A stretch of 64,000 nucleotides of DNA, from assembly GCA_021773975.1 (NCBI GenBank), contig JAJFJN010000038.1, positions 62,001 through 126,000 of the forward strand, given 5' to 3'. Source of the DNA: Gammaproteobacteria bacterium (GTDB lineage Bacteria > Pseudomonadota > Gammaproteobacteria > Chromatiales > Chromatiaceae). The notes beneath the pieces are model-generated. The model was not told the origin of the DNA. It ran no database searches and was given only the letters and a program-made list of their open reading frames with translations. The position numbers and the translations under genes were made by a program. How positions within the stretch are numbered: position 1 is the stretch's first letter; each line of letters begins with the position of its first letter. Below, piece by piece: positions 1-64,000 of this stretch.

Positions 1-429
1 GATATTGGACATTGAAGAAGCAAAGTTACCGCCACCAAAACCGGAAAGGAAAGCCAGGCATTGGAACACCCAAAGCGGGGTGTTTGCATCTTGCAACGCA
101 ATACCAGCGCCAGCAGCCGGTATCATCAGCAACGCTGTGGTGAAAAAGATGGTATTACGTCCACCCGCAATTCGAATAAAGAAGCTACTCGGGATACGCA
201 GTGTGGCGCCGGTAAAACCGGCAATAGCCATCAGTGTAAACAGTTCGGATTTCTGGAATGGAAACCCTAGGTTGAGCATCTGTACAGTAATAATGCCCCA
301 ATAAAGCCATACAGCAAACCCGCAAAGCAGACTTGGTATAGATATCCAAAGGTTACGATTAGCAACCTTCTTTCCTTCCCGTTCCCAGAATGCTTCATCC
401 TCCACATTCCATTCTTTTATATCAGACAT
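1..429 (-). CDS. narK: NarK-type nitrate/nitrite antiporter, N-terminal part (partial)
   Basis: The gene runs off the left edge; 143 N-terminal residues are visible with no stop. It is an inner-membrane major facilitator expected to exchange nitrate for nitrite. The reading frame starts MSDIKEWNVEDEAFW, then a hydrophilic stretch ending in NRNLWISIP, and later GNFASSMSNI. These match the N-terminus and the second conserved block of E. coli NarK, both recalled from knowledge of the family. An arginine in LRIPSSF sits where NarK has its substrate-binding arginine. A GAGG ribosome site lies about eight bases before the ATG. The long upstream DNA carries FNR-like boxes, as expected for a respiratory narK. 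The family is clear, but transport direction cannot be judged from a fragment. Confidence 0.9.
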   Translation of the reverse strand, partial: MSDIKEWNVEDEAFWEREGKKVANRNLWISIPSLLCGFAVWLYWGIITVQMLNLGFPFQKSELFTLMAIAGFTGATLRIPSSFFIRIAGGRNTIFFTTALLMIPAAGAGIALQDANTPLWVFQCLAFLSGFGGGNFASSMSNI

Positions 430-672
430 TTATTCAGCCTCGTAAATGTTTAAAGTTCCACTCGGTTTGTAACTCAAAAACACCAATAATATAAATTGAT
501 GCCCACTTATGTAACAGGGGGCTCACCATATTGATGAATGCAATACCATTCCACCAAACCGGGGATCCAACTGCTTAAAATGGTATCGATCTAAATAAAC
601 TATTCAGCATGACTCTTGCCTGGTCAGTTGTAACAGCGTAGACAGTTTAAATTCAACCACACTTTACAGCCC

Positions 673-703
673 ATGATCTAGGTCAAAAAATGATCTAGAT
701 CAT
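673..703 (-). promoter_or_regulatory. Two adjacent FNR-like boxes upstream of narK
   Basis: ATGATCTAGGTCAA (673-686) and the perfect palindrome ATGATCTAGATCAT (690-703) each fit the FNR/DNR/ANR pattern TTGAT-N4-ATCAA with one or two changes. Their centres are 17 bases apart. Reading toward narK, a TTTAAA-type -10 candidate lies near 646-651, about 31 bases from the first box. That is the spacing of an FNR-activated promoter with the activator near -41. The palindromes are seen directly; binding is inferred. Confidence 0.5.
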
Positions 704-929
704 AAAACTTAATTTAAGCAAACAAAATACAGAACAATTTAAATACTTCCGATACCTGTAACTCAGATAATACTGTGAGTAATTAGACTAAGCTCCCCAA
801 AGGTTATCTGAAGGAACAATTGTCTCAATGTGAAACGAAATCAACATCAGCCCTATTACTTCTGCTCCCTGCTTTTTTGCTAACTCCATCTACATAGGAA
901 AAGGTATCACCGGGACACAAAATCAAAAA

Positions 930-943
930 ATGATACAGATCAA
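930..943. promoter_or_regulatory. Third FNR-like box
   Basis: ATGATACAGATCAA has a perfect right half (ATCAA) and one mismatch in the left half of the FNR-type consensus. It lies about 500 bases upstream of the narK start, too far to act as a simple class II site. It may serve an upstream promoter or be chance in A+T-rich DNA. Confidence 0.35.
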
Positions 944-1016
944 TTCCCTCTGCTTTATAGGTTATTTTTTGCATCTTTTTTAAAACCGGCCAGATTCTGT
1001 AAATACTTGATTATTC

Positions 1017-1058
1017 TACTTATATATATACCCGACAACTGTACTTATATATATACCC
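1017..1058. repeat. Tandem direct repeat with NarL-like heptamers
   Basis: TACTTATATATATACCC occurs at 1017-1033 and again at 1042-1058, an exact 17-base match with a period of 25 bases. Each copy begins with TACTTAT, which fits the NarL/NarP heptamer TACYYMT. A further TACTTAT lies at 1151-1157. The repeat is directly visible; a role in nitrate-responsive control is only suggested by its place upstream of narK. Confidence 0.5.
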
Positions 1059-1341
1059 AAGCGTTTTACTGATGTAATTAACTCAGCATTTTACTTGTGT
1101 TTTTTTGCTTTCCAAACCCCCTATTCAGGCAACTCTATTACTGAATAATTTACTTATATTTTTCTTGCACTTGCTAGCTTCACACGCTCAGCCGCCATGG
1201 AAAAACAATTGGCTAACTCCCCTCACCCTCTAGCACTCTTTCAAGGTGATATTGGCTTCCTCTTGCAATTGAATCTAGAAAAATCAGTTGTGCAGGGGGC
1301 AAGTTTTTTTGCCCACATGAATCTATCATTAGCTACAAAAA

Positions 1342-1460
1342 ATCAAGCAACAATGCCAAAAGAGGGCAATTAAAATGGTCTCTTATGTGCGGCGTGCAAA
1401 CACCCTGGGTACCAGCCTGTATTGAGCGCGTGGGTACAAAAAACGTACCCACCCTGCTGG
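1342..1460. repeat. Dispersed repeat copy A, with hairpin
   Basis: The stretch 1342-1375 resembles 6264-6297, and 1366-1460 resembles 8167-8258, including the shared core GGTCTCTTAT. Copy A ends in an eight-base-pair hairpin, GTGGGTAC and GTACCCAC at 1430-1437 and 1445-1452. It lies about 30 bases after the nrtCD stop, so it may help end that transcript, although no U-run follows the stem. Confidence 0.45.
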
Positions 1461-1480
1461 TATGAGAATTTATATCAGGG

Positions 1481-3178
1481 TCATGCAGTGTCGGTCTCCT
1501 TTGCCGCCGGCCCCTTTTCATACTCCTCTAGGAAGCCGATTAGCTGCTCGCGCAGTTTGTAGTAGTCCGGGTGTTCCAGCAGGGTCTTACGGGAGCGCGG
1601 CCTCGGTAGTGGCACCTCCATGATCTTGCCTACTCGGGCGCGTGGGCCGTTGGTCATCATTATCACTCGGTCGGCCATCAGGATCGCCTCATCCACATCA
1701 TGGGTGACCATCACAGCCGTTACCTGGGTGCGTTGCCACACCTCCATCAATACCTCTTGCAGCTCCCAGCGGGTGAGTGAATCGAGCATGCCGAAGGGTT
1801 CATCCAGCAGTAGAAGCTTAGGTGAGAGGGCGAAAGCACGGGCGATACCAACACGCTGCCGCATACCATTTGACATGTCGGAAGCATGTTTGTGGATTGA
1901 GTCCCCGAGGTTTACCCGGTGCAGGTAGTACTCAATAATATCCTGGCGTTCTGCCTTGGAGGCATGGGGATAGACCCGTTCAACGCCCAGCGCTACATTC
2001 TCGTATGCGGTAAGCCAAGGGAAGAGGCTCGGAGCCTGAAACACTACGCCACGATCGGGGCCAGCGGTGATCACCTCTTTGTTATCGAGGATAATGCTGC
2101 CACTGCTGATATCGTTGAGTCCGGCAGTCATGGAGAGTACCGTGGATTTGCCGCAGCCGGAGTGACCAATCAGGGTGATGAACTCCCCCTTCTTCATTTG
2201 GAGGTTGAAATCCTCTACCACCGTGAGCGGACCTTTGGGGGTTGGGTAGACCTTGTCCAGCTTGGAGAACTCAAGATAGTGTTCCTGACCCAGATGCTCT
2301 TTGACCTTCTTGATTTCTCGGGGTGTGGCCTTATCAAACTCGGCGGCAGTGTTGGGGTTTACCCCTGGCAGCTTGATGGCAGAACCGTCCACACCATCGG
2401 GCTGCTCCATACCCACTTGCATCAGGTACTTTGTCACATCGTTGCGTAGCCGTTTGAAGTTTTCGTCATGGTTCATCCCTGCACGGTCACGAGGGCGAGG
2501 GAGGTTGACCTTGAACTCTGGCCCCAGAGTGGCATTGGGACCCGGTTTGAGTGGGATGATACGGTCGGCCAGCAGCACAGCCTCATCCACATCATTGGTA
2601 ATCAGGATGACCGTCTTTTTGTCGCTCTCCCAGATCGCCTCAATCTCATCCTGTAATTTTGAGCGGGTCAGTGCATCCAGCGCACTCAGCGGTTCATCCA
2701 ATAGCAGGATATCGGGGTTGATCGCCAACGCGCGGGCAACTGCAACCCGCTGGCGCATGCCGCCGGATAGCTCTGCCGGACGCTGGTGCGAGGCGTGTGA
2801 CAGCCCCACCATCTCCACATATTTTTCCACATGTGCATGGCGCTTCTCTGCAGACCACTTGGAGAAGACTTTATCCACTCCAAGGGCGATATTGCCCCAT
2901 ACCGTAAGCCAGGGCATGAGTGAATAGCTCTGGAAGATCACTCCACGGTCAGTTCCCGGCCCTTTGATCGGCTTACCCTGTTTCAGAACCTCGCCACTAT
3001 CAGGTTCAATCAACCCGGCGACAGCAGCGATTAGGGTACTCTTACCACTACCGGAGAAGCCGAGGATAGCCACGAACTCCCCCTCTTCAATCGAGAGGTT
3101 GATATCCTTGAGTACCGGTGTCACGTTGTTGCCGCTGCCGTAGGATTTGCATAGGTTTTTTATTACCAGATGTGACAT
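1481..3178 (-). CDS. nrtCD: Nitrate ABC transporter, fused double ATPase (NrtC-NrtD type)
   Basis: The 565-residue protein carries two complete ABC ATPase domains and should power nitrate/nitrite import through NrtB. Domain 1 has Walker [10 protein letters not shown] near residue 40, signature LSGGMRQR and Walker [13 protein letters not shown]. Domain 2 has GHSGCGKST near residue 334, signature MSNGMRQR and [13 protein letters not shown] linker of roughly 70 residues separates them. Cyanobacterial systems use two separate ATPases, NrtC with a solute-binding tail and NrtD; here both engines sit on one chain with no such tail. The gene follows nrtB by 13 bases and is last in the operon. Taurine/cyanate-type transporters share this ATPase family, but the neighbouring NrtA favours nitrate. 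Confidence 0.88.
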
Positions 3179-3191
3179 CTCTCACCCTCTC

Positions 3192-4220
3192 CTAACGTTG
3201 GTCGCTAAAGGTGGATAACTTCTGCAGGGTCTGCATGAATCGATCCAGCAGGAAGCCGATAAAGCCGATGGTAAAGACAGCGACCATAATGCGCGCCAGC
3301 GACTGGGAGCTGCCGTTCTGGAACTCGTCCCAGACAAATTTTCCGAGACCGGGGTTCTGCGCCAACATCTCTGCCGCAATCAGCACCATCCAACCAACCC
3401 CGAGAGAGAGGCGCATGCCGGTGAAGATCAGCGGCAGGGAAGAGGGGAGTACAATTTTGACTACCTTGGTCCACCAGCTCAGTTGCAGCACCTTGGAGAC
3501 ATTCATCAGATCCTTGTCGATAGAGGAGACCCCGACCGAAGTATTGATCAGCGTCGGCCAGAGGGAGCAGAGCGTCACCGTGATGGCCGAAGTGAGAAAG
3601 GCCTTGTCAAACCAGCTGTCATCGGTCACCACATAGGTGGCGCTGACGATCAGGGTAACGATCGGCAGCCAGGCGAGCGGCGAGACCGGTTTGAAGATCT
3701 GGATCAGTGGGTTGATGGCAGTCTGAATGGTTTCGCTCATACCACACAAAATACCCAGCGGCACCGCAAGGAAGGTGGCGATAGCGAAGCCGAAAAAGAC
3801 GGTCCAAAGGCTGGTAATGATCTGATCCAGATAGGTGGGTTTGCCAGTCCAGTTACGCGTCTTCACCTTGGCATCCGGGTTCTTCTCTAATTTTTTGGCG
3901 TTGCGCTTCTCCTGTCGTTCAAAGAATGCTTTAGCCTTTTCCCGCTCTTCAAAGTGTTCAACCAGCAGGCCGTCCGCAGCTTCTACCACCTGAGCTGGAC
4001 CCGGGATGGCTCCCAGGCTCGTCTTGATTTGAGGAGCCGACTGATCCCAAACGAAGAGAAAGATAGCAAAGGCGAGTACTGGAATACCGATCATTGTCCA
4101 CATGCTTTTGAACTGCTGCTTTGGATCTTCACCCTGCGCCAGCCGGATAAAGGGGATGAACCAGGTGAACCCTGATAATTCTAAAAAGTGAATCAGTCGG
4201 TTAATCAATCGGTTAATCAT
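3192..4220 (-). CDS. nrtB: Nitrate ABC transporter permease
   Basis: The 342-residue inner-membrane protein belongs to the NrtB/SsuC/TauC permease family. After a first hydrophobic segment (around residues 43-60) comes a charged loop rich in Lys/Glu (about residues 85-120), then the core of membrane segments starting near LDQIITSLWTVFFGFA. The EAA-type loop that contacts the ATPase is represented by the region around AAEMLAQNPGLGKFVWDEF. The charged loop makes the protein longer than the usual 280 or so residues, a feature also found in other proteobacterial NrtB proteins. It lies between nrtA and nrtCD, and a terminator-like hairpin precedes it. Confidence 0.9.
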   Translation of the reverse strand: MINRLINRLIHFLELSGFTWFIPFIRLAQGEDPKQQFKSMWTMIGIPVLAFAIFLFVWDQSAPQIKTSLGAIPGPAQVVEAADGLLVEHFEEREKAKAFFERQEKRNAKKLEKNPDAKVKTRNWTGKPTYLDQIITSLWTVFFGFAIATFLAVPLGILCGMSETIQTAINPLIQIFKPVSPLAWLPIVTLIVSATYVVTDDSWFDKAFLTSAITVTLCSLWPTLINTSVGVSSIDKDLMNVSKVLQLSWWTKVVKIVLPSSLPLIFTGMRLSLGVGWMVLIAAEMLAQNPGLGKFVWDEFQNGSSQSLARIMVAVFTIGFIGFLLDRFMQTLQKLSTFSDQR

Positions 4221-4311
4221 TGTTGCGTTCCTGCATTAAAAAAATTGGGTTGAAAGGCTTTCTGGTAATGCCACTTCACTGCTCAAGCATAATTACCAGA
4301 GAGCTCTACCT

Positions 4312-4343
4312 AAAAAATCACCCTCCGCCACAGGACGGAGGGT
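4312..4343 (-). terminator. Intercistronic terminator between nrtA and nrtB
   Basis: On the minus strand, ACCCTCCG, an eight-base loop and CGGAGGGT form a perfect eight-pair stem, followed by GATTTTTTA. It begins 20 bases after the nrtA stop and lies about 100 bases before the nrtB start. Partial termination here would give more binding protein than permease, a common arrangement in ABC operons. Confidence 0.75.
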
Positions 4344-4362
4344 GGTTCACGATCGATGTCAG

Positions 4363-5769
4363 CTATTTGCTACCCACCACCGTATTGCCTTTGAGTCCGA
4401 TTGGAAACTGCTCCAAATAGGCATTGGGGGCGGTGCCATCGTAGGTAATACCATCGATGAACTCACTCTGAGGTGGTTTAAAGCCGCTCTCTTTATCCAG
4501 ATCAGGAAAGTCTGAAGCCTGGGCGTGACCCTCAGCGATAAGCGCTTTGGCTGCCTGGGCATAGATATCCGGACGGTAAACCCTCTTGGCCACATCCATG
4601 TACCAGCTATCCGGCTTCTGCTCGGCAATCTGACCCCAGCGGCGCATCTGGGTCAGGTACCAGATGGCATCCGAATAGTAGGGATAGGTAGCGTTGTAGC
4701 GGAAAAAGACGTTGAAGTCCGGCAGCAAACGCTTGTCACCTTTTTCGTACTCAAAGGTACCGGTCATAGAGTTGGCAATCACCTCATAATCCGCGCCCAC
4801 ATACTCGCTCTTGGATATGAGTTTAGTAGCCTCCGCACGATTGCCTAAGCCATCCTTGCCCCCATCCAGCCACTTAGCGGCACGAATCATCGCCTTGACT
4901 ACCCGAATATGGGTATTGGGATATTTGTCAGCCCACCCTTTATCAACACCGAAGACCTTCTCCGGGTTGTCTTTCCAGATCTCGTAGTCGGTGATTACCG
5001 GCACTCCAATCCCTTTGAAGACTGCCTGCTGGTTCCAAGGCTCGCCTACGCAGTAGCCGTAGATGGTGCCTGCATCCATAGTAGCGGGCATTTGTGGTGG
5101 AGGCGTAACGGAGAGCAGGACATCAGCCTTGATCATACCAGTGATGTCACCCGTTTTTGGGGCGTAGTAACCGGGGTGGATGCCGCCAGCAGCCAGCCAG
5201 TAGCGCAGCTCGTAATTGTGGGTGGAGACGGGGAAGACCATGCCCATGTTAAATGGTTTGCCGTCCTGTTTAAATTTATCCACGATGACTTTCAGTGCAT
5301 CCGCCTTGATAGGATGTATCGGCTTGCCGGCCTTATCATGTGGGACATGCTTTTTCATCTGACTCCAAATATCATTAGAGACAGTGATTGCATTGCCGTT
5401 CAGATCCATCGAGAAGGCGGTGATAATATGTGCCTTGGTACCGAAACCGATGGTGGCTCCGAGTGGCTGACCGGCCAGCATGTGGGCTCCGTCCAGTTGA
5501 CCATCGATCACCCGATCCAGCAGCACCTTCCAGTTGGCCTGAGCCTCCAGCGTGACATAGAGTCCCTCATCCTCAAAGTAACCCTTCTCGTAGGCAACCG
5601 CCAGGGGAGCCATGTCGGTTAGTTTAATGAAGCCAAACTTCAAGTCCTCTTTTTCTGGCTCACCAACCTCTGCTACCACTGGACTGGCGCTCAAACTAAG
5701 TCCGATTGCCATGCTCACGGCCAATGCGGCCCGCTTGAAAAATAGTCTGCGTTTTTTGCTTGTACTCAT
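4363..5769 (-). CDS. nrtA: Nitrate-binding protein of ABC transporter (Tat-exported)
   Basis: This 468-residue NrtA/CmpA-family protein captures nitrate or nitrite outside the inner membrane and delivers it to NrtB. The N-terminus [15 protein letters not shown] followed by a hydrophobic run and SPVVA is a twin-arginine signal, so it is probably exported folded. The mature part starts near [21 protein letters not shown], the typical opening of this family, and continues with the blocks [12 protein letters not shown] and YCVGEPWN. CmpA binds bicarbonate and is closely related, so the substrate rests on context: two nitrate MFS carriers and a siroheme reductase nearby. It is the first gene of the nrtA-nrtB-nrtCD operon, with about 700 bases of regulatory-looking DNA upstream. 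Confidence 0.9.
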
Positions 5770-5907
5770 ATCTGCTATTCCTCTAAATGATTGTGAAATC
5801 AGCCTACGCGTAAAAAATGCTTACTCTATGGCAGCGGGAGGCTGGTGCCATTATCCCTACTGACCTGCGCTGGTGAAAAAAATCAATTCATTATTATTAT
5901 CGCTTCA

Positions 5908-5924
5908 TACCCATCACTGGGTTA
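5908..5924. promoter_or_regulatory. NarL/NarP-like 7-2-7 element upstream of nrtA
   Basis: TACCCAT-CA-CTGGGTT has a perfect first heptamer (TACYYMT) and a second heptamer matching five of seven positions, in the inverted arrangement with a two-base gap favoured by NarL/NarP. It is about 140 bases upstream of the nrtA start. Such short sites also occur by chance. Confidence 0.3.
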
Positions 5925-6022
5925 GTTTGCCATTGAGCCTTTATCTGCTTGATAGCTGTCCGTGTATATGGTGCGCCGCGTTTATTGGCCACCCTAATAT
6001 ACCGGAATCATGGCTAAGTGAG

Positions 6023-6050
6023 TATACCCTTATATACAGTAAGGGCTATA
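6023..6050. promoter_or_regulatory. Imperfect inverted repeat upstream of nrtA
   Basis: TATACCCTTA and TAAGGGCTATA face each other across a seven-base gap; all ten bases of the left arm pair, with a single bulged base in the right arm. It could be an operator for a dimeric regulator of the nrt operon. The function is inferred only from position. Confidence 0.35.
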
Positions 6051-6263
6051 GCCTATTTCTCACGCAATGAAGTAAAAAAGGCCACGCCATGAGCCAAAAT
6101 AACCGTGGAAACAATAAGTTACATCACAAGCCAGACATGGCACTTATGGCGATAACGCCTAATATAGATCAAATGGATTTTCACGACCTTGGTTAATGTC
6201 AAGTGATTGGCGTATTTGATGGCAGAAAGCCAAGCCCACGCAAATCTATAAACAACCGCAAAA

Positions 6264-6297
6264 ACCAAACAACAACGCCAAAAGAGCATAATTAGTC
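6264..6297. repeat. Dispersed repeat copy B
   Basis: The core AACAACGCCAAAAGAG matches AACAATGCCAAAAGAG of copy A near 1349-1364 with one change, and similarity extends to both sides, starting from a shared ATCTAT. It has no reading frame and no terminal inverted repeats typical of an insertion sequence. Confidence 0.4.
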
Positions 6298-6432
6298 GAC
6301 GCTGAAATATTCATATCCAAGATATATTTGGACTCTTGAATTTTTCTGGCAACCATTTTTCATATAAGGCGAGAATTCTGTTTCAAAGTGATCCCATGGG
6401 ATCTGGGATGTCAGTTGCAGAAGTGGATATTT

Positions 6433-6461
6433 AGGGGTGAACAGATGCCCTGCTCACCCCT
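6433..6461 (-). terminator. Hairpin after the MFS nitrate carrier
   Basis: AGGGGTGA and TCACCCCT form a perfect eight-pair stem with a 13-base loop, 15 bases past the stop of the MFS gene. The sequence after the stem on the minus strand is A+U-rich but not a clean U-run, so termination is likely but not certain. Confidence 0.5.
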
Positions 6462-6475
6462 TACATAAGTTGTTG

Positions 6476-7756
6476 CTAAAGCGTATCTACTGCTTTTTCC
6501 TTGGTAGCTGCAGCAGCCTGGAGTTTTCTCGCGTCGCTATCCAGACGGCGTTCACCTGAGTACTGCATCCACATCAATGAGACTAGCGTGACACCAAACA
6601 GCAGCATGAAAGCAGTCGAAGCAACGCCTGTTGCATCCATCAACATGCCGAACATGATAGGCAGGGTAAAACCACCCAATCCGCCTGCCAGCCCTACGAT
6701 ACCCGAGACTGCGCCCATATTATCCTTGTACTCATCTGAGAGGTATTTGAAGACTGAGGCCTTGCCAAAGCCCCAAGCGATACCCACTACGAACAAGAAG
6801 AAGGTAAAGACCCACTCATTAACACCCATATGCATTGAAATATCTTCGCCATTGGTATGGATCAGCATTTCGGACGAGGGTAAAGCCATTACAAGGAGAG
6901 AGACAAGGCTCACCCACATAACCCAGAAGGTGACTTGATGGGCGCCCCACTTATCGGACATCCAACCACCAAGAGCCCTAATCACACCTGAAGGCAGAAC
7001 GAAGATTGCCGCCAACAGCGCAGCGGTCTGAATCTCATGTCCGTAGACACCCATGTAATACTTGGTCATCCAGAGCGACAGTGCAACAAAACCACCAAAC
7101 ACCAGCGAGTAGTATTGGCAATATTTCCAGATTTTTGGGTCATTCAACACTCTTAGCTGATCACCAATACTCACGCTATCTTCAACCAGATGATCAGGAT
7201 CAGAGTAGGTAAAAAACCAGAAGAGAATACAGATGACGGTCATGCCAATAGCATAGATGACAGGCACCATCTCCCAGCCCATCGCGACAACAATGGAGGG
7301 AGCGACAAACTTGGTCAGTGCAGCACCTGCATTACCGGCACCAAAGATGCCCATGGCAAAACCGGCAGTCTCTTTTGAAAACCAGCGTGCGGTGTAGGCA
7401 ATACCAACAGAGAATGAGGCACCCGCACAACCAACAAACAGGCCAAGAACAATAAACTGCCAATATTCAGTCGCCTTGGAGATCAGGAACAGTGGAATGA
7501 TGATAGCGGCCATCAACCAGAAGAAGACTGGGCGACCACCAAATTTATCAGTCATCATTCCAAGCGGCAAACGCAAGATAGAGCCGGTTAAAATAGGTGT
7601 GGCAGCCAAGATACCAAATTGAGTATCTGAAAGGTTCAATCCCGTTTTGATTGGGATACCGATAATAGAAAACATGACCCACACGGCAAAACATGCGGTG
7701 AAGCCTACGGTGTTCATTGTCAACACCGATAGCTGTTTAGTACGTTGGCTTGGCAT
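6476..7756 (-). CDS. NarK/NasA-type nitrate transporter (MFS)
   Basis: This 426-residue inner-membrane carrier of the nitrate/nitrite porter family has about 12 hydrophobic segments. The opening MNTVGFTACFAVWVMFSIIG and the nitrate signature GIFGAGNAGAALTKFVAP are typical of the NarK1/NasA branch, which is thought to import nitrate with protons. The segment SILRLPLGMMTDKFGGRPVF contains the substrate-binding arginine and the MFS loop after helix 2. It differs from the partial NarK at the left edge, which belongs to the longer-N-terminus NarK branch. It stands alone between two long non-coding regions. Whether it serves assimilation or respiration is not shown by the sequence. Confidence 0.88.
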   Translation of the reverse strand: MPSQRTKQLSVLTMNTVGFTACFAVWVMFSIIGIPIKTGLNLSDTQFGILAATPILTGSILRLPLGMMTDKFGGRPVFFWLMAAIIIPLFLISKATEYWQFIVLGLFVGCAGASFSVGIAYTARWFSKETAGFAMGIFGAGNAGAALTKFVAPSIVVAMGWEMVPVIYAIGMTVICILFWFFTYSDPDHLVEDSVSIGDQLRVLNDPKIWKYCQYYSLVFGGFVALSLWMTKYYMGVYGHEIQTAALLAAIFVLPSGVIRALGGWMSDKWGAHQVTFWVMWVSLVSLLVMALPSSEMLIHTNGEDISMHMGVNEWVFTFFLFVVGIAWGFGKASVFKYLSDEYKDNMGAVSGIVGLAGGLGGFTLPIMFGMLMDATGVASTAFMLLFGVTLVSLMWMQYSGERRLDSDARKLQAAAATKEKAVDTL

Positions 7757-7984
7757 TTAATTTTTCCTCAGTTTTTCACTTTGACTAGGTTGAACAGTCA
7801 TCGAACCCATCTATTGGATGATGGTTGAATTAAAACTTAACCGATTACCACATTGTAACCCAATGCATATGATTAGAGGTATACCCCATAAGGCTGGCGA
7901 TAGACCTTCCTGTGGGTAGTAAATTAGTTTGGCATATCTTATTGCGAGTTACAGGGTCTGGTCTTGCAATCATATATCTTTGCT

Positions 7985-8107
7985 TTTAGTTGTTTCAAGA
8001 CCCTGTCGCTGGAGATTGCCTCAGACCTCGGAACCTCTCGCGAAGTGGTTAGCCGCATTCTTAAGGACTTTGAGGCTCACGGACTAATTAGTGCCCGGCT
8101 AGAAACG
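7985..8107 (+). pseudogene. Remnant of a Crp/Fnr-family regulator (C-terminal HTH only)
   Basis: The translated piece EIASDLGTSREVVSRILKDF followed by EAHGLI is the helix-turn-helix of an FNR-type regulator, with the EVVSR recognition helix. Nothing resembling the cyclic-nucleotide-like sensor domain precedes it in any frame that could be read. The short open frame has an unrelated start and continues past the HTH into noise. It is therefore interpreted as a decayed gene. A complete Crp/Fnr gene lies 1.7 kb away on the other strand. Confidence 0.65.
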
Positions 8108-8166
8108 CTAACTATCGGAATTATTTTCTCTATATTACAGTGGGTTACTTATATTTCAGTATCAAC

Positions 8167-8258
8167 TAATTAAAACGGTCTCTTATTTACGGTGCGAAAA
8201 CACCTTGGAGGGCAGCGCATGGGCATAAAAAGCAAGGCGCCCAACCAGGCTAAAAAAG
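8167..8258. repeat. Dispersed repeat copy C
   Basis: AATTAAAACGGTCTCTTAT and the following ACACC-TGG block match copy A (1368-1412) with few changes. After a small gap in alignment, both copies share a GCGYRTGGGYAYAAAAA-like stretch and a complementary CCCA-containing arm. Like copy A, it lies just beyond the 3' end of a minus-strand gene. Confidence 0.45.
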
Positions 8259-8265
8259 ATCCAGC

Positions 8266-9582
8266 CTAACCAGCGCTCTGACTTGGCTGCCCATGAGGAA
8301 GATGCACCTCCTCTACCACACCTGCACCGGGATCATTGAAGGTCTCCATGCAGAGCTCATTTTCGCTCTGCGCAACAATGGTGGTCACGGCAGCATCGCC
8401 GGTGACATTGACGGCGGTGCGCATCATATCCAACAGCCGGTCTACCCCCATGATGAGTGCAATCCCCTCTACCGGCAGGCCTACCTGATTAAACACCATG
8501 GCCAGCATGATCAGCCCTACACCGGGTACTCCGGCGGTGCCAATGGAGGCTAGCACAGCCATACCGATGACGGTGAGATAGCCGGTAATGCCCAGCTCAA
8601 TGCCGTAGACATTAGCGATGAAGACCGTGGCCACGCCCTGCATGATGGCGGTACCGTCCATATTGATAGTGGCACCGAAAGGCACCACGAAGGAGGCAGT
8701 AGAGTTATCGACACCGATACGCTTCTCCACGGTACGCAGAGTGACCGGGATGGTGGCATTGGAGCTGGAGGTGCTGAAGGCAAACACCTGCACTGCACGC
8801 ATCTTGCGCATGAATGTCAAAGGGCTGACTCGCCCCAGCAGCTTCAGCAACAGCATCAGGGTCCCAGTTGCATGAAGCAACAGCACCACTGCCACCACAC
8901 CAAAGTAACTGATCATTGGCAGGATCATCCCCAGACCCTGCTGGGAGAAGGTTTTGGCCATCAGGGCAAAAACACCAAAGGGGGCAATCTGCATCACCAC
9001 GGTCACTACCTGCATCATCACTGCATTAAGGCGCTCGGCACCTTCGGCGATAGGGCGACCTGGCTCACCCACCATCAAGACACAGACGGAGAACAGGATG
9101 GTAAAAAAGATAATCTGCAACATATTGCCGTTGGCATAGGCGGCCACCGGATTGCTGGGAATGAGGTCGATGATGACCTGGCTCAGTGGCGGTGCCGGCG
9201 GTGCGATGAATTCACTTTGTGCCACCGCTGCCATATCGAAGCCTTCTCCTGGCCCCACCAACACGGCGACGGTAATGGCCAAGGTGATGGCCAGGGCAGT
9301 GGTCAGCATAAATAGCAGAAAGGCTTTGAGTCCCACCCGACCCAGGGTGTTGACATCACCGATGCCGCAGACACCACAGATCAGTGAAAAGGTGACCAGC
9401 GGTACCACCAGCATCTTCAGGGCGCTGATGAACATTGCGCCAATAACATGAAACAGACCATTGACTAGGTAATCCTGAACGAAGGCCACGTCGGAGGCGA
9501 AGGCGTTGATCAGGCTTCCGAGCAGCAGCCCGCAGACCATCCAGATAAGGATTTTAGTGGTCATAGTCATTTTCTGCGGCAT
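8266..9582 (-). CDS. Dicarboxylate/amino acid:cation symporter (DAACS family)
   Basis: The 438-residue inner-membrane protein of the GltP/DctA/GltT family takes up C4-dicarboxylates or acidic amino acids with protons or sodium. The re-entrant loop 1 serine motif appears as AFSTSSSNATIPVTL and the cation/substrate motif of membrane segment 7 as NMDGTAIMQG. The later segment GVDRLLDMMRTAVNVTGDAA matches the family's segment 8, including the aspartate and the arginine that select acidic substrates. An arginine here usually points to glutamate/aspartate or dicarboxylates rather than neutral amino acids. It is a single gene; nothing in the neighbourhood fixes its substrate. Confidence 0.9.
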   Translation of the reverse strand: MPQKMTMTTKILIWMVCGLLLGSLINAFASDVAFVQDYLVNGLFHVIGAMFISALKMLVVPLVTFSLICGVCGIGDVNTLGRVGLKAFLLFMLTTALAITLAITVAVLVGPGEGFDMAAVAQSEFIAPPAPPLSQVIIDLIPSNPVAAYANGNMLQIIFFTILFSVCVLMVGEPGRPIAEGAERLNAVMMQVVTVVMQIAPFGVFALMAKTFSQQGLGMILPMISYFGVVAVVLLLHATGTLMLLLKLLGRVSPLTFMRKMRAVQVFAFSTSSSNATIPVTLRTVEKRIGVDNSTASFVVPFGATINMDGTAIMQGVATVFIANVYGIELGITGYLTVIGMAVLASIGTAGVPGVGLIMLAMVFNQVGLPVEGIALIMGVDRLLDMMRTAVNVTGDAAVTTIVAQSENELCMETFNDPGAGVVEEVHLPHGQPSQSAG

Positions 9583-9794
9583 GGGGACTCCAATTTATAG
9601 TTGGGTGATGGTGGGGTCGTCTAATGCGCCTACCCACAATTGGCGAAGAGCGAAGATAGCTGAAAAAAGAGCCGCAACGCAGGGATAGTGCAGGAACAAT
9701 AATCATGCTCTCGCCCTCCCTCTTCTGCTTTTACAACCCGTTGGGTATAAGAAGCTCCAGAATTAACAGTGGCATCCTTAGCTGCCGCAAGATA

Positions 9795-10487
9795 CTAAAC
9801 CCCTTTTCTAATCCTATCCAACTCTCTGGAGTTTAGTATCTTTATATCTTTATTAAGTATTTGTATCACACCACTTTTATCAAAATCACTCAAAACACGC
9901 ACAACTGATTCATAGGTTGCCCCAATCATGCTGGAAAAATCCTTCCGGCTTAATGCGTGGCTTAATATTTTTTTTCTTTTCCTACTATATCCAAATGTTT
10001 TGAGGTTATATATGAGCGCCTCTGCCATGCGCTGACGCACATCCAGATTTGCAAAACTCTTTAGGTGTGATTCAGAGGCACGCAGCTCTTCCGCAAAGAA
10101 CATCATAAAACGGTAGCAAAATAGATTATTTGCCATTAATGCTTCTTGAAAGAGGGTGAGCGGGATGTGTGCTACCGTTGTATCCACCAATGCTTTGCAA
10201 CTTGCCGAATATTGATGGTCACCACCGAACCCTCTGTGACCAACAATTTGCCCATTCATCGCAAGACGCACAATTTGCTCCCTCCCTGTTTTATAGGTGA
10301 TAAACACCTTTGCCTTCCCTTTTATTATAATTTTAGTCCGTTTAGCTGCATCACCTTCTCGAAAGATATAGCTACCTTTTGGGTACTCCTCTATCTCTCT
10401 ACTCTCTTCCAGAATAGCTCTCCATTCTGAAGAGCAACACTCTGCAATCAGCTCATCAATCTGTTGAATGCTTGCCATCTCATTCAT
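9795..10487 (-). CDS. Crp/Fnr-family transcriptional regulator
   Basis: The 230-residue DNA-binding regulator has an N-terminal cyclic-nucleotide-like sensor (about residues 25-120, with GSYIFREGD and KGKAKVFI) and a C-terminal winged helix with LSRKDFSSMIGATYESVVRV. It lacks the spaced cysteine set of true FNR; only a CC pair near residue 17 is present, so an FNR-type iron-sulfur cluster is unlikely. The recognition helix reads YESVVR where FNR has E-SR, so its preferred site may differ from the FNR-like palindromes near narK. The gene is notably A+T-rich and lysine-rich compared with its neighbours, which hints at separate origin. Control of the nitrate genes is a guess from location. Confidence 0.85.
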   Translation of the reverse strand: MNEMASIQQIDELIAECCSSEWRAILEESREIEEYPKGSYIFREGDAAKRTKIIIKGKAKVFITYKTGREQIVRLAMNGQIVGHRGFGGDHQYSASCKALVDTTVAHIPLTLFQEALMANNLFCYRFMMFFAEELRASESHLKSFANLDVRQRMAEALIYNLKTFGYSRKRKKILSHALSRKDFSSMIGATYESVVRVLSDFDKSGVIQILNKDIKILNSRELDRIRKGV

Positions 10488-10810
10488 CTAACACACCAGC
10501 TCTAAATTAAAAGATTCAGCATCTTTGAATTATGCAAAATGCAGTAGCTGCCGATTTACCTCAGCCGCATTCACATTCACTATTATGATTATTTGCGCCA
10601 TTTATCCAGGCACACCGCAAAGAGATGCGATTGATTCACACCCTAAAGACTTAGGTGCATTAATTTGCCAGGAAGGTAATCTATTATTTCTTTATCGCTA
10701 ATACAACATTGGATTACTATTTTGTTATGCGCACACCTTATAATAACCCGCCCTGGATTAATCAGTGAACTGCTCTAGCTAGAGAGTAAATAGCATGCAA
10801 AAAGAGGAAG
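10488..10810. other. Non-coding region before the Crp/Fnr gene
   Basis: About 320 A+T-rich bases hold the promoter of the regulator on the minus strand. No gene, strong palindrome or repeat was recognised apart from the terminator at the far end. Confidence 0.4.
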
Positions 10811-10845
10811 GAAGCAGCCCCACCTTCAATTGGCGGGGCTGCTGA
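10795..10845 (-). terminator. Terminator after the nitrite/sulfite reductase
   Basis: On the minus strand GCAGCCCCGCC pairs with GGTGGGGCTGC (one wobble or mismatch) around an eight-base loop, followed by TTCCTTCCTCTTTTT. It lies just past the stop at 10860. Confidence 0.8.
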
Positions 10846-10859
10846 CAGCTGGTATTTGA

Positions 10860-12896
10860 TTATTTTTTATTACGCTTGGCCTGCATAGTACGGCAAGACA
10901 TACGCGCACGTTTAAGCCAAGCATCAGTCTCTTTAATCAAGTTGGGATAATCCAGCTCATCCAGATCTGCAGACCAATCAGTAAAAGTAGTGAAACGCTC
11001 AGCATACGCCTCTGACACCGCCTGATCATCAGGCAAGGCGGCTATCACCGCTGCAACCATCTGGTCTTCTGCTGGGTTAGTCTCTTCAGCACCTGAGGCT
11101 GTCAGCAACGCGCGCCCAACCAGGGAGAATACATTCTCCATACTCTCCGCGGCCTCTCTGAATTTACGCTTGACAGCAAAGGCATTACGCAGGTTGCGCT
11201 CATAAGCAATATCAAGCAGAAATTTATCCACAGGATCAATCGATGCGCCCGCACACTCACCCACACCTGTCGATTGCACCTTAAACACAGCGCTATCACC
11301 ATGATCACGTTGCAGCATAGGCAACTCAAACTCACGTACTTGAGTTAGATCTTCCAGCAGCTTATCAAAATAATCTGGCCCTAACCGACGGCTCCAGGCA
11401 GAGAATTTCTCATTCTCTTCTTGCCGCTCAGCAAAGGCATCTGCAATCCGTTTTACCGCAATAGGGACACGCACAGCCGGCACCTCTGGTCCAGCAAAGG
11501 CCAAATCACCACCCGCCATCCCACAGCCACCAAGGCGTATAGCGTAAGTGGGTATTAACTGACCAAAGTGTCGACGACCTTTTCCGTAAAAACCAATATC
11601 GGCAAGATCAGAGTGCGCACAGTTGTTTTGGCAGCCATTAACACGGATAACCAGATCATCTGCACCACCATCCAGCATCTTCGCCACCACACGTGACGAG
11701 GTGATGCCTAACTGGCACGTCGTAGTACCCGGACAAGCCACCACATCAGTGCCTGGCTCAATCAGACCTAAATCCAATGCTTTTAAACCCTCAACCAAAG
11801 CAGGGATACCTTGTTCGAGTACATTAAAAACAATCAGTTCCTGATCCTGGGTTGCACGCAGGTGCGAATAGCCCTGCTCCGTTAAGAGCTTATGCAAACC
11901 TCGAAGCTGACCTGCTGTTAAATCCCCACCTGGCACATGCACGGGTACTGCAAATAGATCAGCTTGATGCTGAGCCGTTACCTGCCGAGGCGCGCCATGC
12001 CCACAGGCTGCTGCATCTTCCTGCGCCTGTCGCCATTGGCCAGCTGGTGCCAGATCCACATCAAAGGCAGCAGCGGTACGTGCCAGCTCTTCACGATATT
12101 TTTCGATGAAACCTTCTGCGCCAAAACGCTCAACCAGGAACTTGATACGTGAACGAGACTTCCGTTTACGATCTGAATATTTATCATGCATTGCCAATAC
12201 CGCTTGCGATGCAGGCAGCAACATCTCCTCAGGCAAAAATTCCTCAATAACGATAGCCTGACGTGATTGCGGCCCTAATCCGCCACCCGCAAGTACTTTA
12301 AAGCCTGGTTGGCCTTCGCTATTTCGGGTTGCTACAAAACCTAGATCCTGAATTGCACCCTGGGCACAATCAGCCTCACAACCAGAGTAGGTGATCTTAA
12401 ATTTACGTGGCAGTGATTGCGTCAGTGGATTGCGTACCAAGTAGGCTGCTGTTGATTCGATATAAGGGATAACATCCACATGCTCACGCTGACAGACAGT
12501 CGCCATAGGGCAGCCGGAGACATTTCGCACTGTGTTACCACAGGCTTCACGTGTTGTGATGTTATGCTCTGCCAACAAGCGCAGTAGCTTTGGAGTCTGG
12601 TCAAGCGGTACATCGTTGTACTGAATATCCTGACGGGTCGTAATATGAACGGTCTCCATACAGTCAACTGCATCCAGTCCTTCTGCATAACCCAGAAGAT
12701 AGGAGAGCGGCACATCACCACCCGGCAATTTAGAACGAACCATACAGAGATTTTCCTGCCACTGGCCATAAACCCCGAGCATCAGACGCTCGCCAACCAA
12801 TTGGTTGTGATCAATCTTCTCGTCCAAATAATCCTGCAGGGCAACCTCTAGCCGTTCAAAATCTTCCTGCTTGATGTATTTTTCCGCTTCAATCAC
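10860..12896 (-). CDS. Siroheme nitrite/sulfite reductase (hemoprotein)
   Basis: The 678-residue enzyme reduces nitrite to ammonia or sulfite to sulfide with six electrons. The cluster ligands are visible as ACPGTTTC (Cys388, Cys394) and GCQNNC (Cys422, Cys426), the Cys-x5-Cys and Cys-x3-Cys pairs that hold [4Fe-4S]-siroheme. The internal half-repeat typical of the family shows ACGNTVRNVSGCP and GCEADC in the N-terminal half. There is no NAD(P)H or flavin domain, so electrons must come from ferredoxin or a partner. The nearby nitrate transporters favour assimilatory nitrite reduction, but sulfite reduction cannot be excluded. The start is GTG with AGAGGA seven bases upstream; the nearby ATG is out of frame. 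Confidence 0.85.
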   Translation of the reverse strand: MIEAEKYIKQEDFERLEVALQDYLDEKIDHNQLVGERLMLGVYGQWQENLCMVRSKLPGGDVPLSYLLGYAEGLDAVDCMETVHITTRQDIQYNDVPLDQTPKLLRLLAEHNITTREACGNTVRNVSGCPMATVCQREHVDVIPYIESTAAYLVRNPLTQSLPRKFKITYSGCEADCAQGAIQDLGFVATRNSEGQPGFKVLAGGGLGPQSRQAIVIEEFLPEEMLLPASQAVLAMHDKYSDRKRKSRSRIKFLVERFGAEGFIEKYREELARTAAAFDVDLAPAGQWRQAQEDAAACGHGAPRQVTAQHQADLFAVPVHVPGGDLTAGQLRGLHKLLTEQGYSHLRATQDQELIVFNVLEQGIPALVEGLKALDLGLIEPGTDVVACPGTTTCQLGITSSRVVAKMLDGGADDLVIRVNGCQNNCAHSDLADIGFYGKGRRHFGQLIPTYAIRLGGCGMAGGDLAFAGPEVPAVRVPIAVKRIADAFAERQEENEKFSAWSRRLGPDYFDKLLEDLTQVREFELPMLQRDHGDSAVFKVQSTGVGECAGASIDPVDKFLLDIAYERNLRNAFAVKRKFREAAESMENVFSLVGRALLTASGAEETNPAEDQMVAAVIAALPDDQAVSEAYAERFTTFTDWSADLDELDYPNLIKETDAWLKRARMSCRTMQAKRNKK

Positions 12897-12921
12897 AGTG
12901 CATTCCTCTTAAAACTAAAAT

Positions 12922-12947
12922 AAAAAACCCGGTTAATTAAACCGGGT
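12922..12947 (-). terminator. Hairpin with U-run in the leader of the nitrite/sulfite reductase
   Basis: An eight-pair stem, ACCCGGTT and AACCGGGT with a five-base loop, is followed by TTTTTA on the minus strand. It ends about 26 bases before the GTG start of the reductase. The upstream acetolactate synthase gene has its own hairpin near 13052-13083, so this one looks like a leader attenuator, comparable in position to the NasR-controlled terminator of the Klebsiella nas operon. Confidence 0.65.
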
Positions 12948-13051
12948 GTGATGATCTATTTTACATGACGCGCCTTATCGCCAAAATAGGTTATTCGCTC
13001 TATTACTAGCACTTATTGGAATAAGGAACAAAAGGCACTGTGGAGATAAGA

Positions 13052-13083
13052 GACCAGCCAAGTAGCATTGCTACCTGACTGGT
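13052..13083 (-). terminator. Hairpin after acetolactate synthase
   Basis: ACCAG-C-CA-A-GTAGC and the matching GCTAC-C-TG-A-CTGGT arms fold into an interrupted stem with a three-base loop, followed by CTCTTATCTCC on the minus strand. It begins within 10 bases of the stop codon. The U-content after the stem is modest. Confidence 0.55.
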
Positions 13084-13090
13084 TTAATAA

Positions 13091-14818
13091 CTAATCCTCT
13101 GAACAGCAGCTACAACTCGGCGCAAGGTGCATCTTGTGCTGACCTTGGCCCGCTTCAATCATCGGATAAACATTCTCTTCTTGGTCAATCATTACCTCAA
13201 CCAATACCAGCTGATCCTTTATTGCAAAGGCCTTACGTAACGTAGATTCCAGCTCTGCTGGTTTCTCTACGCGCATGCCCACATGTCCATAGGCTTCAGC
13301 CACTTTGACAAAGTTTGGCGAGCCATCCAACGCTACCGCTGAATAGCGCCCATCCATAAAAAATTCCTGTAGCTGACGCACCATACCCAGATGATTATTA
13401 TTGAGCAAAATAATTTTTAGCGGCAGATTATATTGCTTGCAGGTTGCCAACTCCTGAATATTCATCTGTAGGCTACCATCACCCGTTATGCAGATTACCT
13501 CAGATGCAGGGTGCGCCAATTTAGCCCCAATAGCCGCAGGCAAGCCAAAACCCATGGTGCCAAAACCACCTGAATTGAGCCAACGTGCCGGCTGATCAAA
13601 CTTAAAATGCTGTGCCGCCCACATCTGATGCTGACCCACATCTGAAGCCACATAAACATCATCACCCGCAATTTTTTGCAGAGTTTCAATCGCTAGCTGT
13701 GGTTTTATCAATTCACTTTCAGCATCGTATTGCAGGCACTCCTTCTCCCGCCATTCATTGATCTGTGACCACCATGATTTAAGCAGCGCTGCATCAGGCT
13801 GGCACTTATGCTCTTTCACTATCTTGACCATCTCAGTCAGCACCTCCTGTACCAAACCCACGATGGGAATATGCACCCGCACATTCTTGGAGATAGAGGC
13901 TGGGTCAATATCGATGTGAATAATCTTGGCATCCGGGCAAAACTCTTTTATTTTGCCTGTAACACGATCATCAAAACGTGCGCCAATAGCAATCAACACA
14001 TCACAATCATGCATCGCCATATTGGCTTCATAGGTGCCGTGCATTCCCAACATGCCAAGAAATTGTTTATCGGTAGCAGGATAAGCACCCAATCCCATCA
14101 AAGTGCTGGTAATAGGAAAACCCAGAATTTTCACCAACTCACGTAACTCTTTGACACCATCGCCAATGACCACACCACCACCAGAATAGATCACCGGTTG
14201 GCTGGCTGACAGCATCAGGTCAACTGCCTTTTTAATCTGCCCCTTATGGCCTTTTTTCACAGGATTATAAGAGCGCAACGTAACCTTTTTAGGATAGCGG
14301 AAAGGGATTTTGATCAAGGGATCAGTCACATCTTTTGGTACATCGATAACAACAGGGCCAGGCCGCCCTGAAGTTGCAATATAGAATGCCTTTTTAATGG
14401 TCTCAGCCAGGTCATGGACATCCTTAACCAGAAAATTATGTTTTACACAGGGGCGCGTAATACCAATAGCGTCCACCTCTTGGAAGGCATCACTGCCAAT
14501 AAACGGCGTAGGCACTTGACCCGTAAAGACCACCATTGGAATAGAATCCATGAAGGCTGTGGCAATACCCGTCAATGCATTGGTAGCACCAGGACCAGAA
14601 GTAACCAGCGCAACACCAGGTTGCCCCGTGGCGCGAGCATAGCCATCCGCCGCATGAATAGCTGCCTGCTCATGCCGCACTAGAATATGCTTAACATCCT
14701 GTTGCTGAAAGAGCGCATCATAGATGTGCAACACTGCTCCACCGGGATACCCAAACAGATGTCCAATGCCCTCTTTTTTTAGACTCTGAATCAGAATCTC
14801 AGCACCATTCAATTCCAC
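13091..14818 (-). CDS. ilvB: Acetolactate synthase large subunit
   Basis: This 575-residue thiamine-diphosphate enzyme condenses two pyruvates, or pyruvate and 2-oxobutyrate, at the first common step of branched-chain amino acid synthesis. The N-terminal domain has the catalytic glutamate in RHEQAAIHAADGYAR and the block TSGPGATNALTGIA. The C-terminal domain has the cofactor motif GDGSLQMNIQEL ending in NNNHLGMVRQ. Length and motifs suit IlvB/IlvI rather than the catabolic AlsS. No small regulatory subunit (ilvN/ilvH) or ilvC follows; the next gene is the siroheme reductase. The tail ends in a short cysteine-rich run, CSCCSED, not usual for the family. Confidence 0.88.
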   Translation of the reverse strand: MELNGAEILIQSLKKEGIGHLFGYPGGAVLHIYDALFQQQDVKHILVRHEQAAIHAADGYARATGQPGVALVTSGPGATNALTGIATAFMDSIPMVVFTGQVPTPFIGSDAFQEVDAIGITRPCVKHNFLVKDVHDLAETIKKAFYIATSGRPGPVVIDVPKDVTDPLIKIPFRYPKKVTLRSYNPVKKGHKGQIKKAVDLMLSASQPVIYSGGGVVIGDGVKELRELVKILGFPITSTLMGLGAYPATDKQFLGMLGMHGTYEANMAMHDCDVLIAIGARFDDRVTGKIKEFCPDAKIIHIDIDPASISKNVRVHIPIVGLVQEVLTEMVKIVKEHKCQPDAALLKSWWSQINEWREKECLQYDAESELIKPQLAIETLQKIAGDDVYVASDVGQHQMWAAQHFKFDQPARWLNSGGFGTMGFGLPAAIGAKLAHPASEVICITGDGSLQMNIQELATCKQYNLPLKIILLNNNHLGMVRQLQEFFMDGRYSAVALDGSPNFVKVAEAYGHVGMRVEKPAELESTLRKAFAIKDQLVLVEVMIDQEENVYPMIEAGQGQHKMHLAPSCSCCSED

Positions 14819-14910
14819 GCAATCACCTCTAAACTAACTAATTTACTCAACAATACCACCAGAGAAGCGCAACTATCTACCCGGCATACTTAATTTTAAA
14901 TCTTTACCTA

Positions 14911-14945
14911 ATAAAAAAGCCCCGCTAAAACTAGCGGGGCTTTTA
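14911..14945 (-). terminator. Terminator after groEL
   Basis: AAGCCCCGCTA and TAGCGGGGCTT form a GC-rich stem with a short loop, followed on the minus strand by TTTTTTATT. It lies just past the groEL stop. Confidence 0.9.
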
Positions 14946-14967
14946 ACGTACAGTTGTTACAAACAGC

Positions 14968-16689
<1,722 letters not shown>

Positions 16690-16713
16690 TTACAAAGGTT
16701 GCTGAGAGCTGGA

Positions 16714-17004
16714 TTAGGACTCTACAACACCCACGATATCTTCTTCGCGCATGACGAGAAGATCTTCACCGTCAACCTTCACCTCAGTACCGGAGTACTT
16801 GCCAAACAGCACGGTGTCGCCAACCTTTACATCCAGAGGACGTACGTCGCCATTTTCCAGGATCTTGCCATGACCAGCAGCCAGGATCTCACCCAACATC
16901 TGTTTCTCAGTAGCAGCATCTGGAAGGATAATGCCACCTGCGGTGGTGCGCTCTTCTTCCTTACGACGAACGATCACACGATCGTGCAGCGGACGAATAT
17001 TCAT
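16714..17004 (-). CDS. groES: Co-chaperonin GroES (10 kDa)
   Basis: The 96-residue lid of the GroEL chamber begins [16 protein letters not shown]. The mobile loop that contacts GroEL is visible as [14 protein letters not shown] (about residues 18-31), and the roof region as [19 protein letters not shown]. It is the first gene of the groESL operon, preceded by a perfect CIRCE operator and a good sigma-70 promoter. Confidence 0.98.
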
Positions 17005-17067
17005 TGATTGCTATCTCCGTTAGTAGTAGCTAGATAAATTATTTCACAAGTTTAAAGCGGCAAGCTA

Positions 17068-17094
17068 TTAGCACTCGCCACATGTGAGTGCTAA
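17068..17094 (-). promoter_or_regulatory. CIRCE operator of groESL
   Basis: TTAGCACTC-N9-GAGTGCTAA is an exact match to the CIRCE inverted repeat bound by the HrcA repressor. It overlaps the -10/start region of the groES promoter and lies about 65 bases before the groES ATG. HrcA control is therefore expected; hrcA itself is not in the window. Confidence 0.95.
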
Positions 17095-17121
17095 TAATAG
17101 GGGCGAAAAGTGCATAGTCAA
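17094..17121 (-). promoter_or_regulatory. Sigma-70-type promoter of groESL
   Basis: On the minus strand TTGACT (17116-17121) and TATTAT (17094-17099) are separated by 16 bases and directly abut the CIRCE operator. HrcA bound there would block transcription. No sigma-32 consensus was recognised. Confidence 0.7.
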
Positions 17122-17243
17122 GGGGCGGCTAAAAAAAAAGATTAACTTAAAGGGAAGAAAAAACCCTGCCACGGATGATTGGCTCTCAAATACAAACACC
17201 CAAACCACATGCCTATTGTTTAGGGGAACGGGATTTTTAAGAC

Positions 17244-17690
17244 TTAATCATCTTCACGCCGATATTCGGCATCAATAATACGGGGATCTGAATCAGATTT
17301 TGGCTGCACTGCGGATGAGGCAGGCCAGATAGCATTACTGCGCTTGAGAAACCACAGCACGATGCCACGGCGAGCCGCTGGAATCAGGCAGATAAAACCA
17401 AGGGCATCGGTCACAAACCCGGGGAGCAACAGCAACAGGCCGGCGATTAATAGCAATATCCCCTCCATCATCTCGATGGCAGGGATTTCACCACGCCCCA
17501 TGCTCTCTCTGACCCGCATGGCCGTGGTAAAGCCTTGTACCCGAACCAGCACACCACCCAACGCCGCTGTGAATAACACCAGCATTACGGTAGAAAAAGC
17601 ACCAATTTCAGTACCTACCTGCACCATAAAGTAAAGCTCAACGGCAGGAGCACCAACAAAGATCAATAAAAATATAAAGCCAGGATTCAT
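17244..17690 (-). CDS. fxsA: FxsA-family membrane protein
   Basis: A 148-residue inner-membrane protein of the FxsA family, named for the E. coli protein whose overproduction relieves F-plasmid exclusion of phage T7; its normal role is unknown. Features seen are the opening FIFLLIFVGAPAVELYFMVQVG, the GGVLVRVQG turn, and the hairpin LLLIAGLLLLLPGFVTDALG followed by a cytoplasmic tail. Three to four membrane segments are likely. The ATG at 17690 is preferred over an in-frame TTG two codons upstream. It is divergent from cutA, and this neighbourhood (groESL, fxsA, cutA, dsbD) recurs in related gammaproteobacteria. Confidence 0.9.
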   Translation of the reverse strand: MNPGFIFLLIFVGAPAVELYFMVQVGTEIGAFSTVMLVLFTAALGGVLVRVQGFTTAMRVRESMGRGEIPAIEMMEGILLLIAGLLLLLPGFVTDALGFICLIPAARRGIVLWFLKRSNAIWPASSAVQPKSDSDPRIIDAEYRREDD

Positions 17691-17802
17691 AGCCAAAGCG
17701 CGTTATGGATGAGACAAACACCATACCCCGACCTCCACTCTCTGACAACTATCTACTCGGCGGCAACTGACAACCGCCCCTATTATCCTGTATCTTTGCG
17801 CG

Positions 17803-18129
17803 ATGCCATCTTCCACCCTCATCGTACTCTGCACCTGCCCCACTCAGATCGCGGCAGAAGAGATTGCAAGCACCCTGGTCGAACAGGGCGTTGCTGCCTG
17901 CATCAACATAATTCCAAAGATCATCTCTATCTATAAATGGCAGGACAAGCTGGAGATGGATAATGAGGTACTAATGCTGGTTAAAACAGATCAATCACGC
18001 TATCAAGATCTTGAGCAGGCACTCCTCTCGCTGCACCCCTATGAACTTCCTGAAATCATCGCTGTCCCTGTAGATCAGGGTCTGACTGGGTACCTGAATT
18101 GGGTTACACAATGTACAAAAAATTTATGA
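17803..18129 (+). CDS. cutA: Divalent-cation tolerance protein CutA
   Basis: The 108-residue CutA1 family protein forms a small cytoplasmic trimer resembling PII proteins; in E. coli it is linked to copper tolerance, though its biochemical role is uncertain. The family blocks are all visible: LCTCPTQIAAEEIASTLVEQ, GVAACINIIP, SIYKWQDKLE and HPYELPEIIAVPV. The stop overlaps the proposed dsbD start in an ATGA arrangement, so the two genes are probably translated together. Confidence 0.93.
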   Translation: MPSSTLIVLCTCPTQIAAEEIASTLVEQGVAACINIIPKIISIYKWQDKLEMDNEVLMLVKTDQSRYQDLEQALLSLHPYELPEIIAVPVDQGLTGYLNWVTQCTKNL

Positions 18130-19985
18130 AACACATACTCTTTCTTCTTTTTCCACTGCTAATCTCACTCTCTGCACAGGCAGAGGGTTTTCTATCCAGC
18201 CTAAAATTTGGCAGCAATGATGAACCCTTACGCGTAGAAGAGGCATACCAATTCAGTGCTGAGGTAGAAAGCCCAGAGCAGCTCCGCCTGTTATGGCGAA
18301 TCGCTGATGAGACCTACCTCTACTACGACAAACTAGAGGTCAAGTTAATAGATGCCGAAGGCATCAGCATCGGCAACTACAATCTGCCAAAGCCAACCGT
18401 CAAACAGGATGCCCTGCGCCCAGATGGTACTATTGGCGAACTGGCCGTCTTCTATGACGATATCGACCTGCTAGTACCACTTATTCGCACCAATATTACA
18501 GCATCCCCCATTGAACTGGAGATCAAATACCAAGGCTGTGCTGACCTTGGCATCTGCTATCCACCTGTCACACAAAAAACCACACTCAATCTGCCCGCAG
18601 CTACAAAACCAACCGCTATTTCTGATGCACCTTTAAACCTGGCAACCCCCAGCATAACGACCGAAGAGGTTGTCGCAGAGCAGGATCGATTGGCTGACAT
18701 ACTGGTCAATGAGAGCATCTGGCTGGTCGTTGCTGTATTTTTTGGCGCGGGGCTGGCACTGGCACTCACACCCTGCATCTTCCCGATGATCCCCATCCTC
18801 TCCGGCATCATCGCCGGACATGGCACCAAGATCACTCAAAGCAAGGCCTTTATACTGTCGCTGGTCTATGTATTGGCGATGGCCATTACCTATACATCCA
18901 TTGGCATCGCCATGGGTCTGCTGGGTGGAAACCTACAAGTGGCTTTTCAGGATCCCTGGGTATTAAGCGCCTTTGTTGCCGTCTTTGTATTTCTGGCTCT
19001 CTCCATGTTTGGCTTTTATGAGCTTCAGCTTCCACATGGACTGCAAACCAAATTAACTGCCGTTAGCAACAAACAGCGCAGTGGCAGCTTGGTTGGCGTT
19101 GCTATTATGGGTTTTCTATCTGCCCTAATCGTTGGCCCCTGTGTCGCTCCACCTCTGGCTGCCGCCCTGATTGTGATTGGTCAAACCGGTGATTGGATGC
19201 GTGGCGGTATCAGCCTGTTTGCACTCAGCATGGGTATGGGCACACCACTACTTATACTGGGAGCCTCTGCCGGTAAACTGCTCCCCAAAGCCGGCGCATG
19301 GATGGATGCCGTTAAAGCCGTATTTGGCGTGGGCCTGCTGGCCGTTGCCATTGTCATGTTGGAACGCATCATCCCCGCCCCAGTATCAATGGCACTGTGG
19401 GGCATACTGCTGGTTGTCAGTGCCATCTACATGGGAGCCTTACGTGTACTACCCATTGAAGCCAGTGGATGGGATCACCTCTGGAAAGGACTGGGCGTAG
19501 TAATGATGATCTATGGCGCACTCATGTTGGTCGGCACAGCAGCGGGTGGAAAAGATACAGTTCAACCTCTGCGTGGTTTGGGACTGGGTGCAGCAGTCAG
19601 CACCACTGCCCCAGCACATGTAGCGTGGAAATCTATCAAAAGCGTAGCTGATCTTGACCGTGAGCTGGCTGCAGCCAGTGCCCAAGGCAAACCCGTCATG
19701 CTCGATTTTATCGCAGACTGGTGCGTCTCGTGCAAAGAGATGGAACGCTACACATTTTCAGACCCCAAAGTCATCAATGTGCTATCCAACTACCAGCTGC
19801 TACAGGCAGATGTCACTGCTTATGATGAGATAGATAAAGCACTCATTGAAGGTCGCTTTGGTCTGGCAGGGCCACCCGGTATCATTTTTTATGACCGCAA
19901 CGGCCAAGAACGACGCAACCATCGGCTTGTAGGCTTTATGGCGGCCGATGAATTTGCTGCCCACGCCGATCGAGCTCTCCGTTAA
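18126..19985 (+). CDS. dsbD: Thiol:disulfide interchange protein DsbD
   Basis: This roughly 619-residue membrane protein moves electrons from cytoplasmic thioredoxin to periplasmic isomerases and cytochrome c maturation proteins. After a signal peptide ending SLSAQA, the periplasmic N-domain carries its redox pair in CADLGIC (Cys138, Cys144). The eight-segment membrane domain has redox cysteines in TPCIFPMIPIL and GPCVAPPLAAAL. The C-terminal thioredoxin-like domain has WCVSC (Cys533, Cys536). All three cysteine pairs are present, so it should be functional. The start was placed at the ATG overlapping the cutA stop, because it gives a clean signal peptide; in-frame starts lie 5 and 9 codons upstream. 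Confidence 0.95.
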   Translation: MKHILFLLFPLLISLSAQAEGFLSSLKFGSNDEPLRVEEAYQFSAEVESPEQLRLLWRIADETYLYYDKLEVKLIDAEGISIGNYNLPKPTVKQDALRPDGTIGELAVFYDDIDLLVPLIRTNITASPIELEIKYQGCADLGICYPPVTQKTTLNLPAATKPTAISDAPLNLATPSITTEEVVAEQDRLADILVNESIWLVVAVFFGAGLALALTPCIFPMIPILSGIIAGHGTKITQSKAFILSLVYVLAMAITYTSIGIAMGLLGGNLQVAFQDPWVLSAFVAVFVFLALSMFGFYELQLPHGLQTKLTAVSNKQRSGSLVGVAIMGFLSALIVGPCVAPPLAAALIVIGQTGDWMRGGISLFALSMGMGTPLLILGASAGKLLPKAGAWMDAVKAVFGVGLLAVAIVMLERIIPAPVSMALWGILLVVSAIYMGALRVLPIEASGWDHLWKGLGVVMMIYGALMLVGTAAGGKDTVQPLRGLGLGAAVSTTAPAHVAWKSIKSVADLDRELAAASAQGKPVMLDFIADWCVSCKEMERYTFSDPKVINVLSNYQLLQADVTAYDEIDKALIEGRFGLAGPPGIIFYDRNGQERRNHRLVGFMAADEFAAHADRALR

Positions 19986-20129
19986 ATTCAATAAAAAGAG
20001 ACAACCTGATCCTATCTTTCAAGAAAACTGGACAAACTCCCCGAACTTCTGCAAAATCCGCAAATTGCAGAATGGCGGCAGCACAGCCAGATTCAGCCTA
20101 TAATTTTGAGCTAACCTGAGTTGATAAAC

Positions 20130-20588
20130 ATGTCCACTATCTTAGTACTCAATGGCCCAAACCTAAATTTGCTGGGAACCCGTGAGCCTGCGCTATATGG
20201 CCACGACACCCTGGATTCAATCCAAGCCGCGCTGGATAAGCTGGCACAGCAGGCAGGGCATAAACTGCGTTTTATGCAGAGCAATGCCGAACACGAACTT
20301 GTGGAACAGATCCACCAGGCACATAGCAACAAAACGGCTTACATCATTATCAACCCCGCCGCTTTCACTCACACCAGTGTCGCGCTACGGGATGCTCTAC
20401 TGGGTACTGATATCCCATTCATCGAGGTACACCTTTCAAATGTGCATGCTCGGGAAGAATTTCGCCAACACTCCTATTTCTCCGACATCGCTCAAGGGAT
20501 AATCTGCGGCCTAGGCGCCCAAGGTTATGAACTTGCTTTGCAGGCTGTGATTAAACGGCTAGCCGATGCGGATAGAAACAAAACATAG
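20130..20588 (+). CDS. aroQ: Type II 3-dehydroquinate dehydratase
   Basis: The 152-residue enzyme removes water from 3-dehydroquinate in the shikimate pathway; the family forms dodecamers. Visible are the opening [21 protein letters not shown] with the catalytic tyrosine and flexible lid arginine, the block [18 protein letters not shown], and [14 protein letters not shown] with the catalytic histidine. The ATG was preferred to an in-frame TTG three codons upstream. The gene is followed closely by accB and accC, a classic aroQ-accB-accC group. Confidence 0.96.
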
Positions 20589-20603
20589 ACACAGGTCATC
20601 TCA

Positions 20604-21050
20604 ATGGATATTAGAAAAGTTAAAAAACTTATTGAACTGCTGGAAGAGTCCGACATTGCAGAGATTGAAATCCACGAAGGTGAAGAATCTGTTCGCATCA
20701 GCAGAGCCAGCGCCTTCCCCGTTCAAAGCACCCAGGTTGCCGCCGCGCCGGCCGTTGCTATTACAGCAGCTGCCGCCCCAGTGGCTGATACAAAACCTGA
20801 GCAGGAAGAGATCAGCGGGCATCAGATCACATCCCCAATGGTTGGCACCTTCTATCGCGCCGCCAGCCCCGGTAGCAAATCCTTTGTTGAAGAGGGACAG
20901 CAGGTAAGCCAGGGCGACACCCTCTGCATTATTGAAGCAATGAAGATTCTCAACCAGATCGAATCAGACAAGAGCGGTGTGGTGAAAAAAATATTGGCTG
21001 AGAATGGCCAACCCGTTGAATACAATCAACCGCTGTTTATCATCGAATGA
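20604..21050 (+). CDS. accB: Biotin carboxyl carrier protein of acetyl-CoA carboxylase
   Basis: The 148-residue protein carries biotin between the two half-reactions of acetyl-CoA carboxylase, the first step of fatty acid synthesis. The N-terminal [20 protein letters not shown] segment leads to an Ala/Pro-rich linker (about residues 43-65), then the biotinyl domain from [10 protein letters not shown]. The biotinylated lysine lies in [10 protein letters not shown]. The end overlaps the accC start by four bases. Confidence 0.97.
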
Positions 21051-22396
21051 AAGAAAAAATCGTAATCGCCAACCGGGGCGAGATTGCACTCCGAATTCTA
21101 CGCGCCTGCCGTGAACTCGGCATTGGCACCGTCGCCATCCACTCAGAAGCCGACCGGGATCTAAAACATGTACGCCTGGCAGATGAATCTGTCTGCATAG
21201 GCCCCGCAGCTTCTATCGATAGCTACCTAAATGTACCCGCCATCATCAGCGCCGCCGAGGTGACTGATGCTGTCGCTATTCACCCTGGGTACGGTTTTCT
21301 CTCAGAAAACGCAGACTTTGCCGAACGCGTCGAAAACAGCGGCTTTACCTTCATTGGCCCCAGGCCCGAAACCATCCGCACCATGGGCGACAAGATCAAA
21401 GCCATTGAGATGATGAAAAAGGCGGGTGTACCTTGTGTACCCGGATCTGATGGGCCACTGAACGACAACAATAAACGAACCCTAAATGTTGCACGTAAGA
21501 TTGGCTACCCCGTCATCATCAAAGCCTCTGGTGGTGGTGGTGGTCGCGGCATGCGGGTGGTTCACTCTGAAGCTACATTACTGAACGCCATCTCCTTAAC
21601 CAAGGCTGAAGCAGGTGCTGCCTTTGGCAATGACGAAGTCTATATGGAGAAGTTTCTGGAGGCACCACGCCACGTTGAATTCCAAGTGCTTGCTGACCAA
21701 CATGGCAACGCCATCCATCTGGGTGAACGTGACTGCTCCATGCAACGCCGTCACCAAAAAGTAGTCGAAGAGGCTCCTGCCCCTGGCATTACCGAAGAGC
21801 TGCGACAAAAGATGGGGAATCGCTGTGCTGAAGCCTGTCGTACCATCGGCTATCGCGGCGCAGGCACCTTTGAATTTCTGTATGAAAACGGTGAATTCTA
21901 CTTTATTGAGATGAATACCCGCGTGCAGGTAGAGCACCCTGTCACCGAAATGGTGACCGGCGTGGATATCATCAAAGAGCAGATTCTTATCTCAGCCGGT
22001 GAAAAACTGCGCTACAAGCAGGAAGATATTCAGCTGCGCGGGCACGCTATCGAATGCCGCATCAACGCTGAAGATCCAACTAATTTTATGCCCTGCCCTG
22101 GCACTATCACCCAGTTTCACCCGGCTGGAGGCCCTGGCATTCGCCTGGATACGCATATCTACAATGGCTACACAGTGCCTCAGTACTATGACTCCATGAT
22201 TGGCAAACTGATTGCCCATGGCTCAGATCGCCAATCTGCACTGGCACGTATGAGTACCGCACTGAGCGAAATGGTGATTGATGGCATCAAAACCAACATT
22301 CCACTGCAATGTGACATTATCAGTGACGAAGGCTTTAAAGCGGGTGGCGTTAATATCCACTACCTGGAAAAAAAGCTAGGGATGCATCAACAGTGA
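21047..22396 (+). CDS. accC: Biotin carboxylase subunit of acetyl-CoA carboxylase
   Basis: The 449-residue ATP-grasp enzyme carboxylates the biotin on AccB. The start [20 protein letters not shown], the glycine-rich ATP loop [14 protein letters not shown] (about residues 159-172), the catalytic block [19 protein letters not shown] and [12 protein letters not shown] are all as expected. Length equals that of E. coli AccC. Translation is coupled to accB by a four-base overlap. Confidence 0.98.
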
Positions 22397-22433
22397 CGGG
22401 GCACTAAACCAGTAGCCCAAAACGGATTATCAC

Positions 22434-23312
22434 ATGTGGCTCCAACTCTCTCTTATCACCTCAAAAGAGCAGGCTCCTCTTATCGAGGCGCTGTTCGAAA
22501 ATATGGGCGCACTCTCTGTCACCCTGGGTGATGCCGGGGATGAGCCTATATTAGAGCCGGGGCTAAATGAGACCCCACTGTGGCCATCGACTCAAATTAC
22601 CGCCCTATTTGAAGGTGACAGCAATCCTGACAACCTACGTAGCTGCATCAACCAGAGCCTGAACAGCGATGTATCCCGTCAGCTAAAGATAGAGCGATTG
22701 GAAGATCAAGCCTGGGAGCGCGCTTGGTTAGCCGACTTTCACCCCATGCAGTTTGGTCAGCGCCTCTGGGTCTGCCCAACTGGCCAGAGCCCCGAATCAA
22801 ACAACGCGATCATCATGGAGCTAGACCCTGGACTGGCCTTTGGAACCGGCACTCACCCCACGACAGCACTCTGCCTCAAGTGGCTTGATAGCATCAATCT
22901 GGAAAACCAGACCATCATCGACTTTGGTTGCGGCTCTGGGATACTGGCCGTTGCCGCACTGTTATTAGGCGCTGAACGAGCCATTGCTACCGACCATGAC
23001 CCACAAGCCCTGCAAGCGACACTGGATAATGCAAAGAAAAACCACGTTGACTCCAGGCTAGAGATCAAAGAACCCTGCCAGATGCCGGCTATTCAAGTGG
23101 ATATCCTACTGGCCAACATTCTGGCAGGCACACTCATCCAGCTTGAGCCACTATTGGCATCACATGTAAAACCTGGCGGCCGCATCATCCTCTCCGGCAT
23201 TCTGACTGCACAGGCCGATGAAGTCAGCCAGGCATTTAACCGCCATTTTAAGATGCAACCTCCCATCATTCAGGATGAGTGGGTTGCACTAGAGGGTACA
23301 AGGATATGTTAA
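22434..23312 (+). CDS. prmA: Ribosomal protein L11 methyltransferase
   Basis: The 292-residue cytoplasmic methyltransferase modifies L11 at several amino groups using S-adenosylmethionine. The N-terminal L11-binding domain is followed by a linker and the catalytic domain with LDPGLAFGTGTHPTTALCL, IDFGCGSGILAVAALLLG as SAM motif I, and LLANILAGTLIQL. The start ATG gives MWLQLSLITS, matching the family. The stop overlaps the start of the next gene by seven bases. Confidence 0.96.
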   Translation: MWLQLSLITSKEQAPLIEALFENMGALSVTLGDAGDEPILEPGLNETPLWPSTQITALFEGDSNPDNLRSCINQSLNSDVSRQLKIERLEDQAWERAWLADFHPMQFGQRLWVCPTGQSPESNNAIIMELDPGLAFGTGTHPTTALCLKWLDSINLENQTIIDFGCGSGILAVAALLLGAERAIATDHDPQALQATLDNAKKNHVDSRLEIKEPCQMPAIQVDILLANILAGTLIQLEPLLASHVKPGGRIILSGILTAQADEVSQAFNRHFKMQPPIIQDEWVALEGTRIC

Positions 23313-24184
23313 CCCGCTGCCCCAGCTGCCAAACCATCTTCCGTATTCGAGAAGATCAGCTCACCATGGCTGATGGCCTGGCTCACTGCTATCGCTGCGA
23401 ACAGGTATTTAATGCCCGTGAAAATATACTGGAAGAAGCTGCAATAGAGGCAGCACCTCAGGACGCCCAACCAACTGAAGAGCCTGCCTCCAACCAAAAT
23501 AACCATATTGAGAGTGATACAGAAGACGCCTGCCCAACTGAAACCTATCAATCAACACATGTTGAATCCACGATAGATGATATTCAAAAAGAGCTTGAAC
23601 CTTCACCGCTAACAGCAGAACCTGAAACCGCTGCCCATGCTGGCTCAGCACCGCTCTCTATCGATGACTTACTCGCAACACCTACAAAAAAACGCACTCT
23701 TTTTGCCTCACTACTTTGGCTCTTAACCAGCACCACACTACTCGCAGTAGCCGCACTACAATTAGCATGGTTTGAACGTGAAAAAGTGATCATCTACCCA
23801 GAAGGTCGCATGCTGCTGGAGCAGTTATGCCACTATGCCAACTGCCAAGTGCCACAACGACAAGACCTCACGCTTATCGCCATTACCCAAAGGCAGATTG
23901 CATCTCATCCAGACAACATTGAAGCACTGCTTGCACAGCTAACCATTAAAAACCAAGCGTCTTTTAGTCAGCCATACCCCTTGCTATCACTCAGTCTTTT
24001 AACAACCGACGGCCTACTCATTGCCCGACGCAGTTTCTCTCCAGCTGAATATCTACCTTCCAATAGTGATCCCAATCAACTCATGCCACCTGGGTTTTCT
24101 CAGCAGATTGAAATGGCCATTGAAGACCCCGGCATAGGCGTAACCAGCTTTGAGTTTGATTTTTCTAGCCTGTATAAAAAATAG
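23306..24184 (+). CDS. Zinc-ribbon membrane protein (DUF3426/MJ0042 type)
   Basis: The 292-residue protein begins with a zinc ribbon, MLTRCPSCQTIF followed by HCYRCEQVFNA, containing two Cys-x2-Cys pairs. An acidic, low-complexity stretch (about residues 40-125) leads to one membrane segment, LLWLLTSTTLLAVAALQLAW, and then a C-terminal DUF3426 domain predicted outside the cytoplasm. The function is unknown; the gene is commonly found between prmA and dusB. The start at 23306 was chosen because it begins directly at the zinc ribbon. Confidence 0.85.
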   Translation: MLTRCPSCQTIFRIREDQLTMADGLAHCYRCEQVFNARENILEEAAIEAAPQDAQPTEEPASNQNNHIESDTEDACPTETYQSTHVESTIDDIQKELEPSPLTAEPETAAHAGSAPLSIDDLLATPTKKRTLFASLLWLLTSTTLLAVAALQLAWFEREKVIIYPEGRMLLEQLCHYANCQVPQRQDLTLIAITQRQIASHPDNIEALLAQLTIKNQASFSQPYPLLSLSLLTTDGLLIARRSFSPAEYLPSNSDPNQLMPPGFSQQIEMAIEDPGIGVTSFEFDFSSLYKK

Positions 24185-24318
24185 ACATTTTATTCGTCAT
24201 TTATAAACAATTGATTTACATAGCATTACGCATCAAGCACATCAGCTTTTACACTAAGTATCAATCACTTATAAATTTAACAACCGATCCCGCCAGCACT
24301 TTTACTGTACAATTTTTA

Positions 24319-24342
24319 GGCGTATTATAAACGCCCCTTTTT
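24319..24342 (+). terminator. Terminator between the zinc-ribbon gene and dusB
   Basis: GGCGT and ACGCC (24319-24335) form a short stem with a seven-base A+T loop, followed by CCTTTTT. A second small hairpin, TTGCCA/TGGCAA, follows at once, just before the dusB start, and may lie in the dusB leader. Confidence 0.5.
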
Positions 24343-24377
24343 GCCATACCCTGGCAAACAAAAAATTAAGCAACTGT

Positions 24378-25364
24378 ATGCGCATTGGCCCTCATCAATT
24401 GACGAACAATCTCCTGCTTGCGCCTATGGCCGGCGTGACCGATCTACCTTTTCGCCGCCTCTGCCGCTCACTGGGTGCCGGCATGGCCGTATCAGAGATG
24501 GTCTCTTCAGACTCTACACTTTGGGGCAACCCAAAAACCATGCGTCGCCTGATATTAGATGGTGAACCTGCACCGATCTCCATACAAATCTTAGGGGCTG
24601 ACCCTAAAAAAATGGCCGCTGCTGCGCGTATCAATGTAGATCACGGCGCTCAAATCATTGACATCAATATGGGCTGCCCTGCCAAGAAGGTCTGCCGGGT
24701 AAACGCGGGGTCAGCTCTTCTTAAAGATGAGTCACTGGTGCAGCAGATTCTAGAGAACGTAACCCAAGCTGTTGATGTGCCTGTTACCCTAAAGATTCGC
24801 ACCGGCTGGGATCCTGAGCAGCGCAATGGTCTCTCCATTGCTCACATTGCCGAGCAGAGTGGCATTCAGGCAGTGACAGTTCACGGACGCACCCGTGAAT
24901 GCGGCTTTTCAGGTGAAGCTGAGTTTGAAACCATCCGCCAAATCAAACAGTCCATCAGTATCCCGGTTATTGCCAATGGTGATATCTGCACCCCTGAAAA
25001 AGCCAGAGAGGTGCTTGATTACACCAAAGCTGATGGCCTAATGATTGGCCGCGCCGCCCAAGGTCGCCCCTGGATCTTTAATGAAATTTTACATTTTCTA
25101 AAAACAGGGGAAAAACTTCAGCCACTTTCACCCAATCAAATTAGCACTATCCTATTAGGGCACCTGGAGCAACTTTACAGCTTCTATGGTGAACACCAGG
25201 GCGTACAGATCGCCCGCAAGCACATCGCCTGGTATAGCAAAACCCTACCCGGCAGTGCGACCTTTAGAAAACAGATCAATAACAGCGACTCAACAACACA
25301 ACAACTTACTTTTATCGGGGATTTTTTTGCCCAATGGGCAGAAAAAGGGGGCATTGCGGCATGA
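24378..25364 (+). CDS. dusB: tRNA-dihydrouridine synthase B
   Basis: The 328-residue flavoenzyme reduces uridine to dihydrouridine in tRNA. The opening LLLAPMAGVTDLPFRRLCR, the FMN and catalytic block DINMGCPAKKVCRVNAGSALL with the active cysteine, TVHGRTREC and MIGRAAQGRPWIF identify the DusB branch. It overlaps fis at ATGA, reproducing the well-known dusB-fis operon, in which Fis controls its own promoter in enterobacteria. Confidence 0.96.
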   Translation: MRIGPHQLTNNLLLAPMAGVTDLPFRRLCRSLGAGMAVSEMVSSDSTLWGNPKTMRRLILDGEPAPISIQILGADPKKMAAAARINVDHGAQIIDINMGCPAKKVCRVNAGSALLKDESLVQQILENVTQAVDVPVTLKIRTGWDPEQRNGLSIAHIAEQSGIQAVTVHGRTRECGFSGEAEFETIRQIKQSISIPVIANGDICTPEKAREVLDYTKADGLMIGRAAQGRPWIFNEILHFLKTGEKLQPLSPNQISTILLGHLEQLYSFYGEHQGVQIARKHIAWYSKTLPGSATFRKQINNSDSTTQQLTFIGDFFAQWAEKGGIAA

Positions 25365-25657
25365 GCTTAATGACATCACAAACAGAACAAATAACCTCAG
25401 AATCCATTCATCATAACAAAATCATGGTTGAGCCTCTGGGCGATCAAGTACGCGCCACCATGAAAGATTACTTCCAGCACCTAAACGGCTATGGTGCCAG
25501 CGGACTCTATCAGATGGTTTTATCACAAGTTGAACCACCACTACTGGAAACAGTAATGGAGTATGCAGGCGGCAACCAAACCCGCGCTGCTGAAATCCTA
25601 GGCATCAGCCGCAGCACCCTGCGCAAAAAACTGGCGCTATACGATTTAGACCAATAA
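25361..25657 (+). CDS. fis: Nucleoid-associated regulator Fis
   Basis: The 98-residue dimeric DNA-bending protein affects rRNA synthesis, recombination and chromosome structure. The C-terminal helix-turn-helix is clear in GGNQTRAAEILGISRSTLRKKL, and the dimer core in YFQHLNGYGASGLYQMVLSQVEPPLLE. The start was placed at the ATG overlapping the dusB stop; an ATG three codons further in is also possible. Confidence 0.96.
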   Translation: MSLMTSQTEQITSESIHHNKIMVEPLGDQVRATMKDYFQHLNGYGASGLYQMVLSQVEPPLLETVMEYAGGNQTRAAEILGISRSTLRKKLALYDLDQ

Positions 25658-25687
25658 CAGATTTTTTCACTTACTAACGAGATCATC

Positions 25688-27244
25688 ATGACAACCATTA
25701 CCCGTGCGCTCATCAGCGTATCTGACAAAAGCGGCGTTGTAGATTTTGCCCGCAGCCTGCATCAGCAAGACATAGAGATTCTCTCCACTGGTGGAACCGC
25801 CAAACTACTGATTGAGCACAGCATCCCCGTCATTGAAGTAGGTGACTACACAGGTTTCCCAGAGATGATGGATGGTCGGGTAAAAACCCTGCACCCTAAA
25901 GTGCATGGCGGCATCCTGGCTCGCCGTGGCATCGATGAAGCCGTCATGGCTGCACATGATATTCCTCCCATCGACATGGTCGTGGTCAATCTTTATCCCT
26001 TCGAAGCCACCGTTGCTAATCCAGACTGTGACCTGCCAACCGCTATCGAAAATATCGATATCGGTGGCCCAACAATGTTACGCGCCGCAGCCAAGAACCA
26101 CGCCGCTGTTACTGTTGTTACCGATGCAGCTGACTATAGCCGCATTCTGGAAGAGATGGCCGCCAATAATGGTGCAGTCAGTGATGCCACCCGCTTTGAC
26201 TTGGCAGTAAAAACCTTTGAGCACACTGCTCATTATGATGGGGCTATTGCCAACTATCTGGGTGCACGTACCAGCGGTGAAGTGACCGATTTCCCACGCA
26301 CCCTGAGTCTACAGTTCCAGCAGGTTCAGACCATGCGTTATGGTGAAAACCCGCATCAAAAGGCCGCCTTCTTTGTTGAACGCAATGTCACTGAGGCAGG
26401 CATCGCTACCGCCAAACAGCTACAAGGCAAAGAACTCTCTTATAACAATATCGCCGATACCGATGCGGCTTTGGAGTGCGTTAAACAGTTCAATGAAGGC
26501 CCCGCCTGCGTTATCGTCAAACATGCCAACCCTTGCGGCGTAGCGCTGGGCGACAACCTGCTGGATGCTTATAACCGCGCCTACAACACCGATACCGAAT
26601 CTGCCTTCGGCGGCATCATCGCCTTCAACCGTGAGCTGGATGCTGAAACCGCAAAAGCCATCGTTGATCGTCAATTTGTTGAGGTGATCATCGCCCCAAG
26701 CATCTCCCCTGCGGCCATTGAGGTTGTCAGCAGCAAAAAGAATGTGCGCCTGCTGGCATGCGGTGAGTGGCCAGAACAGGGTTCACGATTGGACTACAAA
26801 CGAGTCAATGGCGGTCTGCTTGTGCAGGACGCCGATCTGGCGCTGCACAATGAACTCAAAGTCGTCACTAAACGCACGCCTACCGAGCAAGAGATGATTG
26901 ATCTGCTGTTTACCTGGCGTGTGGCTAAATATGTCAAATCCAACGCTATCGTCTACGGCAAGAACGGCATGACCATTGGTGTTGGTGCAGGTCAGATGAG
27001 CCGAATCAACAGTGCCCGTATTGCAGGCATTAAAGCTGAACATGCCGGTTTAGCAGTTCCTGGTTCTGTCATGGCATCTGATGCTTTCTTCCCCTTCCGT
27101 GATGGCCTGGATAATGCCGCGGCCGCAGGCATTGTAGCCGTCATCCAACCTGGTGGCTCCATGCGGGATGAAGAGGTGATTGCTGCCGCTGATGAGCACA
27201 ACATCGCTATGGTTTTCACCAGCATGCGACATTTCCGCCACTAA
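25688..27244 (+). CDS. purH: Bifunctional AICAR transformylase/IMP cyclohydrolase
   Basis: The 518-residue enzyme performs the last two steps of IMP synthesis. The N-terminal cyclohydrolase domain shows [25 protein letters not shown] and [15 protein letters not shown]. The C-terminal transformylase domain shows [24 protein letters not shown] and the catalytic region [20 protein letters not shown], ending in SMRHFRH. It is followed by an lpxA-type gene and purD on the same strand, so the usual purH-purD pair is split here. Confidence 0.97.
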
Positions 27245-27252
27245 TCGCGCAA

Positions 27253-28029
27253 ATGAGCATCCATCCAACTGCAATCATTGAAGAGGGTGCAAAGCTGCAC
27301 CCTTCTGTCACCGTCGGCCCCTTCTCTATCATTGAGGCAGGGGCGGTGGTTGGCGAAGGCTGTATTATTGAAAGCAACGTACGCATCTACAGTGCCACAC
27401 AGATAGGGCGCCACAACCGGGCCTGCCACGGTGTGACACTGGGTAGCGAACCACAGGATCTAACCTACACCCCCGAAAAGAGCAAGCCCCTCACCATTGG
27501 TGATCACAACCACTTTAAAGAAGGGGTCAATATTAGCCGAGGCGTGAAGACCGATCATGGCACTATTATTGGTAGCCATAATTACATGATGAGCTACTCC
27601 CATATCGGACATGATTGCATTGTGGGCGATCACAATATCTTTGCCAATAACGCCATCCTGGCAGGGCATGTTGAGATGGAGCACCACATCTTTCTCTCTG
27701 GGCATACCGCCACTCATCAGTTTTGTAAAATTGGTGCCTATGCCATGGTGGCCGGTGTTACCGGTGTTCCACAGGATGTGCCACCTTACGTAGTAGCCGA
27801 TGGCCATCGGGCAGAGATTGTCGGTCTCAACACCATTGGTCTGCGGCGCAACAACTTCACACCAAAGCAGCGCAAAGCCATCAAACAAGCCTACAAAGTG
27901 ATCTATAAATCTGGCCTCAAGCCAGCTGATGCGCTTGCTCAGCTAAAAACCAATGAACCAACAGAAGAAGTACAGCACATTATCCGCTTCTTTGAGGCCA
28001 GTGATCGAGGCATCATCTCCCATCGCTGA
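27253..28029 (+). CDS. LpxA-type acyl-ACP:UDP-sugar O-acyltransferase
   Basis: The 258-residue left-handed beta-helix enzyme is of the LpxA family, which adds a 3-hydroxyacyl chain to UDP-GlcNAc at the first step of lipid A synthesis. Hexapeptide repeats run from [20 protein letters not shown], and the catalytic histidine region reads [24 protein letters not shown]. The C-terminal helices and the [11 protein letters not shown] block fit the family. Several positions differ from typical LpxA (EGVNISRG where most have EFVTINRG). The gene lies eight bases after purH rather than in an lpxD-fabZ-lpxA-lpxB operon. It may be the housekeeping enzyme or a second copy with altered substrate. Confidence 0.8.
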
Positions 28030-28066
28030 TGGGTAATTTTAAGTTTTAAGAATCAAGAGACCCTAT

Positions 28067-29359
28067 ATGAATATCCTTATCATCGGCGGCGGCGGACGCG
28101 AACATGCACTGGCTTGGAAGGCAGCCCAATCGCCACAGGCAGAGAAGGTCTTCGTGGCTCCTGGCAATGCCGGCACAGCACTCGAATCCAAACTAAAAAA
28201 CGTTGCTATAAGTGCAGAGGATATTGACGGACTCTTGGCCTTTGCCCAAGAGCAGAAGGTTGGTCTGACCATTGTCGGCCCCGAGGCTCCACTTGTAGCG
28301 GGTATAGTTGATGCTTTCACCTCTGCTGGTCAGCGCTGTTTCGGGCCCACTCAGGGAGCCGCTCAGCTGGAAGGCTCGAAGGCCTTCACCAAAGACTTCC
28401 TGGCACGCCACGATATACCCACAGCAGCCTACGGTAACTTCACTGAGATTGAGCCGGCCCTGGCCTATCTACAGCAAGTTGGCATGCCTATCGTCATCAA
28501 GGCCGATGGGCTGGCAGCAGGCAAAGGAGTCATCATCACAGATGATATGGCGACCGCCGAAGAGACGGTCAAAGATATGCTCTCTGGCAACAGCTTTGGT
28601 GATGCGGGTCATCGCGTAGTAATTGAGGAATTTCTAGAGGGCGAAGAGGCCAGCTTCATTGTAATGGTCGATGGCAAAAATATCCTGCCCATGGCCACAT
28701 CCCAGGATCATAAGGCTCGTGATAACGGCGACAAAGGCCCCAACACCGGTGGTATGGGTGCATACTCACCCGCCCCCGTCGTAACACCTGAAATGCATAA
28801 CCGCATCATGGATGAAGTGATCCGTCCCACCGTTGAAGGCATGGCCGCCGAAGGTCACCCTTACACTGGCTTTCTCTATGCAGGGGTTATGGTAGACAGC
28901 AATGGCATCCCCAAGGTGCTGGAATACAACTGTCGCTTCGGTGATCCTGAAACCCAACCCATTATGCTACGCATGCGCTCAGATCTGGTCGAACTTTGCA
29001 ATGCAGCCCTGGATGGCAAACTGGACGAATGCAACACTGAATGGGACAGCCGGCCTGCACTCGGAGTCGTATTAGCAGCAGGCGGATACCCAGCAAGCTA
29101 TGCCAAAGGCGAGATTATCAGCGGCCTGCCCGAGAACAGCGGATCTAAAGAGAGCAAGCTATTCCATGCAGGCACTTCAGAGAAGGATGGCGAGATTGTT
29201 ACCAGCGGTGGTCGCGTACTCTGCGCAACCGCACTAGGAGAGACCGTAGCGCTAGCCCAACAAAATGCCTATGCACTGGCTCAGCAAATCCATTGGAAGG
29301 ATGCCTTCTACCGCACCGACATCGGCTACCGAGCCATTGCCCGCGAACAGGACAAATAA
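28067..29359 (+). CDS. purD: Phosphoribosylamine-glycine ligase
   Basis: The 430-residue ATP-grasp enzyme makes glycinamide ribonucleotide in purine synthesis. Characteristic blocks are MNILIIGGGGREHALAWK, GPEAPLVAGIVD, IVIKADGLAAGKGVI for ATP binding, TGGMGAYSPAPVV, and YNCRFGDPETQPIMLR for metal and substrate. It completes the purH-lpxA-like-purD group and is followed closely by a VanZ-like gene. Confidence 0.97.
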   Translation: MNILIIGGGGREHALAWKAAQSPQAEKVFVAPGNAGTALESKLKNVAISAEDIDGLLAFAQEQKVGLTIVGPEAPLVAGIVDAFTSAGQRCFGPTQGAAQLEGSKAFTKDFLARHDIPTAAYGNFTEIEPALAYLQQVGMPIVIKADGLAAGKGVIITDDMATAEETVKDMLSGNSFGDAGHRVVIEEFLEGEEASFIVMVDGKNILPMATSQDHKARDNGDKGPNTGGMGAYSPAPVVTPEMHNRIMDEVIRPTVEGMAAEGHPYTGFLYAGVMVDSNGIPKVLEYNCRFGDPETQPIMLRMRSDLVELCNAALDGKLDECNTEWDSRPALGVVLAAGGYPASYAKGEIISGLPENSGSKESKLFHAGTSEKDGEIVTSGGRVLCATALGETVALAQQNAYALAQQIHWKDAFYRTDIGYRAIAREQDK

Positions 29360-29368
29360 TTTACCAGC

Positions 29369-29761
29369 ATGCCCATGATTACCCTAAATCGATCCGGCAT
29401 CATCGCATGCCGTTTTCTGCTATTTCTGGCATTGGTTGTCACAATCTATGCCACAACAGCCGAGATAACCCATTCTGCAGCCACTGATGTAAATGACAAG
29501 TTTGCTCACTTTGCCAGCTTCTTTATTTTAAGCATGCTGGCAGATCTCTCTTTTCCAAAAAAAGATTTTAACTGGTCGATATGGGCTCCACTCATAGCCT
29601 ATGGGCTACTCATAGAGATCATCCAATACCACATCCCATACCGCTCATTCTCACTACTTGATTGGGTTGCCGATAGCGGTGGCATAATCATCTATGGGCT
29701 ATTAATCCAACTCAAACTTCATATAGTTAAACCCAGCCTGGAGAACTCTTGTACAAAATAA
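29369..29761 (+). CDS. VanZ-like membrane protein
   Basis: The 130-residue protein has about four membrane segments. The pattern DKFAHFASFFILSMLADL, then IEIIQYHIPYRSFSLLDWVADSGG, matches the VanZ-like family: a conserved lysine-x2-H pair, an E-x2-Q pair and a D-x3-D/N-x-G motif. The family takes its name from a teicoplanin-resistance protein, but most members have no known function. It is probably the last gene of the purine operon, or a separate passenger. Confidence 0.75.
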   Translation: MPMITLNRSGIIACRFLLFLALVVTIYATTAEITHSAATDVNDKFAHFASFFILSMLADLSFPKKDFNWSIWAPLIAYGLLIEIIQYHIPYRSFSLLDWVADSGGIIIYGLLIQLKLHIVKPSLENSCTK

Positions 29762-29840
29762 AAGATAGGCAATTAATTCACACATACGCCTATTCATTTA
29801 TACAGATAGCATCGGGAAAATAATTTGCATTGTGCTAAAT

Positions 29841-29869
29841 CCTGTCACGCACTGCTGTCAGGTTTTTTT
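29841..29869 (+). terminator. Possible terminator after the VanZ-like gene
   Basis: CCTG and CAGG arms with further interrupted pairing are followed by seven T residues. A competing stem, GCACTG with CAGTGC, spans the T-run. The stem is weak, so this is tentative. Confidence 0.4.
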
Positions 29870-30103
29870 ACAGTGCTGCACAAAACAAAAAACAAGTATA
29901 ACTTATTGTTTTTAGTCAAAAATATCTACAACACTCCAACGATTAACACATACATTTCCTAATTAAACTGTCAATTTTTTATACAACACAAGGGTAAGTG
30001 CCAACTAACACCAGCAGCGCAAATCTTATTAAATCAAGCAGATAAACATCGCGGTACACATCTTGCTAGTTTCTTAGAATCATTTACACTCTATATAGAT
30101 TCG

Positions 30104-30124
30104 CCCCTGTGATAATCGCAGGGG
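30104..30124 (+). promoter_or_regulatory. Stable hairpin in the leader of the Tat-protein gene
   Basis: CCCCTGTGA and TCGCAGGGG pair through nine positions, including one G-T wobble, around a three-base loop. It is 36 bases before the preferred ATG and is followed by TACTTTATAATTGTTATT. It may be a weak attenuator or an mRNA-stabilising structure for the cassette. Confidence 0.5.
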
Positions 30125-30160
30125 TACTTTATAATTGTTATTCGGATGCAGAGAAGACCT

Positions 30161-30961
30161 ATGACCACGCAAGGAACACAGCCACCATCATCTGATCAGA
30201 AAAGCAGCGCTTCAGATAACGCTTCTTCATCTGCTAAAGAGAAAGGCGTTCATGCTTCTCGCCGGAAGCTGATAACTGGGCTAGCTGCAACTCCAGTCAT
30301 CATGACCCTTGCAAGCAGGCCTGCGCTAGCACGCAATTTTTGCTCTATCTCTGGTTGGGGTTCAGTTCACCCTTCTGGGCGTCCTGAGGGCCATACATGC
30401 GAGGGGAGATCACCTGGTTACTGGAAAACATACTGGTCTAGCACTACTCCAGATGACTGGGGGAAAGGTGGTTTTAATCCGGGGCCACTCAACCCTCTTA
30501 ACGTGAGCAACCAGTGGGATCATGATTATTCTGTGCCCACCATCGCTGAGCTTAATGCTGCCGTTGCTGATCCTAATAACCCATTCAGCTCCACCGAAAA
30601 ACAGACTTATATTACTGCTATAGGCCAAGCAGCTACTCTGGATACATTAATGGGCACAACCCCTGGAACATGGTCGCCACCACTCACATCTGCTCACGCT
30701 GGCACGCTGCCTATCGCATACCCTACAGTAATGCAGATTTTCCACGACAATGACTACAAACAAGGTTTATCACCAGGAAATGCAGCATTTCACTATGCGG
30801 CAGCCCTACTTAATGCTGCCGCATGGGGAGAGAGTTTTGGCTATACACCTACACAGATGCGCACTCTTATTACAGACAAGCATGGAACAGCTGGATTTGT
30901 AGAAAGCTTAAACTGGCTGCATCATCATGGCTATGACAGTGAAAATCCTAACGATCCATAA
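30161..30961 (+). CDS. Tat-exported protein with GYWK motif, likely substrate of the downstream cassette
   Basis: The protein has no family I can name with confidence. About 266 residues, it opens with a Ser/Ala-rich hydrophilic stretch, then a twin-arginine signal, SRRKLITGLAATPVIM to RPALA. The mature part starts at RNFCS and holds two cysteines about 20 residues apart (NFC and HTC). Next comes GRSPGYWKTYW, resembling the C-x-QGYWK-type motifs of secreted exosortase-associated proteins. The rest is rich in Asn, Pro, Trp and His, without membrane segments. The ATG at 30161 was preferred because AGAGAAG precedes it; an ATG five codons upstream has no ribosome site. Its stop overlaps the PqqD-like start by one base, so it is likely the target or partner of those enzymes. 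Confidence 0.7.
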   Translation: MTTQGTQPPSSDQKSSASDNASSSAKEKGVHASRRKLITGLAATPVIMTLASRPALARNFCSISGWGSVHPSGRPEGHTCEGRSPGYWKTYWSSTTPDDWGKGGFNPGPLNPLNVSNQWDHDYSVPTIAELNAAVADPNNPFSSTEKQTYITAIGQAATLDTLMGTTPGTWSPPLTSAHAGTLPIAYPTVMQIFHDNDYKQGLSPGNAAFHYAAALLNAAAWGESFGYTPTQMRTLITDKHGTAGFVESLNWLHHHGYDSENPNDP

Positions 30962-31239
30962 TGCCATCCTGGCAGGTAACACCAGAGAGCCAATTTATTT
31001 GGCATAGCTGGAACAATGAGCATCTGCTCTATAACAATGCATCAGGATCCACCCATTTGCTTGGAGAGGCGGAGGCGGTGCTGCTTCAATCTTTACAAAA
31101 AGCCCCTCAAACAATACCTCAGTTAGAAAAAGGCCTCAGCGAGCTATTTGAGGCTGTTCCATCTGAAGAAGCAACAAAGTGGCTTCAAAATACTCTTTTT
31201 CAATTTAAGAGCCTCGGCTTAGCGACAATAGAGAACTAA
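30961..31239 (+). CDS. PqqD-like peptide chaperone (HPr-rel-A system type)
   Basis: The 92-residue protein fits the PqqD-like fold: a short beta part around FIWHSWNNEHLLYNNASGSTHLL, then helices including GEAEAVLLQSLQKAP and a C-terminal helix ending SLGLATIEN. PqqD-type domains bind leader segments of peptides and present them to modifying enzymes. In the HPr-rel-A system, such a small protein accompanies an HPr-kinase-related ATPase, as here. Start and stop each overlap a neighbour by one base. Identity rests on size, pattern and context more than on strong motifs. Confidence 0.65.
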   Translation: MPSWQVTPESQFIWHSWNNEHLLYNNASGSTHLLGEAEAVLLQSLQKAPQTIPQLEKGLSELFEAVPSEEATKWLQNTLFQFKSLGLATIEN

Positions 31240-32150
31240 TGAGACTGGGTGAGCTAGATGCTTCAATATTGAAGAGGCAATTAAGGACTGAAGGTATTTC
31301 CCTCCAGACTGGCCCCTTCATTACCCAGATTTCAACACAAGCACCTGATTTAATAGAAAGCTTACATACACTGTATAGTGATGCCTTAATCTGTGAATAT
31401 GCTGAATTTTCAGATTTCCATATTTCTGTTGATCGACCACCAGGGCTAAGACGCTGGCTTCAGCCTCAGATCGATTTTTACTTTGATGGCACAGCACCCT
31501 TCAACCCATTTCCAGCAGGACAGGCATTACCTTTATTTGAATGGGGCCTAAACTGGGCCATTTCACAGCATGCCCACCAATATCTCATTATTCATGCTGC
31601 AGTTATTGAAAAAGAGGGGCATGCCGTCATCATGCCCGCCCCACCAGGCTCAGGAAAAAGCACCCTCTGTGCTGGCTTGGTCCATAACGGCTGGCGCTTG
31701 CTATCTGATGAGCTCACACTGCTGGATCTGCACAATGGCCAGGCCACTCCATTGGCCAGACCTGTAGGCTTGAAGAATGATTCTATTGAGGTAATACGGC
31801 GCTTTGCACCTCAGGCCACACTCAGCCCCATAACAGTGGACACCCATAAGGGGGCTGTTGCCCTTATGAAACCACCTGCTGACAGTGTTGAAAAATCAGA
31901 TCAACCGGCACAGCCGGCATGGGTGATTTTTCCAAAATATATTGCTGGAGCAGCAGCTACCCTAACACCTCACTCCAAGGCTAAAGCCTGTATCGCACTG
32001 GGAGACAACGCCTTTAATTACAGCATACATGGCGTGAATGGCTTTAATCTATTAACCAACATGCTGGATCAGTGTGACTGCTACGATTTTAGTTACAGCA
32101 ACCTGTCAGATGCCGTGAGCATTTTCTCACAATTAGAGCCGCCAGCCTGA
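31239..32150 (+). CDS. HPr-kinase-related ATPase (HprK-related kinase A type)
   Basis: The 303-residue protein has a C-terminal P-loop domain related to HPr(Ser) kinase/phosphorylase. The Walker A motif is APPGSGKST (residues 134-142), followed by LLSDELTLLDL in the place where HprK has its acidic pair. The N-terminal 110 residues are not HprK-like. Related kinases phosphorylate lasso peptides or act in exosortase-linked systems; the target here is unknown, with the Tat protein the nearest candidate. Its ATG overlaps the stop of the PqqD-like gene by one base. Confidence 0.75.
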   Translation: MRLGELDASILKRQLRTEGISLQTGPFITQISTQAPDLIESLHTLYSDALICEYAEFSDFHISVDRPPGLRRWLQPQIDFYFDGTAPFNPFPAGQALPLFEWGLNWAISQHAHQYLIIHAAVIEKEGHAVIMPAPPGSGKSTLCAGLVHNGWRLLSDELTLLDLHNGQATPLARPVGLKNDSIEVIRRFAPQATLSPITVDTHKGAVALMKPPADSVEKSDQPAQPAWVIFPKYIAGAAATLTPHSKAKACIALGDNAFNYSIHGVNGFNLLTNMLDQCDCYDFSYSNLSDAVSIFSQLEPPA

Positions 32151-32189
32151 TAAAGTAAGCTTTTTTGGCACTTTAATATCTACCACCAA

Positions 32190-33278
32190 ATGAGCAGTCC
32201 TCCTCCCATATTGCTGCATGCACTTAACCACCCCGAGAACATGCTCTCTCTTTCGCTCTCCTCATGGGATTTGCTCATTCGACAAGCACGAGGCGCCGGC
32301 TTGCTCACAAATCTACATGATGCCATTGATCGGTTAGGTGAGCTGAACTCAATACCAGAGCGCCCACGTAATCACCTGGAATCAGCCCGCACGTTGACAG
32401 ACAAACATCAGCGCGATGTTCACTGGGAAGTCAAATGTATTCTCGAAGCCTTAAAGGCTCTGAAGCAACCCATCACACTTCTTAAAGGCTCTGCCTACCT
32501 GATAGCTGACTTGCCGGTGGCTAAAGGGAGGCTATTTTCTGACATTGATATTCTGGTTCCAAAAGAGGCGATTGAGGAAGTCGAGCAAACACTACGGCTG
32601 AAAGGCTGGATGCTCACCACCCACGATGCCTACGATCAACGCTACTACCGCACCTGGATGCATGAACTACCGCCTCTACGCCATGCAACGCGCAATACCA
32701 CTCTGGATGTGCATCACAACATCCTTCCTGAAACAGCCCGGTTGCATCCATCACCAAAGAAGTTGCTACAGGCTGCAATCTCAGTAAATGAGGATAACAG
32801 CCTGTATGTTCTCAGTCCGGCAGATATGGTACTCCATAGCGCCACCCACCTGTTTCATGATGGAGAACTAGAGCATGGTCTGCGTGACCTGGTGGATTTA
32901 GATGGGTTACTGCGCCATTTTGGCAACCAGGAGGCCTTTTGGTCCGAATTGGTTGAACGCGCAAAAGAGATGGATCTCACCCGGCCGCTCTATTATGCAT
33001 TGCGCTATAGTAAAAAATTCTTGAATACGCCTATTCCAGAAGAAACCATAATTGCATCACAAGCCGGCAGCCCGCCTGCTTTTATGCCCTATTGGATGGA
33101 TATGCTGTTTCTCCGGGCTTTAGCGCCTGATCATCTCAGTTGTCGTGACTGGCTTTCTGGAACAGCGCGACTACTCCTGTTTATCCGCGCTCATTTTCTA
33201 CGCATGCCCTTGCATCTACTCATACCCCATCTTTTTCATAAGGCCTTTATCTCACCACGCAGCAATGGTGCAACCTGA
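32190..33278 (+). CDS. Uncharacterised nucleotidyltransferase (NTP_transf_5 type)
   Basis: The 362-residue protein has the motif pattern of the uncharacterised nucleotidyltransferase family: TLLKGSAYLIADLP (from about residue 96), then RLFSDIDILVPK (about residues 114-125), whose aspartates should bind metal. Later blocks LDVHHNI and MVLHSATHLFHDGELEHGLRDLVDLDGLL also fit the family. Such proteins often accompany PqqD-like and HPr-kinase-like genes, including lasso peptide clusters. It follows the kinase gene by 39 bases on the same strand. Substrate and nucleotide are unknown. Confidence 0.75.
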   Translation: MSSPPPILLHALNHPENMLSLSLSSWDLLIRQARGAGLLTNLHDAIDRLGELNSIPERPRNHLESARTLTDKHQRDVHWEVKCILEALKALKQPITLLKGSAYLIADLPVAKGRLFSDIDILVPKEAIEEVEQTLRLKGWMLTTHDAYDQRYYRTWMHELPPLRHATRNTTLDVHHNILPETARLHPSPKKLLQAAISVNEDNSLYVLSPADMVLHSATHLFHDGELEHGLRDLVDLDGLLRHFGNQEAFWSELVERAKEMDLTRPLYYALRYSKKFLNTPIPEETIIASQAGSPPAFMPYWMDMLFLRALAPDHLSCRDWLSGTARLLLFIRAHFLRMPLHLLIPHLFHKAFISPRSNGAT

Positions 33279-33301
33279 CGCACGTAGGCATATTTGTACT
33301 C

Positions 33302-34279
33302 TTACAGGCCAGGCAACACTTTATCGGCAATAAGCTTAGCTAACCCCTTTAGCTGAGGACGGTGAAATGCAACCTCGACGATATACCCCAGAGTTCTGGG
33401 GATATCCTTAAGATAGCCTGATTTGCCGTCACGCTGATTTAGGCGGGCGAATATACCCGCCGCCTTAAGATGGCGCTGCACTCCCATTAGGTCAAACCAC
33501 TGTAGAAATTGTTTTTCATGCTTACTCAATAGCACACCACTTTTAACTGCCTGCTTAAAATAGGCCATAGCCCATAACTCAACCTGATCTGTAGGCCATT
33601 GGATGTAGCAATCACGTAGCAGTGAAACCAGGTCGTAAGTTACTGGGCCATTGACTGCATCCTGAAAATCCAAAATGCCAGGGTTAGGCTCAGTCTGCAT
33701 CAGATTACGGGAGTGATAGTCACGGTGAACAGCAACCTGAGGTTGCTCTAAAGCATTATCAGCCAGCAGTTCAAAGATTTGGGTAAGCTGTATGTGGTCA
33801 CTATCTGTAAGGGAGAGCCGCAGATGTTTCTGCAGTAGCCACTCTCGAAATAGCTCCATCTCCTGCATCAGCAGTGCCCGATTATAAAGTGGCAGTGTTT
33901 CTGCTGACACATTACTCTGTAGCTGCACGAGTGAATGCATTGCATCACTGTAGAGCTGGTCTGCATTATCAGAATTAAGAATATCCAGATAAAGTATTGA
34001 GCCAAAATCATCAAGCAGCAAAAAACCCTGTTTTAAATCCTGATGGTGAATTGATGGCACATTGAGTCCAGCAACTCTTAGCTGCTGGGCAATAGCCACA
34101 AAGGGATGACAATCTTCTTTTTCAGGCGGCGCATCCATTGCGATAAAACTTTTATCGTTCAGGCTGATACGGAAATAACGCCGAAAGCTGGCATCGCCCG
34201 AGGCCGGCTCTAATGAAAAGTGGGAAAAGCCAACTTGGTGGGTCAACCATTGTTCTAGCTTTTTTATTCTCTCAGGCAT
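33302..34279 (-). CDS. Aminoglycoside-phosphotransferase-fold kinase, AmgK-like
   Basis: The roughly 325-residue cytoplasmic kinase has a protein-kinase-like fold. The catalytic loop HRDYHSRNLM and metal loop ILDFQDAVNGPVTYDL are clear. The N-terminus MPERIKKLEQWLTHQ and overall length resemble AmgK, the MurNAc/GlcNAc anomeric kinase of the Pseudomonas cell-wall recycling route. In that route murU normally follows amgK; here the next gene on the strand (33302 onward) is absent and the neighbour is convergent. The start at 34279 was preferred because the upstream 19 residues are low-complexity and unlike the family. Another small-molecule kinase activity remains possible. Confidence 0.7.
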   Translation of the reverse strand: MPERIKKLEQWLTHQVGFSHFSLEPASGDASFRRYFRISLNDKSFIAMDAPPEKEDCHPFVAIAQQLRVAGLNVPSIHHQDLKQGFLLLDDFGSILYLDILNSDNADQLYSDAMHSLVQLQSNVSAETLPLYNRALLMQEMELFREWLLQKHLRLSLTDSDHIQLTQIFELLADNALEQPQVAVHRDYHSRNLMQTEPNPGILDFQDAVNGPVTYDLVSLLRDCYIQWPTDQVELWAMAYFKQAVKSGVLLSKHEKQFLQWFDLMGVQRHLKAAGIFARLNQRDGKSGYLKDIPRTLGYIVEVAFHRPQLKGLAKLIADKVLPGL

Positions 34280-34364
34280 AACAGAAAGGCTACAGGAATT
34301 AGATGATGGAAGGCAGGGTGATTTTAACGGCGGCACTTATACCAACTACGTATTACGCAACACC

Positions 34365-35951
34365 TTAAACACTACCTCCTGCCACGACGACACGGTTTTT
34401 GCCCTCACGCTTTGCTTGATACATCGCTTCATCTGCCCGTGCAAAAACCTCATCAGAGGTATCACCTTCGCGAAACTCAGAGATACCGCATGAGATGGTA
34501 ATCGATATTTTCTCTTTTGCTGATGAGTGAAATCCACTTTCAGATATTGTTTCTCTGATTTCATTTGCTAATTTTTTAGCATTTTCAAGGTTGGAATCCA
34601 CCAGCAACATCACAAACTCCTCACCTCCATAACGCCCCACAAAATCCAACTCTCTGGGACGAGTACTTAAAATACGCCCTATAACGCCTAATGCTTTATC
34701 TCCTGCCAAATGGCCAAAGCGATCATTGATCTGCTTAAAATCATCAATATCCCAAACCAATATAACCAATGGATTTTTAGTTCGCTTCCACCGCGCAACC
34801 TCTGTAGCCAAGCGATCATCGTAGGCTATCCTGTTAGGCAGCCCTGTGACAGGATCTTCCAATGCCTTTGATTTTGCACTCATCACTTTGGCATGAAGAC
34901 CCGCGGTTTCATCCTCCAGCAAATGCAAACGCTCACGCAGTGCCATCTCTTTAACTGATGCACTCTTGCGTCGCATCTCTTCAGCTTCCAGATGTATATT
35001 GACATGCCCCTGAATAGTATTTAGATGTGTAGAAATGCTGGATTTTAGTGTCTCAAGATCTGCTGTAATGGAGAGGCCGCGCTGTATTTTCCCCATCTCA
35101 CCCCGCACTGCTGCATCCAGGGTTTGCCCATTTTCACTTGAACTCACATGATCAGATTTGGCACCTGCCATATACTGATCAAGCTCTTGCAGACGAACCG
35201 TCAGCTCACTGAGAAAATCCTCAGTCGCTCGCATTTCAGTCTGTATATCTCCCAGAGCTGAGGTAACCAGCCTACCCAAATCATCCAAAACAGGAATCCA
35301 GGCTTCTGCATCCGCCCCTCTTCCCAGGCGAACCATCAGTGCAGCCATCTCTCCTGCCAAATATCCCGGCCAATTCAGCTTCTCTAATAGACCCAACAAT
35401 ACTCGGTTGGGATCTATTGCTATAGCATTCGCCGTGTCCTTACTCGCATTATCGCCCTGCTTAAAAATACGTCCAAATAACCCTGGTTTGGTGGCACTAC
35501 CGACAACCGCATTTTTAGGTGCAATAAACTCCAGTAATTCATCTAGCTGCGCATCTGATGCATTTGCTGGATCAGCTCTTAGTTGTTTGATTAATTTATT
35601 CAACTGAGCTGCTGGTTTACCCACATGCTTGATGCGACTCAATAATCGCTGAAATAGATCATCAGACGCAGGTATTTCATCCCCAGTGGCAGCCTCCTGC
35701 TCACTCACATGCATCAATGCTTCTAGTAACCTTTCAAGGGTGACTTTTAGCTCTGGGTTAACACCATTACGAATAGCATTGTGAATTTTCTTAAGCTTTG
35801 GGTCCAAACTAGGGTTTAGTCCGCTTGCAGCAAGCGTCAAGCGACTAATTGTTCGGCAAAGCAACGCCTCTATTTCTGCTTGCTCTGCCTCATCAATACC
35901 CTGCTGTTCTGCTAAAAGGCGGTATTTATCTTTCCAATCAATTTCCGTCAT
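34365..35951 (-). CDS. Diguanylate cyclase (GGDEF protein)
   Basis: The 528-residue protein should make cyclic di-GMP. The C-terminal GGDEF domain starts at DPVTGLPNRIAYDDRLA and has the active-site loop GGEEF. An RxxD motif (RELD) lies exactly five residues before it, forming the usual inhibitory product site. The N-terminal 340 residues are mostly helical, with a predicted coiled coil before the GGDEF domain and no membrane segment or known sensor domain that could be named. It is probably cytoplasmic. Its signal is unknown, and no EAL or PilZ gene is nearby. Confidence 0.9.
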   Translation of the reverse strand: MTEIDWKDKYRLLAEQQGIDEAEQAEIEALLCRTISRLTLAASGLNPSLDPKLKKIHNAIRNGVNPELKVTLERLLEALMHVSEQEAATGDEIPASDDLFQRLLSRIKHVGKPAAQLNKLIKQLRADPANASDAQLDELLEFIAPKNAVVGSATKPGLFGRIFKQGDNASKDTANAIAIDPNRVLLGLLEKLNWPGYLAGEMAALMVRLGRGADAEAWIPVLDDLGRLVTSALGDIQTEMRATEDFLSELTVRLQELDQYMAGAKSDHVSSSENGQTLDAAVRGEMGKIQRGLSITADLETLKSSISTHLNTIQGHVNIHLEAEEMRRKSASVKEMALRERLHLLEDETAGLHAKVMSAKSKALEDPVTGLPNRIAYDDRLATEVARWKRTKNPLVILVWDIDDFKQINDRFGHLAGDKALGVIGRILSTRPRELDFVGRYGGEEFVMLLVDSNLENAKKLANEIRETISESGFHSSAKEKISITISCGISEFREGDTSDEVFARADEAMYQAKREGKNRVVVAGGSV

Positions 35952-35977
35952 AAATTCTTATCACAGGTTGTGTTGAA

Positions 35978-36745
35978 TTAGGCTGCCATATCTAATTCTT
36001 TGGGCAGCAATACATCCAAGCTAACGGGCAGGTGATCTGAGCAGAGATAATTCAAAACCCGCGCTTTTTCAATGCCTAAAGTGCGTGATACCAATATATG
36101 GTCAATCTTCTTCATTGGTCGCCAGCTGGGAAAGGTGCTTTCCTGAACCGTAGGTTCCCATAGATTCAATCGATCCATCAATAAAGTCACCTCAGGTGAA
36201 TCTGCCCCACAGTTCAAATCGCCCATTATAATAGTATAAGGGTAGCCAGCCATAAGCTCACTAATGTAGGAGAGCTGCCGCATTCGCGCCCGCCGCCCCA
36301 AAGCCAAGTGCAGAATGCACACCAGCAACCCATGATCAGGACGACCAAAATGACATAAAATTGCCCCCCGGCCTGGTAACCCTGGCAATTTATGCTCAGT
36401 TACTAAAGAAGGTCGAAAATGGCTTAACAAGCCATTGCTGTGTTGCGCAAACTTACCCAGGTTACGGTTCACCTGCTTATGCCAGTGAGGAAACCCTGCC
36501 CGTTTCGCCAAATACTGCGTTTGATCGACAAAGCCCGTCCGTAAGCTGCCTGAATCAACTTCCTGCAAACCCACCAGATCATAATCATGCAGCAATCCTG
36601 ATATGCGATTCAGGTTTCTCTCACGATCCCGATGAGGCAGCATGTGCTTCCAGCTATGGGTCACATAACCACGATAGCTTTGGGTATCAATTCCCGCTTG
36701 AATGTTATAGCTTAAAACACGTATTCGCTGCATTTTGTCACTCAA
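35978..36745 (-). CDS. Endonuclease/exonuclease/phosphatase family protein
   Basis: The 255-residue protein has the EEP fold shared by DNase I, exonuclease III and sphingomyelinase. Motifs seen are LSYNIQAGI at the start, DLVGLQEVD with the metal-binding glutamate, HLALG, MGDLNCG with the catalytic Asp/Asn, and DHILVS with SDHLPV at the end. No signal peptide is evident. The substrate cannot be told; most members of this bacterial branch act on phosphodiesters of unknown type. Confidence 0.85.
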   Translation of the reverse strand: MSDKMQRIRVLSYNIQAGIDTQSYRGYVTHSWKHMLPHRDRERNLNRISGLLHDYDLVGLQEVDSGSLRTGFVDQTQYLAKRAGFPHWHKQVNRNLGKFAQHSNGLLSHFRPSLVTEHKLPGLPGRGAILCHFGRPDHGLLVCILHLALGRRARMRQLSYISELMAGYPYTIIMGDLNCGADSPEVTLLMDRLNLWEPTVQESTFPSWRPMKKIDHILVSRTLGIEKARVLNYLCSDHLPVSLDVLLPKELDMAA

Positions 36746-36854
36746 AAATCAGATAAATCACATAGCAAGCCGCAGCATAGAAAGCATTTTCTACATCTAT
36801 AGGCGCGAGCTGAATACCATTAATGTTAGTTCAGAAACAGATTTCTTCCAGACA

Positions 36855-36881
36855 CAAAAAAGGGCGACCAGCTGGTCGCCC
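36855..36881 (-). terminator. Terminator after the cytochrome c4 gene
   Basis: A perfect ten-base-pair palindrome with arms GGGCGACCAG and CTGGTCGCCC is followed on the minus strand by a run of T residues. It lies about 30 bases beyond the stop of the cytochrome gene. Confidence 0.85.
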
Positions 36882-36908
36882 TCTATACAACAAGCAATAT
36901 AGCTCGCT

Positions 36909-37520
36909 TTAGTTCTTTAAACCCTGAACAAACTGAGCAACAGCTGAGATCTCAGCATCCGTCATCTTTGCAGCTACACCACGCATCATCATGTTTGGAT
37001 CCGTGACACGTGCGCCAGAACGGAAATCCTTCAGTGCCTTCTCTACATATATCGCCTGCTGACCTGCCAAATTCGGGAAGTTAGCGGCTGGATTGCCAGC
37101 ACCCGAAGGACCGTGACAAGCCATACAAGCCGCCACACCAGAAAGTTTATTGCCACCACGATAGATTTTTCCGCCCAGCTCAACCTTATCTGCTGCAGTA
37201 ACACCCGCGCTTCTTTCCTGACTAGAAAAATAAGCCGCAAGATCAGCCATAGCTTTCTCATCTAGCGCTAAGGCCATAGGTGCCATCATAGGATCTTTTC
37301 GTACGCCGCCTTTAAACGACTGAAGTTGTTTTATGATGTAATCTGGATGCTGACCCGCTAGTTTTGGCCACATTGGATTCAGGCTGTTTCCACCTGGGCC
37401 ATGGCAGGCAATACATAAAGCTGCTCTGGCTTGTCCTGCTGCTGCATCACCTGCGGCCTGAGCGCCACCGGCTACCATCATCCCCATAACTACTAAAACT
37501 GTTACCAAGCATTTTTTCAT
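36909..37520 (-). CDS. Cytochrome c4 (di-heme)
   Basis: This 203-residue periplasmic electron carrier has two heme-binding motifs, CIACHG near residue 37 and CMACHG near residue 132. A signal peptide, MKKCLVTVLVVMGMMVAGGAQA, directs it out. The two halves are homologous, each with a distal methionine candidate (DPMMAPMA and DPNMMMRG). The family passes electrons from cytochrome bc1 to terminal oxidases or denitrification enzymes. The gene has its own terminator and stands alone. Confidence 0.93.
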   Translation of the reverse strand: MKKCLVTVLVVMGMMVAGGAQAAGDAAAGQARAALCIACHGPGGNSLNPMWPKLAGQHPDYIIKQLQSFKGGVRKDPMMAPMALALDEKAMADLAAYFSSQERSAGVTAADKVELGGKIYRGGNKLSGVAACMACHGPSGAGNPAANFPNLAGQQAIYVEKALKDFRSGARVTDPNMMMRGVAAKMTDAEISAVAQFVQGLKN

Positions 37521-37735
37521 GATTAAACCTGCTGTTTTATGATTTGTGGAACACTTGCTGGCGGTTATGCCTGCGTAAGTAGTGGCTGACTACTGCCATC
37601 GATGCCCCCACTAATTCTTTACTATTCTACTATGTCTTATCGACGAGCCGCCATATATACCAGAAGCGCTGGTGCATGGTCAAATAATAGCTAACCGATA
37701 ATGCGGCCCAAACTCAATTAAATACCTCTTATAAA

Positions 37736-38758
37736 TTAAGCAACTGGCAGCTCCCAATTCTCAATCTCCAGCACTATTTTACCTCGAGTATGCCCCTGCT
37801 CAATAAGCCGGTGAGCATCTGCTGCCTTCTCCAATGGAAACTTACGGCTCACGTGAATCTTGAGCTTGCCTGTATCCACCCAGCCCGCACAACGACGCAG
37901 TATCTCTACCTGATGAGCGCGAGCAGTGGGCAGATCATCCCGCAGCATCGGGGTGAGCATCAGCTCAAATCCAATATTGAGATTTTTATTGCGCGCCTCA
38001 GTCCAATCCATATCTGAACCAGGATCAAGCAGGGTTACGAGGCTACCCGCATAAGCCACTGCTGGAATAGTGCGACGGAAGTTATCCGGCCCAACCGTAT
38101 CCAAAGCAATATCCACACCCTTATTGTGAGTCCAAGCCAGCACCGCCTCTACAAAGTCACGCTGACGATAGAAGATAAACTCCTCTGCCCCCAGATCCTG
38201 CACTAGCATCGCTTGCTCTTCATCGCCTACTGTTGCACAGACCCGAGCACCACCCGATTGAGCCAGCTGAATCGCAACATGCCCCACACCGCCAGCACCA
38301 CCATGGACCAATACAGTTTGCCCAGCCTGTAGGCGACCACGTTCGATAACAGCCTCCCATGCCGTGATCAATACCAGTGGTGCGGCAGCCGCCTCAGCAA
38401 AACTCAGCTTTTTGGGTTTATGCTGAAGATAGGCCTCTTCAACGACTGTAAACTGGGCGTAAGTGCCTTGTTCCAGCCCCAGCCCCCCATGACAAAACCA
38501 AACAGCATCACCCGGTTTGAAACGAGTGACATCTGATCCCACCTCCATCACCACACCTGCACCATCACACCCCAGCACGGCTGGCAGGTCATGCGGGTAA
38601 AAAGGCGCATTGGCACGAACCTTGGTGTCGATAGGGTTAACTCCAGCAGCCATCATTCGGATCTTCACCTGGGTACGGGTCTGTACCTCAGGCTCAGCAA
38701 TCTCAACCAGTTGCAATACATCCGGTGATCCCGGCTCTGTCATCTGTACAGCACGCAT
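37736..38758 (-). CDS. Zinc-independent quinone oxidoreductase/alcohol dehydrogenase-like protein
   Basis: The 340-residue medium-chain dehydrogenase/reductase of the NADPH:quinone oxidoreductase branch has AGVNPIDTKVR and LGCDGAGVVMEVG in the catalytic domain, and the nucleotide loop VLVHGGAGGVGHVAIQLA in the Rossmann part. The four structural zinc cysteines of classical alcohol dehydrogenases are not seen. It probably reduces quinones or enones in the cytoplasm. It is a single gene divergent from a SIMPL-domain gene. Confidence 0.88.
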   Translation of the reverse strand: MRAVQMTEPGSPDVLQLVEIAEPEVQTRTQVKIRMMAAGVNPIDTKVRANAPFYPHDLPAVLGCDGAGVVMEVGSDVTRFKPGDAVWFCHGGLGLEQGTYAQFTVVEEAYLQHKPKKLSFAEAAAAPLVLITAWEAVIERGRLQAGQTVLVHGGAGGVGHVAIQLAQSGGARVCATVGDEEQAMLVQDLGAEEFIFYRQRDFVEAVLAWTHNKGVDIALDTVGPDNFRRTIPAVAYAGSLVTLLDPGSDMDWTEARNKNLNIGFELMLTPMLRDDLPTARAHQVEILRRCAGWVDTGKLKIHVSRKFPLEKAADAHRLIEQGHTRGKIVLEIENWELPVA

Positions 38759-38939
38759 TTGTATCTCTCCAAACTATTTATATAACTTGATTTAGGGGAA
38801 TCTTGCCGCCCCAGTCAGCATCCTGCAAGCAGGAATAGGTCTTTTTTCAGACAATCACCCCAATCGCCAGAAAACAACACACCCCACAGCATCAATTAGA
38901 GTAATATTTAAATCATCATTAATTAGATAGGGAATCATT

Positions 38940-39638
38940 ATGACTCATCGATTAGCATCCTTTCCGATAGTGTCACTATTACTACTCTGCCTCTTTATTA
39001 GCCCTGCATTCGCAGGCGATAAGAAAACAACCTACGACCACATAAACCTATCTGTCAGCACCACTGACGAGATAGAAAATGACACCCTGGTTGTGCAGCT
39101 CTACACCCAAAAAGAGGGGCAGATCGCCAGCAACCTGGCAAAACAGGTAAACCAGGATATTAAATGGGCCGTCCAACAAGCAAAACAGGTGCCCAATATC
39201 ACGGTGCAGACATTGGATTATCACACCACTCCTACCTACCACAAGCAGTCTCAGGATGGCTGGCGAGTGAAGCAGTCGCTGCGCCTCACAAGTCAAGACA
39301 CCGTAGCGATAAGTCAACTTATCGGCGAACTACAACAACATCTTATGATAGAAAATATCCGTTATAAGATTTCCCAAAAAAGACGGAGCGAAGCAGAAAA
39401 CAGGCTAATCACCCAAGCTATTGACGCCTTTAAAGCACGCGCCAAGCTTATAAGTAAAACATGGGAGCATAGCAACTACCGACTGGTACAAATGGATATC
39501 AACACATCTGGCAGAGCTGTTCAGCCCATGTTCAGAGCACAAGCCAGCATGGAGATTAATGCCGTCAACGCCCCCCCTCTTGAAGCAGGCAAACAGACGA
39601 TTCAAGTAACTGCCAGCGGAACCATTGAACTACTTTAA
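38940..39638 (+). CDS. SIMPL-domain periplasmic protein (DUF541)
   Basis: The 232-residue protein begins with a signal peptide (LASFPIVSLLLLCLFISPAFA). The rest follows the SIMPL pattern: an early beta strand with THDEIENDTLVVQLYTQKEG-like content, VQTLDYHTTPTYHK, then IRYKISQKRRSEAENRLITQAI and ending VTASGTIEL. Family members are linked to oxidative stress or envelope assembly, but no activity is established. A carbon-nitrogen hydrolase gene follows eight bases later, suggesting an operon. Confidence 0.8.
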   Translation: MTHRLASFPIVSLLLLCLFISPAFAGDKKTTYDHINLSVSTTDEIENDTLVVQLYTQKEGQIASNLAKQVNQDIKWAVQQAKQVPNITVQTLDYHTTPTYHKQSQDGWRVKQSLRLTSQDTVAISQLIGELQQHLMIENIRYKISQKRRSEAENRLITQAIDAFKARAKLISKTWEHSNYRLVQMDINTSGRAVQPMFRAQASMEINAVNAPPLEAGKQTIQVTASGTIELL

Positions 39639-39646
39639 GATTTTTT

Positions 39647-40462
39647 ATGCCTAATTTAACAGCTAGGGTTGGCTTCTATCAGTTTGCACCTGAATTTGGT
39701 GCCGTGTCTGCAAACCTATCCAAAGTGGTTACCGCATTAAGTGGGGTTGATGCCGATATTATTGTTCTGCCAGAGCTGGCATTTACCGGTTACTATTTTC
39801 AAAATCGAGAGGAGCTGGCGACACTAGCAGAAACCCCAGAGGCCTCTGCTACCATTGCCGCTCTGATACAACTATGCCGTGACAATAATTTTCATTTGGT
39901 CACGGGGTTTGCTGAAAAGGCAGAGGACAAAATTTTTAACAGCGCCCTTCTGATTAATAGTGAAGGCATTATTCAAACCTACCGCAAACTCCACCTCTTT
40001 AATACCGAATCTGAATATTTTGACCCTGGCGACAAACCTCTTCAGATTTGCAACATTAACGGCATGAAGGTTGGATTGATGGTTTGCTACGACTGGGCCT
40101 TTCCCGAAGTTGCGCGAACCCTGGCACTACAGGGTGCTGACCTGATCTGCCACCCCTCCAATCTGGTTTTACCCTGGTGTCAGCAGGCAATGCTGACCCG
40201 CTGTATGGAAAATGGTATTTTTGCAATCACGACCAACCGGACAGGTTCTGACATCCGCCTCAGAGGAACCCTCAATTTTACCGGCCAAAGCCAGATAGCC
40301 GGGCCAAAAGGGGTTTTAGTGCATCAATCATCAACTGAAGAAGAGGCGCTTTATATCGCCAACATTGATTTAGCACAGGCCAGAGACAAAAATGTCACGC
40401 CTCTCAGTGATCTATTCAGTGATCGCCGTCCAGCGTTCTACTCTCGCCTCAAATACAAATAG
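39647..40462 (+). CDS. Carbon-nitrogen hydrolase (nitrilase superfamily)
   Basis: The 271-residue enzyme hydrolyses an amide or nitrile bond. The Glu-Lys-Cys triad is visible: LPELAFTGYYF, YRKLHLFNTE and MVCYDWAFPEVAR. It resembles amidases such as omega-amidase and N-carbamoyl-type enzymes rather than true nitrilases, but the substrate cannot be fixed. It is downstream of the SIMPL gene with a gap of eight bases. Confidence 0.9.
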   Translation: MPNLTARVGFYQFAPEFGAVSANLSKVVTALSGVDADIIVLPELAFTGYYFQNREELATLAETPEASATIAALIQLCRDNNFHLVTGFAEKAEDKIFNSALLINSEGIIQTYRKLHLFNTESEYFDPGDKPLQICNINGMKVGLMVCYDWAFPEVARTLALQGADLICHPSNLVLPWCQQAMLTRCMENGIFAITTNRTGSDIRLRGTLNFTGQSQIAGPKGVLVHQSSTEEEALYIANIDLAQARDKNVTPLSDLFSDRRPAFYSRLKYK

Positions 40463-40501
40463 GCACTAAACATCCTGCAACACCGTGGGGCATAAAACAG
40501 A

Positions 40502-40726
40502 TCAATCCAGCCCCGGACCCATAATATAGTCCACCACTTCAAAACCTTGTGCCTCTAACGTTTCAGCTATGTCATCCCACGTGTAATCAGGGTTCTCCTC
40601 TTCCACACCCGCAATAAGGCCTGTGGTATGGCGGAATGCCTCATGCCCATCATAATGCTCTGGAATCTTGATCAAACGGGTGTGTTCAGGTGTTTTACTG
40701 GGCAGCAGTATAAATTTTGCAGACAT
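40502..40726 (-). CDS. Small conserved-looking protein of unknown function
   Basis: A 74-residue acidic protein with no family I recognise. It begins MSAKFILLPSKTPEHTRLI and ends EVVDYIMGPGLD, with an Asp/Glu-rich middle around EEENPDYTWDDIAE. An AGAGGAAAAA ribosome site precedes the ATG on the minus strand. There are no cysteines, membrane segments or signal peptide. Its codon use looks like that of a real gene, and it stands alone between convergent and divergent neighbours. Confidence 0.6.
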   Translation of the reverse strand: MSAKFILLPSKTPEHTRLIKIPEHYDGHEAFRHTTGLIAGVEEENPDYTWDDIAETLEAQGFEVVDYIMGPGLD

Positions 40727-41021
40727 GATTTTTCCTCTTCAGTCATTCCAAATGAAATAGTAATCGCTATTTATTCATTAGTTATCAAGTCCGCAATGGC
40801 TCTTGATTTCATACTGTCAGGCAAACAGATACTCCATTGTCACCACCAGCACCGCTATTTCCTTTGAGGGATATCAAGTCACCCTGTTTTTTAGCCTTAA
40901 AGCCACGCTATTTTTTATATTTCAGACTGAAATTAAACTTTATGCCCATTTTGTTAAAACTTTTTTGCACAATAGTGATCACTAAATTATAAGAGAGTAT
41001 CCATTTCTGAGATTTCAAACC

Positions 41022-41678
41022 ATGCTTCGATCCACCATTATTGTATTATCTCTTATAGCCGTTATCAGCCCTGCGCTGCTGCATGCTACTGATAAGCCTG
41101 CAGGCAGCATCGGGCAGACTGGCACTAAACAGGTACAAATCCCGCCACTACAAGAGGCACCTCCTGGCGGAGACTTTATTCTGCACGCCGCCTCTGGCCC
41201 TGTGGCGCTACAGGATTTCCGCGGCAAGGTGGTGATGCTCTACTTTGGCTACACCACTTGCCCTGACATCTGCCCCTCTGCTCTCTCTTTTTTAGCCCAG
41301 GCACTAAATGGCCTGAATAGTGAAGAACTAAAAAAGGTACAGGGGATTTTTGTCAGCGTTGATCCGAAGCGTGATACCCCTGACAAGCTGGCCGAATATG
41401 TCAGCTATTTTCACCCCAATCTAATCGGCGTAACCGGAACAGCAGAGGAGGTTGCCACAACTGCCAAGCTATATGGCGCCCAATATTATGAAGCAGAACT
41501 TGAAGATTCCCCCATTGGTTACGCCGTCAACCACTCCTCCGTAATCTGTCTGATCACTTCTAATGGTGCTTTGCGCTTTATCTTCCCCCACGGGACACCA
41601 CCTTCCGTCATGCTAAAGGCCATCCGCCATGTTTTGGATGAAGATAAACAGCGCGAGGCAAAGCAACCAAATCCCTAA
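41022..41678 (+). CDS. SCO1/SenC-family copper/thiol protein
   Basis: The 218-residue thioredoxin-fold protein delivers copper or reductant to cytochrome oxidase CuA in the better-known members. The copper motif YFGYTTCPDICPSALS holds two cysteines, and the distal histidine lies in YAVNHSSVICLI. A signal peptide or membrane anchor, IIVLSLIAVISPALLHA, is at the N-terminus. No oxidase gene is nearby, so the partner is unknown; moeA follows about 80 bases later. Confidence 0.9.
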   Translation: MLRSTIIVLSLIAVISPALLHATDKPAGSIGQTGTKQVQIPPLQEAPPGGDFILHAASGPVALQDFRGKVVMLYFGYTTCPDICPSALSFLAQALNGLNSEELKKVQGIFVSVDPKRDTPDKLAEYVSYFHPNLIGVTGTAEEVATTAKLYGAQYYEAELEDSPIGYAVNHSSVICLITSNGALRFIFPHGTPPSVMLKAIRHVLDEDKQREAKQPNP

Positions 41679-41760
41679 ATAAGCTGCTTATATTTGAGTC
41701 CTATCTCCACCTATAGTAATGTCCTACGCACTTTCTAACTAACCATTTAAAGTAGGCATT

Positions 41761-43011
41761 ATGAGTGAATGCGGTTGCGGTTCTGTTCCTATGTTCGGCC
41801 CTCTCAAGACCCCTGAAGAGGCGCTTGAGCTCCTGCTGTCCAACGTTAAACCTGTCACTGAAGTGGAACAGGTCCCAATCAGTGAAGCCCTAGGGCGGGT
41901 ACTGGCTCAGCCAGTCTTTAGCCTGACCGATGTTCCACCCTGGGATAACAGCGCCATGGATGGGTATGCGGTTAACACTGCGGACCTGACCCAGGAAAAC
42001 ACCACCCTGCCCATTTCACAGCGCATTCCTGCCGGTGTTGCTGGTGATCCTCTAAAACCTGGCACAGCCGCACGCATCTTTACCGGCGCACCCGTGCCAC
42101 CAGATGCCGATGCCGTGGTAATTCAAGAGGTGTGTGAACAGACGGGGGATCAGGTGCTGATCAAGCAGGTGGTTCCATCCGGCGCCAACATCCGGCGCGC
42201 GGGTGAAGATTGCAGCAAGGGGCAGCAAATTCTTAACCCTGGCATCCGCCTTGGCCCGCAACACCTTGGGGCTGCCGCCTCTGTAGGTGTGGCTCAGGTA
42301 TCTGTCTACCGCAAACTCAAGGTGGCGCTCTTCTCCAGTGGCGATGAATTGATCATGCCTGGTGGCGAACTGGGGCCGGGTCAAATCTTCAACTCCAATC
42401 AGTTCACCCTGATTGGTCTGCTGGAGACTCTGGGCTGTGAGGTCACCAACCTTGGTATCGTTGAAGATACCTTTGAGGCAACCTGTGATGCGCTGGCACG
42501 CGGCGCTGAGCAGGCCGATCTGGTGCTCGCCTCAGGTGGTGTCTCCGTCGGCGAAGAGGATCACGTCAAACCAGCGGTAGAGAAACTCGGCTCTCTGGAT
42601 CTCTGGAAAATCGCCATCCGCCCCGGCAAGCCGCTTGCCTTTGGTCACATTGGCGACACGCCATTTATCGGCGCACCCGGCAACCCCGTCTCCCTGTTTG
42701 TCACCTTCTGCCTGTTTGCCCGCCCCTACATTCTGAGCAGCCAGGGGGTCACCGAGGGCGTCTTACCAACACCCATCACCGCCGTCACAAACTTTGACTG
42801 GAACAAACCCGACAAACGCCGTGAGTTTGCCCGCGCCCGGCTTGAGCTGGATGAGAGCGGCACAGCCCATGTCAGCCTCTTCAAAAGCCGCTCATCCGGC
42901 ATGCTCAGCTCCCTGACCTGGGCCAATGGCCTGGCTGTCATCCCCGAGCAGCAGACCTTAAACAAAGGAGAGAAGGTACAATTTCTTCCCTTCAATGAGC
43001 TTTTATCATGA
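41761..43011 (+). CDS. moeA: Molybdopterin molybdenumtransferase MoeA
   Basis: The 416-residue enzyme inserts molybdenum into adenylated molybdopterin. Recognisable are VPPWDNSAMDGYAV, RIFTGAPVPPDADAVV, VALFSSGDELIMPG, LASGGVSVGEEDHVK and PGNPVSLFVTF. A short cysteine-rich extension, MSECGCGS, precedes the usual start. The gene overlaps moaD by four bases and heads a moeA-moaD-moaE operon, which would supply cofactor to nitrate reductases or other molybdoenzymes. Confidence 0.96.
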   Translation: MSECGCGSVPMFGPLKTPEEALELLLSNVKPVTEVEQVPISEALGRVLAQPVFSLTDVPPWDNSAMDGYAVNTADLTQENTTLPISQRIPAGVAGDPLKPGTAARIFTGAPVPPDADAVVIQEVCEQTGDQVLIKQVVPSGANIRRAGEDCSKGQQILNPGIRLGPQHLGAAASVGVAQVSVYRKLKVALFSSGDELIMPGGELGPGQIFNSNQFTLIGLLETLGCEVTNLGIVEDTFEATCDALARGAEQADLVLASGGVSVGEEDHVKPAVEKLGSLDLWKIAIRPGKPLAFGHIGDTPFIGAPGNPVSLFVTFCLFARPYILSSQGVTEGVLPTPITAVTNFDWNKPDKRREFARARLELDESGTAHVSLFKSRSSGMLSSLTWANGLAVIPEQQTLNKGEKVQFLPFNELLS

Positions 43012-43259
43012 TCAATATCCTCTATTTCGCCCGTTTGCGAGAGCAGCTGAAGACCGAATCAGAACAGCTGGAACTGACCACAGATCTCACCGACATTGCC
43101 TCCCTAGTCAACCTGTTACGCCACCGGGGCGGCATCTGGGAAGAGGCATTTGGCGGCCCAACCATGATGTCTGCTGTCAACCAAGAGGTTGCCAACCCAA
43201 CCACCCGCATCAAAGATGGCGATGAAGTGGCCTTCTTTCCACCTGTTACAGGCGGTTGA
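43008..43259 (+). CDS. moaD: Molybdopterin synthase small subunit MoaD
   Basis: This 83-residue ubiquitin-like sulfur carrier donates the dithiolene sulfurs to precursor Z with MoaE. It starts INILYFARLREQL and ends FFPPVTGG, with the C-terminal Gly-Gly that becomes a thiocarboxylate. It overlaps moeA by four bases and precedes moaE by seven. Confidence 0.95.
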   Translation: MINILYFARLREQLKTESEQLELTTDLTDIASLVNLLRHRGGIWEEAFGGPTMMSAVNQEVANPTTRIKDGDEVAFFPPVTGG

Positions 43260-43266
43260 TTCAAAT

Positions 43267-43731
43267 ATGAGCTACATCTCCGTACAGACCGAACCCTTCG
43301 ATATCACCGCCGTACAGGACGAACTGCGCGCCGAGAGTCCAGCCATCGGTGCGCTGGTCTCATTTGTCGGGCTGATGCGTGATATCAATGAAGGCGATGC
43401 TGTCAGTACCATGACCCTGGAACACTATCCCGGCATGACAGAAAGGGCGTTGGAGAGCATTGTCGCCGAAGCCAACGAACGTTGGGATCTAATCGGCACC
43501 CGGGTCATCCATCGGGTTGGTGAGCTAAAGCCACAAGACCCTATCGTAATGGTTGCTGTCACCAGCAGCCATCGAGGCGAAGCCTTTCAGGCCTGTGAGT
43601 TTATTATCGACTATCTTAAAAGCCGCGCGCCCTTTTGGAAAAAAGAGAACACACCTGAAGGTGACCGCTGGGTGGATGCCCGCCACTCCGACCAAACAGC
43701 CGAAGCACGCTGGTTAAAAGAGCAGGATTAA
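43267..43731 (+). CDS. moaE: Molybdopterin synthase large subunit MoaE
   Basis: The 154-residue catalytic subunit converts precursor Z to molybdopterin with MoaD. The start at 43267 gives MSYISVQTEPFDI; an upstream extension of the frame runs through moaD and is not real. Motifs include GALVSFVGLMRD, LEHYPGMTERAL, HRVGELKPQDPIV and the active lysine region YLKSRAPFWKKE. Confidence 0.95.
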   Translation: MSYISVQTEPFDITAVQDELRAESPAIGALVSFVGLMRDINEGDAVSTMTLEHYPGMTERALESIVAEANERWDLIGTRVIHRVGELKPQDPIVMVAVTSSHRGEAFQACEFIIDYLKSRAPFWKKENTPEGDRWVDARHSDQTAEARWLKEQD

Positions 43732-43732
43732 T

Positions 43733-44128
43733 ATGTCACCCACCTCCCTATCTAACACACCACTTTCACCACCTAACAGAGTTCACCTCATGATACTTGA
43801 AGTCTTTCTACAAACACTCAAAGACAAACCAGAAACCATTGAATTTGAACAAACCATAGCGCTCATTGATGAAACATATAAATTCATTCCAACCTCATTT
43901 CACAATGGCGATCTAGTCAACGAGGCAGGAGAAAATTCAGGCTCCTGCAAGATATATGCATTTGGGCAGCTACATGGTTTAACAGAAGAGCAGACCCTAG
44001 CTTGCTTTGGACACTACTACCGTGAAGATGTATTGCAACACCCCAATGGTACAGATCACCAAAACATTCGTAACTTTATGAAAACAGGCTGGGTGGGGAT
44101 TAAATTTAATGGTGAGGCATTAGCTTAA
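43733..44128 (+). CDS. HopJ-family protein
   Basis: The 131-residue protein matches the HopJ type III effector family as I recall it: LEVFLQTLKDKPETIEFEQT, then YKFIPTSFHNGDLVNEAGENSGSCKIYAFG, and a tail with QNIRNFMKTGWVGIKF. The family name comes from a Pseudomonas protein, but homologues are common in free-living marine gammaproteobacteria without type III secretion, and none is seen here. An internal ATG at 43790 would give the usual family N-terminus; the upstream one has a better AGGA site. It follows moaE by one base. Confidence 0.75.
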   Translation: MSPTSLSNTPLSPPNRVHLMILEVFLQTLKDKPETIEFEQTIALIDETYKFIPTSFHNGDLVNEAGENSGSCKIYAFGQLHGLTEEQTLACFGHYYREDVLQHPNGTDHQNIRNFMKTGWVGIKFNGEALA

Positions 44129-44554
44129 CTACATGCATTTTTAGCTACTGCCTTACGCTTAATAGGCATGAAAAAAAATATTATTATAATTCTTGGACGA
44201 TCATTTACATGCATAAGAAAGCCAGCACACCAAGCGCCATATAGTAAGCGCTGCAGGTTCTGAAACAAAAGCTAAGCCCTCCCCGGAATCCCATTGCCGC
44301 AAGGACTCCCCACCTGGAACAATATTGCCGCAAGGAAACACTCAGCAAGTTGCTAGCACCCTATATCATCATGACTACGGCAATGATAGCCGCTGCAGGG
44401 TCCTCTCCATCAACACATCTTGCTTGGAAGAAGAAACCGGCATGCATGTTGCAGATGTTTTTTTCGCCAAGCAGGGTGTGTTGGTCTGGCGAGCAAGATG
44501 GAAAAACCTGCCTCACTACAATGCTACGCTATCAATAACAAGAGAGGATAAGCG
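44129..44554. other. Non-coding region with a short direct repeat
   Basis: About 425 bases between the HopJ-family gene and the methyltransferase. The 13-base word ATTGCCGCAAGGA appears at 44293-44305 and 44324-44336, a period of 31 bases. Two small reading frames (around 44325-44558 and 44350-44538) show no gene-like features. It probably contains the methyltransferase promoter. Confidence 0.45.
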
Positions 44555-45481
44555 ATGACGACACAAATCGACCAATTGGTGCTAGGTCAGTTTATACCGA
44601 TGCACTACCACTTCAACATGCTCAATGACACTGTGCGCATGCAAGGTTTCAAAGCGGCACTTCAGCATGTCGTGCATCCCAATGCCAAAGTGCTGGAACT
44701 GGGAGGAGGAACCGGTGTGCTATCTATTTTTGCTGCACAACAAGCTGCCCATGTGCGCTACGTGGAGCAAAACCCGGAACTGGTTGAGACAGCACGCCGT
44801 ATACTGCGCCAGAACGCCAACGGAAATAAAGTGGAAATCATTCAGGCAGACGCTAGCCAATATCTTCCTCCCGAACCTGTTGATGTAGTGATTTGTGAAA
44901 TGCTTCATGTAGGGCTGCTGCGGGAAAAACAGGCCTCAATGATTCGCGGATTCAAGCGGCGCTATCTAGAAAAATTCGGCGGGCCGCTGCCAATCTTTGT
45001 GCCCGAAGCTTGTATCCAGGCGATACAACCCGTACAACAGGATTTTAACTACGAAGGCTTCTACGCTCCCATCATCGCTTTCCAAAACCCCGTCGCCATC
45101 CAGGAAAAAACTCAAGACCTAAGCGATCCTGCGGTATTCCAGATATTCTCCTACGAAGATGCGATACCTCAAACCTGTAGCTGGGATGGAAGCATACAGA
45201 TCAGCACAGACGGCCAGCTCAATGCCTTACGCCTGATCACCAAAAACATCCTGGCAGTCATACTGGAAGAACAGCGCACCATCGACTGGTTCAACCAATA
45301 TCTCATCGTCCCTCTCGATGAACCCATGCAAGTCCATGCAGGCGACGAAGTGGCAATCAGCTTCAACTACCCTACCGGTGCTAACTTCGATGCTTTAACC
45401 CGTTCGCTGGATGTGAGCATCGTTAACGTGAATGGCAGCCGCGACGACATATTGCAGCCGAAGATCGCTGTTTGCCAATAG
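44555..45481 (+). CDS. PRMT-like S-adenosylmethionine methyltransferase
   Basis: The 308-residue protein follows the layout of protein arginine methyltransferases. MLNDTVRMQGFKAAL stands where PRMTs have their helix X/Y entry, VLELGGGTGVLSIFAA (residues 46-61) is SAM motif I, and VDVVICEMLHVGLLRE gives two glutamates, Glu115 and Glu124, with exactly the eight-residue spacing of the PRMT double-E loop. The C-terminal part reads like the beta-barrel, where the THW loop appears as IDW (residues 243-245). The catalytic-loop histidine is thus replaced by Asp. The substrate may be a protein or a small molecule. It is a single gene between non-coding DNA and a strong terminator. Confidence 0.7.
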   Translation: MTTQIDQLVLGQFIPMHYHFNMLNDTVRMQGFKAALQHVVHPNAKVLELGGGTGVLSIFAAQQAAHVRYVEQNPELVETARRILRQNANGNKVEIIQADASQYLPPEPVDVVICEMLHVGLLREKQASMIRGFKRRYLEKFGGPLPIFVPEACIQAIQPVQQDFNYEGFYAPIIAFQNPVAIQEKTQDLSDPAVFQIFSYEDAIPQTCSWDGSIQISTDGQLNALRLITKNILAVILEEQRTIDWFNQYLIVPLDEPMQVHAGDEVAISFNYPTGANFDALTRSLDVSIVNVNGSRDDILQPKIAVCQ

Positions 45482-45614
45482 CACTGCCACCGCTCGAAGG
45501 CGGTAGACGGTGCTCATTGCTTTTATAGGGGGTGCAAGCTCACCACGGCAAGCGACTGGAATAGCCCCCTAGGCAAATAGATGAAGAGACAACGGTGACA
45601 GTATTCCCTTCCAA

Positions 45615-45650
45615 TAAAAAAACGCCCCTGTAAAACAGGGGCGTTTAAAA
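45615..45650. terminator. Bidirectional terminator
   Basis: AACGCCCCTG and CAGGGGCGTT form a ten-pair stem around TAAAA, flanked by A-run and T-rich sequence on both sides. It separates the plus-strand methyltransferase from the convergent zinc-finger gene and should serve both. Confidence 0.9.
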
Positions 45651-45704
45651 ACATTGGGCTTTTTCAGAAAGCAACCCAACTCCATTAGGATTAGACCTAT
45701 TCAG

Positions 45705-46049
45705 CTAATCCTTGTCCAAGAACCCAAGCCCATCACAATCACCACAGTCCACTTCATCGCTCTGCATAACGCCCAATCCACCGCAATGTATGCAATCGCC
45801 TATTGCTCCTATCCCATGACAATCTGGGCACTCAACACCACCCTCTTTACTCTCTTCATCAACCGGCATAAAGCCCGTGCCTTTACAGCGGACACAGTTA
45901 CCAATATCACCACGCCCAAGGCATCGCTTACAGTCGATCTCAGATATGAATTGCCCCCCGCCGTAGTAGCGGGTAATGATCCCCATACCACTGCAATCAG
46001 GACAGCTTTCAGAGAATTTTTTAAATCTTGCCGCTTTTTTTTCCGTCAT
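45705..46049 (-). CDS. DnaJ-type cysteine-rich zinc protein with six CxxCxGxG repeats
   Basis: The 114-residue protein consists almost entirely of DnaJ-like zinc-binding repeats: CPDCSGMG, CKRCLGRG, CVRCKGTG, CPDCHGIG, CIHCGGLG and CGDCDGLG. DnaJ itself has four. There is no J-domain, so it cannot stimulate DnaK in the usual way. Such standalone zinc domains may bind unfolded or partner proteins. It is on the minus strand, downstream of the AIM24-family gene. Confidence 0.75.
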   Translation of the reverse strand: MTEKKAARFKKFSESCPDCSGMGIITRYYGGGQFISEIDCKRCLGRGDIGNCVRCKGTGFMPVDEESKEGGVECPDCHGIGAIGDCIHCGGLGVMQSDEVDCGDCDGLGFLDKD

Positions 46050-46093
46050 TGGATATTACCTCTGCAATCATTATAGCCAATGAAGATCATCAA

Positions 46094-46843
46094 TTAATCC
46101 TCACCCTGCTCCTTTCCACCTGCTTCAGTGGCATGCGCAAGAATGCGATCTGCCATGCGTGAAAAAGGCAGGCTCTGTAACCAAACCGTACCCGTGCCAC
46201 TCAGGGTGGCCAAGAACATTCCTTCTCCACCAAAAACCATGGACTTTAATCCACCCGCCATTTCAATATCATATTCAATGCCGCGAGTGAATCCAACCAA
46301 ACAACCTGTGTCCACTCGTAGCGTCTCACCTTGCAGCTCTTTTTTGATGATAGTGCCACCTGCCTGAGCAAAAGCCATACCATCACCCTCCAGCTTTTGT
46401 AGGATGAAGCCCTCTCCACCAAACAGGCCACTACCCAACTTTTTATTAAAGGTGATGCCAATCTTGGTGCCCAGTGCTGCACAGAGGAAGGCGTCTTTCT
46501 GGCAAATAAATTCACCGCCAATCTCAGCCATATTAAGCGCAATGATGTTGCCTGGGTAGGGCGCAGCAAAGCCTGCCTTACGCTTCTGGCTTCCTTCATT
46601 GGTGAAGTGGGTGGTAAAGGCTGACTCACCCGTCAACATACGTTTGCCCGCACCAAACATCTTGCCAAAAAGCCCCTGATCAGGGTCAGCACCATCACCC
46701 ATCTTGGTTTCAAACTCAATATCCTGCTCCATGTAAGTCATGCCACCCGCTTCTGCAACCACAGTCTCACCTGGGTCAAGCTCCACTTCGAGCAGCTGCA
46801 TCTCATGACCAATAATTTTGTAATCTATCTCATGACAACGCAT
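46094..46843 (-). CDS. AIM24/TIGR00266-family protein
   Basis: The 249-residue protein belongs to a widespread family of unknown role related to yeast mitochondrial AIM24. It starts [35 protein letters not shown], continues with [24 protein letters not shown], and has repeated beta-rich blocks such as [27 protein letters not shown]. No catalytic motif is known. It lies between apaH and the zinc-repeat gene on the same strand. Confidence 0.9.
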
Positions 46844-46886
46844 GGTGATTCTCCTGTTGATTTAGTGATGATAATCAAAAAGTAGT

Positions 46887-47723
46887 TTAGCCCGGTTTAC
46901 ACGCCTCCGGGCAAACAAGATGCGTTGGCTTTGGCTTCTTTTTCTTTCGCAGCCTCAGTGCAGTCAGCGAACCACCCCAGAGGCAGCCTGTATCAATACT
47001 CCAGACATTATCGTCCGCGTGATAACCCAGAGTAGACCAATGCCCAAAAACAATGCGCTCACGGCGGCTGGCACGATGTGGGTGCTCAAACCAGGGCAGA
47101 TAACCTTTTTCCTGGCTTCCCGGCGCGCCTTTTTCCCTAAGTGCCAGCCCTCCCTGCTTGTCACAATAGCGCAGACGAGTCAGGCAGTTGGTTATAAAAC
47201 GCAATCGATCTATACCCTGTAATTCAGCAGACCAGTAACTCGGATTATTACCATACATATGCTGACAGAAATCATGGAAGCCTGGTCCTACCAATGCCTC
47301 ATGCAACTCTTGTGCAAGCGCCAGAGCAGTTGGAAGATCCCACTGTGGCGGCAAGCCACCATGCAACATAGTGAAATTGAGTTTGGCATCGTGGTACATC
47401 AAAGGGCATCGACGAAGCCAATCAATCAGCTCTTCCCGATCATCAGCCGCCAGAATGGCATCCAACGTATGTGCTTTATCTTTATGTTTGGGATTACCTT
47501 GAGCGATAGCCAGCAGATGCAGATCATGATTACCAAGAACGGTAACAGCCGCGCGGTCAAGCCCTTTAACAAAACGCAAAACCTCTAGCGAGTGAGGGCC
47601 ACGATTTACCAGATCACCCACAAACCAAAGGGTGTCATTTGTTGGGTCAAACTTAATCTTGTCCAGTAACCGTTGAAGTTCGCTATAACAGCCCTGCACA
47701 TCGCCGATGGCGTAAGTAGCCAT
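46887..47723 (-). CDS. apaH: Symmetrical bis(5'-nucleosyl)-tetraphosphatase
   Basis: The 278-residue metallophosphatase splits diadenosine tetraphosphate into two ADP, and in E. coli also removes Np4-type RNA caps. The motifs YAIGDVQGCYSELQ, FVGDLVNRGPHSLEV and VLGNHDLHLLAIAQGN provide the metal ligands. Length and the HPHRASRRERIVFGHW region fit ApaH rather than serine/threonine phosphatases. Confidence 0.95.
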   Translation of the reverse strand: MATYAIGDVQGCYSELQRLLDKIKFDPTNDTLWFVGDLVNRGPHSLEVLRFVKGLDRAAVTVLGNHDLHLLAIAQGNPKHKDKAHTLDAILAADDREELIDWLRRCPLMYHDAKLNFTMLHGGLPPQWDLPTALALAQELHEALVGPGFHDFCQHMYGNNPSYWSAELQGIDRLRFITNCLTRLRYCDKQGGLALREKGAPGSQEKGYLPWFEHPHRASRRERIVFGHWSTLGYHADDNVWSIDTGCLWGGSLTALRLRKKKKPKPTHLVCPEACKPG

Positions 47724-47842
47724 ATCGCTTGCCTATGCTCTCATTCATTATTCTTATCGGTAGTATACGGCATGCGAGTATAAAAACACTCAACCTGCAC
47801 CCAGCAAAACAGCAGGCAAAATTGAAAATAGCCGGCCTAAAA

Positions 47843-48292
47843 TCAACCCAACAAATGAAACAAGCTCCATTGATACAGAATCAACACGGCATAACAGAGC
47901 AATACACCATACAAAATTGAGCGCACTCTAATGCCAATACTGATTCTCTCATTGTGATAGGCCATCAACATAATCATACCCAGGCCCGTTAACAGCAACT
48001 TGCACATAATGAATAGCTGGGGGCTTTGCTGAATCAGTAGATCCATCACTGGGTTAATCTCACTAGCTCCCCGATTAAGTAGATGCAGGGTATTGATTGC
48101 ATCCATAAGGCAAAGCAACATAAGTGATACGGCAACCACCATGAACCGCTTGGGATAGAGGTCCAAACAATCGACTACCGCATCCTTCACATCATTTCTG
48201 CGTAATTCACGCCGCCTGCCTAGTAGGCGATGGTGGCTAAAAGGGGATATCTCTTGAGTACGTCGATCTGTAATACGTCTGCTCTGTTGCAT
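47843..48292 (-). CDS. Small membrane protein (DUF5658-like)
   Basis: The 149-residue protein has a basic, hydrophilic N-terminus with many arginines (RRITDRRTQE, LLGRRRELRR), then about three membrane segments. The block LMDAINTLHLLNRGASEINPVMDLLI resembles the DUF5658 family pattern D-x2-T-x3-L and E-x-NP-x-M. The role is unknown. Confidence 0.6.
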   Translation of the reverse strand: MQQSRRITDRRTQEISPFSHHRLLGRRRELRRNDVKDAVVDCLDLYPKRFMVVAVSLMLLCLMDAINTLHLLNRGASEINPVMDLLIQQSPQLFIMCKLLLTGLGMIMLMAYHNERISIGIRVRSILYGVLLCYAVLILYQWSLFHLLG

Positions 48293-48398
48293 TTTTTTAT
48301 TAGCTCCTACCTCAGGAGACTATCCTCTCTGTGACATGATGCGCCTAATATAATTACAGCCACTCTCTCGGTCAAATTTGATAGGAAGCAGATTCCTT

Positions 48399-49691
48399 TT
48401 ATACGTTATTGGTTTTTGACTTCTCTAAGGTGCATAGCAGATCATCAATCAACGCTGCCAATTTATTCAAAGCCCCCCGGTTCTGTTCAACCACCCGGCG
48501 ACCATTCTCACCAATACGGGAACGCTCACTGGCATCACCCAGCCATGCCTCGACTACGGCTGCCAACTCATCGGCACCATTCACCATGACAGCCGCATCT
48601 TCTTCCAGCAACAATTCACTGATGGCGGCAAAATTAAAATTATGTGGTCCAAAGACAACGGGGACACCCAAGGCCGCAGGCTCCAACATATTATGCCCAC
48701 CATGTTTTATCAGGCTACCCCCCATAAATGCCACATCTACCCCTGCTAAAAACATGGGTAGCTCACCCACCGTATCCCCAAGAAAGATACCGGTTTCAAG
48801 CGTACAGTTTGATTGATCGGAACGACGCACCACGTTAAATCCCGATTTTTTACACAGCGCGGCAACACTATCAAAACGCTCTGGATGCCTGGGCACTAGC
48901 ACCAATAAAGCCTCAGGCAGTTGCAGTCGAATCTGCTTATGCGCCTGCAACACTTGCCCATCCTCACCTTCATGAGTGCTGGCAGCCACCCAGACCGGGC
49001 GCTCATGCCCCCAAGTACGACGAATGACATCTGCCTGTTCATTCAAGCTCGCCGGTAACCTGGCATCAAATTTAATGCTCCCCGTCACTGTCATCTGATC
49101 TGAATGCACACCCAGTGCGATAAAGCGTTCAGCATCCGCCGGAGCCTGAGCGGCCACCCAGCCTATATCCCCAAAAGTCTGCCGGGTAAATTCCCCAAGG
49201 CGGGCATACCCTTTAGCCGAACGTTGGGACAACCGCGCATTAGCCAAAATTGATGGAATACCATGCTGCTTACACGTTGCTAGCAGATTGGGCCATATCT
49301 CCGTCTCCATCAATACTACGATTTGCGGCTTAGCTCGCTGAATAAAACGCTCCATCATCAAAGGCAGGTCATAAGGCGCATAGACATGAAACAGATCATC
49401 ATCAAACAATTCCCTCACTCGCTGGGAACCTGTCGGCGTAGTGGTGGTAATAACAATAGCCTGCTCGGGATAACGCTCTTGCAACAATTTAACCAAAGGG
49501 ACAGCCGCCTGCACCTCACCTACGGAGACCGCGTGAATCCACAGCGTATGAGTCGCATCAAAAGGAGCAAACAAGCCAAAACGCTCTTTCAAACGCGCCC
49601 TATATCCAGGCGCATTTCGACTACGCCAGAGCAGGCGCAAAAGAACCAAAGGCAGGGCCATGTACAACAGGAGAGTATAAAAGTGGCGCAT
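48399..49691 (-). CDS. waaA: 3-deoxy-D-manno-octulosonic acid transferase
   Basis: This 430-residue inner-membrane-associated GT-B glycosyltransferase adds Kdo to lipid IVA, linking lipid A to the LPS core. An N-terminal membrane anchor, FYTLLLYMALPLVLLRLLW, is followed by WIHAVSVGEVQAAVPLVKLL with the catalytic glutamate. Later come TGSIKFDA and GGSLIKHGGHNMLEPAALGVPVVFGP, split here for reading. It is divergent from kpsC, another Kdo-handling enzyme, across about 150 bases of DNA. Confidence 0.95.
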   Translation of the reverse strand: MRHFYTLLLYMALPLVLLRLLWRSRNAPGYRARLKERFGLFAPFDATHTLWIHAVSVGEVQAAVPLVKLLQERYPEQAIVITTTTPTGSQRVRELFDDDLFHVYAPYDLPLMMERFIQRAKPQIVVLMETEIWPNLLATCKQHGIPSILANARLSQRSAKGYARLGEFTRQTFGDIGWVAAQAPADAERFIALGVHSDQMTVTGSIKFDARLPASLNEQADVIRRTWGHERPVWVAASTHEGEDGQVLQAHKQIRLQLPEALLVLVPRHPERFDSVAALCKKSGFNVVRRSDQSNCTLETGIFLGDTVGELPMFLAGVDVAFMGGSLIKHGGHNMLEPAALGVPVVFGPHNFNFAAISELLLEEDAAVMVNGADELAAVVEAWLGDASERSRIGENGRRVVEQNRGALNKLAALIDDLLCTLEKSKTNNV

Positions 49692-49842
49692 TAATAATCA
49701 AAAATAGTTATTTGGATAACTTCAGCTTATAACCTTTATCTATAAAGGTCACACCGAAACAAGGACAAAATCACGTTCATATGTGAAACTGGGTGGTCAC
49801 ATCATATTATTTGCAGACAACCGATGTTAACAATATAGATAA

Positions 49843-51981
49843 ATGACAAAGCAACAGGCACAAACATTTTCCTTTGGAATCTACAGAACACCCAGGCTAG
49901 CTGCTTTTCTTGGGGTAAAAAAAACCGCTTGGCAGATACCCATTTTATCAACACTATTCCGCACAAAAAATGACAGCTTCATAGTTGGCTGGGGGAAAAA
50001 ACAGAACACTAAACAGGCTCGCCATAACGCTCAATTACATAATCAAGCCTACCTGACACTCGAAGATGGTTTTTTACGCTCTGTCGGATTAGGTGTTAAT
50101 AAAAGCCCGCCACTCTCCATAGTGATTGATGATCTAGGTATATATTACGATGCAACCCAACCATCAAGGGTTGAAAACATCCTGAATAATGATTATCAAC
50201 ACCTACCTGACCTGCCCCCTTTCCAACAGCTAATCAGCGCATCCTCCATAGCTGCCCAAGACCCATTGGACGATAGCCGTCTGCTTTGCCGCGCTAAAAC
50301 ATGCATTGATCAAATCATCAGCAACAAACTTTCAAAATATAACGATAGCCCGGAACTCAACCTGGGTACTAAAAACAGATATAGAGTTTTGGTTATTGAT
50401 CAAACAGCAGGTGATCTCTCTATTCAATACGGCCAGGCAACCGCAGAAAGCTTCAACATCATGTTACAAGCCGCGCTGGATGAGCACCCTGACGCAGAGA
50501 TTATTGTCAAAATTCATCCCGATGTAATTGCCGGTAAAAAACAAGGCCACCTTGATACAACTTCAAGCATGGATCGGATACGCCTCATCTCAGACAACAT
50601 CAATCCAATTCACCTCCTACAGCAAGTTGATGAGGTTTATGCCGTCACCTCTCAACTAGGCTTCGAGGCCTTAATGCTGGGCAAATCAGTAACCTGCTTT
50701 GGCATCCCCTTTTATGCTGGCTGGGGGCTAACCAATGACCGAAAAAACACCCCAAGGCGCAAAAAGAGACGTTCAATTGAACAGTTATTTGCAGCCGCAT
50801 ACATTCTATACGCCCATTATATCGACCCTGAAACAGATACTCGCTGTGAAATAGAGCATATCATCACGCACTTAGCACTCCAGCGGCATTGGTTTAAGCA
50901 GAATAGGGGAACGCTTTACTGCATTGGGTTTGGTATTTGGAAGCGGGGGTATGTACGCAGCTATCTTCGCTCGCCATGGAACCGAATAAAATTTGTCGAC
51001 TCTGCTCAACAGATCATGCGTGATCAACCCAAAGAAGATGCACGAATAGTGGTTTGGGGAACCCGTGAAAACAGTAAAATCAGCGCACTGGCAACCCGTC
51101 TCAATATACCTATCTGGCGCATGGAAGATGGCTTTTTGCGATCCATCGGTTTAGGGTCAGACCTGACGGCCCCAGCATCCCTGGTACTCGACAAAACAGG
51201 GGTCTATTTCGACCCCACCCAACCCAGTGACCTTGAGATAATTCTGCAACAAGAGCCATTCAGCACAGCCATCCTCAGCCGGGCAGAACATTTACGCAAG
51301 ACCATTGTAGCCTCTGGACTCAGCAAATATAACTTCAGCCAAAACAAGCCACTTGTACACTCGGCCGTCCCAGGTCAACGCATCATCCTTGTGCCTGGCC
51401 AAGTGGAGGATGATGCCTCCATACGACTGGGTTGCTTCGATATTAAAACCAATCTTGATCTGCTCAAAGCCGTAAGGGAGCGCAGCCCCAACGCCTACAT
51501 TATCTATAAACCTCACCCGGATATATTAAGTGGCAACCGAAAAGGTGGCCGCAGGATTGATGCCCAAACATCAGCAAATTGTAATCAGGTCATCACTGAT
51601 ACCCCCATTGCCAGCTGTCTGGATTTAGCAGATGAGATTCATACAATGACCTCTCTAGTCGGCTTTGAGGCACTGTTAAGAAAAAAGCAGGTTATAACCT
51701 ATGGCCTGCCATTTTATGCCGGCTGGGGGTTGACCGAAGACCGCCACACCTCTGAGCGAAGGACAAGGGTTTTAGAATTAAATCAACTGATTGCAGGAAC
51801 ACTCATCCTTTATCCCAGATATCTCAATATTGCTACCAAAGCATTCACCACGCCAGAATCCACCATCACTCAACTGAAGGCCTCACTGGATAAGAGTCAA
51901 GAGATTCACATCCGCCCACCCTGGGTCACTCAGCAAACATCCAAGTTAAAGCACTTTATCCAGGGCGTTCTGTTCAGGTAA
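49843..51981 (+). CDS. kpsC: Capsular polysaccharide beta-Kdo transferase KpsC
   Basis: The 712-residue protein is of the KpsC family, whose E. coli member builds the beta-Kdo linker between capsule and lyso-phosphatidylglycerol. Two related halves are visible: LEDGFLRSVGLG near residue 73 and MEDGFLRSIGLG near residue 427, each followed by a DPTQPS/DATQPS-type block (YYDATQPSRVE, YFDPTQPSDLE) and by FYAGWGLT. This double arrangement is that of the two Kdo-transferase modules. It heads the plus-strand capsule group. Confidence 0.9.
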   Translation: MTKQQAQTFSFGIYRTPRLAAFLGVKKTAWQIPILSTLFRTKNDSFIVGWGKKQNTKQARHNAQLHNQAYLTLEDGFLRSVGLGVNKSPPLSIVIDDLGIYYDATQPSRVENILNNDYQHLPDLPPFQQLISASSIAAQDPLDDSRLLCRAKTCIDQIISNKLSKYNDSPELNLGTKNRYRVLVIDQTAGDLSIQYGQATAESFNIMLQAALDEHPDAEIIVKIHPDVIAGKKQGHLDTTSSMDRIRLISDNINPIHLLQQVDEVYAVTSQLGFEALMLGKSVTCFGIPFYAGWGLTNDRKNTPRRKKRRSIEQLFAAAYILYAHYIDPETDTRCEIEHIITHLALQRHWFKQNRGTLYCIGFGIWKRGYVRSYLRSPWNRIKFVDSAQQIMRDQPKEDARIVVWGTRENSKISALATRLNIPIWRMEDGFLRSIGLGSDLTAPASLVLDKTGVYFDPTQPSDLEIILQQEPFSTAILSRAEHLRKTIVASGLSKYNFSQNKPLVHSAVPGQRIILVPGQVEDDASIRLGCFDIKTNLDLLKAVRERSPNAYIIYKPHPDILSGNRKGGRRIDAQTSANCNQVITDTPIASCLDLADEIHTMTSLVGFEALLRKKQVITYGLPFYAGWGLTEDRHTSERRTRVLELNQLIAGTLILYPRYLNIATKAFTTPESTITQLKASLDKSQEIHIRPPWVTQQTSKLKHFIQGVLFR

Positions 51982-52189
51982 GGCACTGTCCACAGGTGCA
52001 TACTGTAAACAGCTGGGCAATGGCGCACCATCCAGGATATGATTTCTACCTAATACATCTTCCTTCACCAAAACTAAGCAATTCTTCACAGGTTTCAATT
52101 GAAAACAGCTTGATTATTTTGGACATAAAACCCGTAGTCAGAAGCGCTGTCACTAATGTGAAAGTTTTGCACAGCGTGGTGGGGGTGCA

Positions 52190-53458
52190 GTGAGTTCAGC
52201 CAAAGCAAATAGACGGGCTTTTCTGTTCCTACAAGGCTGCACCAGCCCTTTTTTTTCACGTTTGGGGGAGATCCTTAGCAACAAGGGGCATCAGGTTTAC
52301 CGAATCAACTTCAATGCTGGAGATGCCGTCTACTGGAGGAAGCTGCCTGCCTGGAATTTCCGTGACCCCGTCAGCTCGCTACCGGCCTACCTTGACGAAA
52401 AGTTCAGTGCGGCTGGGATCACTGATGTGGTCATGCTGGGTGATACTCGCCCAGTCAACCGTGCAGCTATTCCTATTGCAGCTCAATATGGTGCCAGGGT
52501 ACATGTATTAGAGGAGGGATATTTCCGGCCTAACTGGATCACCCTCGAAGAGGGCGGAATCAATGGATACTCTCGCTTGCCCAATGATCCAGACTGGTAT
52601 CGCGAGGTTGGCAAACTGGTGCCTGATTATGGCCCAGGCAAGCCAGTTTCCAATCCAATGCGCCTACTCGCACTACATGAGGTTGGTTACCATTTACCCA
52701 ACCTGCTTAATCCCCTGCTGTACAAAGGATATCGCACCCACCGTCCACACATCTCAGGGGTTGAGTTCTATGGTTGGGGTCGAAGGTTTGCAAAAATGCC
52801 CTACTTTGAACATCGTGACAAACGTATGATTGAAAAACTATTGCGCAGCAGAGACCCCTTCTACCTGCTACCTCTGCAACTGGATAGCGACAGTCAAATC
52901 AGGGAACACAGCTCGTCCGGAGGCATGCTCTATTTTATCAAAAAGGTCATTAACTCTTTCATTCGCCACGCCCCAACAAATACCCAGCTGGTGATCAAGA
53001 ACCACCCCCTGGATACCGGTTTTACCGATTACGCAGCCTGGATTGAGCGCCTGCAACGCCGCCTAAAGATTGCAGGGCGCATACTGTACCTGGAAAGTGG
53101 AGATCTGCTCTCCCTACTTGAGCACGGACGCGGTGTAGTCACCATAAACAGCTCAGTAGGGATCTCAGCACTCGCTCACAACTGCCCTACTATCGCCTTG
53201 GGGAAGGCCATATACGATATGCCCGGGCTTACCTTTCAAGGAACGCTAGATAGCTTCTGGCACCATTGCGAAACACCAGATCAACAACTGTTCCACAACT
53301 TCAAGAATACAGTACTCCATACTGTCCAGATAAACGGCGGTTTCTATAGTCAGGTAGGGATTGAGCTCGGAGCTGCCAACTGCTACCAACGCCTAGAGCA
53401 AGCACAATCCCCTCTGGACAAACTGTTAAGCATGACCCACCAGGAGGCGTTGTTGTGA
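52190..53458 (+). CDS. KpsS/RkpJ-like capsule polysaccharide protein
   Basis: The 422-residue protein belongs to the KpsS/RkpJ capsule biosynthesis/export family. LFLQGCTSPFFSRLGEILSNKG opens the protein, LEEGYFRPNWITLE is the family hallmark, and VTINSSVGISALAHNCPTIALG is the late conserved block. KpsS attaches the first Kdo to the phospholipid. The start is GTG preceded by a GGGGG run; the stop overlaps the next gene's GTG. About 200 bases of non-coding DNA separate it from kpsC. Confidence 0.88.
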   Translation: MSSAKANRRAFLFLQGCTSPFFSRLGEILSNKGHQVYRINFNAGDAVYWRKLPAWNFRDPVSSLPAYLDEKFSAAGITDVVMLGDTRPVNRAAIPIAAQYGARVHVLEEGYFRPNWITLEEGGINGYSRLPNDPDWYREVGKLVPDYGPGKPVSNPMRLLALHEVGYHLPNLLNPLLYKGYRTHRPHISGVEFYGWGRRFAKMPYFEHRDKRMIEKLLRSRDPFYLLPLQLDSDSQIREHSSSGGMLYFIKKVINSFIRHAPTNTQLVIKNHPLDTGFTDYAAWIERLQRRLKIAGRILYLESGDLLSLLEHGRGVVTINSSVGISALAHNCPTIALGKAIYDMPGLTFQGTLDSFWHHCETPDQQLFHNFKNTVLHTVQINGGFYSQVGIELGAANCYQRLEQAQSPLDKLLSMTHQEALL

Positions 53459-54228
53459 AGTCAAAACAGCCATTGACCGTACTGATTACCGGAGCAACCG
53501 GAGCCATAGGCGGCGCGCTTGCCAAAGCCTACGCCGCACCGGGGGTAACACTCATCCTTCAAGGCAGAAACAGGGATAAGCTAACTGCTCTTTCATCAGC
53601 TTGTATAGCGGCTGGAGCACTGACTTACACGCATGAGATGGATGTCAGAGATATTGCGGCACAAAAGGAGTGGATATTGCAGGTGGATGAGCAAACCCCG
53701 TTGGATCTTGTCATTGCCAATGCTGGAATGAATATCAATATCGGCTCGGATGGTGCGGGAGAGTCATGGGAAGAGGTGGAGATGCTACTCAACACCAACC
53801 TGCGCTCAACCATGGCTTTGGTACACGCGGTGCTACCCGGCATGCGGCAACGAGGAAAAGGACAGATTGCATTAATGAGCTCCCTGGCAGCCTATTTTGG
53901 TCTGCCTGTAACACCCAGTTACTGTGCTAGCAAGGCAGCGCTGAAATCCTATGGTGAAGCCTTGCGGGGCTGGCTTGCGCCAGAGGGAATCAAAGTAAAT
54001 GTGATCATGCCAGGCTATGTAGAATCTGCGATGTGTCAAAATATGCCCGGTCCAAAACCCTTTCTTCTTACGCCCGAAAGAGCAGCACAAATCATCCAGC
54101 GTGGGCTGGAGAAAAACAGACCCCGTATAAGCTTTCCCTTCCCGTTAAATCTAGGTACCTGGTTACTTTCCGTGTCACACCCAGCCGTTGCACAGCGCAT
54201 CCTCAGCTGGATGAATTACCGTGCCTGA
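53455..54228 (+). CDS. Short-chain dehydrogenase/reductase (RkpH-like)
   Basis: The 257-residue NAD(P)-dependent oxidoreductase has the cofactor loop VLITGATGAIGGALA near residue 9, NAGMN, the catalytic serine in LMSSLAAYFG and the YxxxK pair in YCASKAALKSYGE. In the rhizobial rkp-1 group an SDR stands beside an AONS-like gene, so a ketone made there could be reduced by this enzyme. The GTG start overlaps the preceding stop by four bases, and its own end overlaps the next gene by eight. Confidence 0.88.
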   Translation: MKSKQPLTVLITGATGAIGGALAKAYAAPGVTLILQGRNRDKLTALSSACIAAGALTYTHEMDVRDIAAQKEWILQVDEQTPLDLVIANAGMNINIGSDGAGESWEEVEMLLNTNLRSTMALVHAVLPGMRQRGKGQIALMSSLAAYFGLPVTPSYCASKAALKSYGEALRGWLAPEGIKVNVIMPGYVESAMCQNMPGPKPFLLTPERAAQIIQRGLEKNRPRISFPFPLNLGTWLLSVSHPAVAQRILSWMNYRA

Positions 54229-55723
54229 TTTATGGTTAGCATTGGCGCCGGCCTACTGCATCGGGCTACTGACAGCTACCATTGCCGAGATAGCAATAAC
54301 CCCCCGCCCACGCTTTCTGCAGCGCACCATAATCGCCTGGCAGATTCACCTTGGCGTATGGACACTGCTCTTTGCCGCCGAGCTTTTGCTATGGCAGCGC
54401 CCCTGGTTTGCCGCAGCCAATGGTTTTGCGCTGATGTTGCTACTGGTGGTCATCAGCAATGTCAAACAGCAGCTGATGCGAGAACCTTTCGTATTTATGG
54501 ATTTCGAATATTTCACCGATCTGCTTCGCCACCCGCGCCTCTATTTGCCCTTTTTTGGCATAGGGCGCACGGTAATATTATTGGGGCTGTTTTTCTTTGC
54601 CGTATACCTGGCACTTATGCTGGAAAATAGTTTAATTCAGGAACTCGGTTGGCATAATTTTATTATCTCTGTTGCCGTCCTGTTGTTGCTTGCTGGCGCA
54701 CTTTTGAAGCGCAATGCACCTGCCATGAGTTTTAGCGCCAACGCTGATCTGAAGCAGCATGGTTTTTTAACCTGCATCTGGGCCTATGCCCTGGCTGAAC
54801 GCAAACCCGCCCACTTTGTGGGAAAAGAGTGGAAGGCTTTAGCAGATGCGTTACCGACTGGAGCTGCCGCTCCTCATATGGTGTTGGTACAAAGCGAATC
54901 CTTTTTTGATGCCCGACCCGTCCATGAATCGGTTAATTCAGACGTGTATGCGTGGTGGGATGAACTCCGCAAAGCCTCCTGGATTCACGGCAACCTGGAT
55001 GTCCCAGCACGGGGCGCCAATACCGTGCGCACTGAGTTCGCCGTATTGTCTGGCCTTAGTGAAGCAGAACAGGGAGTGTATCGATTCAACCCCTACCGCA
55101 AGATGGATTTTAGTACCTTGCCGACCTTACCAAGAGCAATGAAACGGGCTGGATACCAAACCATCTGTATTCATCCCTATTCAGCAAATTTTTACCGACG
55201 CAATCACGTTTTCCCTTCACTGGGTTTTGATGAATTCATTGATATCCGCGCATTTACCCATGCACCCAGATGTGGCCCCTATGTGAGTGATGTGGCGGTA
55301 GCCAGCATGGTGAAGCAATTACTGGAAACGGCCAAAGAACCACTGTTTATTTTTGTGATCACCATGGAAAACCATGGGCCACTGCATTATGAACAGGTAA
55401 TGGATGCAGATAGAGCACGTTATCATCAGACACCACCACCTGCTGGTTTAGATGATTTGACCGTCTATCTACGCCATATCGAAAATGCCGGAAAAATGTG
55501 CCGTGAGCTACAAGCAGCGCTCACAGCAGCCGACCGCCCCAGTCGACTTTGCTGGTATGGTGACCATGTAGCCATTATGCCAAAAGTATATGCAGCCACT
55601 GAATTCGACAGTGGGACTACAAACTATTCAATCTGGCATAGTGACGATAATAAGCATCAGCCGCAGCAAAGAAAACTGCAAGCGAGTGAGCTGGGGTTGG
55701 CTTTGCTTAGATCTTCAGTTTAG
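54221..55723 (+). CDS. LtaS-like membrane sulfatase/phosphotransferase (RkpI-like)
   Basis: The 500-residue inner-membrane protein has about four to five N-terminal membrane segments, then a periplasmic sulfatase-fold domain. VLVQSESFFDARP carries the first metal-binding glutamate; ARGANTVRTEFAVLSGLSE holds the nucleophilic threonine region; FVITMENHGPLHY and WYGDHVAIMP hold later ligands. LtaS-type enzymes transfer phosphoglycerol or phosphoethanolamine groups, so it may decorate a lipid or polysaccharide. The start is GTG, and translation is coupled to the SDR. It ends convergently, overlapping the hydrolase gene by 17 bases. Confidence 0.82.
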   Translation: MPDLWLALAPAYCIGLLTATIAEIAITPRPRFLQRTIIAWQIHLGVWTLLFAAELLLWQRPWFAAANGFALMLLLVVISNVKQQLMREPFVFMDFEYFTDLLRHPRLYLPFFGIGRTVILLGLFFFAVYLALMLENSLIQELGWHNFIISVAVLLLLAGALLKRNAPAMSFSANADLKQHGFLTCIWAYALAERKPAHFVGKEWKALADALPTGAAAPHMVLVQSESFFDARPVHESVNSDVYAWWDELRKASWIHGNLDVPARGANTVRTEFAVLSGLSEAEQGVYRFNPYRKMDFSTLPTLPRAMKRAGYQTICIHPYSANFYRRNHVFPSLGFDEFIDIRAFTHAPRCGPYVSDVAVASMVKQLLETAKEPLFIFVITMENHGPLHYEQVMDADRARYHQTPPPAGLDDLTVYLRHIENAGKMCRELQAALTAADRPSRLCWYGDHVAIMPKVYAATEFDSGTTNYSIWHSDDNKHQPQQRKLQASELGLALLRSSV

Positions 55724-56897
55724 AAAACCAGTCAGGGCTTTCCAGGGTCTTCAAGTAGTTAAAGCCATTGCCAGTCTCACTGGCCTTTAAATATTGCATA
55801 TGTAGTTTAAGGACATTGTAACGGAGACGTTGATAGGTTGATGCTGTAAGCACCTCCTTGAAGCGCGCCGAGTGCAGGGTGAGAGAACATGGCGACGGTC
55901 TGGGAATATTTAGCTCTTTCAAGGGATCAAATCGTCCACTACTGATAGCATCCTGTGGCGCAAAGATATCTCGCCAGGTAAAGCCTGGGGTTTCCGCCAA
56001 GGTTTTTACATCACTGAGGAAACCCTCTGTCCCAGGATAATAGGCTAATGCAGCTTGATTGCCGAGGGTGAGCAGAGAAAACCTACTGGCTTGCTTCGGT
56101 GTACATTGCCGTAAAATCGCTGCAGCAAGCCGGATGGCAAGCAACCCTCCATTGCTGTGGCCGATGAGCAAGACCTCCTCATCCTCCCCACTTTCATTTA
56201 ATACATGAACAATCCGCTCAACAAAACTCTCCATGCGCTGCTCCAGCACAGGGAGGTGCCCTGTAATAGCGTTGTGCTCAAATACAAAACCACCCAACAG
56301 ATAAAAGGTATAAAGCCGGTTTTCCAGTCGGATTAAAAACGCAGTAATTACACCGAGGAGAGCAAGTGTAGTTAGTATTCCTCCCGCAAGTGCATAATCA
56401 GGATCGAGGAAAAGAGCTGCCCCCATACCCAGGCCGACAGCCGTGAAAAAACCAAGAAACAACAGAATAAATGCATAGAATGTAAACAGTGCAAACTGGG
56501 GGGCTTTCCGTATGACCTTAATAGCAAAGCCAGAGCTCAGTGCAACCCACAGCAGACCCAATCCATTTATTAATCTACAGACGATGCTTTGGTCAAAATA
56601 TCCGCGAACAATGTCTGTAATCGATAAGAACTCAACCTGAAGCTCTTCAAGTGAGGGGTCTTGCGAAAGCTCGCAGTGACACTGCTCCCCGTACTGCCAG
56701 TTTGATTCCAGCTTACCAACCTTAAAATGGCTAAAGCCACGCCTTGCTGAGATCCGGGCCTCACGCCTGAGTTGGGCGTGGTAATAAGATGTACCGCGAG
56801 GATCAAAACCCATGACGTAGAAGGCATGGCGTTTTCGTAGTTGAGGCTGTTTACGCATTACTGTGAGGTTTGTCAGTTGCTTGTCTGGGGTTGCCAA
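55707..56897 (-). CDS. Membrane-associated alpha/beta hydrolase
   Basis: The 396-residue protein has a soluble N-terminal part, then several hydrophobic segments between about residues 125 and 215, and a C-terminal alpha/beta-hydrolase domain. The nucleophile elbow is LLIGHSNGGLLAIRLA (near residues 243-248). The Asp and His of the triad cannot be assigned safely. It lies between an LtaS-like gene and the AONS-like gene. It could release or remodel the acyl product of the PKS, which has no thioesterase domain in view. The 3' end overlaps the convergent sulfatase gene. Confidence 0.7.
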   Translation of the reverse strand: MATPDKQLTNLTVMRKQPQLRKRHAFYVMGFDPRGTSYYHAQLRREARISARRGFSHFKVGKLESNWQYGEQCHCELSQDPSLEELQVEFLSITDIVRGYFDQSIVCRLINGLGLLWVALSSGFAIKVIRKAPQFALFTFYAFILLFLGFFTAVGLGMGAALFLDPDYALAGGILTTLALLGVITAFLIRLENRLYTFYLLGGFVFEHNAITGHLPVLEQRMESFVERIVHVLNESGEDEEVLLIGHSNGGLLAIRLAAAILRQCTPKQASRFSLLTLGNQAALAYYPGTEGFLSDVKTLAETPGFTWRDIFAPQDAISSGRFDPLKELNIPRPSPCSLTLHSARFKEVLTASTYQRLRYNVLKLHMQYLKASETGNGFNYLKTLESPDWFSKLKI

Positions 56898-56905
56898 AGA
56901 GCTGC

Positions 56906-58252
56906 TTACAACCGACCTATCTCTTTTGCCAAGACCTCAATGGTGGTTTCTATTTGGGCTGTGGTGTGTTGGCAAGAGATAAAGAAACGTAAACGGGCCG
57001 TTTTTTCCGGTACGGCTGGATAGACAATGGGCTGTGCATTAATGCCCTGCTCATGGAGGGCGGCAGACAAGCGGGCTGCATTGAGAGAGCTGCCAATAAT
57101 GGCGGGGATAACCGCAAGCCCCATGCTGGCACCGGTATCAATATCAGCAGATTTAGCCAGTTGCAGAAACAGTTTCCCACGCTCCTGCAGGGTGGTAACC
57201 CGCTCGGGCTCACGCTGCATGCATTGCAGGGCAGCAAGCGATGCAGCGGCAAGTGGCGGAGCCATGCCAACACTATAAAGAAACCCAGGAGCCAAAAATT
57301 TCAGGTGATCAATCAAGGCATGCTCCCCAGCAATATAGCCGCCACAGCCGGCAAGCGCCTTGCTCATGGTGCCCATCCACATATCCACCTCTTTGCCATC
57401 AACACCAAAGTGCTCTCGGATGCCCTTTCCCGTTGCCCCCATAACGCCAAACGAATGAGCCTCATCCACCATCAAAAAGGCTTTATGTTTGCTTTTGATT
57501 TCGATCAGTCTGGGCAGGTTAGGATAATCCCCATCCATACTATAGATGCCTTCAACCACAATCAGCACGCGCTCAAATTGACGGCGTTGTTCCATCAAGA
57601 TCCTATCCAATGCATCCAGGTCATTATGTGGAAAGGAGAGGCGTCGAGCGCCTGAGAGCAATGCTCCCTGAAGAACGCTGTTGTGGATCAGTTCATCATG
57701 CAGGATGAGATCATTGTTTCCAAACAGATAACCAATTGTCGTGACATTGGTGGCATGCCCACTCACAAAAGCCACCGCGCTATCGACCCCATAGGCTTTG
57801 GCTATACTCTTTTCCAGCTCCCGGTGGATGGGGCGCTCACCTGAAACAGCTCGACTGGCCGATACTGATGTGCCATAACAATCTATTGCTGCTTTGGCTG
57901 CTTCATTGACTTCAGGGTGCCCATTCAGCCCCAGATAGTTGTAACTGGCGAAGTTGATGAACTGCCTGTCATTAATTTGCGTAGTAGCGTCCGCAAGACC
58001 TTGGTGTAGCTTAAAGTACGGATTGCTGACTCCCAGCCTCTTGGCACCATCATTAAGGATGAGCAGTTGCTGATAACCAGGGTGCAGCTGGAAGTTATAA
58101 CACTCCTCTGGAATCCGGATGGCTTCGCCAGCCATCCCTTTGATATTATCTGAACCCGCCTGCTCAGCATGACGCAACTTTCGATCTAGTGCTTTCTGGA
58201 TCAGCTTTTCCTTGAGTTGAGCCGTGAGGCCTGAAGCAGGTTTTTTAGCCAT
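56906..58252 (-). CDS. AONS/serine-palmitoyltransferase-like PLP acyltransferase (RkpG-like)
   Basis: The 448-residue PLP enzyme of the alpha-oxoamine synthase family condenses an acyl thioester with an amino acid and releases CO2. Visible are NYLGLNGHPEV, FVSGHATNV, the cofactor aspartate in MVDEAHSFG (residues 261-269) and the PLP lysine in MGTMSKALAGCGGY (Lys298). An N-terminal extension of about 70 residues makes it longer than BioF. It lies two bases after the PKS gene on the same strand, so the PKS acyl chain is its probable donor; the amino acid is unknown. A sphingolipid-like long-chain base or a ketone product is plausible. Confidence 0.85.
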   Translation of the reverse strand: MAKKPASGLTAQLKEKLIQKALDRKLRHAEQAGSDNIKGMAGEAIRIPEECYNFQLHPGYQQLLILNDGAKRLGVSNPYFKLHQGLADATTQINDRQFINFASYNYLGLNGHPEVNEAAKAAIDCYGTSVSASRAVSGERPIHRELEKSIAKAYGVDSAVAFVSGHATNVTTIGYLFGNNDLILHDELIHNSVLQGALLSGARRLSFPHNDLDALDRILMEQRRQFERVLIVVEGIYSMDGDYPNLPRLIEIKSKHKAFLMVDEAHSFGVMGATGKGIREHFGVDGKEVDMWMGTMSKALAGCGGYIAGEHALIDHLKFLAPGFLYSVGMAPPLAAASLAALQCMQREPERVTTLQERGKLFLQLAKSADIDTGASMGLAVIPAIIGSSLNAARLSAALHEQGINAQPIVYPAVPEKTARLRFFISCQHTTAQIETTIEVLAKEIGRL

Positions 58253-58254
58253 GG

Positions 58255-61200
58255 TTATATGATTATCGTGTTATTTTCTTTTTCATTGTCGTTCTGAAGC
58301 TGAAATACAAGATCGTTGGCATCATTCAAGTTGGTATCAACGCCGTGCTGTTCAGATAGATTCTGGATCTGATCCCGCATATTATCTGATTCATTCGGCG
58401 CATCAGTCTCCTCATGCCCTTTGAGTTGATCAATGATAACCATAGCAAGCTTGGTGATTGTTGAGCTTTCCCTTAGCGCCATGACGGGTAGGCGAATGCC
58501 AAAACGATCTTCCAGGGTTGTCACCAGCTCAACGCCCATCAGTGAGTCAAGCCCCATCTCATGAATGGAGCGGGTTGGGTCTATCTTCTCTGGGGCAATC
58601 CGAAGCACTTCACCCACATCACTTTTAATCATTCCAATAAATAGTTCTGCAAGCTCAGCCTCAGGAAGCTCAGTCAGCAGATGCTGGATATCCTCAATAC
58701 TGTCACGATTGTGGTCTTTTCCATCAGCCGCTCCACGGGCAACTTCACTAAATTTGGGTGTTCCGGCACTGGGAAGTGAGCGTGCCAGCACACTCCAATC
58801 CAACTCCAGAACACCAAGGCCGGACCGGTTCGTGAGCAGCAGGTTTTCCAGTGTCTCAAGGGCAACAGCTGAACTTATAGCACCGCCGCCCATCCGACTC
58901 TGCAGGGCATCCTTGATCTTCTCATTGCGGGCCAGAAAACCGGCATCGTCAATGGCACCCCAGCGCACGCAAGTAGCAGGCAATCCCATGGCACGCCGAT
59001 TGCTCGCCAAGGCCTCCAACCAACTATTGGCGGCAACATAGTTGGCTTGACCAGCGTTTCCAAAGAGCGTGGTAGCCGAGGAGAATAGGATGAAAAAATC
59101 CAACGGCTTATCAAGCGTCATCTGGTGCAGGTATTGAGCACCCAGTATTTTGGGGTTCAACACACGACGAATCTGCTCACTATCCATGTTATAGACCAGG
59201 CTGTCATCAATAACTGCGGCAGCATGAACAACGCCTCTGAGGGGCGGGCAGGCATAGCTGATTTTCGTCAGCAGCTCCTCCAGGGCTTTCTGATCCGTGA
59301 CATCACAAGCTTCAGCAAAAACATCCACACCCTGTTGCTTCAGCCGTTGAATGGCCTGTTTGGCCTCATCAGAGGTAGGCCCGCTTCGACTGATTAATAC
59401 GAGATATCTGGCACCTTTTTCAGCCAGCCATTCAGCTGTTTTCAGACCAAAACCACCCAGACCGCCCGTCACCAAATAAGCTCCGTCAGCTGATAGTTCA
59501 AGCTTTTGTTGGTTGTGCTGAATGGGTTGGTGGACATGGTTAATACCATTACGATAGGTAACCACGATTTTTCCGATATGGCGAGCCTGCTGCATATACC
59601 GGAAGGCATCAATAATATTTTCTGCCTCAAAGACATGATAAGGCAGTGGGTTAAGCGTACCCTCGGCAAACAGCGCCATGACTTCAGAGAATAGTCTCCC
59701 AGTCAGCTCAGGGCACTCCAGTATCAACTGATCGGCATCGATACCAAAGTAGCTGATATTGTTACGGAACGGACGAAGGCCAACCTTGGTATTTTCATAG
59801 AAATCACGCTTGCCCAGCTCCAGAAAGCGGCCAAAGGGTCTAAGCACCTGGAAGTTTCGATTGATGGCCTCACCCGCAAGCGAGTTCAAGACAACATCAA
59901 TCCCCTTACCATCCGTTTGGGCAAGAATCTCATCTGCAAATGCCAGTGAGCGGGAGTCAAAAATATGATCCGCCCCAAGCAGATCCAGAAAGTCACGCTT
60001 CTCATCTGAGCCTGCCGTTGCATAAACCTCGGCCCCCATTGATTTAGCCAGTTGAATTGCCGCAATGCCAATACCACCCGCTGCCCCATGGATAAGTACT
60101 TTTTCACCCTCCTGCAATCTGGCAAGGTGATGCAGCGCATAATAAACGGTAAAAAAGACACTGGGGATAGTGGCAGCCGCTTCAAAAGAGAGGCTGGGTG
60201 GGATATGAGAGATAGCAGAGGTTTTTGTAACCACACGCTGGCTAAAACTGGAGGGGCCAAACCCTACGACCTTATCGCCAATAGAGAAACCCACAGACTT
60301 AGGACCAATACGCTGAACAGTTCCAGCAAATTCCAGCCCCAGTGTGGGACCGGCAAAGCCGTTCTCAACGGCTTCATCTGACAGCAGTCCCATGGCATAC
60401 ATAAGATCCCGGAAATTGAGACCCGTAGCATGAACCTCAATTTCTACTTCGTCATCACCAATAGCGGCGCATGGAGCAGACTCCCAGCGCAAGTTGCGTA
60501 GTTGTCCGGGAAATTGAAAGCCCAGGCATACATTAGTGTCACCGGACGATTCATCACTGCAAACATTTGCATTTGGCTGCTGCTCGCTTGGTTCAAGGCG
60601 CATGCGCGGTACAAAGCGTTCTCCTGTGGCGGTTAGAATAACCTCCTGCTCTTCATCCCTCTGCTCAAACTCCCTTGCTATAGCCAGAATCAAGGGCTTT
60701 TCTACCACAGGCGTTTCGAGGTCGATCAGACAGACACTAAAATTGGAGGCCTCATTCATCAGGCTGCGGCAAAAGCCCCAAAATGCGCTATCCGGCGATA
60801 TTGATTGTTGCGCTGGTCGCCCTTCAGTCGGGAGCAGATCCCTAGCTGCACCTGCTGTGATCATCCAACAGGTAGTATCTGTCTGGGTATTTTCACAGGC
60901 GTGAATCAAATCAGCTGCCGTGGTGCAACGATCAACCTGGTGATTCACGCATTCCGTGGCTTCAATTTCACGCGTAGGTGACTTGAGTCCGGCGAGATTT
61001 ATGATGCCGTCGAGGTTGCCCCGTTTTTCGATGGCTTCCATGAGCAGAAAATCATAATCCTTGATCTCCTCAACAAAGATCTTGAGTACCTGGTCACCAC
61101 TAGCCTGAAGCTGCGCCTGCAGTAGCTCAGCAAGTTTGGATGAGGTGTCATTTTTATCTGCCAGTATCATCCAGTTTTGTCGCTGCTCCACTTTCGGTGG

Positions 61201-64000
61201 TGGCAGCACGACATCCGCCTCTTCGCGACGGGCCAGCAGGAAGAAAATATCGGATAGGCCACCAGGGGACAACTCCAGTGGGTCACCGCAAATGAGACCG
61301 AGCTGCAACAACTGCTGTTGCCAGAAATTAATAGGCCGTTGGGTCGACAATCTACTTCCTTCAGATTCACGGAACCAGCCCGGATGGCCGCCAAATGCAA
61401 AATCTATCCAGCACGATGGATGCTGTCCGGTCAGAAGTAGTGTCCCACCTGGAGCCAGTTGTGATTTGGCAAATTCCAGGGCCTTCAATGCCTGTGATGT
61501 CTCATTGAAATCAAGCGTCACAATAATGAAGTGCGCAAGGTCTGCCGGAGGGCCACTCTCCTGCTCCGGTTCCTGTGCAATTAATTGCGAACGAAGGTCA
61601 GGATAATATTCCTGCAGGCGGGTAAAATCTTCCTGCGCCTCTGCTGAGAGGGTAGCAAAGGTGTAGTCACAGCGTTCAAAATCCATGGAGAGACAGGCAT
61701 CCATGGTAAATAGAGGCGCTTTGTAACTGACTTCCAATAACGCAAACCGTCGCCCCTCTGGAAGTTGTGATAACCCCAAGCCAATCAGATCCCTGATAAC
61801 CTGCCCCACCTTCTGCTTACGATTAGCCCCCAGTACCTGTGTAATGGGTATTGATAGAGCTGCATTTTCAGATAACAGTTTCGATACGGCCAGATCACCA
61901 TTCAAGATCGAACATAGGTTTGTTCCCACGCGCCCCACAGTGTGAATGATGGGGAAGAAATCGGGGTAATCAGCCACAAGAATATTCCAAATCTCTTGTG
62001 CAGAAGCCTGGTTTTCCTGATCAAGCTGAAGGTCCTTCTCCTGCCCGCATGCCGTAAGGGCCTGGTACTCTTGCGTCCAGTCAAGAAGATGATCAAGAAA
62101 GAGGGCTATCTCAGGTGTCTTTTCCCGGCAGGCCAGGAGAGCATCCCTTGAAATGCATTTCCCATCAGTGGCGAGTTGCTGGAAAGCTTCTGTCGCAAAT
62201 TGGCCGCACAGGCTATCCAGCAGCGGCTCAACCTCTTCCATATAACGGTGGTTAGGACCTTGAAAGAGATTGCGCTTCACCATGTCGCTTATCGCAGCTT
62301 GAATGGTGTCAAAACCAAGTGAAGCAAAGGCGGACGCTGTAAAAGGGTATGGTTTGGGTCTACCGTAATAGCTCAGGAAACTCAGATGATCCGTTGCGCC
62401 TTTTTTCAGGCGAACCCCCCTGAAACGGGCCTCTTTGATCACTGCAATAGGATCACCATCCACATCAAAAATGACAAACTCAGCGGTCAGGGAGTGAGGT
62501 GCACGGTGCAGCATCCTGGCCTGGACAAGATGGGGGCGGCCCATATTGGCACAAAAGGTGATTCTGCCAATTTTAGAGGGCACGAATACTATACCCTGGT
62601 GAACATCCAGTTCATCTCGCAAGAGCTGAATGATCAGCTGAAATGTACAATCTAGAATAGCAGGGTGAAGGTGCATCTGTTCCAGATCAGAAACGATGAC
62701 ATCAGGTATTCTTAGGATGGCTAATGCATTGTTGCCGTCAACCCAGCCGTGATCGATACATTGGAATGCCGGACCATAATCAAGGCCGACTGCATGGGTC
62801 AGGGTTTCATGGCCACTCGCAACAAAATCAGGTTGGCGAGTGGGAACCGGGGGGGCACTCAGTAAGAGCGGAAGGTCATGAGGCTCTACCATAATCCGAC
62901 CTTTAGCATGCAGAGCCCAGGGTTCCAAACCCGTATATTCCCGACCGATAACATGAAAACTGCCATCTTTCGGATCAATGCTTAAGCGAATTTCTTTTGC
63001 TAACTGCTCGTTGAGTAACAGCGGCAAGAGGATTTCAAGCTCTTCAATATCCGCCACCGTTTCTTCAGGAAGCCAAGCCTTGGCAGCTGCCAAAGCAAGC
63101 TCGGCATACCCTGTCCCCGGAAAGATTGCCGATTTATCGACCACATGGTCAGCCAACATGGCCGGGCGCTGGGTATCTATCCGGTTTTCCCAGGTAAGCT
63201 CCTGCTGTTTAAGGGCATAACCCAATAGTGGATGCACACTGCGCCGATCAATAAGTCCCAGGGATTCAGATGTTGCTTGAATCCAGTGGCGCTCACGTTG
63301 CCATGGGTAGTTAGGTAACTGGGTAAAGCTGGCGGATGAAGGAAATATTTGCCCCCAATCGATATTTGCACCCGTAATAACAGCTTGATTTGCAGCACTC
63401 CATACCTGCTGGGGCTGATCATCATCACGGCTGACTGTAGCTATAACACGACCATCAATATCAGCATCTCTCAGGCAGTCATTGATGTAGCCACTTAAAA
63501 CAGCATGCGGGCCAACCTCAATAAAGATATTGTTACCCTGCCCAATGATGCTGTTGATCGCTTGCTTGAACAGCACTGGCTTACGGATGTTATGCCACCA
63601 ATATGTTCCATCAAGCTCGCTGCCTTCCAGTTGCTCACCGGTCACTGTTGAGCAAAAAGGAATGGCAGCTGCTTTGGGCTGTAAAGACTCAAGTGCCGCC
63701 ACAACATCAGGTTGGATTGCATCCATTGCCGGACTGTGGAAGGCATAATCAAGATCCAGCCGTTTATGGCGAACATCCTCTCCAGAAAGGGCAGACTCCA
63801 GTCTGTCCAGTGCCTTGGCATCACCCGTGACCGTAACTCCACGTGAGCTGTTCACTCCGGCAACCACCAGCGGGCCATCAAGTTCCAGCTGCTCTAGCAG
63901 CGTTTGCACAGCACTTTCATTCAACGCCACAGCGGTCATTTGCCCATTGCCCTTGGTGGTACCCTGCGAGTGACTGCGATGGTAGATGACCTGGACAGCA
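58255..64000 (-). CDS. Reducing type I polyketide/fatty acid synthase, C-terminal part (RkpA-like, partial)
   Basis: The gene continues past the right edge; about 1,914 residues are in view, counting roughly 20 codons upstream of the ATG at 63939. Order: the C-terminal part of an acyltransferase (YAFHSPAMD; the extra codons read VIYHRS), a dehydratase (HVVDKSAIFPGTGY near residue 263, LDCTFQ later), a degenerate methyltransferase-like and pseudo-ketoreductase region, an enoyl reductase (HGAAGGIGIAAIQLA near 1280), a ketoreductase (VTGGLGGFG near 1485) and an acyl carrier domain with GLDSLMGVEL near 1800. No thioesterase follows. The dehydratase motif has Lys where Gly is usual. Full reduction suggests a saturated acyl chain held on the ACP. 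Confidence 0.88.
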   Translation of the reverse strand, partial: AVQVIYHRSHSQGTTKGNGQMTAVALNESAVQTLLEQLELDGPLVVAGVNSSRGVTVTGDAKALDRLESALSGEDVRHKRLDLDYAFHSPAMDAIQPDVVAALESLQPKAAAIPFCSTVTGEQLEGSELDGTYWWHNIRKPVLFKQAINSIIGQGNNIFIEVGPHAVLSGYINDCLRDADIDGRVIATVSRDDDQPQQVWSAANQAVITGANIDWGQIFPSSASFTQLPNYPWQRERHWIQATSESLGLIDRRSVHPLLGYALKQQELTWENRIDTQRPAMLADHVVDKSAIFPGTGYAELALAAAKAWLPEETVADIEELEILLPLLLNEQLAKEIRLSIDPKDGSFHVIGREYTGLEPWALHAKGRIMVEPHDLPLLLSAPPVPTRQPDFVASGHETLTHAVGLDYGPAFQCIDHGWVDGNNALAILRIPDVIVSDLEQMHLHPAILDCTFQLIIQLLRDELDVHQGIVFVPSKIGRITFCANMGRPHLVQARMLHRAPHSLTAEFVIFDVDGDPIAVIKEARFRGVRLKKGATDHLSFLSYYGRPKPYPFTASAFASLGFDTIQAAISDMVKRNLFQGPNHRYMEEVEPLLDSLCGQFATEAFQQLATDGKCISRDALLACREKTPEIALFLDHLLDWTQEYQALTACGQEKDLQLDQENQASAQEIWNILVADYPDFFPIIHTVGRVGTNLCSILNGDLAVSKLLSENAALSIPITQVLGANRKQKVGQVIRDLIGLGLSQLPEGRRFALLEVSYKAPLFTMDACLSMDFERCDYTFATLSAEAQEDFTRLQEYYPDLRSQLIAQEPEQESGPPADLAHFIIVTLDFNETSQALKALEFAKSQLAPGGTLLLTGQHPSCWIDFAFGGHPGWFRESEGSRLSTQRPINFWQQQLLQLGLICGDPLELSPGGLSDIFFLLARREEADVVLPPPKVEQRQNWMILADKNDTSSKLAELLQAQLQASGDQVLKIFVEEIKDYDFLLMEAIEKRGNLDGIINLAGLKSPTREIEATECVNHQVDRCTTAADLIHACENTQTDTTCWMITAGAARDLLPTEGRPAQQSISPDSAFWGFCRSLMNEASNFSVCLIDLETPVVEKPLILAIAREFEQRDEEQEVILTATGERFVPRMRLEPSEQQPNANVCSDESSGDTNVCLGFQFPGQLRNLRWESAPCAAIGDDEVEIEVHATGLNFRDLMYAMGLLSDEAVENGFAGPTLGLEFAGTVQRIGPKSVGFSIGDKVVGFGPSSFSQRVVTKTSAISHIPPSLSFEAAATIPSVFFTVYYALHHLARLQEGEKVLIHGAAGGIGIAAIQLAKSMGAEVYATAGSDEKRDFLDLLGADHIFDSRSLAFADEILAQTDGKGIDVVLNSLAGEAINRNFQVLRPFGRFLELGKRDFYENTKVGLRPFRNNISYFGIDADQLILECPELTGRLFSEVMALFAEGTLNPLPYHVFEAENIIDAFRYMQQARHIGKIVVTYRNGINHVHQPIQHNQQKLELSADGAYLVTGGLGGFGLKTAEWLAEKGARYLVLISRSGPTSDEAKQAIQRLKQQGVDVFAEACDVTDQKALEELLTKISYACPPLRGVVHAAAVIDDSLVYNMDSEQIRRVLNPKILGAQYLHQMTLDKPLDFFILFSSATTLFGNAGQANYVAANSWLEALASNRRAMGLPATCVRWGAIDDAGFLARNEKIKDALQSRMGGGAISSAVALETLENLLLTNRSGLGVLELDWSVLARSLPSAGTPKFSEVARGAADGKDHNRDSIEDIQHLLTELPEAELAELFIGMIKSDVGEVLRIAPEKIDPTRSIHEMGLDSLMGVELVTTLEDRFGIRLPVMALRESSTITKLAMVIIDQLKGHEETDAPNESDNMRDQIQNLSEQHGVDTNLNDANDLVFQLQNDNEKENNTIII

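Follow-up and report, generated by a model that had tools for sequence, protein, structure and literature searches.

Kinases related to HPr kinase take part in the modification of lasso peptides. In the pseudomycoidin pathway of Bacillus pseudomycoides, as set out in the cited parts of two reports, the kinase PsmK phosphorylates the C-terminal serine of the lasso peptide, and the nucleotidyltransferase homologue PsmN is needed in vivo to add one or two hexoses to that phosphate (PMC8498205, PMC9266682). The same parts place PqqD-type B1 proteins in lasso clusters (PMC8498205, PMC9266682). PadeK, of paeninodin, and ThcoK are described in the cited part of the second report as HPr-kinase homologues that act on the precursor peptide before folding and need a His, a Lys and an Asp (PMC9266682). 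Our searches of the open-access literature for PqqD together with an HPr kinase and a nucleotidyltransferase led to lasso-peptide papers, and those combining Tat with PqqD or with peptide precursors gave nothing, or papers unrelated by title. A further open-access search by family names and accessions found no published target of the enzyme set that curators call HPr-rel-A. Here, we analysed a cassette in the window (the whole stretch of 64,000 nucleotides) in which such enzymes are encoded next to a protein with a twin-arginine leader.

The cassette and its enzymes

Four open reading frames lie on the + strand, with a one-base overlap at each junction among genes 1 to 3 and a 39-base gap before gene 4; the coordinates, overlaps and gap given in the preliminary description were all reproduced. 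Gene 2 (30961..31239, + strand, 92 aa) scored 52.1 bits against TIGR04353 ('HPr-rel-A system PqqD family peptide chaperone', cut-off 35), gene 3 (31239..32150, + strand, 303 aa) 399.6 bits against TIGR04352 ('HprK-related kinase A', cut-off 200), and gene 4 (32190..33278, + strand, 362 aa) 204.8 bits against PF14907 NTP_transf_5 (cut-off 31.2). With all three over curated cut-offs, their earlier identification as PqqD-like, HPr-kinase-related and NTP_transf_5 proteins holds, and genes 2 to 4 are the already named HPr-rel-A set, of which we take an adjacent PF14907 nucleotidyltransferase to be a defining member. A relative of gene 4 is present at 126 of the 130 distinct kinase loci collected below. 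Gene 3 is not an HPr(Ser) kinase/phosphatase by family score (15.9 bits against TIGR00679, cut-off 240), and the genome's true HprK is encoded elsewhere (338 bits).

The predicted catalytic residues of the kinase, H119, K140, D157, E158 and K204, are kept in all 128 aligned kinases, giving a His-Lys-Asp-Glu set throughout, with Glu where lasso kinases have a second Asp if the motifs line up. Likewise, K99, G100, R114, D118, D120 and D173 of the transferase are kept in 122 of 122 aligned sequences. The structure model of gene 4 (pLDDT 95) matched MenT1 (identity 17%) and ANT(2'')-Ia (14%) over residues 75-277 of 362, and its predicted fold is that of a polymerase-beta-type nucleotidyltransferase with three catalytic-type Asp. 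The NTP_transf_5 type had been called a family without known activity; PsmN, annotated as a nucleotidyltransferase, may offer a lead, being required in vivo for placing hexose on a phosphoserine.

A hairpin followed by a T-rich stretch (30103..30125, + strand), detected as a consensus match only, separates the cassette from an upstream VanZ-like gene, and terminator-like sites between 29700 and 33500 numbered 7 against a mean of 3.9 in shuffles. The other genes within 29.36-34.36 kb are VanZ-like and AmgK-like. Both were rejected as parts of the system, as they recur near few of the first 97 kinase loci (L032/L053, L033/L058, L035, L041, L042 and L088; L131-L167 were left out of this count).

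With the product of gene 1, no Pfam or NCBIfam family reached its cut-off. Its reading frame is open from 30146 (271 aa to 30961), and the true start is probably Met6, giving a gene at 30161..30961 on the + strand; we prefer this start because the Met6 column is nearly invariant in the alignment of relatives, while residue numbers are counted here from 30146. The protein has the sequence features of a Tat substrate, namely a twin arginine, a hydrophobic stretch and A-x-A, from which export is predicted, and a TatC gene is present in the organism's genome. The leader, from R39-R40 to A62 (RRKLITGLAATPVIMTLASRPALA, 30260..30331, + strand), keeps the twin arginine in 89 of 91 aligned rows and is supported by leader profiles; cleavage after A62 is read from the sequence. 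Its conservation extends down to the c-region (TLASRPVLA in the 91-row alignment), which we judged unusual for a Tat signal. As regards a C-terminal sorting signal of the exosortase (PEP-CTERM) kind, no hydrophobic stretch was seen by eye at the C-terminus, HHHGYDSENPNDP.

Co-occurrence of partner and kinase

We first assembled 97 kinase loci, 17 from the window genome (its own locus included) and its relatives and 80 named loci from a species-genome scan, which contained at least 535 stretches encoding kinase relatives when counted without applying the family cut-off. Two of the 97, L047 and L048, hold kinase fragments below that cut-off at contig ends. A profile made from relatives of the window protein alone matched an ORF at 91 of the 97 loci, and a profile grown on the loci matched at 93, once per locus. 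These partners lie directly upstream on the same strand in 87 cases, overlap the next gene in one (L123), and flank the cassette at its opposite end, at most about 3 kb away, in five. A class survey then found a kinase passing the TIGR04352 cut-off in 41 of 369 genomes; four were already in the set and the other 37 loci, two of which repeat earlier kinases, yielded 36 partners, each of them upstream and in the same orientation. After removal of identical kinases, a partner gene was present at 126 of 130 loci, counting one added by eye (L037) and one cut by the contig start (L040). The leader profile agrees with 125 of these 126 partners, and a twin arginine can be read in 124 of them. The four loci without a partner are L047 and L159, both at contig edges, L051, which also gave no PqqD match, and L126.

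The reverse search gave a corresponding picture. The partner profile A2 matched in 39 of the 41 kinase genomes of the class, about eight of these matches being weak, mainly in the leader and to second-type partners (see below). The two kinase genomes without a match were one whose second-type partner was found later (L164) and one in which the contig ends (L159). One partner was found in the window genome by this search, and in another kinase genome a different contig encodes an additional partner, which has both the leader and the motif (L209). No complete partner was found among the 328 kinase-lacking genomes of the class, although 13 gave a profile match, 12 of them read as sequence and one (G117) by match coordinates only. 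Each of the 13 was rejected as a kinase-free partner: three have the domain within other or larger proteins; in G117 the match starts after the leader in a 1352-residue frame, and the fetched stretch (L208) gave no ORF match; two have a Tat signal ahead of other proteins; one matched protein is without a Tat signal; and six are short Tat peptides instead. Taken together, these results bear out the expectation in the preliminary description that the Tat protein would not be widespread without the enzymes.

The short Tat peptides of these six genomes form a group of their own. They are 57-87 residues long, follow the pattern SRRxFLKK...AYVAPAILTL...A-x-x-GS, and several stand in tandem; by eye, what they share is a Gly-Ser immediately behind the signal. 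In five of the six genomes they adjoin an HprK-like kinase that falls short of the TIGR04352 cut-off (49-85 bits), a PqqD-like gene is also adjacent in three (Pfam PF05402 was checked for two), and a PF14907 gene lies near in one of those three. A homologue search with one such peptide (from L231) returned 7 relatives. The group has the look of a sister system whose products are ribosomal peptides exported by Tat.

At 14 loci, the partner is of a second type, in which a leader of the same kind, by the leader profiles, precedes a different body. All 14 carry [TAN]-S-[FLIA] within the last 45 residues, a motif fitted after inspection of those same 14 sequences, and in eight a Cys stands three residues before the Ser. 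The L153 partner is a protein of 74 residues in which the part behind the leader is GSACISCNASLI, 12 residues long. A rapidly built kinase tree of 128 sequences (two short ones left out) is weak at 55 of its 125 inner branches; in it, 13 second-type rows and L126, the locus where no partner was found, form one branch with support 99. Given this single branch, the kinase lineage goes with the serine position and the partner body.

Conserved serines and the proposed reaction

Just behind the leader, the window protein carries the proposed acceptor motif C66-S67-I68-S69-G-W-G-S73-V-H-P-S77 (30341..30376, + strand), picked out by its conservation. In the A2 alignment, whose 79 rows are the window protein, homologues and partners of the commonest, first type, hand-picked among sequences of usable length and including one (L115) with a different serine spacing by pattern, S69 and S73 are the only invariant columns, and Met6, Arg39, Arg40, Cys66, Trp105 and Asn223 reach 90%. 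The wider set of 91 rows gives softer figures: Ser73 in 87, Ser69 in 84, Cys66 and Asn223 each in 81, and Ser77 in 77. The first-type motif is approximately C-x-x-S-[GA]-x-x-S-[GAV]-N-x-S, and 107 of 112 first-type partners have two serines so spaced where they would be expected. The five exceptions are L040, cut by its contig, L060, L115, L149 and L088; the called ORF of the last starts inside the leader, without the twin arginine, but reads CTISGLQS.

Attention had earlier been drawn to a GYWK motif. It is present (30416..30427, + strand, in the 91-row alignment) in the mature helical domain, of which the AALLNA helix (30800..30817, + strand) is a second landmark by alignment, including N223, and structure model; the Tat leader and C66-x-x-S69-G-x-x-S73, however, are conserved more. 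GYWK was rejected as the key feature, since the GYWK/AALLNA domain also occurs in five leaderless proteins, none of which has the acceptor motif, written here as CxxS[GAN]xxS.

We then asked which part of the partner varies with which enzyme by partial Mantel tests with 300 permutations on 119 of the 130 loci, those with fragments, missing genes or contig edges being dropped. The mature part tracks the kinase (partial r 0.17, 0/300 permutations as high). Variation in the leader goes with that in gene 4 (partial r 0.41, 0/300) and, weakly, with that in the PqqD gene (0.11, 2/300), and not with that in the kinase (-0.10). Because the leader follows gene 4 more than PqqD, the transferase, besides PqqD, may read the leader, contrary to the simplest chaperone picture.

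We therefore regard it as probable, from these comparisons and by analogy with the lasso systems, that the Tat protein is the substrate of the three enzymes. In this scheme, the PqqD-like protein would bind the partner by its signal-peptide region, and the HprK-like kinase would place a phosphate on a conserved serine shortly behind the signal (Ser69 by prediction, else Ser73). The nucleotidyltransferase would then cap the phosphate with a nucleotide or a sugar, and the Tat machinery would export the modified protein. ATP and NTPs are cytoplasmic, and by eye none of the three enzymes has a signal peptide, for which reasons we place the modification before export. The gene neighbourhood, the co-occurrence, the invariant serines, the conserved residues of catalytic type, the agreement of kinase branch with partner type and the TatC gene are all observed; the reaction, its site, order and chemistry are what we infer from them. 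The assignment of the Tat protein as target is strongly supported by the comparison of loci and genomes, and serine phosphorylation followed by capping of the phosphate before export is, by analogy, likely. On the other side, the invariant serines beside the signal could be structural instead, and PadeK and PsmK act on a C-terminal serine, whereas Ser69 and Ser73 are internal.

The motif might also be modified otherwise, for example if gene 4 nucleotidylated serine directly and the HprK-like protein served as a phosphatase or ATPase instead of a kinase. The predicted nucleotidyl-transfer fold of gene 4 with its three kept Asp would suit such a reaction, as would the Glu replacing one catalytic Asp in the kinase, and HPr kinases double as phosphatases. 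We nevertheless hold this to be unlikely, as every one of the 128 aligned kinases retains His, Lys and one Asp, and as, in the accounts of the lasso clusters cited above, the HprK relatives phosphorylate serine and the sugar of pseudomycoidin sits on that phosphate.

It is more improbable still that the neighbours are independent, the kinase modifying another protein and the Tat protein merely sharing its operon. Genes can share an operon without acting on each other, and the mature domain is also found in larger leaderless proteins; yet it is the leader and motif, not the domain, that go with the cassette, these two stay when the body is swapped (second type) or nearly lost (the 12 residues at L153), and the kinase branch goes with the partner type. 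That the modified part is the extension of about 35 residues before the twin arginine, the alternative site named in the preliminary description, is very improbable: it is Ser/Thr-rich in the window protein, but it is poorly conserved across relatives, its distances follow those of no enzyme of the cassette (partial r 0.03, 0.04 and -0.00; 58, 54 and 162 of the 300 permutations reached these values), it would presumably be cleaved off together with the signal peptide, and the invariant residues stand after that peptide. Thus, the earlier proposal that the enzymes act on the co-encoded Tat protein is supported as regards the target and not supported as regards the extension as site.

If modification of the Tat protein at its conserved serine is right, an enzyme set that has a name but no known target would gain a likely one, a co-conserved partner with two invariant serines; peptide-style modification by PqqD, kinase and transferase would extend from small lasso peptides to exported proteins; a reason would be offered for the use of the Tat route; and many environmental bacteria could possess a possibly new protein modification. 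More tentatively, and with the balance tipping slightly against it, PqqD, an HprK-like kinase and a polymerase-beta-type transferase might form a general machine for pre-export phospho-capping of serine, which would use Tat leaders as recognition tags and cap one invariant serine on any body, be it a 200-residue domain, a 12-residue peptide or the tandem Tat peptides of 57-87 residues. Its products would then include ribosomal peptides exported by Tat and, on the bacterial surface, phospho(glyco)proteins of a new kind.

Comparison with known systems

We read the system as a lasso-type kinase/transferase pair moved onto Tat-exported proteins. The cassette shares with PsmK/PsmN an HprK-like kinase, a nucleotidyltransferase and a PqqD-type protein, the kinship of PsmN and gene 4 being at the level of annotation. 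As described in the cited parts, the pseudomycoidin system has a short lasso precursor, a C-terminal serine target, a B2 protease and a C cyclase; here, the partner is a predicted Tat-exported protein with an internal serine motif, and a lasso precursor, B2 protease and C cyclase are absent among the immediate neighbours (29.36-34.36 kb). Support for linking gene 4 with lasso clusters comes from a Deinococcus protein, annotated as lasso B2, that matches gene 4 weakly over 45% of its length (E 1e-3). The gene of this protein lies in one stretch with a gene for PqqD and with a P-loop gene, the latter HprK-like by eye. PadeK and ThcoK, in the part of the report cited above, target a C-terminal serine with a His-Lys-Asp-Asp set, whereas the first-type partners have an internal serine and the kinases a His-Lys-Asp-Glu set, the line-up of the last position being our own reading.

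For gene 4, the structural matches MenT1 and ANT(2'')-Ia have as acceptors tRNA and, from the entry title, an aminoglycoside, and gene 4 has extra helical parts at both ends. The closest likeness is to the HPr-rel-A system, with the same kinase and PqqD protein over curated cut-offs and a nucleotidyltransferase following. This enzyme set is already named by curators, in family names that give no substrate; what is new is the Tat-leader partner, a co-occurring gene that provides the substrate candidate.

Surroundings of the cassette in its own genome

The cassette in the window is flanked by a VanZ-like gene (29369-29761, plus strand) and an AmgK-like gene (33302-34336, minus strand), and a hairpin with a T-rich tail was observed at 30103-30125, about 20-35 bases 5' of the cassette start. 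This hairpin may either terminate transcription of the gene before it or act as a leader element. AmgK-like/VanZ-like genes were found again close to only a small number of the other loci, namely L032/L053, L033/L058, L035, L041, L042 and L088. Moreover, we found another weak HprK-like P-loop match (30.3 bits) in the window's own genome, in a 380-aa frame (locus L218, G000:C41, about 6461-6625).

Partners and enzymes in other arrangements

Genome G328 encodes a second partner, with a leader and a CTLSGMMSGN motif (locus L209, 1405-2601, minus strand), while its cassette lies on a different contig; because this partner and the cassette are on separate contigs, the enzymes may act in trans. Two kinase/transferase sets were present within one stretch of a Thiobacillus MAG (L095). 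At L088 (6038-6637), the start of the partner ORF was placed inside the leader, and the called frame is without the twin arginine.

The GYWK...AALLNA domain, which forms the mature domain of first-type partners, was covered by no Pfam model when the 79 aligned partner rows were scanned. We also identified this domain at the C-terminus, or nearly so, of proteins without a Tat leader, most of them large (L206, L207, L210, L211 and L212).

Plasmid-borne relatives

A Vibrio alfacsensis plasmid carries the cassette (L213, 3896-6963), with a partner that reads CSITSCMSGNAS and an unannotated 84-aa ORF (4733-4987) occupying the PqqD position. On a Methylobacterium tardum plasmid (L216, 4109-5564), an ORF whose first residues look Tat-like (RRSALKAMGAVAAYTAPVLL...) was located directly 5' of a gene for a PqqD-HprK fusion protein. 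Further, the genes on a Deinococcus psychrotolerans plasmid (L214, 1-6164) include PqqD, an extracellular nuclease and an annotated lasso B2 protein with a transferase-like N-terminal part, together with a P-loop gene that appears HprK-like and a 63-aa ORF resembling a lasso precursor, both as judged by eye.

Short peptides with a Tat leader

Peptides of 57-87 aa with a Tat leader, several of them in tandem, were found in L229-L236, and, as judged by eye, Gly-Ser immediately follows the signal in these peptides. No kinase match was found in the stretches searched for L230, L233 and L235; in L229, L231, L232, L234 and L236, the peptides adjoin HprK-like kinases scoring below the TIGR04352 cut-off. 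A PqqD-like gene was located nearby in L229, L231 and L236, and a PF14907 gene in L236. The short Tat peptides and HprK-like kinases possibly represent a sister system of the cassette with Tat-exported peptides.
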